Assembly (NCBI GenBank): GCA_903938485.1
Contig: CAJADF010000104.1
Coordinates: 1-49,821, forward strand
From: an uncultured Methylococcaceae bacterium
GTDB taxonomy: Bacteria; Pseudomonadota; Gammaproteobacteria; Methylococcales; Methylomonadaceae
Length of the DNA: 49,821 nucleotides
Reading direction: 5' to 3'
The notes under the pieces were generated by a model that saw only the letters and a list, made by a program, of their open reading frames with translations, was not told the origin of the DNA and made no database searches. Shown here piece after piece: positions 1-49,821 of the stretch; position 1 is the first letter of the stretch, and every line of letters begins with the position of its first letter. Made by a program: the position numbers and the translations under genes.

Positions 1-735
1 GCTTGCGTTAAGGTATAAGTTGAGCCTGTCGCTCTAGAAATAGCAGTGCCGTTTGCTAACCATTGGTAGCTGATAGTACCTAAACCATCGATATCCCCTA
101 AAGAGTTGCTGGCTGTTAGTGTTTGATTTTGCGTTGCAGTACCGCTGATTAAGACATTACCGGTAGGTAAGTCGTTCACGTTCACTACCGCTGACGTTGC
201 GGAACTGGTGACGCTTTCTGCTGTGCCTTGTAAATCGGTGTAGCTGGCTTTAACCGTAATCGCTTTACCGACTTCGGCTTGCGTTAAGGTATAAGTTGAG
301 CCTGTCGCTCCAGAAATAGCAGACCCGTTTGCTAACCATTGGTAGCTGATAGTACCTAAACCATCGATATCCGCTAAGGAGTTGCTGGCTGTTAGCGTTT
401 GATTTTGAGTCGCCGTACCCGTAATTAAGACATTACCGGTAGGTGCGTCATTCACGTTAACGACTGCCGTTGTTGCAGAACTGGTGACGCTTTCTGCTGT
501 GCCTTGTAAATCGGTGTAGCTGGCTTTAACCGTAATCGATTTACCAACTTGAGCTTGGGTTAATCTCAATGTAGAACCAGTTGCTCCTGGAATTACTGTT
601 CCAGCAGCTAGCCATTGATAAATTATTGTTCCTAAACCATCAACATCTGCAAGGCTATTGCTAGCCGTTAACGTTTGATTTTGAGTAGCAGTACCGCTGA
701 TTAACACATTTCCTGTAGGTAAATCATTTACAGGT
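1..735 (-). repeat. 276-bp coding tandem repeats (92 aa each) inside the adhesin-like gene
   Basis: The same text starts at 1, 277 and 553, giving an exact period of 276 bp, or 92 codons, so the reading frame is kept. Copies 1-276 and 277-552 differ at roughly one base in ten by eye. The copy nearest the N terminus (553 to about 735) is more diverged at the DNA level while keeping the protein pattern. The array continues past the left edge, so copy number is unknown. Confidence 0.9.
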
Positions 736-2615
736 GTTACATTGATAGTAAGCGTATTTGGAGTTTGATCTAAATCTACACCACCATTAGTAGTACCACC
801 ATTATCTTGCACTTGGAACGTCATTGAAGCATAGGCATTACCATTTGCGTTTGCTACCGGTGTGAACACTAATTTATTTGCAGTGATATCAGTAGCTGTG
901 ATGATCTGTCCAACGGTTACGTTTACATTATTGAGTTTTAATGTTCCATTTGCGGGTAACGTATCAATTTTTACTGATAGTAGGGTGTTTTTATTAATAT
1001 CGTTAAACCCAAATGCTGCAGTTGTTATTGTTACAGCAGTATCTTCTAAGGTAGTAAGCGTTTGATCTGTTCCTGTGGGGGCACTATTAATATTTTGCAT
1101 ATTAACCGTTTCAGTATATGAACTAACACTATAGGCCGCGCCATCATAGACTTTGTAGTCGAATGATGTATAAGTTGTTCCTGATCCATTTAATGCTGAA
1201 GTATATGTAAATTTACCTAGGGCTATATCTGAAGCTGTTATAACTTGACCAGATACAATAGTACTTCCATTCAAAGTTAATTGACCAGCGGACGGTATTG
1301 AACTTATGTATAGAGCTTGAAGGGAATCAGAATCAATATCAGCGAAACTAAAGTCTGATAAAGTAAATACTCTTGTAACATCCATTGGACCAGTAACACT
1401 TCCATTGGATGATGTTGGTGCATTATTTGCAAAAGTGACCGCTAAGTTTATTGAGCCACCGGCGCTTAAAACCATGTTTTGCCAGTTTACATAGATGTTA
1501 TTAGCATCCCAACTAACTACTGGCGCTGTAGTTAGTCCTGTCCCTGTTAACGTTACATTTGTAATATCTTTTACTTGATCGTTTATGTCTGAAAAAACGG
1601 GACCATTATAATTAACGGCATTTTTCCAATTATTTAATATGCTGTCTGTAATTTTAATGTTATTTGCGCCAATATCAATTGATATGCCCGCAGGCCAAGT
1701 GGGTATCTCAACTGTATTACCTACTGTAACTATTTGTGGAGCATATCCTCCAAGTTGATAGGTTTGAGATGCAAGGCTAAGCGTAGGGTCGTAAGTTGGC
1801 CAAACATAAGCAACTTGAAGTGATGCTGTATTAAAATCAAATAATTTACCAAGAATAGTTGAATAACTCGTATCTACCAATGTTGTCGCTTCGATAGGAC
1901 CTGTTTGCGATTCGAGAATCCAATTGCCACCGAGCGACGATGCACCCGTAGTATCTACAGAAGCGGCAACATCCGCATTAGTATATTGAGCTAATTGATT
2001 TATAAATGTTTGACCTATAGTTCCAGCAGCGACATTGCACCCATAAAGTAAAATATCACCAGTATCACTTAAATGACTACCAATTTCAGCTAGTTGTGTA
2101 CTGTAATTTGATATGTTGTTTGAATCTAATGAAGTACTTCCAAGTTTTATTATTCCGGCATTGCCATGACTGACAATATGCAAAGCTGATACATTAGACT
2201 CGTTGCTCAATATGCTTTGAATTTGACTTAGACCATCTTGGTTGCTATCTAAAATATATATCTTACTGGTTGGGTCAAACCCTTGAATTAAGTTATTTAT
2301 ATCAGGTGTGTTACTATCTATAATAATAATATTTTCTCCGGTCACAGCTGGAGCATTTATATTATTCAGATTAATGGGTAAGCTTGACCCATCTACAAAA
2401 TTAAAGGTATTAGCATTTATTTGGGTAAGATTGGTATTTAGTAAAGTTACAGTGTCTGCCCCGTAACTGACGATTACGTTGGCGCCAACCTGACTTATAT
2501 TAAGTTTTGTTGCTGTGTAGTTTGAATCGAATACTAAGGTATCAGGATTATTTGTATCACTAGTGTTTAATGTTATAGCGTTGTTCAGTATATCTTTAAA
2601 CTTTATAATAGCCAT
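1..2615 (-). CDS. Giant DUF4347 / tandem-repeat surface or secreted protein, N-terminal part (runs off left edge)
   Basis: An open frame runs from ATG at 2615 to the window edge (871 codons, no stop). A strong ribosome site (AAGGTGAAG) lies about 8 nt ahead of the ATG. Residues about 90-240 match the DUF4347 domain: an LHIVSHG strand with His150 and an LLYGCNVAAG strand with Cys193, then ADVAAS and LGGNWILE. Cadherin/VCBS-like segments follow (ATDIALGKFTYT, NDNGGTTNGGVD-type text). From about residue 627 there are 92-residue repeats beginning NDLPTGNVLISGTATQNQT and containing SYQWLANG. No Sec signal peptide is seen, which fits type I secretion of RTX-like adhesins; the C-terminal secretion signal would lie outside the window. 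The family link is good; a role in adhesion or biofilm is inferred. Confidence 0.85.
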   Translation of the reverse strand, partial: MAIIKFKDILNNAITLNTSDTNNPDTLVFDSNYTATKLNISQVGANVIVSYGADTVTLLNTNLTQINANTFNFVDGSSLPINLNNINAPAVTGENIIIIDSNTPDINNLIQGFDPTSKIYILDSNQDGLSQIQSILSNESNVSALHIVSHGNAGIIKLGSTSLDSNNISNYSTQLAEIGSHLSDTGDILLYGCNVAAGTIGQTFINQLAQYTNADVAASVDTTGASSLGGNWILESQTGPIEATTLVDTSYSTILGKLFDFNTASLQVAYVWPTYDPTLSLASQTYQLGGYAPQIVTVGNTVEIPTWPAGISIDIGANNIKITDSILNNWKNAVNYNGPVFSDINDQVKDITNVTLTGTGLTTAPVVSWDANNIYVNWQNMVLSAGGSINLAVTFANNAPTSSNGSVTGPMDVTRVFTLSDFSFADIDSDSLQALYISSIPSAGQLTLNGSTIVSGQVITASDIALGKFTYTSALNGSGTTYTSFDYKVYDGAAYSVSSYTETVNMQNINSAPTGTDQTLTTLEDTAVTITTAAFGFNDINKNTLLSVKIDTLPANGTLKLNNVNVTVGQIITATDITANKLVFTPVANANGNAYASMTFQVQDNGGTTNGGVDLDQTPNTLTINVTPVNDLPTGNVLISGTATQNQTLTASNSLADVDGLGTIIYQWLAAGTVIPGATGSTLRLTQAQVGKSITVKASYTDLQGTAESVTSSATTAVVNVNDAPTGNVLITGTATQNQTLTASNSLADIDGLGTISYQWLANGSAISGATGSTYTLTQAEVGKAITVKASYTDLQGTAESVTSSATSAVVNVNDLPTGNVLISGTATQNQTLTASNSLGDIDGLGTISYQWLANGTAISRATGSTYTLTQ

Positions 2616-2872
2616 GTCTTCACCTTTAATTTACCGTTATACCCTTTAATTCAGAGTGGTTTGTTATGTTTTAATTCGAAAGAAAAGTTAATTTAATTTT
2701 TCAAATTTTTAAATACATTAACATTTTAATTTTCAATAGACAAGTTTTTTGTTAATTTATTTTATTTGTATTTGTCCTGAATTCTTTTAAGGTCTCTATT
2801 TACTGGCTATTTGTAAGAAGAGCTATTAGTCATTAAAGAGTTTAGTTAACTTAATAAAGGTATTAACCCATT

Positions 2873-3346
2873 ATGTTTCACATTGTTTTATTTGAGCCTG
2901 AAATCCCCGCTAATACCGGTAATATCATTCGCTTATGCGCCAATACTGGTGCTCAGTTACATTTGATAGGGCCTTTAGGGTTTGAATTAGATGATAAAAA
3001 ATTGCGAAGGGCTGGTCTTGATTACCATGAGTGGGTTTCAGTTAAGCTGTATATTTCTTTTGAAGCTTTTATTGAATCAGTTAAACCCAATCGACTATTT
3101 GCATTGACAACTAAAGGTCGAATGATATTGAGTGATGTTGCTTTTCATGACGGAGATACATTTATATTTGGGCCTGAAACAAGAGGTATTCCAGAACTTA
3201 GATTAAATGAGATAGGAGAAGATCATTGTTTGTATTTGCCTATGCAGGCGGATAGTCGGAGTTTGAATTTATCAAATGCCGTTGCCATCGTTCTATATGA
3301 GGCATGGAGACAGGTAGGTTTCGTTGGTGCTTTAATTAAGGATTGA
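2873..3346 (+). CDS. trmL: tRNA (cytidine(34)-2'-O)-methyltransferase TrmL
   Basis: SPOUT-class (trefoil-knot) methyltransferase that 2'-O-methylates the wobble base of leucine tRNAs using S-adenosylmethionine. At 157 aa it has the usual TrmL length. Visible family motifs are [15 protein letters not shown] (residues 12-26), GPLGF (33-37), GPETRGIPE (100-108) and the knot segment [15 protein letters not shown] (130-144). It is the first gene of a plus-strand pair with the YheT-type hydrolase 18 nt downstream, and is divergent from the large adhesin. The family call is secure; tRNA specificity is taken from the family. Confidence 0.95.
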
Positions 3347-3364
3347 AGTGAGTAAGGTTTAATT

Positions 3365-4396
3365 GTGAAAAACATAAATATTAAATCATCATTTAAACCG
3401 GCCTGGTGGTTAAATAATTCACATTTACAGACAATTTATCCTTCATTATTTAGAATCGTGCGTTTACCTCATACACGAAGAGAACGTTTTTTTACATCTG
3501 ACCATGATTTTTTTGATGTTGATTGGTTGGGTGAGGAACATCATCCAATCATTATCTTATTACACGGTTTAACTGGAAGTTCTCAATCAGGATATATAAA
3601 AGGAATGCAGAAAAAACTAACTCATGATGGTTTTCGTACCGCAGCATTAAATTTTCGAGGCTGTAGTGGAGAGTTAAATCACAGAGCGCGATGTTATCAT
3701 TCGGGGGAAACTGAAGATTTAGATTTGTTATATACCACACTAAGAGAGCGGGAGCCGAATATGCCAATTGGTGTGGTTGGCTTTTCATTGGGCGGTAATG
3801 TTCTATTGAAATGGTTGGGAGAATCCGCCAAAAGTCTTTTTTTATTTGCGGCAGTCGCTGTTTCTGTCCCCTTACAGTTGAGTATATGTGCTACTACATT
3901 AGATAAAGGTTTCGCTAAATTGTATCGTTACAGATTAATTTCAGAGTTAAAACAGTTTATTTCGGATAAGAAAGTTTACTTAGAGGTATTAGGGCTAATT
4001 GACGAGGCATATAAAATAACAAACTTGGGTGATATCTCTCAGATTAAGTCCTTTTGGCAATATGATGATCAGGTAGTGGCTAAGTTACACAGTTTTAAAG
4101 ATGCACAAGATTATTATCATCAATCAAGCTCACAGCAATTTTTGAAATTAATTACGGTTTCTACATTAATCATACATGCCATAGATGATCCTTTCATGAC
4201 GCCTGAAGTTTTGCCAAATAAAGAACAGTTATCTGATTTTGTCAGTCTTGAGGTGGCTAAAGGAGGGGGGCACGTAGGGTTTATATCAGGAAAAACGCCT
4301 TTTAAACCGGTTTATTGGTTAGATCAGCGTATTCCTGAATTTTTAAAGTCTAAACTATTAACCTGGAGGCCAAGTCATTTGACGACCAGCCAATAA
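3365..4396 (+). CDS. yheT: YheT-family alpha/beta hydrolase
   Basis: Predicted alpha/beta hydrolase of the YheT / AB-hydrolase-4 (ABHD1/3-like) family, 343 aa. It starts at GTG 3365. The N terminus (FKPAWWLNNSHLQTIYPSLFR) is the family signature. The oxyanion HGLTG is at 67-71, the nucleophile elbow GFSLGGN places Ser141, the acid is Asp274 or Asp275 in HAIDDPF, and the base is His303 in GGGHVGF, so the triad is complete. The natural substrate is not established for this family; an esterase or lipase role is inferred. Its last 39 bp overlap tail-to-tail with the HIT gene on the other strand. Confidence 0.9.
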   Translation: MKNINIKSSFKPAWWLNNSHLQTIYPSLFRIVRLPHTRRERFFTSDHDFFDVDWLGEEHHPIIILLHGLTGSSQSGYIKGMQKKLTHDGFRTAALNFRGCSGELNHRARCYHSGETEDLDLLYTTLREREPNMPIGVVGFSLGGNVLLKWLGESAKSLFLFAAVAVSVPLQLSICATTLDKGFAKLYRYRLISELKQFISDKKVYLEVLGLIDEAYKITNLGDISQIKSFWQYDDQVVAKLHSFKDAQDYYHQSSSQQFLKLITVSTLIIHAIDDPFMTPEVLPNKEQLSDFVSLEVAKGGGHVGFISGKTPFKPVYWLDQRIPEFLKSKLLTWRPSHLTTSQ

Positions 4397-4696
4397 ATGA
4401 AGGTGTAGGTGGTAGACTTCTTGGCCGCCTTTAGCATTGCAATTAAATACAGTCCTATAACCATCTGCTGCAATATTTTCTATTTTGGCTAGTTTTGCCG
4501 CAGTTTGTATTAATTGTCCTGCAAGCTGAGTGTCATCAAGCTCATTTAATGTACTGATATGCGTTTTTGGAATAATGAGGATGTGGATTGGGGCCTGAGG
4601 ATTAATATCCCTAAAAGCGAGTACAGATTCGTCTTCATAAAGTACGTCGGGTTTAATATCACCCTCTACCATCTTACAGAATAAACAATTAGTCAT
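4358..4696 (-). CDS. hinT: HIT-family purine nucleoside phosphoramidase (HinT-like)
   Basis: Small histidine-triad hydrolase of AMP-lysine type substrates, 112 aa from the ATG at 4696. The triad is HLHLH at residues 96-100, followed by LLAGR, and the N terminus is MTNCLFCKMVEGDI with a CxxC pair typical of HinT. A TTG four codons upstream (4708) overlaps the recR stop, but the ATG gives the standard family N terminus, so it is preferred. It is the last gene of the dnaX-ybaB-recR run, and its 3' end overlaps yheT by 39 bp on the opposite strand. Confidence 0.92.
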   Translation of the reverse strand: MTNCLFCKMVEGDIKPDVLYEDESVLAFRDINPQAPIHILIIPKTHISTLNELDDTQLAGQLIQTAAKLAKIENIAADGYRTVFNCNAKGGQEVYHLHLHLLAGRQMTWPPG

Positions 4697-4704
4697 TATT
4701 TTTC

Positions 4705-5301
4705 TCAAAGTAAATTACGTCCTTTAAACGCATGTAAAAGTGTGCCGCTATCAATAAATTCTAATTCTCCTCCCATAGGTAAACCATGAGCTAATCTACT
4801 CGCATTAATAGCATACTTTTTTGCTATTTCACTGATAAAGTAGGCAGTTGCTTCCCCTTCAACAGTTGAGTTTGTTGCTAGTATAATTTCCTTTGTTTTT
4901 CCATTGGCTAGGCGGAGTTCAAGTTTATCAAGGCCAAGTTCATTTGGTCCTATGCCATCTAATGGTGATAACTTCCCATGTAGCACATAGTAATAGCCTT
5001 TAAATGCAGTAGCTTGCTCAATATGCCATGCATCAGCAGGGTTTTCAACAATACAAAGTAGACTGTTGTTTCTTGAGGTATCAGCGCAAATTTCACATAA
5101 TACCTTTTCTGTGAGTGTTCTACATTCTTGGCAATGGTTGATTTTATTAAGTGCGTTTAGTAGAGTTTCTGCAAGCAAACGTGCACCATTTCTATCGCGT
5201 TGTAACATATACAATGCAATACGTTGTGCCGATTTTGGACCAACGCCGGGGAGACAGCAAAAGTTTTGTATTAGTTGTCCAAGTAGGCCTTTTTTTTGCA
5301 T
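4705..5301 (-). CDS. recR: Recombination mediator RecR
   Basis: Acts with RecO/RecF to load RecA at gaps during recombinational repair. The ATG at 5301 (MQKKGLLGQL) gives 198 aa, the usual length. An upstream in-frame start at 5352 would lie inside ybaB and is rejected. A helix-hairpin-helix (LPGVGPKSAQR, 18-28) is followed by a four-Cys zinc finger (Cys57, 60, 69, 72) and a TOPRIM domain from about 81 (CIVENPAD; ATNSTVEGEATA at 142-153). The ATG lies 1 nt past the ybaB stop (TAATATG), so the two are probably translationally coupled. The dnaX-ybaB-recR order is widely conserved. Confidence 0.96.
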   Translation of the reverse strand: MQKKGLLGQLIQNFCCLPGVGPKSAQRIALYMLQRDRNGARLLAETLLNALNKINHCQECRTLTEKVLCEICADTSRNNSLLCIVENPADAWHIEQATAFKGYYYVLHGKLSPLDGIGPNELGLDKLELRLANGKTKEIILATNSTVEGEATAYFISEIAKKYAINASRLAHGLPMGGELEFIDSGTLLHAFKGRNLL

Positions 5302-5302
5302 A

Positions 5303-5623
5303 TTAGAATGGTAGTTTAAAGCCTGGAGGTAATGGAATTCCAGATGTAACATCTGACATTTTTTCTTTTTTCATTTTATTAATTTTGTTAACAGCATCGT
5401 TTATGGCTGCTGCGATAAGGTCTTCCATCATATCTTTGTCATCTAAAAGGGTGGGGTCTATAGTTACTTTTCTAGCTTCACGTTTGCCAGTCATAATAAT
5501 AGAAACTAATCCTGCGCCTGATTCACCTTGGACTTGCATTAAAGCAAGTTCTTCTTGGGCATTTTTTAGGTCTTCTTGCATTTTTTGTGCTTGTTGCATT
5601 AAGTTGCCTAAAGCATTTTTCAT
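5303..5623 (-). CDS. ybaB: YbaB/EbfC nucleoid-associated DNA-binding protein
   Basis: Small dimeric DNA-binding protein, 106 aa, matching the YbaB/EbfC family: N-terminal helix rich in Gln/Lys ([20 protein letters not shown]), a central [20 protein letters not shown] strand region, and a C-terminal helix ending in a Pro/Gly-rich tail ([12 protein letters not shown]). Its ATG overlaps the dnaX stop (TAATG) and the ribosome site GAGGA lies within the dnaX 3' end. This is the classical dnaX-ybaB-recR operon layout. Its role in nucleoid organisation is from the family. Confidence 0.94.
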
Positions 5624-7203
5624 TATTGTTCCTCTTTTGTAAATACGGGTTCTATGGTGCCAGGTAAGATTCGGGCATCAAAGTTATCTTTTAAAACTTG
5701 TATGTTGGAGTCTACATTGATAGCTTCAACAGAAGTCTGTTGTTGGTTTTCGCGTTCTCGAATTATTTGTACGGCGGGTGTTTCTATAGTCGTTTTTGTT
5801 GATGTGATATTTAATTTTAACTGGGGTGATTTAGTATAGTGACGTAAGGCTGTTTGTAATGAGTCTTGCGCTTTGGTACTTATAATATGGTTGGGATTGA
5901 TTTTTAAAGTACAGGTATTATCGTCAAGTGATTCAAGAGCGCAATGACTCGCGAATTCCTTTGTCATGCCCACTAGTTTCATAGCAGAAATCATGGATAC
6001 CCATGAGGTATCAGTTGTATTATGTTGCTTAGGAGTTACAAATGTTTTAGTTGCTTCAAAAGGATAAAGTGCTTCTTTTGAGGCAGATTTGGGTATTTCG
6101 ACAACAGTTGGCGCATTTTTTTTGGTAGGTTTAAAAGTTAACATGCGTAACATAACCATTTCTAATCCGCTACGGGGATCCGGTGCTAATGGTAGGTCTT
6201 TTTGGCCCAATATACCAATTTGATAGAATAGTTGAATGTCTTCTGTTGATAATTGTTTTGCTAAATTATCAATCAGTTCTTTATTAAAATTATCATCGAT
6301 AAAATTAGGAATATGTTGTGATAGGGCTGTACGATGTAATACTTGTATTATTTGTTGCAGTACATCTTTAAAGTTAGCCGACAAGCTTTCGAGTTCAGCT
6401 ATTTTATTCATTATAGCTTTAGCATCATTATTAGCTAGTGCTTGCAGTATTTCCTCAATAGGCTGAATAGCAACAGTGCCCAGCATTGTATTTACATCAC
6501 TGATTTTAATTATACCGTTGCCGTATACAATAGCTTGATCTAATAAGCTTAATCCATCTCGCATACTTCCATCTGCTGCACGGGATAGTGATTTAAGTGC
6601 TGCTGGTTCATAATCTAATTTCTCTTGAGTTAGGATTAACTCCATTTGTGAAAAAATTTGACTGGGGGATAGTTGTTTTAAATTAAATTGTAAACAACGG
6701 GATAAGATAGTGACTGGTATCTTTTGAGGGTCAGTTGTCGCTAATAAAAATTTTACATGCTCGGGTGGTTCTTCTAGTGTCTTTAATAGCGCATTAAAGC
6801 TGTGTCCAGATAGCATGTGCACTTCATCGATTATATAGACTTTGTACTTTCCTTGATTTGGTGCGTATTGTACGTTATCGAGTAAATCTCGGGTATCTTC
6901 TACCTTAGAGCGTGATGCAGCGTCTACTTCAATTAGATCTAAAAAACGACCTTCATTTATATCCATGCATGTGACGCAGGTATCACAAGGATTGTTGTCT
7001 TGAAGATTCTCGCAATTAATAGCCTTCGCTAAAATTCTGGCAAGAGTTGTTTTGCCAACACCGCGAGTTCCGGTAAATAAATAAGCGTGATGCAGTCTGT
7101 TATGTTGCAATCCATTAATTAATGATTGGACAACATGCTCTTGACCGACGACTTCTTTGAAATTATGTGGACGCCACTTTCTGGCGAGAACCTGGTAATT
7201 CAT
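5623..7203 (-). CDS. dnaX: DNA polymerase III subunits tau/gamma
   Basis: Clamp-loader ATPase of the replicative polymerase. The ATG at 7203 ([12 protein letters not shown]) gives the standard N terminus and 526 aa; an in-frame extension to 7266 would run into the SRP RNA and is rejected. Walker A is GTRGVGKT (45-52), the zinc site Cys64/73/76/79, Walker B DEVH (126-129) and the arginine-finger motif SRC (168-170). Collar domain III ends near residue 357 (MLRMLTFKP). A run of eight A follows directly at 6116-6123. Slippage there would end translation after 19 more codons and give a gamma-like form of about 382 aa. The C-terminal half is diverged, as usual for tau. It lies just downstream of ffs. 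Confidence 0.96.
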
Positions 7204-7236
7204 TGCAGGCTCGAAAGTTAAGTTGCTTAATTGGGC

Positions 7237-7346
7237 GGTAACCGAATCAGCCACATCCCGGCACACGAATCTGCTGCTACCGTTGCTTCCTTCCGGACCT
7301 GGCGGGGTTTACAGCGTATCGTTGCGAGAGGACCAACTCGATCACC
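7237..7346 (-). ncRNA. ffs: 4.5S (SRP) RNA
   Basis: The minus strand carries the bacterial SRP RNA core: CAGGTCCGGAAGGAAGCA (the GGAA tetraloop and symmetric-loop region), preceded by GTTGGTCCTCTCGCAACG and followed by CGTGTGCCGGGATGT, all close to E. coli 4.5S RNA. The 5' segment GGTGATCGAG pairs, with G-U pairs, to the 3' segment TTCGGTTACC, which sets the approximate ends and a length near 110 nt. Exact ends are inferred. The RNA binds Ffh for co-translational membrane targeting. It sits between spoT and dnaX, 33 nt ahead of the dnaX start. Confidence 0.95.
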
Positions 7347-7419
7347 ATTATGTTTTAGCGTAATCAGCTAAAAAATAGTATTATCGTTGAAACCCGAGAT
7401 TATTACAAGAAAATTAAGC

Positions 7420-9594
7420 TTAGCCTTTAACACGAGTGATTTTTATAACGATAGATAATTCTTTTAAACGTCTTATTACCTTAGCTAAATGGTTACGATC
7501 ATTAACACTCAGAGTAATTAAATCAACACAAACTCTATCATCTTGATCAACTACAGTCACATTTTCAATATTAGAGCCATGATTAGAAATGGTAGACGCT
7601 ATGGTTGCAAGAGCACCTCGTTGATTGAGTATCTCAATACGAATTTCGGTAGGAAAGTCTCCATCAACATCTTTACACCATTCAACATCAAGCCAATTGG
7701 TATGTTTTTTTCTCACTACAGTATGATTACGACATTCATGATGATGAACTACAATACCTTTGCCGGGGTTAAAGTAACCAATAATGGAGTCGCCAGGAAT
7801 TGGTCGACAACATTTGGCTAAAGTTATCACCATTCCTTCAGTACCTTTGATAATTAGAGGCGTTTGTTGTGTTGTCTCATTACTATCTAATTTGATATTG
7901 GCGTTAATATCTACTTGGGTTAGTCTCTTAGCGACTAAGAATGGCATTTTATTGCCAAGGCCAATGTCTTCTAATAACTCATCCATGGTTGTCATATTCA
8001 TTACTTTTAGCAAGATTTTAATGCGGCTTTGTTCAATAGTTTCTAATTGAACATGTAATGTATGCAGTTCTTTTTCTAATAATCTGTGGCCTAAACTAAT
8101 AGCTTCTTGTTGTTTAAAATGTTTAAGGTGATTTCGAATGCAAGATCTTGCTTTAACTGTCGTTACATAATTTAGCCAAAGTGCATTAGGTCTAGCCCAG
8201 GGTGCGGTGATGATTTCAACTGTCATCCCGTTTTCTAATTTTGTTTGTAATGGTACTAGTTGTTTATCTATACGAGCGGAAACACAGGCATTTCCAATAT
8301 CTGTATGAACTGCATAGGCGAAATCGATAATTGTTGCACCACGCGGTATTTTTATAATGCCGCCTTTAGGGGTGAAAACAAAAACTTCTTGGGGGAATAA
8401 ATCAATTTTTAAATTATCAATAAACTCTAGTGAATCACCAGCAGTTTTTTGTATTTCTAGTAAATCTCTTAACCACTCATTGGCGCGGGCTTGGAATTTT
8501 TCTGTTTTGTCTTCATCTGATTTATATAACCAGTGTGCGGCAATACCTGATTCTGCCATGCGATGCATTTCATGAGTTCTGATTTGGATTTCAATCGGTG
8601 CGCCGTATGGGCCAATAACAATAGTATGCAATGATTGATACCCATTAGCTTTAGGTAGAGCAATGTAATCTTTGAAGCGTCCTGGAATAGGTTTATAAAG
8701 ATTATGGATAACGCCTAGGGCACGATAGCAAGTATCTACATTGTCACAAAATATTCGAAAGGCATAGAGATCAAAAATGGCTGATAAAGACAGTTTTTTT
8801 TGAACCATTTTTTGATATATGCTGTAGATGTTTTTTTCTCTACCCGACACTTCATAATGTAGTTCTGCCTGTTCTAATCGATTTTTTATGGTGTCTTCAA
8901 TCGTATCTATAATTTTACTTCGGTTACCGCGGGTTTTTTTTATGGCATGAGATAAAACTTTGTGCCGTGTAGGGTACATGGCCTGAAAGCTAAGTTCTTC
9001 AAGTTTATGGCGTATTTTGCTCATTCCTAAGCGATTAGCAATAGGACCATAAATATCAAGTGTTTCGCGAGCTATACGGCGTTTTTTTTCTGCAGGCATC
9101 ACACCCAGTGTTTGCATATTATGCAAACGGTCGGCTAATTTAACTAAGATAACGCGTAAATCTTTACCCATCGCGAGGAACATTTTACGCACATTTTCAG
9201 CTTGTGCTTCTGCGCGAGTTTGGGATCTACCGTCAATTTTGGTAAGTTTTGTAACTCCATCGACTAAATCTGCTACTTCTTGACTAAATTGCTTAGCAAG
9301 TTCTTTTTTAGTGATAGGTGTGTCTTCAATAACATCATGTAAGATAGCGGCCATAATTCCACTAGCATCCATATGCATTTCTGCGAGTAATATTGCCACA
9401 GAAACAGGGTGGCATATATAAGCTTCTCCGCTTTTGCGGAATTGTCCGATGTGTGCATCCGCGCCAAATTCATAGGCACGGACACAATTTTTGATTTGAT
9501 CTTCGTCTAAATAACCAGACAGAATAAAACACAGTTTTTGTATCAGTTCGTCTTGTGGTCGAGTTGAAACAACTTCGTCGGCTATTATCGACAT
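7420..9594 (-). CDS. spoT: Bifunctional (p)ppGpp synthetase/hydrolase SpoT
   Basis: Controls the stringent-response alarmone. At 724 aa it has the full RelA/SpoT architecture. The HD hydrolase domain carries His62, His86-Asp87 and the EDTP motif at 90-93, so the hydrolase looks active. The synthetase domain has the RFKDYIALPKANGYQSLHT motif (RFKD is typical of bifunctional enzymes) and EIQIRT. A TGS domain (VFTPKGG, PRGATIIDFAYAVHTDIG), a helical/zinc-finger region (CCRPIPGDSIIGY) and a C-terminal ACT domain (IRIEILNQRGALATIASTI) follow. It lies 12 nt downstream of rpoZ, the usual gammaproteobacterial operon. Confidence 0.96.
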   Translation of the reverse strand: MSIIADEVVSTRPQDELIQKLCFILSGYLDEDQIKNCVRAYEFGADAHIGQFRKSGEAYICHPVSVAILLAEMHMDASGIMAAILHDVIEDTPITKKELAKQFSQEVADLVDGVTKLTKIDGRSQTRAEAQAENVRKMFLAMGKDLRVILVKLADRLHNMQTLGVMPAEKKRRIARETLDIYGPIANRLGMSKIRHKLEELSFQAMYPTRHKVLSHAIKKTRGNRSKIIDTIEDTIKNRLEQAELHYEVSGREKNIYSIYQKMVQKKLSLSAIFDLYAFRIFCDNVDTCYRALGVIHNLYKPIPGRFKDYIALPKANGYQSLHTIVIGPYGAPIEIQIRTHEMHRMAESGIAAHWLYKSDEDKTEKFQARANEWLRDLLEIQKTAGDSLEFIDNLKIDLFPQEVFVFTPKGGIIKIPRGATIIDFAYAVHTDIGNACVSARIDKQLVPLQTKLENGMTVEIITAPWARPNALWLNYVTTVKARSCIRNHLKHFKQQEAISLGHRLLEKELHTLHVQLETIEQSRIKILLKVMNMTTMDELLEDIGLGNKMPFLVAKRLTQVDINANIKLDSNETTQQTPLIIKGTEGMVITLAKCCRPIPGDSIIGYFNPGKGIVVHHHECRNHTVVRKKHTNWLDVEWCKDVDGDFPTEIRIEILNQRGALATIASTISNHGSNIENVTVVDQDDRVCVDLITLSVNDRNHLAKVIRRLKELSIVIKITRVKG

Positions 9595-9606
9595 AGGCAG
9601 AAATTA

Positions 9607-9846
9607 CTAGAACATTGCATTATTGTCATGTGCTTCACCGACACGATGCAGAATGGCAATGTTTTCAACGGTAACGTGACCAGCAGCGATTTCACGTAAT
9701 GCGACAACAGTGTCTTTATCTTTGCCTCTTGGGACAAATTCAGTTGCACCGTGACTTAATTGACGAGCTCTGGTGCTTGCCAACAAAACCAATTTAAAAC
9801 GATTTTCCACATTTTCTAAACAATCTTCAATTGTAACTCTAGCCAT
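9607..9846 (-). CDS. rpoZ: RNA polymerase omega subunit
   Basis: The ATG at 9846 ([20 protein letters not shown]) gives 79 aa and the standard omega N terminus; the longer frame up to 9942 has no family support. ASTRARQL (residues about 23-30), where omega contacts beta', and [10 protein letters not shown] are clear. Omega helps fold and hold beta' and forms part of a ppGpp site on RNA polymerase, which fits its operon with spoT. A promoter-like pair lies about 70-95 nt upstream, between pgk and rpoZ. Confidence 0.95.
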
Positions 9847-9913
9847 TATCCAACCTAAAATAAGTAAAAAGCACTCAGCCCTTAAAGCAGGCTGAAAAAA
9901 TTCATTCCCATAC

Positions 9914-9942
9914 AGAGTACAAGTATTAGTGCATAAGGTCAA
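9914..9942 (-). promoter_or_regulatory. Candidate sigma-70 promoter for rpoZ-spoT
   Basis: On the minus strand, TTGACC (9942-9937) and TACTCT (9919-9914) are separated by 17 nt. The -35 is five of six to consensus; the -10 is weak. It lies in the pgk-rpoZ gap and would start a short leader before rpoZ. Confidence 0.3.
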
Positions 9943-9961
9943 GGTTCAAACTTTATGCACT
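9928..9961 (-). terminator. Stem-loop just after pgk
   Basis: AGTGCATAA (9928-9936) and TTATGCACT (9953-9961) form a 9-bp perfect stem 11 nt past the pgk stop. No clear T-run follows on the minus strand, so it may stabilise the pgk mRNA 3' end rather than terminate strongly. It overlaps the candidate rpoZ -35 box. Confidence 0.4.
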
Positions 9962-9971
9962 TTAGCTAGTT

Positions 9972-11144
9972 TTAGCCTCTTGATTTTAGTATGGCAACGG
10001 CAGGTAATTCTTTACCCTCAAGGAATTCTAAAAATGCGCCACCTCCAGTTGAGGTATATGAAACATCATCATTGATACCATATTTGTCAATTGCAGCTAA
10101 AGTATCTCCACCGCCAGCAATTGAAAATGCACTGCTATCAGCAATAGCTTTAGATAAAGATTGTGTACCATGGCTAAATTGTTCAATTTCAAAGACGCCA
10201 ACGGGTCCATTCCAAACGATAGTACCAGCAGATTTTAAGATTTCAGCATATTGTTTAGCAGTATCAGGGCCAATATCTAGGATAAGATCATCATCTTCTA
10301 CTTCGGTTACTTTTTTAATAGTCGCTTCAGCTGTTTCGGAAAATTCTTTAGCGCAAACCACATCAACTGGGATAGGAATATCAGAGCCAGCCTTTTTAGC
10401 GGCAGCGATTAAGCTTTGTGCTTCTTCAATTAAGTCAGCTTCATAAAGCGATTTTCCAACTGAATAGCCCATTGCAGCAATAAAAGTATTCGCAATGCCA
10501 CCTCCGACAATCAATTGATCAACTTTTTCTGATAATGATTTTAAGACCGTTAATTTAGTAGAAACCTTAGATCCACCTACAATAGCAACTAAGGGTTTAG
10601 TGGGGGTTTCTAATGCTTTGCCTAAAGCATCTAGTTCATTTCCTAATAATGGGCCAGCGCAAGCGATTGGAGCGTATTTAGCAACACTATGTGTTGAAGC
10701 TTGTGCTCTATGTGCAGTTCCAAAAGCATCCATTACGAAGACATCACATAGTTCAGCCATTTTTTGACCAAGATCATCGCTGTTCTTTTCTTCACCAACG
10801 TTAAATCGGACATTTTCACAAAGTACCACTTCACCTGGCGTAATACTAATCCCTTCTAACCAGTCTTTCTCCAGTCTAACAGGTTTGCCTAAAAGGGTTG
10901 CTAAACGCTCCGCAACCGGTTTCAAAGAAGATTCATCATCATATTGACCTTCAACAGGACGACCTAGGTGAGAGAGTAGGATAACGGCTGCTCCTTTAGC
11001 TAAGGCTTGTTCGATGGTAGGTACACTCGCTTGAATTCTTAAATCACTGGTCACTTGACCATTTTTTACTGGTACGTTTAAGTCTTGACGTATTAATACT
11101 CTTTTTCCTGATAAATCAAGATCTACCATTCGTTTAATTGACAT
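9972..11144 (-). CDS. pgk: Phosphoglycerate kinase
   Basis: Glycolytic/gluconeogenic enzyme that transfers phosphate between 1,3-bisphosphoglycerate and ADP; cytosolic. At 390 aa it has full length. Family motifs in order: [13 protein letters not shown] near residue 13, LLSHLGRP near 56, [43 protein letters not shown] and the C-terminal GGGDTLAAI and [19 protein letters not shown] ribosome site precedes the ATG. It precedes rpoZ-spoT on the same strand but is separated from it by a stem-loop and a candidate promoter, so it is probably its own unit. Confidence 0.97.
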
Positions 11145-11237
11145 ATTTAAGCTCTCTTTAGGTTTATTAAAAATTAGGTGAATAGGGTTAAAGCATCTGG
11201 TGCTTTTAAAAACTAGTGAATGCTATAGTATAAAAAT

Positions 11238-11807
11238 TTAATTAGGCTGAACGGTTTTTTTCCATTTGATTGAGCAACCAATGCTAGGGGATTGATCTGT
11301 TGGGCCATTTCCAGTTTCGGCGACTAACTTCATTGCTTCGAATAACTCTCGATGTGTGTCTGTTATTTCAGTATTTCTGCCGGTAGCGTCAAGTCTGCCT
11401 CTGTACTGTAATTCGTAGTGATTGTTGTAACCAAAAAAATCAGGTGTGCAAATCGCGCCAAAGGTACGTGCAATATCTTGGGTATCATCGAGTAAGTAAG
11501 GGAAGCTGTAGTTGTTGTTTTTGCTGACTAATTGCATGTTTTCAAATGCGTCTTCTGGGTATTCAATGGTATCGTTTGGCATTATTGCAACGCAATTAAT
11601 GCCCAAGGCTTTGAGCTCATTAGTATCTCTGATTAAGCGGGCTTGAACTGCTTTAACATAGGGGCAATGATTAGATATAAACATCACTAATAGTCCTTTT
11701 TCACCCATACAGTCTTTCAATGACCAAAAATTGTTGTCCACGCCTAAAAGATTGAACTCAGGTGCTTTTAAGCCAAATTCGCAGACAGGTGTAGTTAATG
11801 TTACCAT
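11238..11807 (-). CDS. Thioredoxin-fold redoxin (AhpC/TSA-like)
   Basis: Predicted 189-aa thioredoxin-fold protein. APEFNLLGVDNNFWSL (15-30) is the peroxiredoxin-like entry strand, and FISNHCPYVKA places a single active-site Cys48 with no CxxC partner. DTQDIARTFGAICTPDFF carries the cis-Pro loop (CTPD), and YRGRLD follows. This is the thioredoxin-family protein common in proteobacteria as a stand-alone cytosolic gene. The lone CP cysteine suggests a one-Cys peroxidase or a thiol-binding role rather than disulfide exchange; substrate unknown. No signal peptide is seen. It is 93 nt ahead of pgk on the same strand. Confidence 0.8.
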   Translation of the reverse strand: MVTLTTPVCEFGLKAPEFNLLGVDNNFWSLKDCMGEKGLLVMFISNHCPYVKAVQARLIRDTNELKALGINCVAIMPNDTIEYPEDAFENMQLVSKNNNYSFPYLLDDTQDIARTFGAICTPDFFGYNNHYELQYRGRLDATGRNTEITDTHRELFEAMKLVAETGNGPTDQSPSIGCSIKWKKTVQPN

Positions 11808-11851
11808 CGTGTTACCTTAATTTTACGTAGGGTTATATAGATTAATTGGGT

Positions 11852-13036
11852 TTATGTTAGATAATGTTGCGTTTGCATTTCTATGAGTCTTGATAGGGTG
11901 CGCTTAAATTCGAATGAACCGTCACCTTCAAGATAGAGATCTTCCGCTGGAGTTTCAGCACTGCAAATCAATTTTACATTATGTTCATACAGCGCATCAA
12001 TCAAACTCATAAAGCGTTTTGCTTCATTACGGTATTCGTAAGACATCTTTGGTATGTTAGCGACAATTATATAATTAAATTGTTGGGCAATTTTACTATA
12101 ATCATTACTGCCAAGAGGTTGTTCACAAAGTTCATTGAAATTAGTCAGTGCAATATTTTGATACGCTGATGTCAATGTGGTTGTTCTTCCTAGTAGTTTG
12201 ATTGTAATAGATTTAATTGGTGAGTTGTTTGTTAGTTGCGCATAAGAGTCTCTGATAAACTGCTCAGAATTATTACCCAACGGAAAAAAGTAAACTCGTT
12301 TAGAAGATCTCAAATAAGATAGTCGATAGTCAATAGGAGTGTCTAAAGCAATTATTTTGACATGCTCTTGAAGTAGTTGTGTGAATTTTGAAAATTGTGC
12401 TTTTTGTATGCCTCCTAGATAGAGGTCGTTTGGATGTCTATTCGAGGTGATTACAAGGGTTGTATTAAGGTCTAATAATTTAGTAAATAAGCGTTCTAAA
12501 ATCATAGCATCTGCTATATCGGTCACATAAAACTCATCGATACATAATAATTGTGATTCTGTGCTTAACTTATTTGCATAAGCAATCAGTGTTTCGGTTT
12601 TATTGCGTTTTGAGCTGACGTGGATATAAGTATGTATTTCTGAAATAAATTTACTGTAATGGATGCGGTTTTTTAATTTGATCGGGCAGGCTTCAAAAAA
12701 TAGTTTCATTAACATTGATTTTCCTCGCCCCACATCACCATATATGTATAGACTTGGGTTTTTAGGTGGTGGGGTATTTATTCTGAGCCAAATAGGTTTT
12801 TGGTAATACAGCAGTAAACGTCTGATTTTATCTAAGGTGTTTTGTAGTTCGGCAATTATCACAAGTTGTGAATCATCAAATTTTATGCGTTCGTCATCAC
12901 ACCATTGGTAATAGATATTTTTTAATAAATCAGGATGATTCGATTTAGTTGTGTTTTTTTCTTTATTAAAATATCTTTTTAGCATGAAAAATAGCTTGGT
13001 AAATGAGAACTTTAGACTAGCATTATTTTGATACAT
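11852..13036 (-). CDS. zapE: AFG1-family ATPase ZapE
   Basis: P-loop ATPase of the AFG1/ZapE family, 394 aa, linked in E. coli to Z-ring stability during division. Walker A is GDVGRGKS (100-107), Walker B LLCIDEFYVTDIADAMIL (about 163-180, Asp167-Glu168), with TSNR at about 197-200 and the late motifs IPKMSYEYRNEAKRFMSLID and LICSAETPAEDLYLEG. The N terminus is uncertain: a second ATG lies 17 codons in (MLKRYFNKE). It faces lpxC divergently across about 110 nt, so the gap should hold promoters for both. Confidence 0.9.
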   Translation of the reverse strand: MYQNNASLKFSFTKLFFMLKRYFNKEKNTTKSNHPDLLKNIYYQWCDDERIKFDDSQLVIIAELQNTLDKIRRLLLYYQKPIWLRINTPPPKNPSLYIYGDVGRGKSMLMKLFFEACPIKLKNRIHYSKFISEIHTYIHVSSKRNKTETLIAYANKLSTESQLLCIDEFYVTDIADAMILERLFTKLLDLNTTLVITSNRHPNDLYLGGIQKAQFSKFTQLLQEHVKIIALDTPIDYRLSYLRSSKRVYFFPLGNNSEQFIRDSYAQLTNNSPIKSITIKLLGRTTTLTSAYQNIALTNFNELCEQPLGSNDYSKIAQQFNYIIVANIPKMSYEYRNEAKRFMSLIDALYEHNVKLICSAETPAEDLYLEGDGSFEFKRTLSRLIEMQTQHYLT

Positions 13037-13145
13037 AATGCTATATCAAATTATTTAATAGCTGTCACTAACCCCGATTCAATACTTTTTTTCTGTAATA
13101 TGATAAAATTTTTGGCTTTTAGACTTTCTTGGCTTCATTTATTAC

Positions 13146-14069
13146 ATGATTAAACAGCGAACTTTAAAAAATACGATACGAGCCACAGGGGTAGGTCTCC
13201 ATACAGGGGAAAAGGTATATTTAACGATACAACCTGCTGAGGTAAATTCTGGAATTATATTTCGTAGAGTTGATTTAGCAGAGCCAGTCATTATAAAAGC
13301 GACCCCTAACAATGTGGGTGAAACAGTTCTTTCAACTACACTTGTAGCAGGTGATGTAAAAATTTCTACTATTGAGCATCTTTTGTCTGCTTTTGCAGGA
13401 CTAGGTATTGATAACGCAATTATTGATGTAAGTGCTGCAGAAGTGCCTATTATGGATGGTAGTGCGGGACCTTTTGTGTTTTTATTACAATCAGCTGGCG
13501 TTGATGAACAAGATTGTCCAAAACAATATATTCGTATTAAGCGACCGATAAAAGTACAAGAAGGGGATAAATGGGCCTCATTTGAGCCATTTGAGGGATT
13601 TAAAGTCACCTTTACCATCGATTTTGAACATCCCGCTTTTGAAGATCATCTTAAAACTGCTTCTATGGATTTTTCTTCTACTACTTTTGTCAAAGAAGTT
13701 AGTCGCGCTAGAACTTTTGGCTTTATGAAAGATATCGATATGCTAAGAGAAAATAACTTAGCTTTAGGTGGTAGTTTAGATAATGCAATTGTTGTAGACG
13801 AAGATAAAGTATTGAATGAAGACGGTTTGAGATGTGCTGATGAATTTGTAAAGCATAAAATTCTAGATGCTATTGGAGATTTATATTTACTAGGACATAG
13901 TTTAATTGGCCAATTTACAGGTTATAAATCTGGACATGGTTTAAACAATAAATTACTTAGAGCCTTATTAGACGACACCGAGGCATGGGAAATGGTGACA
14001 TTTTCAGATGAAGAAGATGCTCCTATCTCATTCATGCGTTCCGCTGAATCACCAAGAACAGCAGAATAA
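13146..14069 (+). CDS. lpxC: UDP-3-O-acyl-N-acetylglucosamine deacetylase LpxC
   Basis: Zinc amidase for the committed step of lipid A synthesis. At 307 aa it matches E. coli in length. Catalytic residues are in place: Glu77-His78 (TIEHLLSA), His237 (FVKHK), Asp241 and His264 (SGHGLNN), each one position below E. coli numbering. MDGSAGPF (103-110) and [24 protein letters not shown]-type text confirm the family. The presence of LpxC shows an LPS outer membrane. It ends before a strong hairpin shared with dciA. Confidence 0.97.
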
Positions 14070-14138
14070 AGTTGTTGAATTTACTATACTGGCTATTTTT
14101 AATCAACGGTCGATTATTTATCAGTTAATATTTTGTTC

Positions 14139-14190
14139 AAAACTCCCTGCTACATTAATATTATCTAGCAGGGAGTTTCTTTGTTTTAAT
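14139..14190. terminator. Bidirectional terminator between lpxC and dciA
   Basis: AACTCCCTGCTA (14141-14152) pairs with TAGCAGGGAGTT (14166-14177), a 12-bp stem with a 13-nt loop, followed by TTCTTTGTTTT on plus and preceded by A-rich sequence that gives T-rich RNA on minus. It serves two convergent genes. Confidence 0.85.
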
Positions 14191-14651
14191 TAATTGCTTA
14201 ATCTTTGAAGTGTTTTGCTTAATCTTTGTAAAGAATTTCTTAGTTTTATATCATCTATCCCCATACTATCAGCCTCTAATGATTTTATTTTTTCATTAGA
14301 AGGTAAATTAGGTTTTCTAATTGACATCATTCTATTGTTAACGTGTGTTGTTATCAACTTTGTCTGCATAGTTAACATGCGAGTTTTGGTTACTTCATTA
14401 ACCGCCTTTAATATTATCTGTTCATAAAAGCGTAATTGGGAAGCCCAACTAGCTGATTCAGTATAGATCAATAACTTATTATTTTTAATTACGCAGTGTT
14501 TTGCCTGATCAGATAGAGCTTTTGGTAATAGGATCTTAATAGCTTTTAATAGTTGTCTTTGGTTATCAATTTGCTGGTAATAAAACGCCATGGTCTTATT
14601 TGAGTAAGATAAAGAAGTTTTAAAAGGCAGTGGGGTTGGCTTCATACCCAT
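14190..14651 (-). CDS. DciA-like (DUF721) protein
   Basis: 153-aa protein resembling the DUF721/DciA family, the ancestral helicase-loading partner of DnaB in bacteria without DnaC. The segment CVIKNNKLLIYTESASWASQLRFYEQIIL (about 53-81) matches the family KH-like core, where exposed Trp and the LRF sequence are typical. The C terminus holds a near-duplicated heptad (LQRLSKTLQRLS). Replication-helicase loading is inferred from the family. A smaller start (MAFYYQQIDN, residue 21) is also possible. It converges on lpxC. Confidence 0.75.
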   Translation of the reverse strand: MGMKPTPLPFKTSLSYSNKTMAFYYQQIDNQRQLLKAIKILLPKALSDQAKHCVIKNNKLLIYTESASWASQLRFYEQIILKAVNEVTKTRMLTMQTKLITTHVNNRMMSIRKPNLPSNEKIKSLEADSMGIDDIKLRNSLQRLSKTLQRLSN

Positions 14652-14692
14652 TTAATAGTGGCTCAAATTTTAGTTGTTATGCGTGATTGTAT

Positions 14693-14742
14693 TTCGTGAG
14701 CGTGTGCAAATCTCATCATTAAAATTTACACACGCTCACGAA
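14693..14742 (-). terminator. Large stem-loop after acnB
   Basis: TTCGTGAGCGTGTG (14693-14706) and CACACGCTCACGAA (14729-14742) form a perfect 14-bp stem with a 22-nt loop, 12 nt past the acnB stop. The minus-strand sequence after it is not T-rich, so it is either a weak terminator or an mRNA-stabilising hairpin. Confidence 0.55.
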
Positions 14743-14754
14743 TTGGACTAAAGT

Positions 14755-17325
14755 CTATAAATGAGTCTCTATAGTATCCGCTTTCTTTTGATAGTTAGAA
14801 AGTTGATTAAAGTTGAGGTATTTATAAGATTCCTCAGCAGACCTACTGATTTGTTCTGCATAGACCATATACTCTTCAACAGTGGGTATTTTACCTAATA
14901 AAGAACAGACCGCAGCAAGCTCAGCAGAAGATAAATACACATTAGCACCATTACCCAAACGGTTAGGGAAGTTACGTGTTGATGTTGAAACAACGGTGGT
15001 ATTTTCACCGACACGGGCTTGGTTACCCATACAGAGTGAACATCCCGGCATTTCCATTCTAGCGCCGGCTTTACCAAAAGTACTGTAATAGCCTTCTTCG
15101 GTTAATTGAGTTTGATCCATTTTTGTGGGTGGTGCTACCCATAAACGCGTGGGTAATTCACCTTTTTGTTGTTCAAGCAATTTACCCGCCGCTCTAAAGT
15201 GACCAATATTCGTCATACAAGACCCTAAGAACACTTCATCAATCTTAGTACCCGCAACTTCAGATAAGGGTTTAATATCATCGGGGTCATTAGGGCAGGC
15301 GAGTAGGGGTTCGGTAATTTCATTCATATTGATTTCAATAATCTCGAAATATTCAGCATCCGCATCGGGCTCTAGTAATACTGGGTTAGTTAACCAGTCT
15401 TCCATGCTGTTAATACGGCGTTTTAAGGTGCGCTCATCACCATAACCCTCTGCTATCATCCATTTTAATAAAGTGATATTTGAGTTTAAATACTCACGAA
15501 TCGGTGCTTCATTTAAACGGATAGTACATCCTCCTGCAGAACGTTCTGCAGACGCATCTGATAGTTCAAACGCTTGTTCAACTTTTAAATCGGGTAAGCC
15601 TTCAATCTCTAAGATACGGCCAGAAAATACATTTTTCTTACCTTTTTTATCAATGGTTAATAAGCCACGTTTAATAGCAGCATACGGAATCGCGTTAACC
15701 ATGTCTCTTAAAGTAATACCCGGTTGCATTTCACCGGTAAAGCGTACTAATACTGATTCTGGCATATCCAGTGGCATAACACCTGTTGCTGCAGCAAAAG
15801 CGACTAAACCAGAACCCGCTGGAAATGAGATACCTAAAGGAAAGCGCGTATGCGAGTCACCACCCGTACCCACCGTATCCGGTAATAACATACGGTTTAA
15901 CCAAGAGTGGATAATGCCATCACCAGGACGTAAAGAAACACCACCACGATTCATAATAAAATCGGGTAGGGTATGTTGCATAGTAACATCAACAGGTTTT
16001 GGATAAGCTGCGGTATGGCAGAATGATTGCATCACTAAGTCAGCAGAAAAACCTAAACAAGCCAGATCTTTTAATTCGTCTCTGGTCATAGGGCCTGTTG
16101 TATCTTGTGAGCCCACTGTTGACATATAAGGTTCGCAATACGTATTTGGACGCACGCCTTTAACACCACAGGCTTTGCCCACAATTTTTTGAGCCAGTGT
16201 AAAACCTTTGTTAGTTTCTTCTTCTGTGGTTGGTCTTAAGAACACTTTAGAGGCACCTAAGCCAAGAGACTTTCTGGCTCTATCTGTTAAACCACGGCCA
16301 ATAATTAATGGAATTCGGCCGCCTGCTCGCACTTCATCAAGAATAATGTCAGTTTTTAAGGCAAAGTTACAAATCACTTCATCGGTGTCATGGCGTTTAA
16401 TCACACCTTCATAGACATAAATGTCGATTACATCACCCATGGCTAGGTTAGTAACGTCGCATTCAAAGGGGAGTGCGCCCGAGTCTTCCATGGTGTTGAA
16501 AAAGATTGGGGCAATTTTGCCACCGATACACACACCACCATCGCGTTTGTTAGGAATAAAAGGAATGTCGTTTCCGATGTACCATAACACTGAGTTAGTG
16601 GCTGATTTACGAGAAGAGCCTGTACCTACAACATCGCCTACATAAGCAACGGGGAAGCCTTTTTCTTGCAGAGCTTCGATTTGCTCTTCTGCATGAGTAA
16701 TACCTTCTCTCGGTATTTTTAACATCGCTTTGGCGTGTAGAGGAATATCAGGTCTTGACCAGGCATCCGGTGCGGGTGATAAATCATCCGTATTGGTTTC
16801 GCCAGTCACTTTAAAAACTGTAACAGTAGTTTTTTCTGCGACCGGTGGTTTAACCGTAAACCATTCTGCATCTGCCCATGATTGAATAATTTGCTGAGCA
16901 GCAACGTTACCGCCTTTAGCTTTAGCTTCGATGTCATGAAACGCATCAAAGATTAGTAAAGTATGTGAGAGGCCTTTAACCGCAATAGGGGCAAGTGTTG
17001 GGTTGTCTAATAAATCAATTAGAGGGGTTATGTTATAACCGCCTAGCATAGTGCCTAATAATTCTGTAGCATCTTCGGCATTTAATATAGGTGAAAAAGC
17101 TTCACCTTTGGCTATAGCTGTTAAAAAGCTGGCTTTTACATAAGCGGCTTCATCTACACCCGCTGGTATACGGTTGGCTAAGAGATCGAGAATAAATTCT
17201 TCTTCACCTTGGGGAAGGTTTTTAATTAATTCAACTAAAGCAGTGGTTTGTTCAGCATCAAGTGGTTTGGGTACTACACCTTCGCTTGCGCGTTCTTCAA
17301 CATGTTGGCGGTACTGTTTTAGCAT
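14755..17325 (-). CDS. acnB: Aconitate hydratase B
   Basis: TCA-cycle enzyme interconverting citrate and isocitrate through a [4Fe-4S] cluster; 856 aa, close to E. coli AcnB. The AcnB-type order (HEAT-like N domain, then the swivel domain before the catalytic domains) is visible: helical repeats to about 160, then [59 protein letters not shown] and [15 protein letters not shown], with the cluster cysteines in the last two motifs. An AGGAG ribosome site lies ahead of the ATG. AcnB mRNA binding under iron starvation is known from E. coli and only inferred here. Confidence 0.97.
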
Positions 17326-17652
17326 AATTAGCTCCTAATAGAGTTTTTTAAAATATTCGCGGGATAAAATTTACAAGCCACTTTAATGGTATTTGTTTTG
17401 TGCCCTGATTTAAAGCTGGATTATTAGAGGGTAAAATAATCAAACTGAATTTAATACGAAGTTACCTCGGTGTTTAAAGTTTTATAAAGGCAGATATTTA
17501 AGTGCTTTTTAGATACAAATGGCTCTGCAAAACATGCGTGTCTAGATAATAACATTGCTGGCATCATTATCAACAAAAAATGCACAAAAATCCTATAGAG
17601 TGGGTGATTGTGAGGGTAAAAAGATCATAAATACGGGTTAGATGAGGTAAAT
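17326..17652. other. Gene-free gap between acnB and the zinc-ribbon gene
   Basis: 327 nt of AT-rich sequence between two divergent genes. It must hold the acnB promoter (minus) and the promoter of the zinc-ribbon gene (plus). A GAGG ribosome site is visible at about 17644-17647 for the plus gene. No tRNA, repeat or convincing open frame is seen. Confidence 0.6.
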
Positions 17653-17940
17653 ATGAATAAGTGTCAAATTTGTGGAGCTGAACGCCTTAAAAGTGAGGTG
17701 CGATGCGCGCAGTGTGGTGAATTTTATCCCACACTTACTGAGTTGCTGGATGCAGAAGTGTTTTATGAAGAACAACAAACTCTTAAAGGATTGCTCAAAA
17801 GAATTTTAGGCGCAGAAACTATAAAACAAGGTTTATCTGCTGAGTTTAAAAAGTTTAAGGCTGGATTATCTAAGACAGCCTTATTTACTCTTTACGTTAT
17901 TGCGGCGTTTATTTTTGCTTTATTGATTACAGTGCTTTAG
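17653..17940 (+). CDS. Small zinc-ribbon protein with C-terminal membrane anchor
   Basis: 95 aa. The N terminus carries two CxxC pairs (Cys4/Cys7 and Cys18/Cys21), a short zinc ribbon. A charged amphipathic middle (LKGLLKRILGAETIKQGLSAEFKKFKA, residues about 44-70) precedes one hydrophobic segment at about 75-95 that ends the protein, so it is probably tail-anchored with the zinc ribbon in the cytosol. A good GAGG ribosome site supports it. The function is not recognised; similar orphan zinc-ribbon membrane proteins are common. It converges on rimK with 15 nt between stops. Confidence 0.75.
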   Translation: MNKCQICGAERLKSEVRCAQCGEFYPTLTELLDAEVFYEEQQTLKGLLKRILGAETIKQGLSAEFKKFKAGLSKTALFTLYVIAAFIFALLITVL

Positions 17941-17955
17941 ACATTAGAAGGCGAC

Positions 17956-18876
17956 TTATCCTTTGCCTCGAGTACGAGATTTATCTTTTGCTGATTCTAA
18001 AGACTCAAAGCGTTTTTCAATAAATTGAATAATCATTTCAGCAATATCTTTTTGGCTTGCAGTTTCAATGCCTTTTAAGCCCGGAGATGAATTAACTTCC
18101 ATTATTACAGGGCCATGGTTTGATCTTAACATGTCTACACCACAGACATTTAGCCCCATAATTTTAGCAGCTCTAACAGCAGTTGATCTTTCTTCTGGTG
18201 TTAAACGTATAAGTTCTGCACTACCACCTCGATGTAAATTAGATCTAAATTCACCTTCTTCAGCTTGTCTTTTCATGGAAGCAACAACTTTGTCTCCCAC
18301 AACGAAGCAACGAATATCACTACCACCTGCTTCTTTAATGAACTCTTGCACCATGATGTTAGCATTTAGCCCCATAAATGCTTGAATTACACTTTCTGCG
18401 GCATTATGGGTCTCCGCTAAAACTACTCCAATCCCTTGAGTCCCTTGTAATAGTTTAATTACTAGAGGCGCTCCACCTACTTGTGAAATTAAATCTTCAA
18501 TATCATCTGGGTTATTAGCAAAACCAGTTACTGGTAAGCCAATACCTTTTCTAGCCAGAAGTTGCATAGATCTTAATTTATCGCGTGATCTTGAAATAGC
18601 GACTGATTCGTTAAGAGGAAATACATTCATCATTTCGAATTGTCTTAATACAGCAGTTCCATAAAATGTTACTGAAGCACCGATACGTGGAATTACCGCG
18701 TCAAACCCTGTTAGATCTTCGCCTCGATAATGTATCGAAGGATTGTGAGAGGTGATGTTCATATAGCAACGTAATACGTCAAGTACTCTTACTTCATGGC
18801 CCCTAGCTTCTGCGGCTTCAACTAATCTTGCAGTTGAGTAGAGTTTAGCGTTACGGGATAGAATAGCTATTTTCAT
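17956..18876 (-). CDS. rimK: Ribosomal protein S6 glutamate ligase RimK
   Basis: ATP-grasp ligase that adds glutamates to the C terminus of ribosomal protein S6. 306 aa, very close to E. coli RimK throughout: [18 protein letters not shown] start, [59 protein letters not shown] (ATP-grasp loop), [29 protein letters not shown] and [21 protein letters not shown] (metal ligands Glu and Asn). The C-terminal tail is basic ([10 protein letters not shown]). It appears to be a single-gene unit here, without the RimB/RimA partners known in pseudomonads. Confidence 0.95.
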
Positions 18877-19041
18877 GATTGGTTAGACAATTACTAAAGA
18901 TAATCCATATTTTGGCATGATTTAATGTAACTAGCATTACAATTACCTTAAATATTATAAAAAAATAGTATGAAAAAGCGGTTCTACCGATTATTTGATT
19001 GACTGTATTTATTTTAACCTACTAATATTCCTAAAATTAAC

Positions 19042-19857
19042 ATGCCAGAATTACCCGAAGTTGAAACTACCTGTAGTGGCATTTCGCTCTACCTGAATGG
19101 ACTTAAATTTAAAAAAATTATCATTCGACAACCTAGTTTACGTTGGCCTGTCCCGCAAGAAATAGAGCAACTCTTACTGGGTTTACAGGTTAATTCTGTT
19201 ATTAGAAGGGCAAAATACATATTAATTAGCATCGATAAAGGTACCTTGATAATACACTTAGGTATGTCGGGCAGTATGCGGATAATACAAGATGGTCAAG
19301 AGCCTAAGAAACACGATCATATTGATTTTATAATGAGTGACGATAGTGTGTTGCGCTTTAATGATCAGCGACGTTTTGGTGCCGTGTTATGGACGGCTGA
19401 AAACATTGATGAACATCCCTTGTTAAAAGACTTAGGCCCAGAGCCATTGCTCAATGATTTTAATGCTCAATACCTCTATAGACGCGCAAAGAATCGTAAA
19501 GTGCCCGTTAAATCATTCATTATGGATAGTCATGTGGTGGTAGGTGTAGGGAATATATATGCTAATGAAGCTTTATTTATGGCCGGCCTACATCCAGAGC
19601 GGCATGCTGGCTCTATTACTTTAGTTGAATACGAAAAACTAGTGGAATGTATTAAAGAAATTCTCCAAAGAGCTATTAAACAGGGCGGTACGACCCTAAG
19701 GGACTTTGTAAACGAAGCGGGAAAGCCCGGATATTTTAAGCAGCAATTACAGGTTTATGGTCGAAAGAATCAAACTTGTTTGAATTGTAATAATAAACTA
19801 ATAGAAATTAGGATTTCTAATCGTTCCACGGTTTTTTGTAGTACTTGTCAGTATTAG
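19042..19857 (+). CDS. mutM: Formamidopyrimidine-DNA glycosylase MutM (Fpg)
   Basis: Base-excision repair enzyme removing 8-oxoguanine and formamidopyrimidines, with beta/delta lyase activity. 271 aa, full length. The N terminus MPELPEVETT supplies catalytic Pro and Glu after Met removal; Lys58 in RRAKYILI is the conserved lysine. HLGMSGSMRI, the VGVGNIYANEALF helix-two-turn-helix, GGTTLRDFVNEAGKPGYF and a C-terminal zinc finger (Cys246, 249, 266, 269) are present. The product ends one residue past the last ligand region. It is the last gene before the B12 riboswitch. Confidence 0.97.
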   Translation: MPELPEVETTCSGISLYLNGLKFKKIIIRQPSLRWPVPQEIEQLLLGLQVNSVIRRAKYILISIDKGTLIIHLGMSGSMRIIQDGQEPKKHDHIDFIMSDDSVLRFNDQRRFGAVLWTAENIDEHPLLKDLGPEPLLNDFNAQYLYRRAKNRKVPVKSFIMDSHVVVGVGNIYANEALFMAGLHPERHAGSITLVEYEKLVECIKEILQRAIKQGGTTLRDFVNEAGKPGYFKQQLQVYGRKNQTCLNCNNKLIEIRISNRSTVFCSTCQY

Positions 19858-19895
19858 ATATATTCTTAAAAACGTTACAATCAGGATAACTTTTA

Positions 19896-19923
19896 TTGCA
19901 TTGTTGCAATATCCCCCTATAAT
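19896..19923 (+). promoter_or_regulatory. Candidate promoter for the B12 riboswitch-btuB transcript
   Basis: A perfect -10 box TATAAT (19918-19923) with TTGCAT 16 nt upstream (19896-19901). Transcription would begin near 19930, just at the 5' edge of the riboswitch. Confidence 0.65.
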
Positions 19924-19930
19924 ACGATCT

Positions 19931-20119
19931 GCTTTCAGGTTCCATTCGATAGTTAAGTCTAATGGTTAAACGGGAAGTCGGTAAGGTTTAATACCAAATC
20001 CGACGCTGCCCCCGCAACGGTATATAAGTAAAGAAGCATCGTTACGCCACTGTGTATTACATGGGAAGGTGATGGTTCAGGTTAACGCCACTTATAAGCC
20101 CGGAGACCGGCCCGTCAGC
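19931..20119 (+). promoter_or_regulatory. Cobalamin (AdoCbl-type) riboswitch
   Basis: The classic core is all visible in order: AAACGGGAAGTCGGT (19968-19982), ACGCTGCCCCCGCAACGGTA (20003-20022), GCCACTG followed by GGGAAGGTGATGG, and the B12 box AAGCCCGGAGACCGGCCC (20096-20113). It senses adenosylcobalamin or another cobalamin form and normally switches off expression of the gene downstream, here the B12 receptor btuB. The control level is probably translation, because a hairpin that covers the btuB ribosome site lies between the aptamer and the start codon and no T-run terminator is seen. Confidence 0.96.
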
Positions 20120-20185
20120 ATATTCGCAACAGCGGAGGGCTGTCTGGCGGAGTGAATGCGTACGTTCGTGCGCTTCATCTTCTAT

Positions 20186-20237
20186 TGTCCTCTGTTGGTT
20201 ATACCTAAAACTCTATGCGCGGGCGGCGCAGAGGATA
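20186..20237 (+). promoter_or_regulatory. Hairpin sequestering the btuB ribosome binding site
   Basis: TGTCCTCTG (20186-20194) pairs with CAGAGGATA (20229-20237), nine pairs with one G-U. The 3' arm holds the Shine-Dalgarno GAGGA (20231-20235) of the btuB ATG at 20240. This is a plausible off-state expression platform of the riboswitch. Confidence 0.55.
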
Positions 20238-20239
20238 CT

Positions 20240-22075
20240 ATGCAAAAAATATTAATTAGCTCATTTTTACTTGTGGGTTTTAGTAACCCGGCACAAGCCC
20301 AAGATAACACCTCCGATAATGCTTTAGAATTGCCGAATATGGTAGTAACAGCGACTAGAACTGATATTGAGTCAAAAGAACTATCATCAGCAACCACCGT
20401 TTACACACGAAAAGATATTGAGCGTTTGCAAGTTAAAACGGTTCCCGAGTTATTGAATGGCACTAGTGGTGTCGATATGATACAAAATGGCGGTTATGGA
20501 CAGCCGACTTCAACTTTTATTCGGGGTACTAATTCTACAGATTTATTGGTTTTGATAGATGGCATTAGAGTAGGGGCGGTTTCTTCTGGAACGACTGCTT
20601 TTGAATTTATACCCATTGATCAAATTGAAAAAATAGAAATCGTAAAAGGGCCCCAATCAAGCTTATATGGTTCAGAAGCCTTAGGTGGGGTCATTCACAT
20701 TTATACCCGTAAAGGGAGTGAAACCGAAACGGCGCATGTTAACTTGGATACGGGTGGAGGATCTTATGACACAGCTAAAGGTTCTGGATCGATTAATGGT
20801 AAATTTGGCAATAATTGGTATAACTTGGGGGCGTCCCATATAAATAGCCAAGGCTTTAATGCGACGACTCCTGCTAACATGTCATATGCGTTAAGCAAAG
20901 ATGGTTATGAAAATACCGGTATTAATGCTCATATTGGGCATTATTTCGATAACAAATCAGAAGTTGAAGCTTCATTTATAAGGTCAGAAGGCATCAATAA
21001 CTACAATGGTTGGAATGGAGCGGGTAATGCCGGCATTAAGGGTCAATTTGTTAATCAAGCCGTTAGCGGTTCGGGCAGTATATATTTACTGGATAACTGG
21101 CGTTCAACTTTGCGTTTAGGTCAAAGTATTGATAATAGAGATGATATTTACACGGGCTATTTTAATACCTCGCGTTGGAGCACAAGTTGGTTGAATGATA
21201 TTAAATTATCATCTGATCATAAATTAATAGTGGGTGCGGATTATCACTTAGATAATTTAGAGAGTGATACGTCTTTTACTAAGCACTCTCGCTATGATGC
21301 CGGGATATTTTCTGAGTTACATAGTCAGTTATTAAAAGACTATTTTATGACAGCCACGCTAAGAGGGGATACCAATCAGACCTTTGGAGAATTCTTAACG
21401 GGTAATATTGGGGCTCGCTATAACTGGGCGCATGGTATTAGTTTGCTAGCCAATTTTGGTAATGGTTTTAGAGCACCGACCTTTAATGAACTTTATTACC
21501 CACCCATTCCTGCTTACGGCATGATTAACGGTAATCCGAATCTTAAACCTGAGCAATCGACATCGGTTGAAGCAGGGATTACAGGTGATCATTCGTGGGG
21601 TAATTGGGAGTTGAGGGCTTATCATACTGAGATTACGGATTTAATAACTTCTAATCCTCCCGCTTACCAATCAATCAACATTGGTAAGGCACAAATAGAT
21701 GGTTTAGAAACAATCACATCAACTCAAATTCTGGGATGGAATGCAAAATTAAACCTTAATTTACTGAACCCTATCAATAAAGTCGATAATTCGCGATTAA
21801 TTGGGCGGGCTGACAAAACCTTGTCATTTGATTTATCAAGAGCATTAGGTAAGTTTGATGTGGGGACTTATGTCGTTGCTCAGGGCGATAGACATTACAC
21901 AGCTGCAGACACCTCTGGGTACGTAACGGTTGATTTACGATCGGCTTATCATATTAATAATAACTGGATGTTAAACGCTAAGCTTAGCAATGTGTTAGAT
22001 CAGCAATATCAAACGGTGTACGCTTATAATACGATGGGTAGAAACTTTTTCTTATCAATCCATTATAATAACTAA
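20240..22075 (+). CDS. btuB: TonB-dependent vitamin B12 receptor BtuB
   Basis: Outer-membrane active importer of cobalamins, 611 aa from the ATG at 20240, which has GAGGA six nt ahead and a clean signal peptide (MQKILISSFLLVGFSNPAQA, cut before QDN). The longer frame from 20156 starts inside the riboswitch leader and is rejected. A TonB box (LPNMVVTAT, 31-39) is followed by a plug domain with LLVLIDGIRVG, KIEIVKGPQSSLYGSEALGG and VIHIYTRKG, then a 22-strand type barrel with FGNGFRAPTFNELYYP. It ends NYFLSI-type HYNN, without the usual terminal aromatic residue. The riboswitch and the permease downstream make cobalamin the likely substrate. Confidence 0.93.
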   Translation: MQKILISSFLLVGFSNPAQAQDNTSDNALELPNMVVTATRTDIESKELSSATTVYTRKDIERLQVKTVPELLNGTSGVDMIQNGGYGQPTSTFIRGTNSTDLLVLIDGIRVGAVSSGTTAFEFIPIDQIEKIEIVKGPQSSLYGSEALGGVIHIYTRKGSETETAHVNLDTGGGSYDTAKGSGSINGKFGNNWYNLGASHINSQGFNATTPANMSYALSKDGYENTGINAHIGHYFDNKSEVEASFIRSEGINNYNGWNGAGNAGIKGQFVNQAVSGSGSIYLLDNWRSTLRLGQSIDNRDDIYTGYFNTSRWSTSWLNDIKLSSDHKLIVGADYHLDNLESDTSFTKHSRYDAGIFSELHSQLLKDYFMTATLRGDTNQTFGEFLTGNIGARYNWAHGISLLANFGNGFRAPTFNELYYPPIPAYGMINGNPNLKPEQSTSVEAGITGDHSWGNWELRAYHTEITDLITSNPPAYQSINIGKAQIDGLETITSTQILGWNAKLNLNLLNPINKVDNSRLIGRADKTLSFDLSRALGKFDVGTYVVAQGDRHYTAADTSGYVTVDLRSAYHINNNWMLNAKLSNVLDQQYQTVYAYNTMGRNFFLSIHYNN

Positions 22076-22125
22076 AATCTGTGCCAGAACGGCATGATAC
22101 TTTAACTTACTCTCTCACTATAAAT

Positions 22126-22695
22126 ATGAATATAAAACAAGGGTTGAAGCCTGAAAGTTTACCTATCCTTCTGATTACTTTGATGGTTATGACTCGTTTT
22201 CACCATTTTGGTGACGTACTACATTTACCTGATGCCTCATTAGCCGTATTTTTCTTTGCGGGCTTTTATCGTAAAAAAGCGTTATTAGGGTTCTTATTAG
22301 GCTTAGCGGCTTTAATCGATTTTATAGCGATTAAAAATGGCACCAGTGGTTGGTGTGTGACTCCAGCTTATGTATTTTTAATTCCTACTTATGCAACCCT
22401 ATGGTTTGCAGGTCGCATTGCCGCTCGTTTTAATACGGGAAAAGTGAGTGACTTAGTAAAATCACTGGGCTTATTAATGCTATCAGCCAGTATGGCCTTT
22501 GTTATCTCAAACGCTAGTTTCTATGCGTTCTCTGGTAAATTTGATGCCTTAGCAATGGCAGATTATGTGGCGGAGATTCAACAGTACTTTATGCCGTATG
22601 TCGGATCAACTTTAGTATACGGAATAGTGGGATGGGCAGTTGTTAAATTGTTTAAAGCATTACCTGCGTTTTTATCAAATCGTAAAGCGGTTTAA
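22126..22695 (+). CDS. btuM: BtuM-like vitamin B12 transporter (solitary ECF S-component homologue)
   Basis: 189-aa protein of about six membrane segments, directly after btuB (about 50 nt) in the riboswitch-controlled transcript. The segment GTSGWCVTPAYVFLIPTYATLW holds a single Cys77 with Tyr82 five residues on. This matches what I recall of BtuM of Thiobacillus denitrificans, where a conserved Cys binds the cobalt of B12 and a Tyr lies five residues later. DASLAVFFFAGFYRKK near residue 36 is another conserved-looking stretch. BtuM works alone, without the ECF ATPases, which would fit the lack of btuCD here. A GTG at 22081 gives a 15-residue longer product and cannot be excluded. Confidence 0.75.
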   Translation: MNIKQGLKPESLPILLITLMVMTRFHHFGDVLHLPDASLAVFFFAGFYRKKALLGFLLGLAALIDFIAIKNGTSGWCVTPAYVFLIPTYATLWFAGRIAARFNTGKVSDLVKSLGLLMLSASMAFVISNASFYAFSGKFDALAMADYVAEIQQYFMPYVGSTLVYGIVGWAVVKLFKALPAFLSNRKAV

Positions 22696-22720
22696 TTTTA
22701 TTAAATAGCCGCCATAAAAA

Positions 22721-22742
22721 ATGGGCAGAAATCTCTGCCCAT
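22721..22742 (-). terminator. Terminator hairpin oriented to the minus strand
   Basis: ATGGGCAGA (22721-22729) and TCTGCCCAT (22734-22742) form a 9-bp perfect stem with a 4-nt loop. T-rich sequence follows only on the minus strand (TTTTTTATGG), so as an intrinsic terminator it points left, toward btuM. On plus it could only act weakly as the btuM 3' end. Confidence 0.6.
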
Positions 22743-22800
22743 TCATATCAGACCGATTTAAGGTCAATCAGATTAAACAACCAACTTTCTAATCGGTTCA

Positions 22801-22884
22801 CAAAAATCAGTGGTCCCTTCCGGTGTGACTATAGCCATTCTAGTAAAGAATGTCTGGGTAGAACGCCTATGGAAACTTTATTGA
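22801..22884 (+). pseudogene. Relic of an IS3-type transposase integrase core
   Basis: A short open stretch on plus ends VKNVWVERLWKLY then stop. This resembles the conserved DNVFVERLWRSLKYE block near the C-terminal catalytic Glu of IS3-family OrfB (DDE integrase) proteins. Sequence before and after is shifted or stopped, so it is a decayed fragment with no functional product. The identification rests on this short motif alone. Confidence 0.4.
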
Positions 22885-23161
22885 GTGGAAAAATATTTGG
22901 CTTACTAAAAATTTAAACCAAATCTAATCTGAAAGACACCCTATAAAAATCGGTGGCTGTCAGCTCCAGATCTGAGCTAGTACAGTTAAAGAACGTAAAA
23001 AATTAAAGTAACTTCAACTTGTTTTAAAGACAAGTTATAAATTTCATTCAAGACAGCTTGTTCTATCTCAGTTCTATTCATTACTTATAACTTCTGTTTA
23101 TAGCCATAAAAAATATGTTCTGTAAGCTAATTTATACACTATCAGGAGATGTTGAGGTTAT

Positions 23162-23278
23162 ATGCCTAAAGCTTCGCCTTTGAGTATCATCAATAATAAT
23201 CACCTTGTGTATAATGCTCTCATTTGTCTTGTTGGAGCATTCCTTGACTACTTTTCCAGAAAGAACGTGTTCGATTGA
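23162..23278 (+). CDS. Possible 38-aa hydrophobic peptide
   Basis: ATG 23162 to TGA 23278, with GAGG four nt and AGGAG thirteen nt ahead of the ATG. The peptide has a polar start (MPKASPLSIINNNH) and a hydrophobic centre (LVYNALICLVGAFLDYF) with a basic end (SRKN). It overlaps the start of the ASCH gene in another frame, so it might act as a leader that couples translation, be a small membrane peptide, or be chance. Not recognised. Confidence 0.3.
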   Translation: MPKASPLSIINNNHLVYNALICLVGAFLDYFSRKNVFD

Positions 23279-23579
23279 ACGCTTGGTAACGCATCCTAAA
23301 TTAGTGGCCTCTACGTTGGCGGGTACTAAAACTCAACAGCGTCGTGATGGGGTCTATGGTTTTCCGGGTGAAACGTTTGTCTTAGAAGGGATAACATTTG
23401 TGGTGACTGATTTATCACGTCAACGCATTGGGGATATGACGGATGAGCACGCGCATGCAGAGGGATATCCTAATCTAGAAGTGTATAAGCAAATTATTTT
23501 AAGTATGCATGCGGGCATGACATGGAACCCAGACAGTTTAGTATGGGTGCATAGTTTTGCTAAACAAGAGGATGCTTAA
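23244..23579 (+). CDS. ASCH/PUA-fold domain protein
   Basis: Small protein that reads as an ASCH domain: FPERTCSIERLVTHPKLVASTL (about 4-25), GTKTQQRRDGVYGFPGETF, FVVTDLSRQRIGDMTDEHAHAEGYP and a C-terminal VWVHSF strand. ASCH folds resemble PUA RNA-binding domains and are proposed to bind RNA; the partner is unknown. The start is a choice: TTG 23244 has GGAG six nt upstream and gives an N terminus (MTTFPERTCS) that fits the domain; ATG 23214 and TTG 23205 lack good ribosome sites. The stop overlaps the convergent epimerase stop by 4 bp. Confidence 0.75.
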   Translation: MTTFPERTCSIERLVTHPKLVASTLAGTKTQQRRDGVYGFPGETFVLEGITFVVTDLSRQRIGDMTDEHAHAEGYPNLEVYKQIILSMHAGMTWNPDSLVWVHSFAKQEDA

Positions 23580-24628
23580 AGCGGATAGTAGTCTTTAAAC
23601 CATGTGATGGTTTGTTTTATGCCTTCGGCAATGGTGGTAGTGGGTTTGTAGCCAATATAAGTTTCTAAGTCTTGTGTATCTGCATTGGTTTGGTACACAT
23701 CCCCCGGTTGCATTGGCAAATAGTTTTTTGTCGCTTCTTTACCGCAGGATTTTTCAATAGCTTCTATAAAGTCCATTAATTTTACCGGTGTTGAGTTGCC
23801 GATATTAAAAAGTCGATAGGGCGCTGATGAGGAACTAGGATCTGGATTTGCTGCATCCCAAGTTGGGTTGGGTGCTGCTATTTTATCAATACACCGTATC
23901 ACGCCTTCGGTGATGTCATCGATATAGGTAAAGTCTCGCAACATATCCCCCTTGTTAAAAACCTTAATGGGTCTGTCATTTAAGATGGCATCTGTAAATA
24001 AAAACGGCGACATATCTGGTCTACCCCAAGGGCCATATACGGTAAAGAATCGTAAGCCAGTGGTGGGTAGGTTATAGAGATGACTGTATGCATGTGCCAT
24101 GAGTTCGTTGCTCTTTTTGGTGGCCGCATAAAGACTAACGGGATGGGCTATGGAATCATGCTCAGAAAAAGGCACTTTTGAGTTTAAGCCATAAATACTG
24201 CTGGAGCTGGCATAAACAAGATGCTGTATGTTGTTCCACCGGCAGGCTTCTAATATGTTTAAAAAGCCTTCGACATTACTTTTTACATAAGCATCGGGGT
24301 TATCAATAGAATATCTAACGCCGGCTTGTGCAGCTAGGTGACATACGCGGTCAAATTTCTCGTTAGCAAACAGCATTTGTAAGGCTTGTTTGTCTTCAAG
24401 ATTCATGCGGATAAAGCGGTAGTTTGGGTGTCGTTCGCTCTGTACAAACTTAAACCAGTTGAGACTTTCTTCGTTTATTCCCGCTTGCTTAAGGCGGTCT
24501 AATTTAAGATTAATATCATAGTAATCATTGATATTATCTAGGCCAACCACTTCGTCACCTCTGGCTAAGAGTTGTTGGACGACAAATGAGCCTATAAAAC
24601 CAGCCGAGCCGGTAACGAGTATTTTCAT
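23576..24628 (-). CDS. UDP-glucuronate 4-epimerase-like NAD-dependent epimerase
   Basis: Extended short-chain dehydrogenase/epimerase, 350 aa. NAD-binding TGSAGFIGSFV (6-16) and DNINDYYD (31-38), the latter being typical of the UDP-glucuronate 4-epimerases; CHLAAQAGVRYSIDNP (95-110), the catalytic SSSIYG Ser and the YAATK Tyr-Lys pair are all present. It would convert UDP-glucuronate to UDP-galacturonate, a surface-polysaccharide precursor. It is 11 nt downstream of ugd, which makes UDP-glucuronate, so the two genes form a two-step path. C4-epimerase specificity is inferred from sequence pattern and context. Confidence 0.85.
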   Translation of the reverse strand: MKILVTGSAGFIGSFVVQQLLARGDEVVGLDNINDYYDINLKLDRLKQAGINEESLNWFKFVQSERHPNYRFIRMNLEDKQALQMLFANEKFDRVCHLAAQAGVRYSIDNPDAYVKSNVEGFLNILEACRWNNIQHLVYASSSSIYGLNSKVPFSEHDSIAHPVSLYAATKKSNELMAHAYSHLYNLPTTGLRFFTVYGPWGRPDMSPFLFTDAILNDRPIKVFNKGDMLRDFTYIDDITEGVIRCIDKIAAPNPTWDAANPDPSSSSAPYRLFNIGNSTPVKLMDFIEAIEKSCGKEATKNYLPMQPGDVYQTNADTQDLETYIGYKPTTTIAEGIKQTITWFKDYYPL

Positions 24629-24639
24629 GCTGAGTCTGT

Positions 24640-25968
24640 TTATGCGGTTACACCGATTTGAATATATTCAAAGCCCATGGCTTCCATACGTTGTTGTTTA
24701 AATTGGTTACGACCATCGAAGAATAGTGGTTGTTTTAGTAGTTTTTTAATTTCGTCAAAATCTGGGCTTCTAAACTCTTGCCATTCTGTAATAAGTAATA
24801 TGGCATCTGCATTTTTAAGGGCTTCATATTTACTGTCTACATAGCTAACTTTATTGTTCCCTTTCAAATAGCATGTTTCAGCTTCATGGCGCGCTTTAGG
24901 GTCATAAGCCACAATTTCTGCACCTTGTTTTGTTAGTATATTGATGATGGTAATAGCTGCTGCGGCTCTCATGTCATCTGTTTCAGGTTTAAAGGCTAAG
25001 CCCCATACTGCAAATTTTTTACCCGCTAAGTCTGTTCCTAAACGCTGAATCACTTTGTGGGCCAGTACCGATTTTTGATCGGTATTAACCGCTTCAACCG
25101 CTTCTAATATTCTGGGGTTGTAACCATGATTTTGAGCGGTTTTAACAAGAGCTTGTACGTCTTTAGGGAAGCAGCTGCCGCCATAACCACAGCCAGGGTA
25201 AATAAAGCTATAGCCTATACGATTGTCAGAGCCTATACCATGTCGAACTTGATTGACGTCTGCGCCGACTTGTTCACATATATTAGCAATTTCATTCATA
25301 AATGAAATTTTAGTGGCGAGCATAGCATTAGCCGCGTATTTAGTCATTTCTGCGCTTTTGATATCCATACCAATAAAGCGATCGTTTTTAGTCATGAACG
25401 GGGTATAAAGCTCGTGCATTAAGTCCATTACTTTGTCATTATCAGCACCGATAACCACACGGTTAGGACTCATAAAATCTTGAATAGCAGCCCCTTCTTT
25501 AAGAAACTCTGGATTTGACACCACATCAAAGGTAAGATTACTATTGCGTGTGTTTAATTCAGCTTGAATGGTAGCTCTTACTTTATCAGCTGTTCCAACG
25601 GGAACGGTTGATTTATCAACAACAACGATGTGTTTTTGCATGGCTTTGCCAATGTTTTTAGCAACTGCTAAGACATATTGTAAATCGGCACTACCATCTT
25701 CGCCCATTGGAGTTCCTACGGCGATAAATACAATGACAGAATTGGCAATAGCACTGTCAGCATCAGTAGTGAAATGTAAAGTTTGTTGCTTAATATTTTC
25801 CTGGATCATTTCTTCTAAGCCAGGTTCAAATATAGGCACAATACCTTGTTTTAATTTAGCTATTTTTGATTCATTGATGTCAACACAGGTTACATTGTTG
25901 CCCATTTGCGCAAAACAAGCGCCACTGACTAAACCTACATACCCACTGCCGATTATACTTATTTTCAT
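24640..25968 (-). CDS. ugd: UDP-glucose 6-dehydrogenase
   Basis: NAD-dependent four-electron oxidation of UDP-glucose to UDP-glucuronate. 442 aa; the N-terminal Rossmann motif is GSGYVGLVSGACFA (7-20), then AVGTPMGEDGSADL, STVPVGTADKV, SNPEFLKEGAAIQDFMSP, and GCGYGGSCFPKD with catalytic Cys266. The C-terminal domain has AVWGLAFKPETDDMRAAAA. A GDP-mannose dehydrogenase would share the fold, but SNPEFLKEG and GPGYGGSCFPKD-like text favours the UDP-glucose enzyme. It lies between fcl (107 nt upstream) and the epimerase (11 nt downstream). Confidence 0.92.
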   Translation of the reverse strand: MKISIIGSGYVGLVSGACFAQMGNNVTCVDINESKIAKLKQGIVPIFEPGLEEMIQENIKQQTLHFTTDADSAIANSVIVFIAVGTPMGEDGSADLQYVLAVAKNIGKAMQKHIVVVDKSTVPVGTADKVRATIQAELNTRNSNLTFDVVSNPEFLKEGAAIQDFMSPNRVVIGADNDKVMDLMHELYTPFMTKNDRFIGMDIKSAEMTKYAANAMLATKISFMNEIANICEQVGADVNQVRHGIGSDNRIGYSFIYPGCGYGGSCFPKDVQALVKTAQNHGYNPRILEAVEAVNTDQKSVLAHKVIQRLGTDLAGKKFAVWGLAFKPETDDMRAAAAITIINILTKQGAEIVAYDPKARHEAETCYLKGNNKVSYVDSKYEALKNADAILLITEWQEFRSPDFDEIKKLLKQPLFFDGRNQFKQQRMEAMGFEYIQIGVTA

Positions 25969-26075
25969 AATTCTTCTAGAGCGTGTTCAAGTTATTGTTA
26001 TTATATAGTTTTAATGCTATGTAATAAGAATTAAAACTAGTGTTAATCTGTTTATTGATGATTTTTTGCTAGGGT

Positions 26076-27050
26076 TTAATGCGATTTAAACTGGTCTTGA
26101 TTGTTAATAAACCATTGATAAGTGTCAGTTAGGCCAACTTTTAAGCTGACTTTAGGTTGCCAGCCCAACGCTTTGACTTTGCGCACATCCATGAGTTTTC
26201 TGGGTGTGCCATCTGGTTTAGTAATGTCCCACACAATCACGCCAGTAAAACCCACCACTGCTTGAATGGTTTCAGCTAATTCTTTGATGGTAACATCAAT
26301 ACCCGTTCCAACATTAAGATGCGATAACATCGGTTCGGTATTACTTTCATACTGTGCTTTGCTCAAACCTAAGACATGAATGCTAGCTGCGGCCATATCA
26401 TCTACATGTAAAAATTCACGCATGGCAGTTCCCGTACCCCAAAGCGCGACGGTATCTGATTGATTTATTTTAGCATCATGAAACTTTCTAATCATAGCTG
26501 GAATGACATGACTATTTTCTAAATGAAAATTGTCATTGTGGCCATATAAATTAGTTGGCATCACAGAGCGGTAATCTGTACCGTATTGTCGATTGTATGA
26601 CTCACATAATTTGATACCGGCAATTTTAGCGATTGCATAGGGTTCATTAGTCGCCTCTAAAATGCCTGTGAGTAAGGCATCTTCTGTCATAGGTTGTGGT
26701 GCGAGTTTTGGGTAGATGCATGAACTACCTAAAAAGAGCAAATTCTGACAACCTGCGGCCCATGCTTGATGAACGATGTTAGCTTCCATCATTAGGTTTT
26801 GATAAATGAATTCAGCTGGAAAAACATTATTGGCATGAATACCGCCAACTTTAGCGGCTGCAAGAATAACGTAGTCGGGTTTTTCATGTTGCATAAACGT
26901 TTGCACTGCGGGTTGTTCCGTTAAATCTAATTCTGCGTGCGTGCGTACAACAATATTTTCATGCCCCGCCAGTGTTAATTGTTTAACGATAGCAGAACCT
27001 ACCATGCCTCTATGTCCAGCGACATAGATTTTAGCTTGTTTATCAATCAT
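26076..27050 (-). CDS. fcl: GDP-L-fucose synthase
   Basis: Bifunctional epimerase-reductase making GDP-L-fucose from GDP-4-keto-6-deoxymannose with NADPH; 324 aa. The motifs are [13 protein letters not shown] (9-21), [26 protein letters not shown] (catalytic Ser and Cys), [10 protein letters not shown] (Tyr-Lys pair), [11 protein letters not shown] and the [13 protein letters not shown] segment. It starts 3 nt after the gmd stop, so the two are almost surely co-translated. Together they commit GDP-mannose to fucose for LPS or exopolysaccharide. Confidence 0.95.
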
Positions 27051-27053
27051 GTT

Positions 27054-28175
27054 TTATTCTCGGCTAACAGAAATGTTATAGCCTTCGCTTTTTAAAATGG
27101 CATGTTTTTTGGCTTCATCATGATCGTAAGCCACCATTTCGTTGATCATTTCTTGTAAGGTGATTTGCGGAACCCAACCTAGTTTTTCTTTAGCTTTCGT
27201 CGGGTCGCCTAGCAGTGTTTCAACTTCGGCCGGTCTAAAGTAGCGTGGGTCAATAGCCACTATGTTTTGATCTAAGCTCAATCCAGGTGCTTTATCACCC
27301 ACAATAGCTGATACATAGCCTTTTTCATCAACGCCTTTGCCTTCCCAGCGGATGCTAATACCTAATTCTTGGGCGGACATTTCAATGAATTGCCTAACAG
27401 AATATTGCACGCCAGTTGCAATCACAAAATCTTCAGGTTGATCTTGTTGTAACATCATCCATTGCATACGTACAAAGTCTTTTGCATGGCCCCAATCTCT
27501 TAAAGAATCCATGTTACCCATGAATAGACATTGTTCTAGGCCCATAGCAATGTTGCTTAAACCACGCGTAATTTTACGCGTTACAAACGTTTCACCACGG
27601 CGTGGTGATTCATGGTTAAACAAAATTCCGTTACACGCATAGATGCCATAGGCCTCACGGTAGTTTACCGTAATCCAGTACGCATAAAGCTTAGCGACAG
27701 CATAAGGCGATCTTGGGTAAAATGGGGTGGTTTCTTTTTGCGGAATTTCTTGAACTAAACCATATAACTCAGAAGTTGAAGCTTGATAAAAGCGAGTTTT
27801 ATTTTCTAGTTTTAAGAAGCGGATGGCTTCTAATAAGCGCAAGGTACCCATGGCATCAACATCGGCTGTATATTCCGGTGATTCAAAAGACACAGCGACA
27901 TGGCTCATAGCGCCAAGGTTATAAACTTCGTCGGGTTGGGTTTCACTTAAGATACGTGTTAAGTTAGAACTATCAGTTAAATCACCGTAATGTAGATAAA
28001 ACTTAGGATTGGTAATGTGTGGATCTTGATAAATATGATCTATGCGTTGTGTATTAAATAAAGAGGATCGTCGTTTAATGCCGTGAACTTCATAACCTTT
28101 TTCTAATAAAAATTCAGCGAGATAAGAACCATCTTGACCAGTGATACCTGTTATTAACGCAACTTTTTTTGTCAT
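27054..28175 (-). CDS. gmd: GDP-mannose 4,6-dehydratase
   Basis: First step of GDP-L-fucose (and GDP-rhamnose) synthesis, NADP-dependent. 373 aa, full length: [19 protein letters not shown] (6-24), [24 protein letters not shown], the [14 protein letters not shown] Ser region, [16 protein letters not shown] with Tyr-Lys, [20 protein letters not shown], and the ending [21 protein letters not shown]. First gene of the minus-strand sugar-nucleotide run; the gap upstream (to msrB, divergent) should hold its promoter. Confidence 0.96.
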
Positions 28176-28344
28176 AGATTTATTTTAATTAGTATTTAAT
28201 TAATTGTGAAAGAGATAAATAACTAGAAGATGTTAGCACATTTTTATTGCAAATAAATGACTGCAGGTTGGTTGGGTATTTATTTAGTTGCAAATGAATC
28301 ATAAAAAGTTATAACGCTAGTTTATTGATACGTAAACTAACGTT

Positions 28345-28373
28345 TTGGCGTTGCTAATTTAGTGGCGTAAAAT
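28345..28373 (+). promoter_or_regulatory. Candidate promoter for msrB-apeB
   Basis: TTGGCG (28345-28350), a 17-nt spacer and TAAAAT (28368-28373); the start codon of msrB is 41 nt past the -10. The remaining gmd-msrB gap (28176-28413) also contains a small stem TAGTTTA/TAAACTA near 28320-28340. Confidence 0.5.
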
Positions 28374-28413
28374 ACTAGTACAGTTTAAGTAAAATTCAAC
28401 CCACTATTAGGCT

Positions 28414-28812
28414 ATGACCGATATAAAATTAATGAATGAAGATGAATGGCAAGATAAATTATCGCCCGAACAATTTAGTATTTGTCGATTAAAAGCTACA
28501 GAGGCTCCTTTTACGGGTAAGTATAACGACTGCAAACAAACAGGAATCTATCATTGCGTGTGTTGTGATAATCCGTTGTTTAGTTCAGAAACTAAATATG
28601 ATTCGGGTTCTGGGTGGCCTAGTTTTTGGTCAGATTTACCAGAAGGGAGTGTTTCTGAACTTGCCGATGTTAGTTATGGCATGCGCAGAGTAGAGGTCAC
28701 TTGTAAGGTTTGTGATGCGCATTTAGGGCATGTATTTGAAGATGGACCTTTGCCAACAGGGTTAAGATATTGTATTAACTCAGCCGCATTGGATTTGAAA
28801 GAAATATGTTAA
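28414..28812 (+). CDS. msrB: Peptide-methionine (R)-S-oxide reductase MsrB
   Basis: Repairs the R form of oxidised methionine in proteins; cytosolic, 132 aa. The zinc site uses Cys48, Cys51, Cys97 and Cys100 (YHCVCC and [12 protein letters not shown]), and catalytic Cys120 is in [22 protein letters not shown] (61-72) is the family signature. There is no MsrA fusion. The last 7 bases overlap the next gene, apeB, showing coupling. Confidence 0.96.
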
Positions 28813-30110
28813 GTGCACATGAGCAAGTCCAAGATTTATTAGATTTTATTGATGCGAGCCCTAGTCCTTGGCATGCCGTTCAAAGCGTAGAAACTAAGTT
28901 AAAAGCCTATCAGTTTGTAAAACTGTCTGAAACCGCTGCTTGGAATTTACAGGTTGGTGGGCGTTATTACGTGGTTCGTGATGATTCTTCTATTGTAGCT
29001 TTTGTACAAGGTAAAAAAGCGTTAGTAGATACGGGTTTTAAATTGATTGGTGCACATACAGACTCACCGGGATTTAGAATTAAACCCAATCCTCTGACAG
29101 CATTAGATGGATTATTTAGGGTGGGCGTTGAAATTTATGGTGGCCCCATTATAGCGACTTTTACCGATCGAGATTTGAGTTTAGCGGGTAGGGTTAACTA
29201 TAAAGATGCTGATAACAGTATTGTTAGTGCGTTAATTAAATTTGATCAAGTGTTGTTGCGATTACCTAATTTAGCTATTCACATGAATAGAGCGGTTAAT
29301 GATGAAGGATTAAAGTTGCATAAACAAATGGAACTGCCTTTAATACTATCAACTGTTGTCCAAGATTATCTGCCAGCTCATTATTTTTCGGACTTATTAC
29401 AAGATAAGTTAGGCTGTGGCGTGGATAAACTATTATCCTGGGATTTAGCTGTTTATGACACTCAAAAAGGGGTTTTTTGGGGAAGCGAACAAGAGTTTTT
29501 CGCAGATAGTCAGTTAGACAATTTGGCATCCTGTCATGCAGCAACACTCGCTTTATTAAACGACGACGTTCTAGATAATGACAGTACTTTGGTGTGTGCT
29601 TTTTTTGACCATGAAGAAATTGGCAGCGAAAGTAATAAAGGTGCAGAGGGCAGTTTCTTGAGCGATGTCTTGCAACGTATTGCTTTTAGTCATGCGTATT
29701 CTGCAGAAGATTATGCTAGAGCTTTAGCTAAAAGTTTTATGATTAGTGCCGATATGGCGCATGCTTATCAACCGAGTTTTCCTTTAGCGTATGATCCAGA
29801 TCACAAAGTGCTGGTGAATAAAGGCCCGGTGATTAAAATAAATGCGAGCCATCGATACAGTACAGAGAGTATTTCGCAAGCACAATTTATAGATTGGTGT
29901 GCGCAAGCAGAAGTGCCTTATCAAGCGTATTCGCATCGCAGTGATTTAGCCTGTGGCACGACTATAGGGCCTATTACTTCTGCTAAATTAGGTATTCGTT
30001 CTATTGATGTTGGTAATCCACTTTGGGCGATGCACAGCATTAGAGAAAGTGCTGGGGTGTTTGATCATCATTATATGATTAAGGTGTTAAGGCAGTTTTT
30101 TATTGCTTAG
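28806..30110 (+). CDS. apeB: M18-family aminopeptidase
   Basis: Metallo-aminopeptidase of the M18 family, which removes N-terminal acidic or hydrophobic residues; 434 aa. Motifs in order: [12 protein letters not shown] near the N terminus, [11 protein letters not shown] with the first metal-binding His-Asp, [19 protein letters not shown] with the catalytic Glu pair, [13 protein letters not shown], and [15 protein letters not shown]. Dimer/dodecamer assembly is known for the family. Start at ATG 28806 overlaps msrB by 7 nt. A terminator follows at 30141. Confidence 0.94.
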
Positions 30111-30140
30111 GGTTTTGGGTTTTGATTAAGTTGTTTGATT

Positions 30141-30170
30141 AAACGGTGTAGAGGTTTTTCTACACCGTTT
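30141..30170. terminator. Bidirectional terminator between apeB and purD
   Basis: AAACGGTGTAGA (30141-30152) pairs perfectly with TCTACACCGTTT (30159-30170), a 12-bp stem with a 6-nt loop between convergent genes. The stem ends in T-runs on both strands. Confidence 0.85.
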
Positions 30171-30191
30171 ATGCTATAACAGGGCTACTGT

Positions 30192-31475
30192 TTACAGGGC
30201 TTTGTCGCCAATATCAGTGCGATAGAACATGTTATGCCAGTGAATAGTTTCAGCTAACTCGTAAGCTTTGGTCTGTGCTTCTTGAATGGTTTCACCTAAA
30301 GCACAAGCACATAAGACGCGCCCGCCAGAGGTAACAACATCGTCACCTTTTTGCTGTGTGCCAGCTTGAAATATTTTACGATCAGTTTGTGTAAGCGTTG
30401 ATAAGCCAGAGATAACATCACCTTTTTGGTAAGCATCTGGGTATCCACCGGCGGCTAATACTACCCCTAAAGCGGCACGCTCATCCCAATCACTGCTAGT
30501 GATATCTAAGTTACCTTCTAAGGCTGCGTTGCATAATTCAACGAGGTCGCTTTTCATACGCATCATAATAGGTTGGGTTTCTGGATCACCAAACCGACAG
30601 TTGTATTCTAAGACTTTAATTTCATTGTCTTTGCCTATCATTAAGCCCGCATATAAAAAGCCGGTATATGGTAAACCGTCTTCTGCCATGCCTTTTAAGG
30701 TTGGGTTGATCACATCGCGCATCACGATGTCATGAATTTCATGGGTGACGACAGGGGCAGGGGAATAAGCACCCATGCCACCAGTATTAGGGCCTTTATC
30801 ACCATTATCACGTGCCTTATGATCTTGTGATGTCGCCATCGGTAAGGCATGCTTGCCGTCTGCGATAACGATAAAACTTGCTTCTTCGCCCACTAGAAAT
30901 TCTTCTATAACAACACGGTTACCTGCTTCACCAAATACATTACCAGAAAGCATATCCTCGACAGCGGCGATAGCTTCAGCTTCAGTTTGGGCAACAATAA
31001 CGCCTTTGCCTGCCGCCAAACCATCTGCTTTAACAACGATAGGTGCACCTTGTTGTTTAATATAGGCGATTGCTGATTCTTTATCGGTAAACGATTGATA
31101 AGCTGCCGTAGGGATTTTGTGGCGAATCATAAAGTCTTTGCAGAAGGATTTTGAGCCTTCTAATTGCGCGGCTTTTGCCGTGGGGCCAAAGCATTTAACA
31201 CCGGCGGCGGTAAATTGATCGACGATGCCTAAGACTAAGGGCACTTCTGGGCCCACGATAGTCAGGTCAATTTGTTCGGCTTGTGCAAAAGCCAGTAAGC
31301 CAGCGATATCATCAACGGCTATGGCTACGTTTGTAATGTTTTGTTCTGCAGCGGTACCTGGATTACCCGGCGCTACATAAATACTGGATACTTTAGGTGA
31401 TTGCTTAGCTTTCCAAGCCAAGGCGTGTTCACGCCCACCACTGCCAACGATAAGAACTTTCATTTGATGACTCAT
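30192..31475 (-). CDS. purD: Phosphoribosylamine-glycine ligase
   Basis: ATP-grasp enzyme for the second step of purine synthesis. 427 aa; MKVLIVGSGGREHALAWKA near the N terminus (a second ATG four codons in gives the common family start), GPEVPLVLGIVDQF, GAPIVVKADGLAAGKGVIVA (ATP-grasp), HKARDNGDKGPNTGGMGAYSPAP and FNCRFGDPETQP-type text near residue 285. Last gene of the dusB-fis-purH-purD run, 37 nt downstream of purH, with a terminator beyond it. Confidence 0.96.
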   Translation of the reverse strand: MSHQMKVLIVGSGGREHALAWKAKQSPKVSSIYVAPGNPGTAAEQNITNVAIAVDDIAGLLAFAQAEQIDLTIVGPEVPLVLGIVDQFTAAGVKCFGPTAKAAQLEGSKSFCKDFMIRHKIPTAAYQSFTDKESAIAYIKQQGAPIVVKADGLAAGKGVIVAQTEAEAIAAVEDMLSGNVFGEAGNRVVIEEFLVGEEASFIVIADGKHALPMATSQDHKARDNGDKGPNTGGMGAYSPAPVVTHEIHDIVMRDVINPTLKGMAEDGLPYTGFLYAGLMIGKDNEIKVLEYNCRFGDPETQPIMMRMKSDLVELCNAALEGNLDITSSDWDERAALGVVLAAGGYPDAYQKGDVISGLSTLTQTDRKIFQAGTQQKGDDVVTSGGRVLCACALGETIQEAQTKAYELAETIHWHNMFYRTDIGDKAL

Positions 31476-31512
31476 AGAATTATGGTTTTTGTATTAGTTG
31501 AATATGAACAAA

Positions 31513-33072
31513 TTAATGTCTGAAATGGCGCATGCCAGTAAACAACATAGCGATATTATGTTCATTTGCTGCCTCAATAACTTCGTTATCTCGCATTGAA
31601 CCACCTGGTTGAATAATAGCCGTAATTCCAGCTTGAGCCGCGGCGTCAATACCATCTCTAAATGGGAAGAATGCATCAGAAGCTAAAGCGGAGCCATGAA
31701 CAACTAAGCCCTCATCTTCAGCTTTTATGCTAGCAATTTTAGCCGAATAGACTCTGCTCATTTGACCAGCACCTACACCGATGGTTTGGCCATTTTTGCA
31801 ATATACAATCGCATTAGATTTAACAAATTTAGCCACTTTCCACGCAAATAATAAATCAGCAAATTCTTGCTCTGTTGGAACTCGTTTACTAACTAATTTA
31901 ATATCTGAGGTAGTAACCTCACCAAAGTCTTTATCTTGAACTAATAAACCGCCTGCGACGCGTTTATAGTCATAGGTGGATTCAGCTATTGCACTCCAAA
32001 CACCACATTCTAATACACGGATATTTTGTTTTTCTGATAAAACGGCTTGCGCTGCATTGGTTACGCTAGGTGCAATTATGACTTCTACAAATTGACGTTT
32101 AATGATTTCAGCGGCAGTTATTGCGTCTAATTCTTGGTTAAAAGCAATGATGCCACCAAATGCAGAAGTTGGATCCGTTGCGTAAGCTTTATCATAGGCA
32201 GTTAATAAGTTATCCGCCTCAGCAACTCCGCAAGGATTTGCATGTTTAACGATAACGCAAGTAGGCTTAGCACTGAATGATTTAACACATTCTAAAGCCG
32301 CATCAGCATCTGCTATATTGTTATAAGATAACTCTTTGCCTTGTATTTGGCGTGCTGCAGAAATAGTGCCTGATGCGGGAGTTTTTTCGCGATAAAAAGC
32401 AGCATTTTGATGAGGATTTTCACCATATCGCATAGTTTGATTTCGATAGAACTGTAGGTTTAGTGTTTCTGGAAAGTGTGTGCCGCTTAATTTTCCTAAA
32501 TAAGTAGCAATCGTTGTGTCATAACGAGCCGTATGTTCAAAGCTTTTTAGCGCCAAATTAAAACGCGTTTCTCCTGAAAGAGTATTTTCAGTATTGGTTA
32601 ATTCAGACAATGTTGACGCATAATCATTAGGATCAACAATTATTGCAACATCTGCATGATTTTTAGCCGCTGCCCGAATCATAGTGGGGCCACCAATATC
32701 TATATTCTCGATAGCTGTTTCAAAATCACAGTTTTGATTAGCAATGGTTTGCTCAAAAGGATAAAGATTAACGACTACCATGTCGATGGGTTTGATATCG
32801 TTATTGGCCATAACCGTGTCGTCTATGCCTCTACGTCCTAAAATTCCACCGTGAACTTTTGGGTGTAATGTTTTTACACGACCATCCATCATTTCAGGGA
32901 AACCCGTATAATCAGATACTTCAGTGACTGGTATATTGTTTTCTGCTAGGATTTTAGCCGTTCCACCCGTAGATAGTAGTTCTATACCTAGATGACTCAA
33001 TGCCTTTGAAAAGTCAATTATTCCAGTTTTATCGGACACACTGATCAGGGCTCGAGTTATTTTTTTGTTCAT
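31513..33072 (-). CDS. purH: Bifunctional AICAR transformylase / IMP cyclohydrolase PurH
   Basis: Last two steps to IMP. 519 aa: the N-terminal cyclohydrolase (MGS-like) domain carries [37 protein letters not shown] and VVNLYPFE. The C-terminal transformylase domain has [39 protein letters not shown] (Lys-His catalytic pair), GIGAGQMSR-like [21 protein letters not shown] and QPGGSMRD. The product ends [15 protein letters not shown], the standard terminus. It lies between fis and purD on the same strand. Confidence 0.97.
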
Positions 33073-33141
33073 GCAGGCCTTTAGTTAATAGTATTGATAG
33101 GTAGGTGGTGTTGCGAAAACCTTACTAGAGATTAGTATGGT

Positions 33142-33432
33142 TTATGAAATATCGTATTGTTCTAGTTTCTTACGAAGCGTACTTCTACTTAAACCCAAAG
33201 CTTTGGCTGCTTTAGTTTGATTGTATCCAGAATGTTCTAAGGTGATTTCAAGCAAAGGTTTTTCAACTTCGCCAATGACCATGGCATGTAAGCCTACGGC
33301 ATCATGACCACTGAGCTGAGATAAATATTGTTCTATCGTTTGTTTTACATAGACTGATAGAGGTAGAAGCAAAGTGCTTTTATTGTCTATGTTAATAATT
33401 TCAGCACTTTTGGGTGTTGCATTCGTTGTCAT
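33142..33432 (-). CDS. fis: DNA-binding protein Fis
   Basis: Nucleoid protein and transcription factor, peaking in fast growth in relatives. ATG 33432 gives 96 aa; a GTG two codons earlier is possible. The N half is LPLSVYVKQTIEQYLSQL, and the C-terminal helix-turn-helix is SGYNQTKAAKALGLSRSTLRKKL, near-identical to gammaproteobacterial Fis. It follows dusB directly (gap about 15 nt), the dusB-fis pairing characteristic of the class. Confidence 0.96.
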   Translation of the reverse strand: MTTNATPKSAEIINIDNKSTLLLPLSVYVKQTIEQYLSQLSGHDAVGLHAMVIGEVEKPLLEITLEHSGYNQTKAAKALGLSRSTLRKKLEQYDIS

Positions 33433-33447
33433 TAACACTATCCAGTT

Positions 33448-34410
33448 TTAAAAATTAAACGCTAAATTTACTTGCATTATTTGTTCGGTCGGACATTGAG
33501 CTTGATTGACTTTATTCTTTGTATCCTGGCTGATGGTATCAATATGATTAAAATACCATCCAATATGTTTTCTAGCTATTCTAACACCGGTAATGTTTCC
33601 ATAAAAACTATAGAGTTGTTCTAAATGAGCTAACAATGTGTTCTGTATAGTTATTTGTGTTGGTTTTTCTAGCCTTTTTCCAGTTTCTAAGAAATAATTG
33701 ATTTGCGAAAATAGCCAAGGATTGCCTTGGGCAGCACGACCAATCATGATCGCATCTGCACCTGTATTTTTTAAAACAAAAATAGCTTTTTCTACCGAAT
33801 CAATATCACCATTAGCAATAACCGGTATATTTATAGAGCTTTTAACCGCTTTGATGGTTTCATATTCGGCTTGGCCGTTAAATTTACAAGCACGTGTTCT
33901 GCCATGTATTGTTAAAGCGGTAATACCCGTTTGTTCGGCTATTTTTGCGATTTCAATAGCATTACGGTTTTCAATATCCCACCCTGTTCGCATTTTTAAT
34001 GTAACTGGAATATTTACTGCGTTAACTACAGCGTCTAATATTTTTTTAACTAAGACTTCATCTCTTAATAAAGCAGAGCCGGCTGCTACGGAGCAAACTT
34101 TTTTAGCAGGGCATCCCATGTTTATATCAATGATATGAGCGCCTCGTTCAGCATTAAATCTTGCTGCTTCAGCCATTTGTTGTGGATCTGTGCCTAAGAT
34201 TTGCACAGATCTTATTCCAGATTCGCCGGTATGGTCGGCTTTTAGTAACGTTCTTTTATGATAGCGTAAGGCCGGATTTGATGCAACCATCTCTGAAACA
34301 GCTAAACCGGCACCTTGTTTTTTGCATAATTCTCTGAATGGCCGGTCGCTAATGCCAGCCATAGGCGCTAAGATTAAGTTATTTTGTAAAGTATAGTTGC
34401 CGATTTGCAT
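33448..34410 (-). CDS. dusB: tRNA-dihydrouridine synthase B
   Basis: FMN enzyme that reduces a uridine of tRNA (U17 in E. coli) to dihydrouridine. ATG 34410 gives 320 aa; a TTG codon precedes it. Motifs: LILAPMAGISDRPFREL, SEMVASNPALRY, INMGCPAKKVCSVAAGSALLRD (catalytic Cys in the GCPAKKVC loop), VTLKMRTGWD, LTIHGRTRACKF, PVIANGDIDS and AIMIGRAAQGNPWLF. First gene of the dusB-fis-purH-purD run, 18 nt downstream of an unknown membrane protein. Confidence 0.96.
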   Translation of the reverse strand: MQIGNYTLQNNLILAPMAGISDRPFRELCKKQGAGLAVSEMVASNPALRYHKRTLLKADHTGESGIRSVQILGTDPQQMAEAARFNAERGAHIIDINMGCPAKKVCSVAAGSALLRDEVLVKKILDAVVNAVNIPVTLKMRTGWDIENRNAIEIAKIAEQTGITALTIHGRTRACKFNGQAEYETIKAVKSSINIPVIANGDIDSVEKAIFVLKNTGADAIMIGRAAQGNPWLFSQINYFLETGKRLEKPTQITIQNTLLAHLEQLYSFYGNITGVRIARKHIGWYFNHIDTISQDTKNKVNQAQCPTEQIMQVNLAFNF

Positions 34411-34427
34411 CAAGTTAGTTTGACAAT

Positions 34428-34964
34428 TTATTTGTTATCAGCCTTTTCAATTTCGTCATTCCAAATTGGATTGTCACGATCTTCAGGGTTTAATTTAGCA
34501 ATGTCTTCTGGATAAATATGCCAAAAAGATTTGTCGATTTTAGCATTGCTATAGCCTTCTTTTTTCTCATGTGTAAATGGGCACCACCAGTTTTCAACTA
34601 TTTTTACCATGTAAGCGTGCCATTCAAATAATGCAACGCTCACGGGGCAATACCAAGTGCAGTTAAGTATCCAGTATAATTTAGACTGTGCCAAACTGAG
34701 TTTAAAAGAGCCATGCATGGTAATTTGGCTTTTTAAGTCGTAACGGTGTGAATCTCTAGCAGGAAGAAAGTCTGAATATTTTTTAATGTTTTTACCGCCT
34801 ATGAGTATCAGGTGATAGTAAGTAAGATAAGCACTTAAAAAAACGAACGGCAATGTGAATATCGGTAAGTACACAAAAACCAAGCCTATTGCTCTTCTCC
34901 ATACGGGAACTTGGTTATGATTTTTGCCGATTTCTGCACGACTACATGATTCGCAGGCTTTCAT
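34428..34964 (-). CDS. Unknown membrane protein, 178 aa
   Basis: I do not recognise the family. N terminus MKACESCSRAE has a CxxC. One long hydrophobic stretch at about 25-56 (IGLVFVYLPIFTLPFVFLSAYLTYYHL) and a second at about 95-122 (KLYWILNCTWYCPVSVALFEWHAY) indicate two or three membrane segments, followed by a hydrophilic tail rich in Asp/Asn/Glu with WWCPFTHEKKE. Several Cys and Trp residues sit near the second segment. A GAGGAG ribosome site supports it. It lies between rlmI and dusB, breaking the accC-prmA-dusB-fis order seen in relatives. A redox or assembly role is only a guess. Confidence 0.65.
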   Translation of the reverse strand: MKACESCSRAEIGKNHNQVPVWRRAIGLVFVYLPIFTLPFVFLSAYLTYYHLILIGGKNIKKYSDFLPARDSHRYDLKSQITMHGSFKLSLAQSKLYWILNCTWYCPVSVALFEWHAYMVKIVENWWCPFTHEKKEGYSNAKIDKSFWHIYPEDIAKLNPEDRDNPIWNDEIEKADNK

Positions 34965-35099
34965 TAGTTATAACTCCTCATTTATATTTTAATTATTGTT
35001 TTAACGTGCGCACCCATAAAAAGTTATATTTGTGCTTTTCTGTGAAACGGGTATAAAAAAATTACATTTTATAATGGTAATAAAGTTGGCTCAATGCTT

Positions 35100-36296
35100 T
35101 TATAGACTTGTGGATACTGAGCAAAAGAAAGTTTTTAAATATTCGCTTTCTGGTGCCGCGGGATCTATTGGGTGATCAGGTCCTTGTCCACCATTTGAAA
35201 AAAAGACTAAATGTCTGTCGATATGTCGACCAGAACTGCGTAATATCTCGTGCAGGTTTTCTCTGCTTAAATGAAATGAACAAGATGCAGAAATTAGAAT
35301 GCCATTTTTAGATAAGACTTGTAATGCAAGATGGTTAAGGCGTCTATAAGCCTCATAGCCAAGTTTAAAATCTTTTTTACGTTTAATTAATGCGGGTGGA
35401 TCGAGCACAATAATATCATACAGTTGATTATCTAATCGAGCTTGCTTTAGAAACTCAAATACATCACTACGCTTAAATACCATTTTTGCACTAACATGGT
35501 TAAGTTGGGCATTTTCCATAGCTAGAGATAAAGCCCCCTCGGAAGCATCAACACAGGTTACTTCTGAAGCGCCTGCAATGGCAGATGGAATTCCCCATGC
35601 GCCGGTATAAGAGAATAAATCTAACACGCGCAGACCCTTGGCAATGCTAGCTAAATGGGCACGGCTATTTCGATGATCATAAAACCAGCCGGTTTTTTGG
35701 CCTTCAAGAATATCAACTCTAAACTGGGCGCCGTTTTCTTCGATAATGAGTCTTTCCGGTAACTGACCATAAGCAACCTCTGATTCTTGACTTAGCCCCT
35801 CTAATTGTCTTTGGCTGTTATCATTTTTTAAAATAATTGCTGTTGGATTTAATAGTTCAATCAGAGCTGTAAAAAGCATTTCTTTGCGGAGTTCAATTCC
35901 GGCAGTGGTGATTTGTACAGATAAAACATCACCAAATCGATCGATGACTAAGCCTGGTAAACCATCACTTTCACTAAAGACTAAGCGGTAGTATGGTTTA
36001 GAAAAAATCTTTTCTCGAAAAGTAATTGCAGTAGTTAAACGTTCTTTAAAGAAGTTAACGCCGCATTTTAAATTCGCTTTTCGTGAAAGTAAGCGTGCAC
36101 AAATTAATGCATGAGGATTGATGTAAGCAGTACCTAAAATTTTACCATCATCACTTTTAATATTAACTAAATCACCAGCAATAAATTGATCAAGGGGGCT
36201 TTTTTTAATGTCCACCTCATTGCTAAACACCCATAAATGTCCTTTACGTAAGCGCTTGTCTTCGTTTTTATTCAAATATAAATCGGGTAGAGACAT
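35100..36296 (-). CDS. rlmI: 23S rRNA (cytosine-1962-C5)-methyltransferase RlmI
   Basis: SAM-dependent methyltransferase with an N-terminal PUA domain; 398 aa. PUA: KRLRKGHLWVFSNEVD (14-29) and GDLVNIKSDDGKILGTAYINP. The Rossmann domain has LDLFSYTGAWGI (motif I), SDVFEFLKQAR, VLDPPALIKRKKDF (motif IV, PP) and SASCSFHLSRE (Cys-containing catalytic loop). The product ends with a PDHPIDPAAPESEYLKTFF tail. It lies 38 nt downstream of prmA on the same strand. Substrate is inferred from the family. Confidence 0.92.
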   Translation of the reverse strand: MSLPDLYLNKNEDKRLRKGHLWVFSNEVDIKKSPLDQFIAGDLVNIKSDDGKILGTAYINPHALICARLLSRKANLKCGVNFFKERLTTAITFREKIFSKPYYRLVFSESDGLPGLVIDRFGDVLSVQITTAGIELRKEMLFTALIELLNPTAIILKNDNSQRQLEGLSQESEVAYGQLPERLIIEENGAQFRVDILEGQKTGWFYDHRNSRAHLASIAKGLRVLDLFSYTGAWGIPSAIAGASEVTCVDASEGALSLAMENAQLNHVSAKMVFKRSDVFEFLKQARLDNQLYDIIVLDPPALIKRKKDFKLGYEAYRRLNHLALQVLSKNGILISASCSFHLSRENLHEILRSSGRHIDRHLVFFSNGGQGPDHPIDPAAPESEYLKTFFCSVSTSL

Positions 36297-36334
36297 AAAT
36301 TAGGTATAGTTGGTGAAGTAATTAAGGGTGGGTT

Positions 36335-37213
36335 TTAACGTTTAATACCATCTAATCTAATCCAATCTTCTTGTTGAACTAAAGGATTAAAGTGGATGAA
36401 TTTTTCATAAGCCTGAATAACACTATCTGCTTGTTCAAATAAAATGCCAGATAAAACTAAGTGTCCACCTGTGGCGACTAAGGCACAAATGTTCTCAGAC
36501 ATGTCTATTAAAGGTTTAGCTAAAATATTGGCTAAAACTACATCCGCTTGAAAAGGTGTAAATTGTTCGGGTAAATAACAGTTAATTTTATCTTCGACTT
36601 TATTTTTTAAGGCGTTGCTTTCGGTAGCGGTAATCGCTTGTGGGTCAATATCTACACCATGAGCAATCTTCGCATCTAATAACACTGCCGCAACGGCCAA
36701 TATACCTGAACCACAACCATAGTCGATAACAGTCTTATTTTGTAGTTCATGACTCGCTAACCATTCTAAGCATAAGGCGGTGGTTGGATGGGTGCCAGTG
36801 CCAAAAGCTAAGCCTGGATCTAGGGTAAGACAAACTGTATTGGGTTCATATTGTTCTTGATCGGTTGGGCAAACCCATAATTTGTCGGCAAACTTCATAG
36901 GCTGATAATATTCCATCCACGCCCGTTCCCATTCTTGATCATCTATTGCGTCATAAACCCAGTTTCTTAAATTAGCTGTCTTAAATTGTTGGAAAACTAA
37001 GTCTTTTATTAGATCAACATTTGCGTCTAATTCATAAAGAGCAACAACTTGAGTATTAGTCCAAATTTTAGTTTCCCCGATACCTGGTTCATATACAGGT
37101 TCATCTTCTGCATCCATATAAGTGACAGATACAGCGCCTAAATTACTTAGGAAATCTGCTATTTGTGGAGCGGTATTCTCATCAGTAATAACAGAAAGTT
37201 GATGCCAAGCCAT
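36335..37213 (-). CDS. prmA: Ribosomal protein L11 methyltransferase PrmA
   Basis: Trimethylates lysines and the N terminus of L11. 292 aa; N-terminal recognition domain MAWHQLSVITDENTAPQIADFL, hinge region REWERAWMEYYQPMKFADKLWV-like text, LDPGLAFGTGTHPTTALCLEWL, SAM site VIDYGCGSGILAVAA (about 161-175), and VVLANILAKPLI. It follows accC after a gap with two stem-loops, in the conserved aroQ-accB-accC-prmA order. Confidence 0.96.
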   Translation of the reverse strand: MAWHQLSVITDENTAPQIADFLSNLGAVSVTYMDAEDEPVYEPGIGETKIWTNTQVVALYELDANVDLIKDLVFQQFKTANLRNWVYDAIDDQEWERAWMEYYQPMKFADKLWVCPTDQEQYEPNTVCLTLDPGLAFGTGTHPTTALCLEWLASHELQNKTVIDYGCGSGILAVAAVLLDAKIAHGVDIDPQAITATESNALKNKVEDKINCYLPEQFTPFQADVVLANILAKPLIDMSENICALVATGGHLVLSGILFEQADSVIQAYEKFIHFNPLVQQEDWIRLDGIKR

Positions 37214-37241
37214 ATTTAGAAGTCTTCAATAAAAGGGGGGG

Positions 37242-37328
37242 TCGGATTAGATATGTTAATCCGATGGATAAGATTGGTGATGTATCTACTGAAAATTAGA
37301 TTATAAAAAATTTATAAGTAGATACATC
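37242..37328 (-). repeat. Two stem-loops between accC and prmA
   Basis: TCGGATTA (37242-37249)/TAATCCGA (37257-37264) is an 8-bp stem; GATGTATCTACT (37279-37290)/AGTAGATACATC (37317-37328) is a 12-bp stem with a 26-nt AT-rich loop. Either may be an attenuating terminator or an RNA-processing site separating the acc genes from prmA expression. Confidence 0.6.
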
Positions 37329-37339
37329 TACAGTGGTGC

Positions 37340-38683
37340 TTAATGTATGCCCAGTTTCTTTTCGAGATAATGAATATTTTGCTGTCCAACACTAAAAGCA
37401 TTGTCATTCATGATTTCTTGTTGGAGTGGGATGTTGGTTTTAATGCCATCAATAATAATTTCACTTAGTGCAGTTCTCATACGTGCAATTGCACCTTCAC
37501 GTGTTTCACCATGAGCAATTAATTTTCCAATCATTGAGTCATAGTAAGGTGGAACTTTGTAGCCATTATAAATGTGCGTTTCACAACGTATACCCGGGCC
37601 GCCAGGCATATGGAATTGATCAATTTTTCCAGGGCAGGGCATAAAGGTTTTAGGATCTTCAGCATTGAGTCTGCACTCAATTGCATGCCCCGTAATTTTT
37701 ACTTGGTCCTGTGTAATTGATAAAGGTAAACCCGCAGCAATACGTAATTGTTCTTTTACAATATCGAAGCCGGTGACCATTTCTGTCACTGGATGTTCTA
37801 CTTGAACACGCGTGTTCATTTCGATGAAGTAAAACTCACCTTTTTCGTATAAAAATTCAAAAGTACCCGCGCCTAGGTAGCCAATTTCAACACAGGCTTT
37901 TGCACATCGTTCGCCAATGGTTTTGCGTTGTTCTTCAGTGATTCCGGGTGCAGGTGCTTCTTCAACCACTTTTTGATGACGTCTTTGCATAGAGCAATCT
38001 CGTTCACCCAAATGAATTGCATTACCGAAAGAATCGGCAAGTACTTGAAACTCAATATGACGTGGGTCTTCTAAGAATTTTTCCATGTACACGGTAGGAT
38101 TTCCAAATGCGCTACCCGCTTCGGCTTTGGTCATCTCAATGGCACTAATTAGAGCTGATTCGGTATGTACGGTACGCATGCCACGTCCACCACCACCACC
38201 GGCTGCTTTAATAATAACGGGATATCCGATTTCTTTCGCCATCTGAAGATTAAGTTGCTCATCATCAGAAAGCGGATCATTGTTGCCCGGTACGCAAGGA
38301 ATGCCTGCAGCAATCATAGCATTTTTAGCTGATATTTTATCGCCCATCATACGGATGGTTTCAGCATTAGGGCCTATAAACACAAAGCCACTTTGCTTAA
38401 CTTTTTCTGAGAAATCAGCATTCTCAGATAAAAAGCCGTAACCAGGATGAATAGCTTCAGCATCTGTTACTTCAGCTGCACTGATAATTGCGGGAATATT
38501 TAAATAACTGTCTGCAGAAGCGGCTGGTCCAATGCATACTGATTCATCAGCAAGACGGACATGTTTAAGATCACGATCTGCTTCAGAATGCACAGCAACT
38601 ACTTTAATGCCTAATTCTCTGCAAGCACGCAAAACACGAAGGGCAATTTCGCCTCGATTGGCGATGACTATTTTACTGAACAT
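37340..38683 (-). CDS. accC: Acetyl-CoA carboxylase, biotin carboxylase subunit
   Basis: Carboxylates the biotin on AccB with ATP and bicarbonate; first step toward malonyl-CoA. 447 aa; [59 protein letters not shown] (ATP loop), [38 protein letters not shown]-type text, [20 protein letters not shown] and [13 protein letters not shown]. It starts 14 nt downstream of accB. Confidence 0.97.
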
Positions 38684-38697
38684 AATAATTCCGTTGC

Positions 38698-39138
38698 TTA
38701 TTCAATGATGAATAATGGTTGGCCGTATTCGACAGGTTCAGCATTTTCAACTAATATTTTTGTGATAGTTCCGCTTTTATCTGCTTCAATTTGGTTAAGA
38801 ATCTTCATTGCTTCAATAATACAAAGCGTGTCACCTACTTGTACCGATTGCCCTACTTCAACGAAAGTTTTCGATCCTGGTGAAGCAGAACGGTAAAAAG
38901 TGCCTACCATCGGTGATTTAACGGTATGACCTGATATTTTTTCTTCAGTCGGTGAGGAAGCAACAGGCGCTGCTGCTGGCGCTGACGCAATGGGTGCAGC
39001 ATAACTAATAGGTGCTGCAGCAACAGAATTGCCATAACGGTTAATCCGAATTGATTCTTCGCCTTCTTTAATTTCGATTTCGGCAATGCCTGATTCTTCG
39101 ATAATTTCGATGAGTTTTTTTATTTTTCTAATATCCAT
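38698..39138 (-). CDS. accB: Acetyl-CoA carboxylase, biotin carboxyl carrier protein
   Basis: Carrier subunit bearing biotin on Lys112 in the [14 protein letters not shown] motif (108-121). 146 aa: an N-terminal helical region [28 protein letters not shown], a flexible Ala/Pro-rich linker (about 38-66), then the biotinyl domain from about 70 ([20 protein letters not shown]). It follows aroQ by 3 nt and precedes accC by 14 nt. Confidence 0.97.
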
Positions 39139-39141
39139 TGC

Positions 39142-39588
39142 TTAGGGTCTCTCGGTTAATATCTGATGAGCGGCCTGTAGGGCCAGTACGTATCCTGATG
39201 CACCTAATCCTGAGATAACACCAATGGCAATATCTGAGAAATAGGAGTGTTTTCTAAAAGGTTCGCGTGCATACACGTTTGATAAGTGAACCTCTATAAA
39301 AGGGATTTTTGTTGCTAACAAAGCATCTCTGATCGCAACACTTGTATGTGTAAATGCAGCGGGATTGATAATTATAAAGTCAACTTGAGCTTTGTATGCG
39401 TTGTGAATATGCTCAATAATTTCATGTTCCGCATTATTCTGCTGGAACAGTAAATTATGTTGTAGCTTTCTTGCTTCTTGTTCAAGTAGTTGTTGAATGT
39501 CCGCTAAGGTTTTATTTCCGTATAGGTCGGGTTCGCGCACACCTAGTAAATTTAAATTGGGCCCATTTAAAACAGAAATAGTTGCCAT
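39142..39588 (-). CDS. aroQ: Type II 3-dehydroquinate dehydratase
   Basis: Shikimate-pathway dehydratase, dodecameric in relatives; 148 aa. [22 protein letters not shown] (4-25, with catalytic Tyr and the preceding Arg), [33 protein letters not shown] (catalytic His), [21 protein letters not shown] and [11 protein letters not shown]. First gene of the acc run; the 204-nt gap upstream to the ATPase gene (39589-39792) should carry the operon promoter. Confidence 0.96.
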
Positions 39589-39792
39589 TTATAATTGTTA
39601 TTATGTGTATGTGTAACAAAAAAAGATGGGTAATTTTACCTTGTTTATGCTTTTTGTCCAGATAAACTGTATTTGTGACAATATAGTCGCAATATCGCTT
39701 CTAAATTTCGGAGATTAAGCGCTTATAGCGACATTTGTTAGTTAAATTTGTATAGTTTTAAGTGTGTTGATAGCGTTAACTTTACGGTTTTA

Positions 39793-42327
39793 TTACAATT
39801 TTACGTATTTGTAGAAGAAGTGTTTTGCCACTTCTGCAGTCAATAAATATAAGCTGACGATCAGGGTAATTAAGGCAATTAATTTGAGTGGTAAAGGGAC
39901 AAACCCTATTAATTCGGCTAAAGGTGTATAAGGAAGACCGATGGTTGTAAGGACTATACTTAAGGTCGCTAAACTTAAGTAAATACTCGGTTTTGTTTTG
40001 AAAAATGCGTGGCTACTTCGAACTACAAAAACGATTAATGAAGCTGATAACACCGACTCAGTAAACCATGCCGTTCTAAATTCTTCGGGAGATACATTTA
40101 GCAACATTAATAGACCAAAGGTCATGTAATCATAGATTGAGCTGACTAAACCAAAGGTAACCATAAATTTTCTAATAAATTTAATATCCCAGCCTCTGGG
40201 TTGCGCAATCATTTCTGCATCGACGTTATCAGAGGCGATGGTCATTTCTGGAAAATCTGTCAGTAGGTTAGTTAGTAAAATTTGTTTGGGTAATAGGGGT
40301 AAAAAGGGTAAGAATAATGAAGCGCCCGCCATGCTAAACATATTGCCAAAATTAGAACTAGTCGCCATGAATACATACTTTAAGGTATTAGCAAAAGTAA
40401 CACGCCCCTCTTTAACACCTTGAACTAAGACACCTAAGTCTTTTTCTAATAAGACGATTTGCGCCGTTTCTTTGGCGACGTCCGCAGCACTATCTACGGA
40501 AATACCCACATCAGCGGCATGTAAAGCAGACACATCATTAATACCATCGCCCATATAACCGACTACAAAGCCAGCCTTTTTTAAGGCTAGAATGATACGT
40601 TCTTTTTGGTTGGGCTCAACTTCAGCAAATAAATCCACATCAGCGACTTGATTCATGAGCGCTAAATCACTCATTTTATGTATTTCTGGGCCAGTCAATA
40701 CTTCATGATCGGCTAACCCCAATTGTTTGCTAACAGTGGCGGCTACTAAATGATTATCACCCGTGATAATTTTAAGGGTAACCCCTAAATCTCTTAATTG
40801 TTGGATAGTCCTGGAACAGTTTTCTTTCGGAGGATCAAAGAATGTTAAGAAACCGAGAAAGCATAATTCCGATTCATCTTGATTGGTAAGTGTGGTTTGG
40901 GCTGGACACTTTTTATAGGCTACCCCTAAGGTACGTAAACCTTCTTGACTAAATTGCGCATAGTTCAATTCAATTTGTTCACGTACCGCGTCAATAGAAA
41001 TGATAGCGCCATCAATTGATTCTGCTGTCTTACATATGTCTAAAACATTACTTAATGCGCCTTTAGTGACTAATAAGGTCTCGTCTTGATCTTTGATTAA
41101 TAGGCTTAAACGTTTTCTATAAAAATCATATGGAATTTCAGCAAGTTTTTGAACTTTTTGTACATCAAAATCTTTATAGTTTCTGATGGCTTCATCAATT
41201 GGGTTGTTAAATCCAGTTTCATAAAATGAATTAAGGTAAGCAAGTCGATTAACTTTAATACTTGGGTTTGCATTTATGTCTAAAGTTCCTTTTAGATGCA
41301 CTGTGCCTTCGGTTAATGTACCCGTTTTATCAGCGCACAGAACGTTCATGCTCCCAAAGTTTTCGATAGAGGCTAATTGCTTAACAATTACTTTTTGTGC
41401 AGCCATGCGTTTTGCACCATGCGCTAAATTAACGCTAATGATAGCGGGTAATAATTGAGGTGTTAAGCCTACTGCCAATGCAAGCGCAAATAGAAACGAA
41501 TCAACAATAGGTTTTGCCAGATAGACATTAATGGCGAAAATTAGAATCACCAAGATTAAGGTGACTTCCATTAACAAATAACCAAAGCGTCTAACGCCCC
41601 GTTCGAACTCTGTTTCTGGGGCTTTTTGTTTGATCCGTAAAGATATTTCGCCAAACTCTGTCGATTGGCCAGTTTTAATGACGAGTGCTGTACCACAACC
41701 ACTTTGAACATGAGTCCCCATCCAAAGCGTGTTAGTTCTTTGACTTAATGGCGTGTTAGTCTTGAGTACCCCAGGTTGTTTCTCAACGGGATAGCTTTCA
41801 CCCGTTAATAGGGCTTCATCAATATATAGGTTTTCTGAGCTTATTAATAAACAATCACTGGGAATAATATCGCCCGCTTTTAAATGAATAATATCTCCAG
41901 GAACCAGTTTTTCACTGGAAATTTCGAGCGGCTTATTATCACGTAACACACAGACAGTAATTTGTACTATGGCTAGTAAATCTTTGATGGCATTTGCTGC
42001 ACCTTTTTCTTGCCAAAAGCCTAAACTGCCGCTAATGAAAATAATCGTTAAGATAATTGCGGCATCTACTTTTTGATTTAGATAGAAAGATAAGCCTGTT
42101 GCAAACAAGAGTATTAAAATGATGGAGTTTTTAAATTGCGCAATAAAGAGTTTTAAAGTGCTGGTTTGTTTTTTAGCATTAAGTTGATTAGCACCATAGT
42201 GCTTAAGTCGATCTTGTGCAATATTCTGCTTAAGACCATTGAGTGACGAATTTAATAACATCAGTTGTTGTTCAATCGAAGTACTCCAAAATGCTGATTC
42301 ATCAAGACTATCTTTGGAATATTTCAT
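39793..42327 (-). CDS. Magnesium-type P-type ATPase (MgtA/MgtB-like)
   Basis: P3B-type cation pump in the inner membrane; 844 aa. A cytosolic N-terminal segment, then paired membrane helices at about 67-105, the A-domain LYIDEALLTGESYPVEKQ (167-184, TGES), SFLFALALAVGLTPQLLPAIISVNLAHGAKRMA with the membrane TPQLLP site, phosphorylation Asp333 in CADKTGTLTEG, KGALSNV, LKIITGDNHLVAA, VGYMGDGINDVSALHAADVGISVD and late helices. GLTPQLLP and lack of CPx favour Mg2+ transport. No MgtC or leader is seen. The gap to the next gene upstream is about 90 nt. Confidence 0.9.
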   Translation of the reverse strand: MKYSKDSLDESAFWSTSIEQQLMLLNSSLNGLKQNIAQDRLKHYGANQLNAKKQTSTLKLFIAQFKNSIILILLFATGLSFYLNQKVDAAIILTIIFISGSLGFWQEKGAANAIKDLLAIVQITVCVLRDNKPLEISSEKLVPGDIIHLKAGDIIPSDCLLISSENLYIDEALLTGESYPVEKQPGVLKTNTPLSQRTNTLWMGTHVQSGCGTALVIKTGQSTEFGEISLRIKQKAPETEFERGVRRFGYLLMEVTLILVILIFAINVYLAKPIVDSFLFALALAVGLTPQLLPAIISVNLAHGAKRMAAQKVIVKQLASIENFGSMNVLCADKTGTLTEGTVHLKGTLDINANPSIKVNRLAYLNSFYETGFNNPIDEAIRNYKDFDVQKVQKLAEIPYDFYRKRLSLLIKDQDETLLVTKGALSNVLDICKTAESIDGAIISIDAVREQIELNYAQFSQEGLRTLGVAYKKCPAQTTLTNQDESELCFLGFLTFFDPPKENCSRTIQQLRDLGVTLKIITGDNHLVAATVSKQLGLADHEVLTGPEIHKMSDLALMNQVADVDLFAEVEPNQKERIILALKKAGFVVGYMGDGINDVSALHAADVGISVDSAADVAKETAQIVLLEKDLGVLVQGVKEGRVTFANTLKYVFMATSSNFGNMFSMAGASLFLPFLPLLPKQILLTNLLTDFPEMTIASDNVDAEMIAQPRGWDIKFIRKFMVTFGLVSSIYDYMTFGLLMLLNVSPEEFRTAWFTESVLSASLIVFVVRSSHAFFKTKPSIYLSLATLSIVLTTIGLPYTPLAELIGFVPLPLKLIALITLIVSLYLLTAEVAKHFFYKYVKL

Positions 42328-42418
42328 AGCGCGAGATCACTAAGATTGATTAAGGTGCAGGAGGTAATGGAGGTGGCGGTTCCACCGACGTAAATCGATG
42401 GAACAGACAGGCAATTAA

Positions 42419-43294
42419 TTAAGTCCAGTCATCGCCGCCACCATCGTCGCTGAAACTATCATCATCCCAAGACGAATTATCTGCGATACCAAAGTCATTT
42501 CCACCCATATCGTTGTTAATGCTTTGGTTGTCATTATTATCATTCCAGGAATTGTTATCAACTGGTGGGTTGTTAAAATTATCTGTATGTTGTACAGGAC
42601 GTCCATCGCTATCTAAAAAATGGTGAATTAATGCTTCACCTGCCGCAACGCCAGCACCTAATGCTGCTCCCGTTGCTAAACTACCCATTAACCCAGAGCT
42701 TTGGCCACCCATAGGTTGGTTCATCATATTTCCACCCATGTTGTTGTTACCATAAGGCGTTGTGCCATTTGGATGAGGTGTGTTGCTCGAATAATTATTA
42801 GGGTAATTTGTGGGTAATCCGGGTTTATTTCTTCTGGTTAAAAAACTAATGAGTAAGACAATGAGCAGTAAACCGATAAATAAACCTAGTGCGGGTAACC
42901 ATTCTTTAGCGGCGCTGGTGAAATTTTGTTCTACATGAGTTGTTCCTACAACCGTTGCAGTGTTAGCCGATAATTGAGTAATTAGATGCTGCAATGTTTC
43001 TGGTTTAACGAATGCTAATCCCGGTTGTAAACTTTCTGCTTTATTAAGTTCAGTTTTAGCATCTGTTAATAAACCTTGTTTTGCTTTAAGTTCAGCTTTA
43101 ACAAAGTGAGCTTTTGCACTATTAGGATGGTCTTGGAGTACTTTATCCATCATTGCTTCAGCTTCTGAGAATTTACCGGCATCTGCTGCTAAATAGACTT
43201 CATGCATGGAGGGTTCATCTGCTGCAAAACTGGAAGTACTTAAAAATATTGATAAGGTAAAAGTAGCAAAGAGTGAAATTACGTTTTTAAACAT
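42419..43294 (-). CDS. Exported TPR protein with membrane segment and Asn/Gly-rich acidic tail
   Basis: 291 aa. A signal peptide (1-24, MFKNVISLFATFTLSIFLST...FAA) is followed by about two TPR units (30-92: EVYLAADAGKFSEAEAMMDKVL, AKAHFVKAELKAKQGLLTDA), a membrane helix at 132-152 (WLPALGLFIGLLLIVLLISFL), then a long Asn/Gly/Pro tail (about 156-240) and a very acidic Ser/Trp/Asp-rich end. The TPR part would face the periplasm and the tail the cytosol. A GGATTATT ribosome-site region is visible. The family is a common orphan; no function can be named. Confidence 0.75.
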   Translation of the reverse strand: MFKNVISLFATFTLSIFLSTSSFAADEPSMHEVYLAADAGKFSEAEAMMDKVLQDHPNSAKAHFVKAELKAKQGLLTDAKTELNKAESLQPGLAFVKPETLQHLITQLSANTATVVGTTHVEQNFTSAAKEWLPALGLFIGLLLIVLLISFLTRRNKPGLPTNYPNNYSSNTPHPNGTTPYGNNNMGGNMMNQPMGGQSSGLMGSLATGAALGAGVAAGEALIHHFLDSDGRPVQHTDNFNNPPVDNNSWNDNNDNQSINNDMGGNDFGIADNSSWDDDSFSDDGGGDDWT

Positions 43295-43528
43295 TTAATA
43301 ATCCTCAGATAGTTTATATATTAGGAATAGCATATAGCTAATAAATCTGCTTGTCAGACATTTTTTATACAAAATAATTCCAAAGCAATCATAAATCTTA
43401 AATTTAGGCCTTCAACGCTTTGTATGTAACTTAGCACCATTATGAATAGTGTGGGTGTCGCTGTATTTGTGATAATCTTATTGACGAGTTATTTGTTTTA
43501 ATTATTATTAATTACATCAGAGAAATAT

Positions 43529-43945
43529 ATGAGTATTTATAAAACAATTTTGATTGCTTTAGCGTTTACAATTCAGGGCTGTTCTGTTTATCAAGCGGCT
43601 ATACAACCGGGTCCGGTCGATTTATCGGGTATAGTGCTTGGAACACCTAGGTATTTAATTATTGCTAAATTAGGTCAACCAAAATTTGAGGATAAAGATG
43701 CAAGTGGTCATAAACAAGATTATTTTGAATATACCTCTGGGTTGGATGAGGCATCTAAAACGCGAGTGGTACCTTATGCCTTGGCGGATGTTTTTACATT
43801 TGGTTTAGCGGAGTTAGCCTTATGGCCACTTGAGGAAGTTGCAATGAAAGCGGCGACTTGTACTGCCGTTGCAACGTATGATGCTAATTTAAAGTTAACC
43901 AGTTGGCATTTACGTAAAAAAGAGAAAAGTAATTTGCCTTGTTAG
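43529..43945 (+). CDS. Predicted lipoprotein, 138 aa
   Basis: A lipobox (LAFTIQGCS) with Cys18 after a short hydrophobic signal (MSIYKTILIALAFTIQ) marks a lipoprotein. The mature part has VLGTPRYLIIAKLGQPKFED (family-typical small outer-membrane lipoprotein with an SmpA/OmlA-like repeat, where 'G.P...I..KLG.P' is seen), DYFEYTSGLDEASKTR, then two hydrophobic stretches (VVPYALADVFTFGLAELALW). Only a weak resemblance to BamE-like beta-lactamase-inhibitor folds is claimed. No assigned function. It stands alone on plus between two minus genes. Confidence 0.75.
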   Translation: MSIYKTILIALAFTIQGCSVYQAAIQPGPVDLSGIVLGTPRYLIIAKLGQPKFEDKDASGHKQDYFEYTSGLDEASKTRVVPYALADVFTFGLAELALWPLEEVAMKAATCTAVATYDANLKLTSWHLRKKEKSNLPC

Positions 43946-44034
43946 TTAGGTGCTTGCATGATTTATTAGTCTAGATGAGTCATGCACTTTCCTTTTAGAG
44001 GCTATAAATCACAATATTGAGTGAAATTTATAAA

Positions 44035-46668
44035 TTACTGTTTTTTTGATGTGGAATTGTTGCTACTTGCTAAGAGTAATTCAAATTCATCAATGGGTAT
44101 TGGGTAAGATAGAAAATAACCTTGACCATAATCACAACCCGCTTTAATGAGTAAGTCTCGTTGTTCGGCGGTTTCAATGCCTTCAGCAATAACCTTAAGA
44201 CCCAATTTGTGAGCCATCACAATGATGGCTTCGCAGAGTACGAGTTGACTTGAATTTTCGGTCATATCACGCACAAATGATTGGTCTATCTTAATATAAT
44301 CAAAGTTATATTTGTGTAAATAGGACAGGGACGAGTAGCCGGTTCCAAAGTCGTCAAGTGAGAGTTGAAAGCCATTCTCCCTAAATTCATTTAGTTGGTC
44401 AGACACGGATTGGTTGTTTTTTAACATTAAACCTTCTGTTACTTCAATAGCAATGCTATTGCTGGGTAAGCCTATTTGGATCATGTGTTCAAACCAAGCA
44501 TTGTGACTATCATGTTTGATTTCATTATAAAATTGTACAGGAGAAGAATTGATACTGATTTGAAAATCCAGATCAAATTTTTCCCGCCATTTTTGGAGTT
44601 GCTGAGTTGTTGTATAAAATACCCAATTACCAATATCAATAATCAAGCCGGTTTCTTCGGCAATTGGGATAAAGGCACCTGGACTAATCATGCCTAGTTC
44701 GGGATGTTGCCAGCGTATCAGTGCTTCAGCTTTATGTATCTCACCGGTTGATAGTTCAATAATGGGTTGATAATGCAGAACAAATTGATCCGATTGAATA
44801 GCACTATAGAGGTTGTGCGTAAATAGTGCTCTAACTTGCGCCTCATCTTGGATGAGTTTAGTGAAGTAACAATATCTATTTCTGCCTTCATGTTTAGATT
44901 TATACATGCTTTGTTCGGCATTTTTAATCAGCGTCGCTGCATCTTCAGCGTCATCAGGAAAAAGGGTAATACCAATACTCGCAGAGAGATAAACGGTTTC
45001 TTTTTCTAGGTAGAGAGGTGCCGTTAAACTGTCTAAAATGGACTGTGCGACTCGATCCGCTAAATTAATTTCATTTAATTCAGTTAAAATGATAGCGAAT
45101 TCTCCACCGCCCATTCGAGCGACAGTATCTTTATCTCTCACGCAATTTTGCAGCCGTTGAGCAATATTCATAATAACAAAGTCGCCTGCAATGTGGCCAT
45201 GTACGTTATTTATTTCTCTAAAACGGTCTAGGTCAACAATTAACAATGCCATGGATAGGCCGTTAATTTGATTTTTTTGTACCTGTTGACGAATTTGCTC
45301 AGTTAACATGTTACGGTTAGGTAAGCCGGTTAATGCATCAAAATTGGCTTGTTTCCAAACCAAGTTTTCATTTTGTTTTTGGTGTGTGATATCTGAAAAA
45401 ATAGCAATCCGATAATGGATAGCACCATTCGGTTCATAAATGCTATTAATATTGAGCCACTCTAAGTAGAGTTCACCATTTTTGTGTCTATTCCAAATCT
45501 CTCCTGACCAAATACCCGTATGTCTGATTTGTTCCCACATATTTTGATAAAAACTTTTATCGTGTTTACCAGAACTCAATATATTGGGGTTTTGGCCTAC
45601 GAGTTCTTCAGGCTTATAGCCGGTAATTTTTGTATAAGCAGGATTAACCGTAATAATATGATTATCTCTGTCGGTAATCATCATACCTTCTCGTGAATTA
45701 TTAAAAACCAAAATGGCCATTTCACGATCTGTAACATTGGTATGTGTCCCTATCATATGTAAGGGCGCACCTTGAGCGTCACGACTGATGACTTTGCCGC
45801 GTGTTAGCATCCATGCCCATGTGTTATTTGGATGGATAACGCGATGCTCGTTGGTAAACATAAGCGTTTCGCCATCAAGATGCGCTTGCAGGCTTTCATC
45901 AAAGCGGATACGATCATCTGGGTGAATATGGGCGCGGACTTTCTGTTGAGCGTTGTCGCTAATTAACTCTAAAAAATTAAGCGTATCAGCAGAGGTGTAT
46001 ATTTCATCATTGATGATATTCCAGTCCCATATTTCATCTCCGGATTCATCAAGTAAAAATTGCCACCGTTTTTCACTGGTTTTTAATGCCTCTTCTGCAC
46101 GAATACGTTCTGATTTTTCTCTAAGCAGTTCCATGGTTCTCGCTGATAAACTGTCATACATATTTAAAACAGTATCAATAAGAGTTTTCATCGCACCACT
46201 CATTTCATGATCGGCATGTTGTTTGGCGATCTCTAATGAATAACCCTTTTCAAGGCCTTGTAAGACTTTAGCCATGCGTTTATCCGTGTCTAAAATGTGA
46301 TACGCCAGCCAATGAGTCAAAAACCCGAGTACGCTGCCTAATACTTCATCTATAGCTTTTGTTTTTGCTTCGATTTGTAATTCAGCAATCTTTTGGATAA
46401 AACTTTGATGAGTATGATGGTGATTTAGATACCAATCATCTTCTTTGAAGTGCTTCTGCCAAAGCGCTTCTTCACAACTAAAATGGAAGTCTGAGTAGTC
46501 AATGAGTCGTTTAAACACATGCTGAAGCTCAATTGAGTTTGATCGATCGGCTAAATGCGCCGCTAATAAATTTAAAAGCTTAACCAGCTCTTGGTGTTGC
46601 CCATCAATCTGAGCAATGCCAGTCTCTAGGTTCTTACTCCAAGGAAAAACTTCAAAATAGGTATTCAT
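44035..46668 (-). CDS. Hemerythrin-PAS-PAS-GGDEF-EAL signalling protein
   Basis: 877 aa from ATG 46668 (a GTG one codon earlier is possible; residue numbers here count that GTG). The N-terminal hemerythrin carries His26, His63, Glu67, His84, His88, His125 and Asp130, so an O2/NO-binding di-iron site is complete. Two PAS domains (about 200-315 and 318-430) precede a GGDEF domain whose signature is GGGEF (521-525), with FREINNVHGH replacing the usual FKxxND, so cyclase activity is probably lost. The RDKD I-site (512-515) is kept. The EAL domain keeps EAL (649-651), Asn708, Glu743, DDFGTGYSSL (773-782), Lys794 and Glu830, so c-di-GMP hydrolysis is likely. No membrane segment. Confidence 0.92.
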   Translation of the reverse strand: MNTYFEVFPWSKNLETGIAQIDGQHQELVKLLNLLAAHLADRSNSIELQHVFKRLIDYSDFHFSCEEALWQKHFKEDDWYLNHHHTHQSFIQKIAELQIEAKTKAIDEVLGSVLGFLTHWLAYHILDTDKRMAKVLQGLEKGYSLEIAKQHADHEMSGAMKTLIDTVLNMYDSLSARTMELLREKSERIRAEEALKTSEKRWQFLLDESGDEIWDWNIINDEIYTSADTLNFLELISDNAQQKVRAHIHPDDRIRFDESLQAHLDGETLMFTNEHRVIHPNNTWAWMLTRGKVISRDAQGAPLHMIGTHTNVTDREMAILVFNNSREGMMITDRDNHIITVNPAYTKITGYKPEELVGQNPNILSSGKHDKSFYQNMWEQIRHTGIWSGEIWNRHKNGELYLEWLNINSIYEPNGAIHYRIAIFSDITHQKQNENLVWKQANFDALTGLPNRNMLTEQIRQQVQKNQINGLSMALLIVDLDRFREINNVHGHIAGDFVIMNIAQRLQNCVRDKDTVARMGGGEFAIILTELNEINLADRVAQSILDSLTAPLYLEKETVYLSASIGITLFPDDAEDAATLIKNAEQSMYKSKHEGRNRYCYFTKLIQDEAQVRALFTHNLYSAIQSDQFVLHYQPIIELSTGEIHKAEALIRWQHPELGMISPGAFIPIAEETGLIIDIGNWVFYTTTQQLQKWREKFDLDFQISINSSPVQFYNEIKHDSHNAWFEHMIQIGLPSNSIAIEVTEGLMLKNNQSVSDQLNEFRENGFQLSLDDFGTGYSSLSYLHKYNFDYIKIDQSFVRDMTENSSQLVLCEAIIVMAHKLGLKVIAEGIETAEQRDLLIKAGCDYGQGYFLSYPIPIDEFELLLASSNNSTSKKQ

Positions 46669-46892
46669 CACGGGTATCTGGGCTTAAGACAATGGGTCGT
46701 GTCTGTTAATTGATGCGAGGATTTAACGCATCAATAATTTTATCAGCGTTAATGATACTAAATATTAGTTAAATGTGTACGATTCATAATATAAATCTAC
46801 TGCTTGTGCAGTCATTTTAACTCCTATACACTCAGCCGCTCATAAACCCTAATAATTATAATGAAAGGGTGTTTTTAGCTCAGGAGGTTAGT

Positions 46893-48539
46893 ATGGCAAG
46901 TGCAACAAATATTCAGCGTCGACGCTTTTTAGGTCAGTCCACTTTCGGTTTAGCGGCTTTTGCTAGTTTTCCAAACATTTTATCAGCAATGGGAGACATG
47001 CAAGGGTTTCCCAAAGAGGCCCCGAACAAAGCAAGTGCAAATTTTAAAGCGGATGTAGAGTTTGATTTATTTTGTAGTCTGGGGTCAGTGGCGATATTAC
47101 CCGGCCAACAGACTAAAGTTCAGCACTACTCTGCGGTATTAAAAACCGGGCCTAAAGACACCTTAATAGATATTCCGGGATCTTACTTAGGGCCGTTAAT
47201 TAATCTACACAAAGGCCAGAAAGTTAGGATCAACCTGCACAATCAATTGCCTGAGCCATCAGTGACGCATTGGCATGGTTTACATGTGCCAGCCAATATG
47301 GACGGGCATCCGCAGTATGCGATTCTGCCGGGTGCTGTTTTAGTGTATGAATTTGAAGTCTTGAATAGAGCAGGGATGAACATTTACCATCCACATGCGC
47401 ATGAAGCCACCGCCACCCAGGTTTATAACGGCTTAGCGGGTGCTTTGTTTGTGCGTGATGAAGAAGAGGCCGCTTTAGAATTACCATCCAGTGCTTATGA
47501 ACTACCTATTGTCATACAGGATCGTCGTTTTGATCAACAAAACCAGTTAGTGTATGCCAGTAACCGACATGATCACATGGTGGGATATTATGGTGATCAA
47601 ATCTTGGTTAATGGTAAACCAAACTTCCAAATCGATGTTGAAAGTCGAGCTTATCGTTTAAGGGTCTTAAATGGTTCTAATGCGCGAATTTATAAGTTAG
47701 CTTGGGATGATGGCACACCGATTACGGTAATTGGCGTTGATGGCGGCTTGTTAGAACAGCCAGACGTTAAACCTTATGTGATGTTAGCGCCGGGTGAGCG
47801 TTTAGATGTATGGGCTGATTTTAGTGGGCGTAATGTGGGCGCCCAATTAGTGTTACGTAGTTTAGGCTTTTCTGGGGTATTACCTAAAATGGCTGAGCGT
47901 ATGGGCGGCATGATGATGCATGCCAATAAATTACCTGTGGGAAGTGATTTCTCAATTTTTACGGCGCATGTCACTAAAAAAGTCAGCGATAGTCCTAAGT
48001 TACCGAGTAAATTATCAACTATTGCGCGTCATGCTCTTAGCGACACAGCTAATCCTAATAATCCCTTGCCTATTGCCATTTCTGAAAGTCCTATGGCTAT
48101 GCTGCTTAATGGTAAAGCCTATGCTTTTAATGATCCATTACCCACAGAACGCATTAAGCTGAATAGCATCCAGTTAATGGAGATTTTCCATGATCATGGG
48201 GCAGGTGGGCATGGTGGTGGTATGGGCATGGGTGGCATGAAGCATGGCGGCGGCATGGGCATGATGATGTCTATGGCACATCCGATTCATTTACATGGGC
48301 AACAGTTTCAGATTGTGAGTCGGTCCATTAATGCCAATCATGCAGAAGATTATGCCACGGTGCGGGATGGCTTTATTGACAGCGGTTTAAAGGATACGGT
48401 ATTAGTGATGCCCGGTGAAACCGTAAGAATCATCAAGCCGTTTCAAGACTTTACGGGTTTATTTATGTATCACTGTCATAATCTTGAACATGAGGATATG
48501 GGCATGATGCGGGAATTCTTGATTTACGATAAAGTGTAA
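46893..48539 (+). CDS. Tat-exported multicopper oxidase (CueO/CopA-like)
   Basis: Three-domain copper oxidase, 548 aa from ATG 46893, which has AGGAGG five nt ahead; an earlier in-frame start (46869) lacks a ribosome site. The twin-arginine signal RRRFLGQSTFGLAAFASF lies at about 9-26. Copper ligands: HWHG (126-129), HPHAH (166-170), HPIHLHG (463-469) and HCHNLEHEDMGMM (527-539) with the Cys of the type 1 site. A Gly/Met/His-rich stretch (433-462, HGGGMGMGGMKHGGGMGMMM) immediately before the third ligand block resembles the Cu(I)-binding Met-rich region of CueO. Periplasmic Cu(I) oxidation for copper resistance is the likely role; a laccase-like role is not excluded. Confidence 0.93.
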   Translation: MASATNIQRRRFLGQSTFGLAAFASFPNILSAMGDMQGFPKEAPNKASANFKADVEFDLFCSLGSVAILPGQQTKVQHYSAVLKTGPKDTLIDIPGSYLGPLINLHKGQKVRINLHNQLPEPSVTHWHGLHVPANMDGHPQYAILPGAVLVYEFEVLNRAGMNIYHPHAHEATATQVYNGLAGALFVRDEEEAALELPSSAYELPIVIQDRRFDQQNQLVYASNRHDHMVGYYGDQILVNGKPNFQIDVESRAYRLRVLNGSNARIYKLAWDDGTPITVIGVDGGLLEQPDVKPYVMLAPGERLDVWADFSGRNVGAQLVLRSLGFSGVLPKMAERMGGMMMHANKLPVGSDFSIFTAHVTKKVSDSPKLPSKLSTIARHALSDTANPNNPLPIAISESPMAMLLNGKAYAFNDPLPTERIKLNSIQLMEIFHDHGAGGHGGGMGMGGMKHGGGMGMMMSMAHPIHLHGQQFQIVSRSINANHAEDYATVRDGFIDSGLKDTVLVMPGETVRIIKPFQDFTGLFMYHCHNLEHEDMGMMREFLIYDKV

Positions 48540-48574
48540 TTGAGATTTAGTTTTATTTTTTAATGGAGGATTTG

Positions 48575-49336
48575 ATGCAACAAACTTTTAAGCGTATAGC
48601 CTTGGTAACTGGCGCTACATCGGGAATAGGTGAGGCCACAGCCAGAAAGTTAGTGGCAGAAGGCATTAGTGTTATCGGTACGGGCCGTAATGCTGAAAAG
48701 TTAGTTGCATTAGAAACGGAGCTGGGTGCGGATTTTATTGGGGTGTCTGGTGACATAACCTCTGCGGGCATTATTGATACTTTATTTGCGGCTGCTCTGG
48801 CGCGTTTTGGTAAATATCCGGATATTGTCGTGGCTAATGCGGGTCGTGGTTTGGGTGGTTCTGTGATGGAGAGTGATATCGCAGAATTCGAAAAAATCCT
48901 GCAGATTAATGTTACCAGTACCTTAGAATTACTGCAAAAGTCGGCACGTCTGCTGGTCGCGTCTCAAGCGGAGCATTATCCAAGTACTCCCGCTGACATC
49001 ATTATTATAGGTTCGGTTGTTGGGCGTAATATTTCACCTTTTAGTGCAGTGTATGGGGCAACAAAATTTGCCGTACATGCTTTAGCCGAAGGCTTACGTC
49101 GAGAGATTGGCCCCAAGGGTGTTCGGGTGTCATTGATTGAGCCAGGTTTATTATTAAGTGGGTTTCAAGAGGCGGCAGGCTACAGCGAGACTATGGTAAA
49201 TGGCTTTACCGAAAAGTTTGGCCCCTTGCTAATCGGTGAAGATATCGCCAATACTATTCATTTTATGGTGAGCCAGCCCCCGCATGTGCACATTAGTGAA
49301 ATAATGGTCAGGCCAACCCGGCAGGATTATCCATAG
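48575..49336 (+). CDS. Short-chain dehydrogenase/reductase
   Basis: Classical NAD(P)-dependent SDR, 253 aa from the ATG at 48575, with GGAGG five nt ahead (an upstream in-frame ATG at 48563 overlaps that ribosome site). LVTGATSGIGEATARKL (9-25), VVANAGRG, the catalytic Ser region IIGSVVGRNISPFSA, and the YGATKFAVHAL Tyr-Lys pair are present. A C-terminal segment HVHISEIMVRPTRQDYP is typical of the YdfG-like group. The SDR follows the copper oxidase by about 35 nt on the same strand. Substrate not known. Confidence 0.88.
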   Translation: MQQTFKRIALVTGATSGIGEATARKLVAEGISVIGTGRNAEKLVALETELGADFIGVSGDITSAGIIDTLFAAALARFGKYPDIVVANAGRGLGGSVMESDIAEFEKILQINVTSTLELLQKSARLLVASQAEHYPSTPADIIIIGSVVGRNISPFSAVYGATKFAVHALAEGLRREIGPKGVRVSLIEPGLLLSGFQEAAGYSETMVNGFTEKFGPLLIGEDIANTIHFMVSQPPHVHISEIMVRPTRQDYP

Positions 49337-49821
49337 GGGGGACAATATAAAGAAATTTTGTAACGAATGCTGTCAAAATTGTTTAGACCGGAAAAATTTT
49401 GTAAAGACTGCTTGAAAAATTATTTTCCACTTAAAAAAATATGATTCCACTGGTTACAAAATTATTTATATCTGAGAAAGTTTTATAAACTCTGCTTGAA
49501 AACTTGCCCGTACTGATTACAAAATTGTTTAGACCGGAAAAAACTTTGCAAAGACTGCTTGAAAAATTGTTGGCCGCTGAAAAATTTTGTCAGCACCGAT
49601 TACAAAATTGTTTAGACCGGAAAAAACTTTTTAAAGCCTGCTTGAAAAATTGTTGGCCGCTAAACAATTTTGTCAGCACCGATTACAAAATTGTTTACAC
49701 AGGAAGAAACTTTGTGAAGCCTGCTTGAAAAATTGTTGGCTGCTAAACAGAGGGTATCCAAGATTTTGTGTAAATGGAGTTTAGTTAAAGATTATTAATT
49801 CTGTCATCGAACATAATAGAA
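49337..49821. other. Gene-free right end with repeat array
   Basis: 485 nt downstream of the SDR without a credible gene. About 400 nt are taken by the 83-bp tandem repeats described in the separate entry; the rest (49764-49821) is AT-rich with nothing recognised. A 74-residue frame crosses the repeats but changes frame from copy to copy. Confidence 0.7.
49369..49763. repeat. Five-copy 83-bp non-coding tandem repeat array
   Basis: A unit starting near GATTACAAAATTGTTTAGACC recurs at about 49369, 49452, 49515, 49598 and 49681, with period 83 bp except for the second copy, which lacks about 20 bp. Later copies are closest to each other, and the fifth loses similarity near 49750. Each unit includes GAAAAA(C)TTTG...GACTGCTTGAAAAATTG and arms that can pair; between copies 4 and 5 AAACAATTTTGT (49662-49673) and ACAAAATTGTTT (49685-49696) make a perfect 12-bp stem. 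83 is not a multiple of three, so it is not a protein repeat. Confidence 0.85.

Follow-up and report, generated by a model that had tools for sequence, protein, structure and literature searches.

A cobalamin riboswitch and btuB upstream of a predicted solitary BtuM transporter gene in a gammaproteobacterial methanotroph

Organisation of the btuB-btuM locus

The window analysed here, a stretch of 49,821 nucleotides from an uncultured Methylococcaceae bacterium (contig CAJADF010000104.1), carries a cobalamin riboswitch, a receptor gene and a gene for a small membrane protein in the same orientation, together with two hairpins. The features are as follows.

19920–20129, + strand: cobalamin riboswitch aptamer (RF00174; 103.8 bits, E 5.3e-25, gathering score 31.5)
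20217–20229, + strand: conserved hairpin GCGCGGGCGGCGC, directly before the ribosome-binding site AGAGGA (20230–20235)
20240–22075, + strand: btuB-type TonB-dependent receptor, 611 aa from the ATG at 20240 (TIGR01779, 2.5e-140; Pfam Plug and barrel over their cut-offs)
22126–22695, + strand: btuM, predicted solitary S-component-fold cobalamin transporter, 189 aa (Cys77, Tyr82, His27, Asp65)
22720–22743, + strand: strong hairpin without a T run, 3' of btuM (-15.8 kcal/mol, z -3.34)

The aptamer is the single RF00174 match across the whole draft genome, and its score bears out the riboswitch that a sequence-only reading had placed ahead of both genes. The same reading took the membrane protein gene to follow btuB, and TIGR01779 is the best family of the upstream product, though at 468.9 bits it falls below the model cut-off of 599.7. 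The btuB start is likely at 20240 and not at 20156, the position given by the ORF lister, because a signal-peptide-like sequence begins at 20240. The btuB stop codon and the btuM start are separated by a 51-nt interval (22075 to 22126), in which the terminator scan listed no intrinsic terminator. The btuM frame is open from its ATG to a stop at 22693–22695, and this ATG is preferred over an in-frame GTG at 22081 because many homologues start at the same Met (MNIK...). The 189-residue translation contains, as had been read, a single cysteine, Cys77, within GWCVTPAY, with a tyrosine five residues further on at position 82. Comparisons with loci L060, L062 and L058 (70–75% identity) give dN/dS values for btuM of about 0.11, 0.21 and 0.13 respectively; in two of these comparisons the synonymous sites are close to saturation. 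No model in Pfam-A or NCBIfam matches the BtuM protein, which represents an annotation gap.

The hairpin 3' of btuM is absent from the terminator-scan list and is a possible end of the operon. A promoter scan returned four promoter-like sites against a shuffle average of 11.2. Further downstream there is a small ORF (23205–23579, + strand) that has no Pfam match and resembles the ORF following btuM in two related loci (L061 and L094). Elsewhere in the window, a bacterial small SRP RNA lies at 7242–7338 on the minus strand (71.3 bits).

A hairpin is a recurrent element of the leader. The motif GCGYGGGCGGCGC is present no more than 330 nt from the aptamer motif in 57 of the 64 relatives' loci that have the aptamer motif, and in none of the shuffled controls; in 42 loci the hairpin is followed by a Shine-Dalgarno-like stretch and then an ATG. 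In the window, GCGCGGGCGGCGC is probably the switching element acting on btuB translation, and it may be the kissing-loop partner of the aptamer, by analogy with known cobalamin riboswitches. The recurrence of the GCGYGGGCGGCGC hairpin suggests that btuB translation is controlled by the loop-loop type of switch known from such riboswitches. Folding the full 361-nt leader to its energy minimum gives a structure barely better than those of shuffled sequences (z -1.65), and we therefore base the switching mechanism on the conserved hairpin and not on the full-leader fold.

Relationship of the gene product to BtuM

Among solved structures, the best sequence match to the btuM product is BtuM in entries 8c7p and 8ovv (E 4.9e-24, query residues 13–168), and a profile of 49 relatives matches the same entries with an E value of 4e-38. 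The PDB titles describe 'Tagless BtuM in complex with cyanocobalamin / hydroxycobalamin', and a literature search returned no paper on either entry. We infer that 8c7p is the Thiobacillus denitrificans protein because its chain numbering reproduces H28, D67, C80, Y85 and R153 of PMC6072759. In the alignment Cys77 corresponds to Cys80, Tyr82 to Tyr85, His27 to H28 and Asp65 to D67, and the Cys80/Tyr85 spacing given in the sequence-only reading is correct both by this alignment and by PMC6072759. The pocket residue R153 is replaced by Glu150, and we do not treat R153 as defining BtuM because it is not essential for binding or decyanation (PMC6072759).

An AlphaFold2 model built from 49 sequences (mean pLDDT 75.4, pTM 0.75) matches the six-helix S-component-like fold, with low confidence (pLDDT <50) for residues 1–10, 28–34 and 75–79, the last of these being the Cys77 loop. 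It superimposes on 8c7p with a Z score of 17.8 over 171 residues and an rmsd of 2.8 Å (Foldseek E 6.7e-06), and identity in the structural alignments is about 28–33%. The next fifteen entries are all ECF S-components with Z scores of 8.3–10.8, and the first unrelated row has a Z score of 6.4. The modelling that had been proposed as a check thus agrees with BtuM in overall fold and leaves the geometry of the Cys77 loop unconfirmed, because of the low pLDDT of residues 75–79. A chance resemblance confined to the Cys...Tyr motif was considered and is rejected, as the whole chain aligns to BtuM. On sequence matches and predicted structure, the ORF at 22126–22695 is btuM, a new member of an already described family, and the earlier suggestion of a BtuM-like protein is upheld by the sequence search, the profile and the fold comparison alike.

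Most members of the order Methylococcales that we sampled encode a homologue. Of 201 genomes drawn evenly across the order, 141 have a BtuM homologue and 60 have none; the 141 are covered by 143 loci, which include the window, with one genome counted twice and one having two copies. A second, overlapping set of named loci comprises the best 80 of 259 relatives. Cys77, whose lack of conservation would have spoken against the assignment, is invariant in these overlapping sets (143/143 and 80/80), as are Tyr82 and Asp65. His27 is present in 141 of the 143 order loci and in 79 of the 80 named loci, the eightieth having a gap there, and the position of Arg153 is occupied by Arg in 81 of 143. Among the named entries of the genome collection, its nearest relatives are MAGs of Methylococcaceae and Methylococcales, Crenothrix and Methylobacter, and the organism is therefore a gammaproteobacterial methanotroph.

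We also considered whether the window btuM is a mobile copy. No relative was found in the phage collection or in viral contigs, and three plasmid records, in Croceicoccus and Novosphingobium, have homologues at about 33–34% identity; neither the phage and viral searches nor these plasmid homologues suggest a mobile origin. Two alphaproteobacterial plasmid homologues (about 33–34% identity) also retain the Cys and Tyr. In the annotated sphingomonad plasmids (L243 and L244) the homologues lie beside cobO and are labelled 'hypothetical protein', part of the same annotation gap.

The gene order is similar in most of the relatives. A btuB gene is directly upstream of btuM (match end less than 1.5 kb away on the same strand) in 71 of the 80 named loci, and in 65 of these the distance is 243 nt or less. 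The nine other loci include two with almost no upstream sequence and two with less than 1.7 kb. Two loci (L061 and L094; btuM at 6001–6567) have no btuB in 6 kb upstream, where acetyltransferase-like and nitrilase-like ORFs were recognised by eye. A riboswitch-like motif, scored as a text pattern and not by an Rfam search, is upstream in 63 of 80.

Cobalamin genes in the genome and alternative importers

The draft genome consists of 2.51 Mb in 134 contigs and is 99.95% complete. It has no match to FecCD (BtuC-type) or Peripla_BP_2 (BtuF-type), each of which is found in 13 of 14 control genomes, or to CbiQ (EcfT), CobS or MetE, each found in 10 of the 14. The sequence-only reading had reported no btuC, btuD or btuF in the window, and FecCD and Peripla_BP_2 are unmatched in the whole draft genome too; the genome search that it proposed finds no family of the BtuC, BtuF or EcfT type. 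The three outcomes that it had named as refuting, concerning the fold, the conservation of Cys77 and a BtuCDF system elsewhere, were thus each checked, and none was observed. A BtuCDF system elsewhere in the genome is rejected on the lack of FecCD and Peripla_BP_2 matches, and a hidden ECF module on the lack of a CbiQ match. There is one BtuR, encoded on a different contig from btuM. The B12-binding domain has three matches. Two exceed the cut-off: a MerR-type regulator and MetH, which is truncated where its contig ends and of which the C-terminal 703 aa are present. A radical-SAM/UPF0004 protein gives the remaining match, below the cut-off. The MerR-type regulator (L036 2115–3104, contig G000:C131) has two B12-binding domains and is possibly a B12-based light sensor or a B12 sensor.

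This gene content is shared within the genus: BtuM is found in 15 of 16 genomes, and FecCD and Peripla_BP_2 are found in none of the 16, a set that includes a one-contig genome (G179). Across the order, BtuM is not always the sole candidate importer, because 34 of the 141 BtuM genomes also have FecCD over the cut-off, with Peripla_BP_2 over the cut-off too. FecCD is less frequent in genomes with BtuM (34/141) than in those without (27/60; Fisher p 0.004, uncorrected for kinship), a weak hint of replacement, since FecCD also serves siderophore systems. For the organism of the window, these results are most simply read as those of a MetH-dependent cell, obliged to import B12 and doing so via BtuB and BtuM; it is probably a B12 auxotroph importing through BtuM.

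The suggestion that BtuM could be the whole inner-membrane step of B12 uptake is likely, but it has to be set against a BacA/ABCD4-type ABC protein that the genome also encodes. This is the main remaining rival importer: a 564-aa protein with an ABC_membrane_2 (PF06472) match (contig G000:C87; L242 1408–3102), which could be the main inner-membrane B12 importer, with BtuM playing a minor or mainly decyanating part. Its best solved relative is 6tqe (E 1.4e-59), whose chain sequence is common to 6tqe and 6tqf, 6TQF being the mycobacterial cobalamin transporter BacA (PMC10960864), and the lysosomal cobalamin transporter ABCD4 also matches it (E 1.5e-29). However, the only cobalamin riboswitch detected in the genome precedes btuB-btuM and not the ABC gene, and no B12 gene is evident among the ORFs of the 3.8 kb locus in which the ABC gene lies. 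A PF06472 member is present in the E. coli control genome as well, and E. coli without btuF and btuC imports no B12 (PMC6072759). Moreover, T. denitrificans BtuM mediates uptake of hydroxocobalamin too, and is there not just a decyanase (PMC6072759). We therefore regard a leading role for the ABC protein as unlikely.

Two further explanations fare worse. BtuM could act like an ordinary S-component, as its predicted fold would allow, and pass B12 to an ATP-driven partner, either an ECF module that escaped detection or some other, but CbiQ/EcfT is unmatched in this genome and matched in 10 of 14 controls, and BtuM functions in E. coli, a host stated to have no ECF module (PMC6072759), so that we consider such a partner very improbable. 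It also seems hardly credible here that the protein, for all its BtuM fold and its pocket for corrinoids, serves mainly to take up a different corrinoid, for instance cobinamide: T. denitrificans BtuM does bind cobinamide (PMC6072759), and in some relatives (L097 and L123) the neighbours of btuM look, by eye, like genes for nucleotide-loop assembly, but no CobS match was found in the genome, so that the cell could probably not turn cobinamide into cobalamin.

Proposed uptake route and comparison with known systems

We consider it highly probable that the riboswitch controls btuB-btuM and that BtuM takes B12 across the inner membrane of this Methylobacter-like methanotroph without an ECF module. 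The mechanism is transferred by homology from T. denitrificans BtuM, the only characterised member of the family that we found in the literature. With that protein, E. coli cells that lack btuF, btuC and metE show B12-dependent growth, which the C80S change abolishes; its Cys80 binds cobalt with the cobalamin base-off, and cyanide is removed (PMC6072759). The H28A, Y85L and R153A variants retain binding and decyanation, and because Y85L behaves like wild type, Tyr85 is conserved yet dispensable for these activities (PMC6072759). Toppling with facilitated diffusion, followed by trapping by BtuR, is its authors' hypothesis (PMC6072759).

By analogy, BtuB would bring B12 through the outer membrane, and BtuM would bind it on the periplasmic side with Cys77 holding the cobalt, probably base-off and with the loss of any cyanide. 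Passage over the inner membrane would then need no ECF module and would probably proceed by toppling and facilitated diffusion. Conversion to adenosylcobalamin by BtuR would trap the vitamin, and methionine would be made by MetH with B12, since no MetE was found. Transport, cobalt ligation, decyanation, trapping, auxotrophy and the role of BtuM as the main or only inner-membrane route are all inferred in this scheme. We would give even chances to a broader proposal, that this branch of the Methylococcales methanotrophs depends for growth on external B12 through MetH alone, with a single ATP-free protein of 189 aa as the whole inner-membrane step, one Cys both stripping and carrying the B12, and trapping uncoupled from the transport operon, which has no adjacent btuR. 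If so, the oxidation of methane in lakes by these cells would depend on their neighbours' B12 through one gene.

The window protein resembles T. denitrificans BtuM (PMC6072759; 8c7p, 8ovv) in size, predicted S-component fold and the equivalents of Cys80, Tyr85, His28 and Asp67, as well as in its btuB context and a genome without EcfT; it departs from it in having Glu150 for Arg153, btuR elsewhere and an identity of about 28–33%. Proximity to btuB was the basis of the original BtuM prediction, and in most BtuM hosts btuM is near btuR (PMC6072759). The methanotroph order differs in this respect: in none of the 80 named loci does a btuR like that of the window genome lie near btuM, in flanks of up to 6 kb on either side (less at contig ends). 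In Azotobacter chroococcum, too, a cobalamin riboswitch precedes btuB and btuM, but there the two genes belong to a salvage cluster of twelve genes for the final AdoCbl steps (PMC4465626), whereas the window pair has no other cobalamin genes nearby.

Two comparisons can be made with other S-components. The biotin S-component BioY, when solitary, is another example of the fold functioning without an ECF module (PMC6072759), although its substrate differs and it is mostly found with such a module. RibU, FolT, ThiT and PanT are alike in fold (Z 8.3–10.8), with low sequence identity to the window protein, and require the module for transport. The BtuM family, its mechanism and the riboswitch-btuB-btuM order are already known, the last from Azotobacter (PMC4465626). 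A literature search in which subscription journals were thinly covered found no study of BtuM in methanotrophs, and BtuM does not occur in the main text of PMC2667541 (BMC Genomics 2009). Few vitamin transporters are believed to operate with no energising partner, and BtuM is among them. A clean methanotroph case, with one riboswitch, one receptor, one permease and no BtuC-, BtuF- or EcfT-type match, makes its sufficiency directly testable; it also suggests a B12 dependence in bacteria that limit methane release.

A different arrangement, not found in the genome of the window, is seen in three of the 80 named loci, where a BtuF-like protein is encoded directly after btuM (L098 6579–7373, L103 6585–7373 and L104 6084–6884). 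The L098 protein, the one of the three scanned, is a Pfam Peripla_BP_2 member with no evident signal peptide by hydropathy, and such proteins might be cytosolic B12 sinks that help BtuM. In the order sample, Peripla_BP_2 is present without FecCD in eight of the BtuM genomes.
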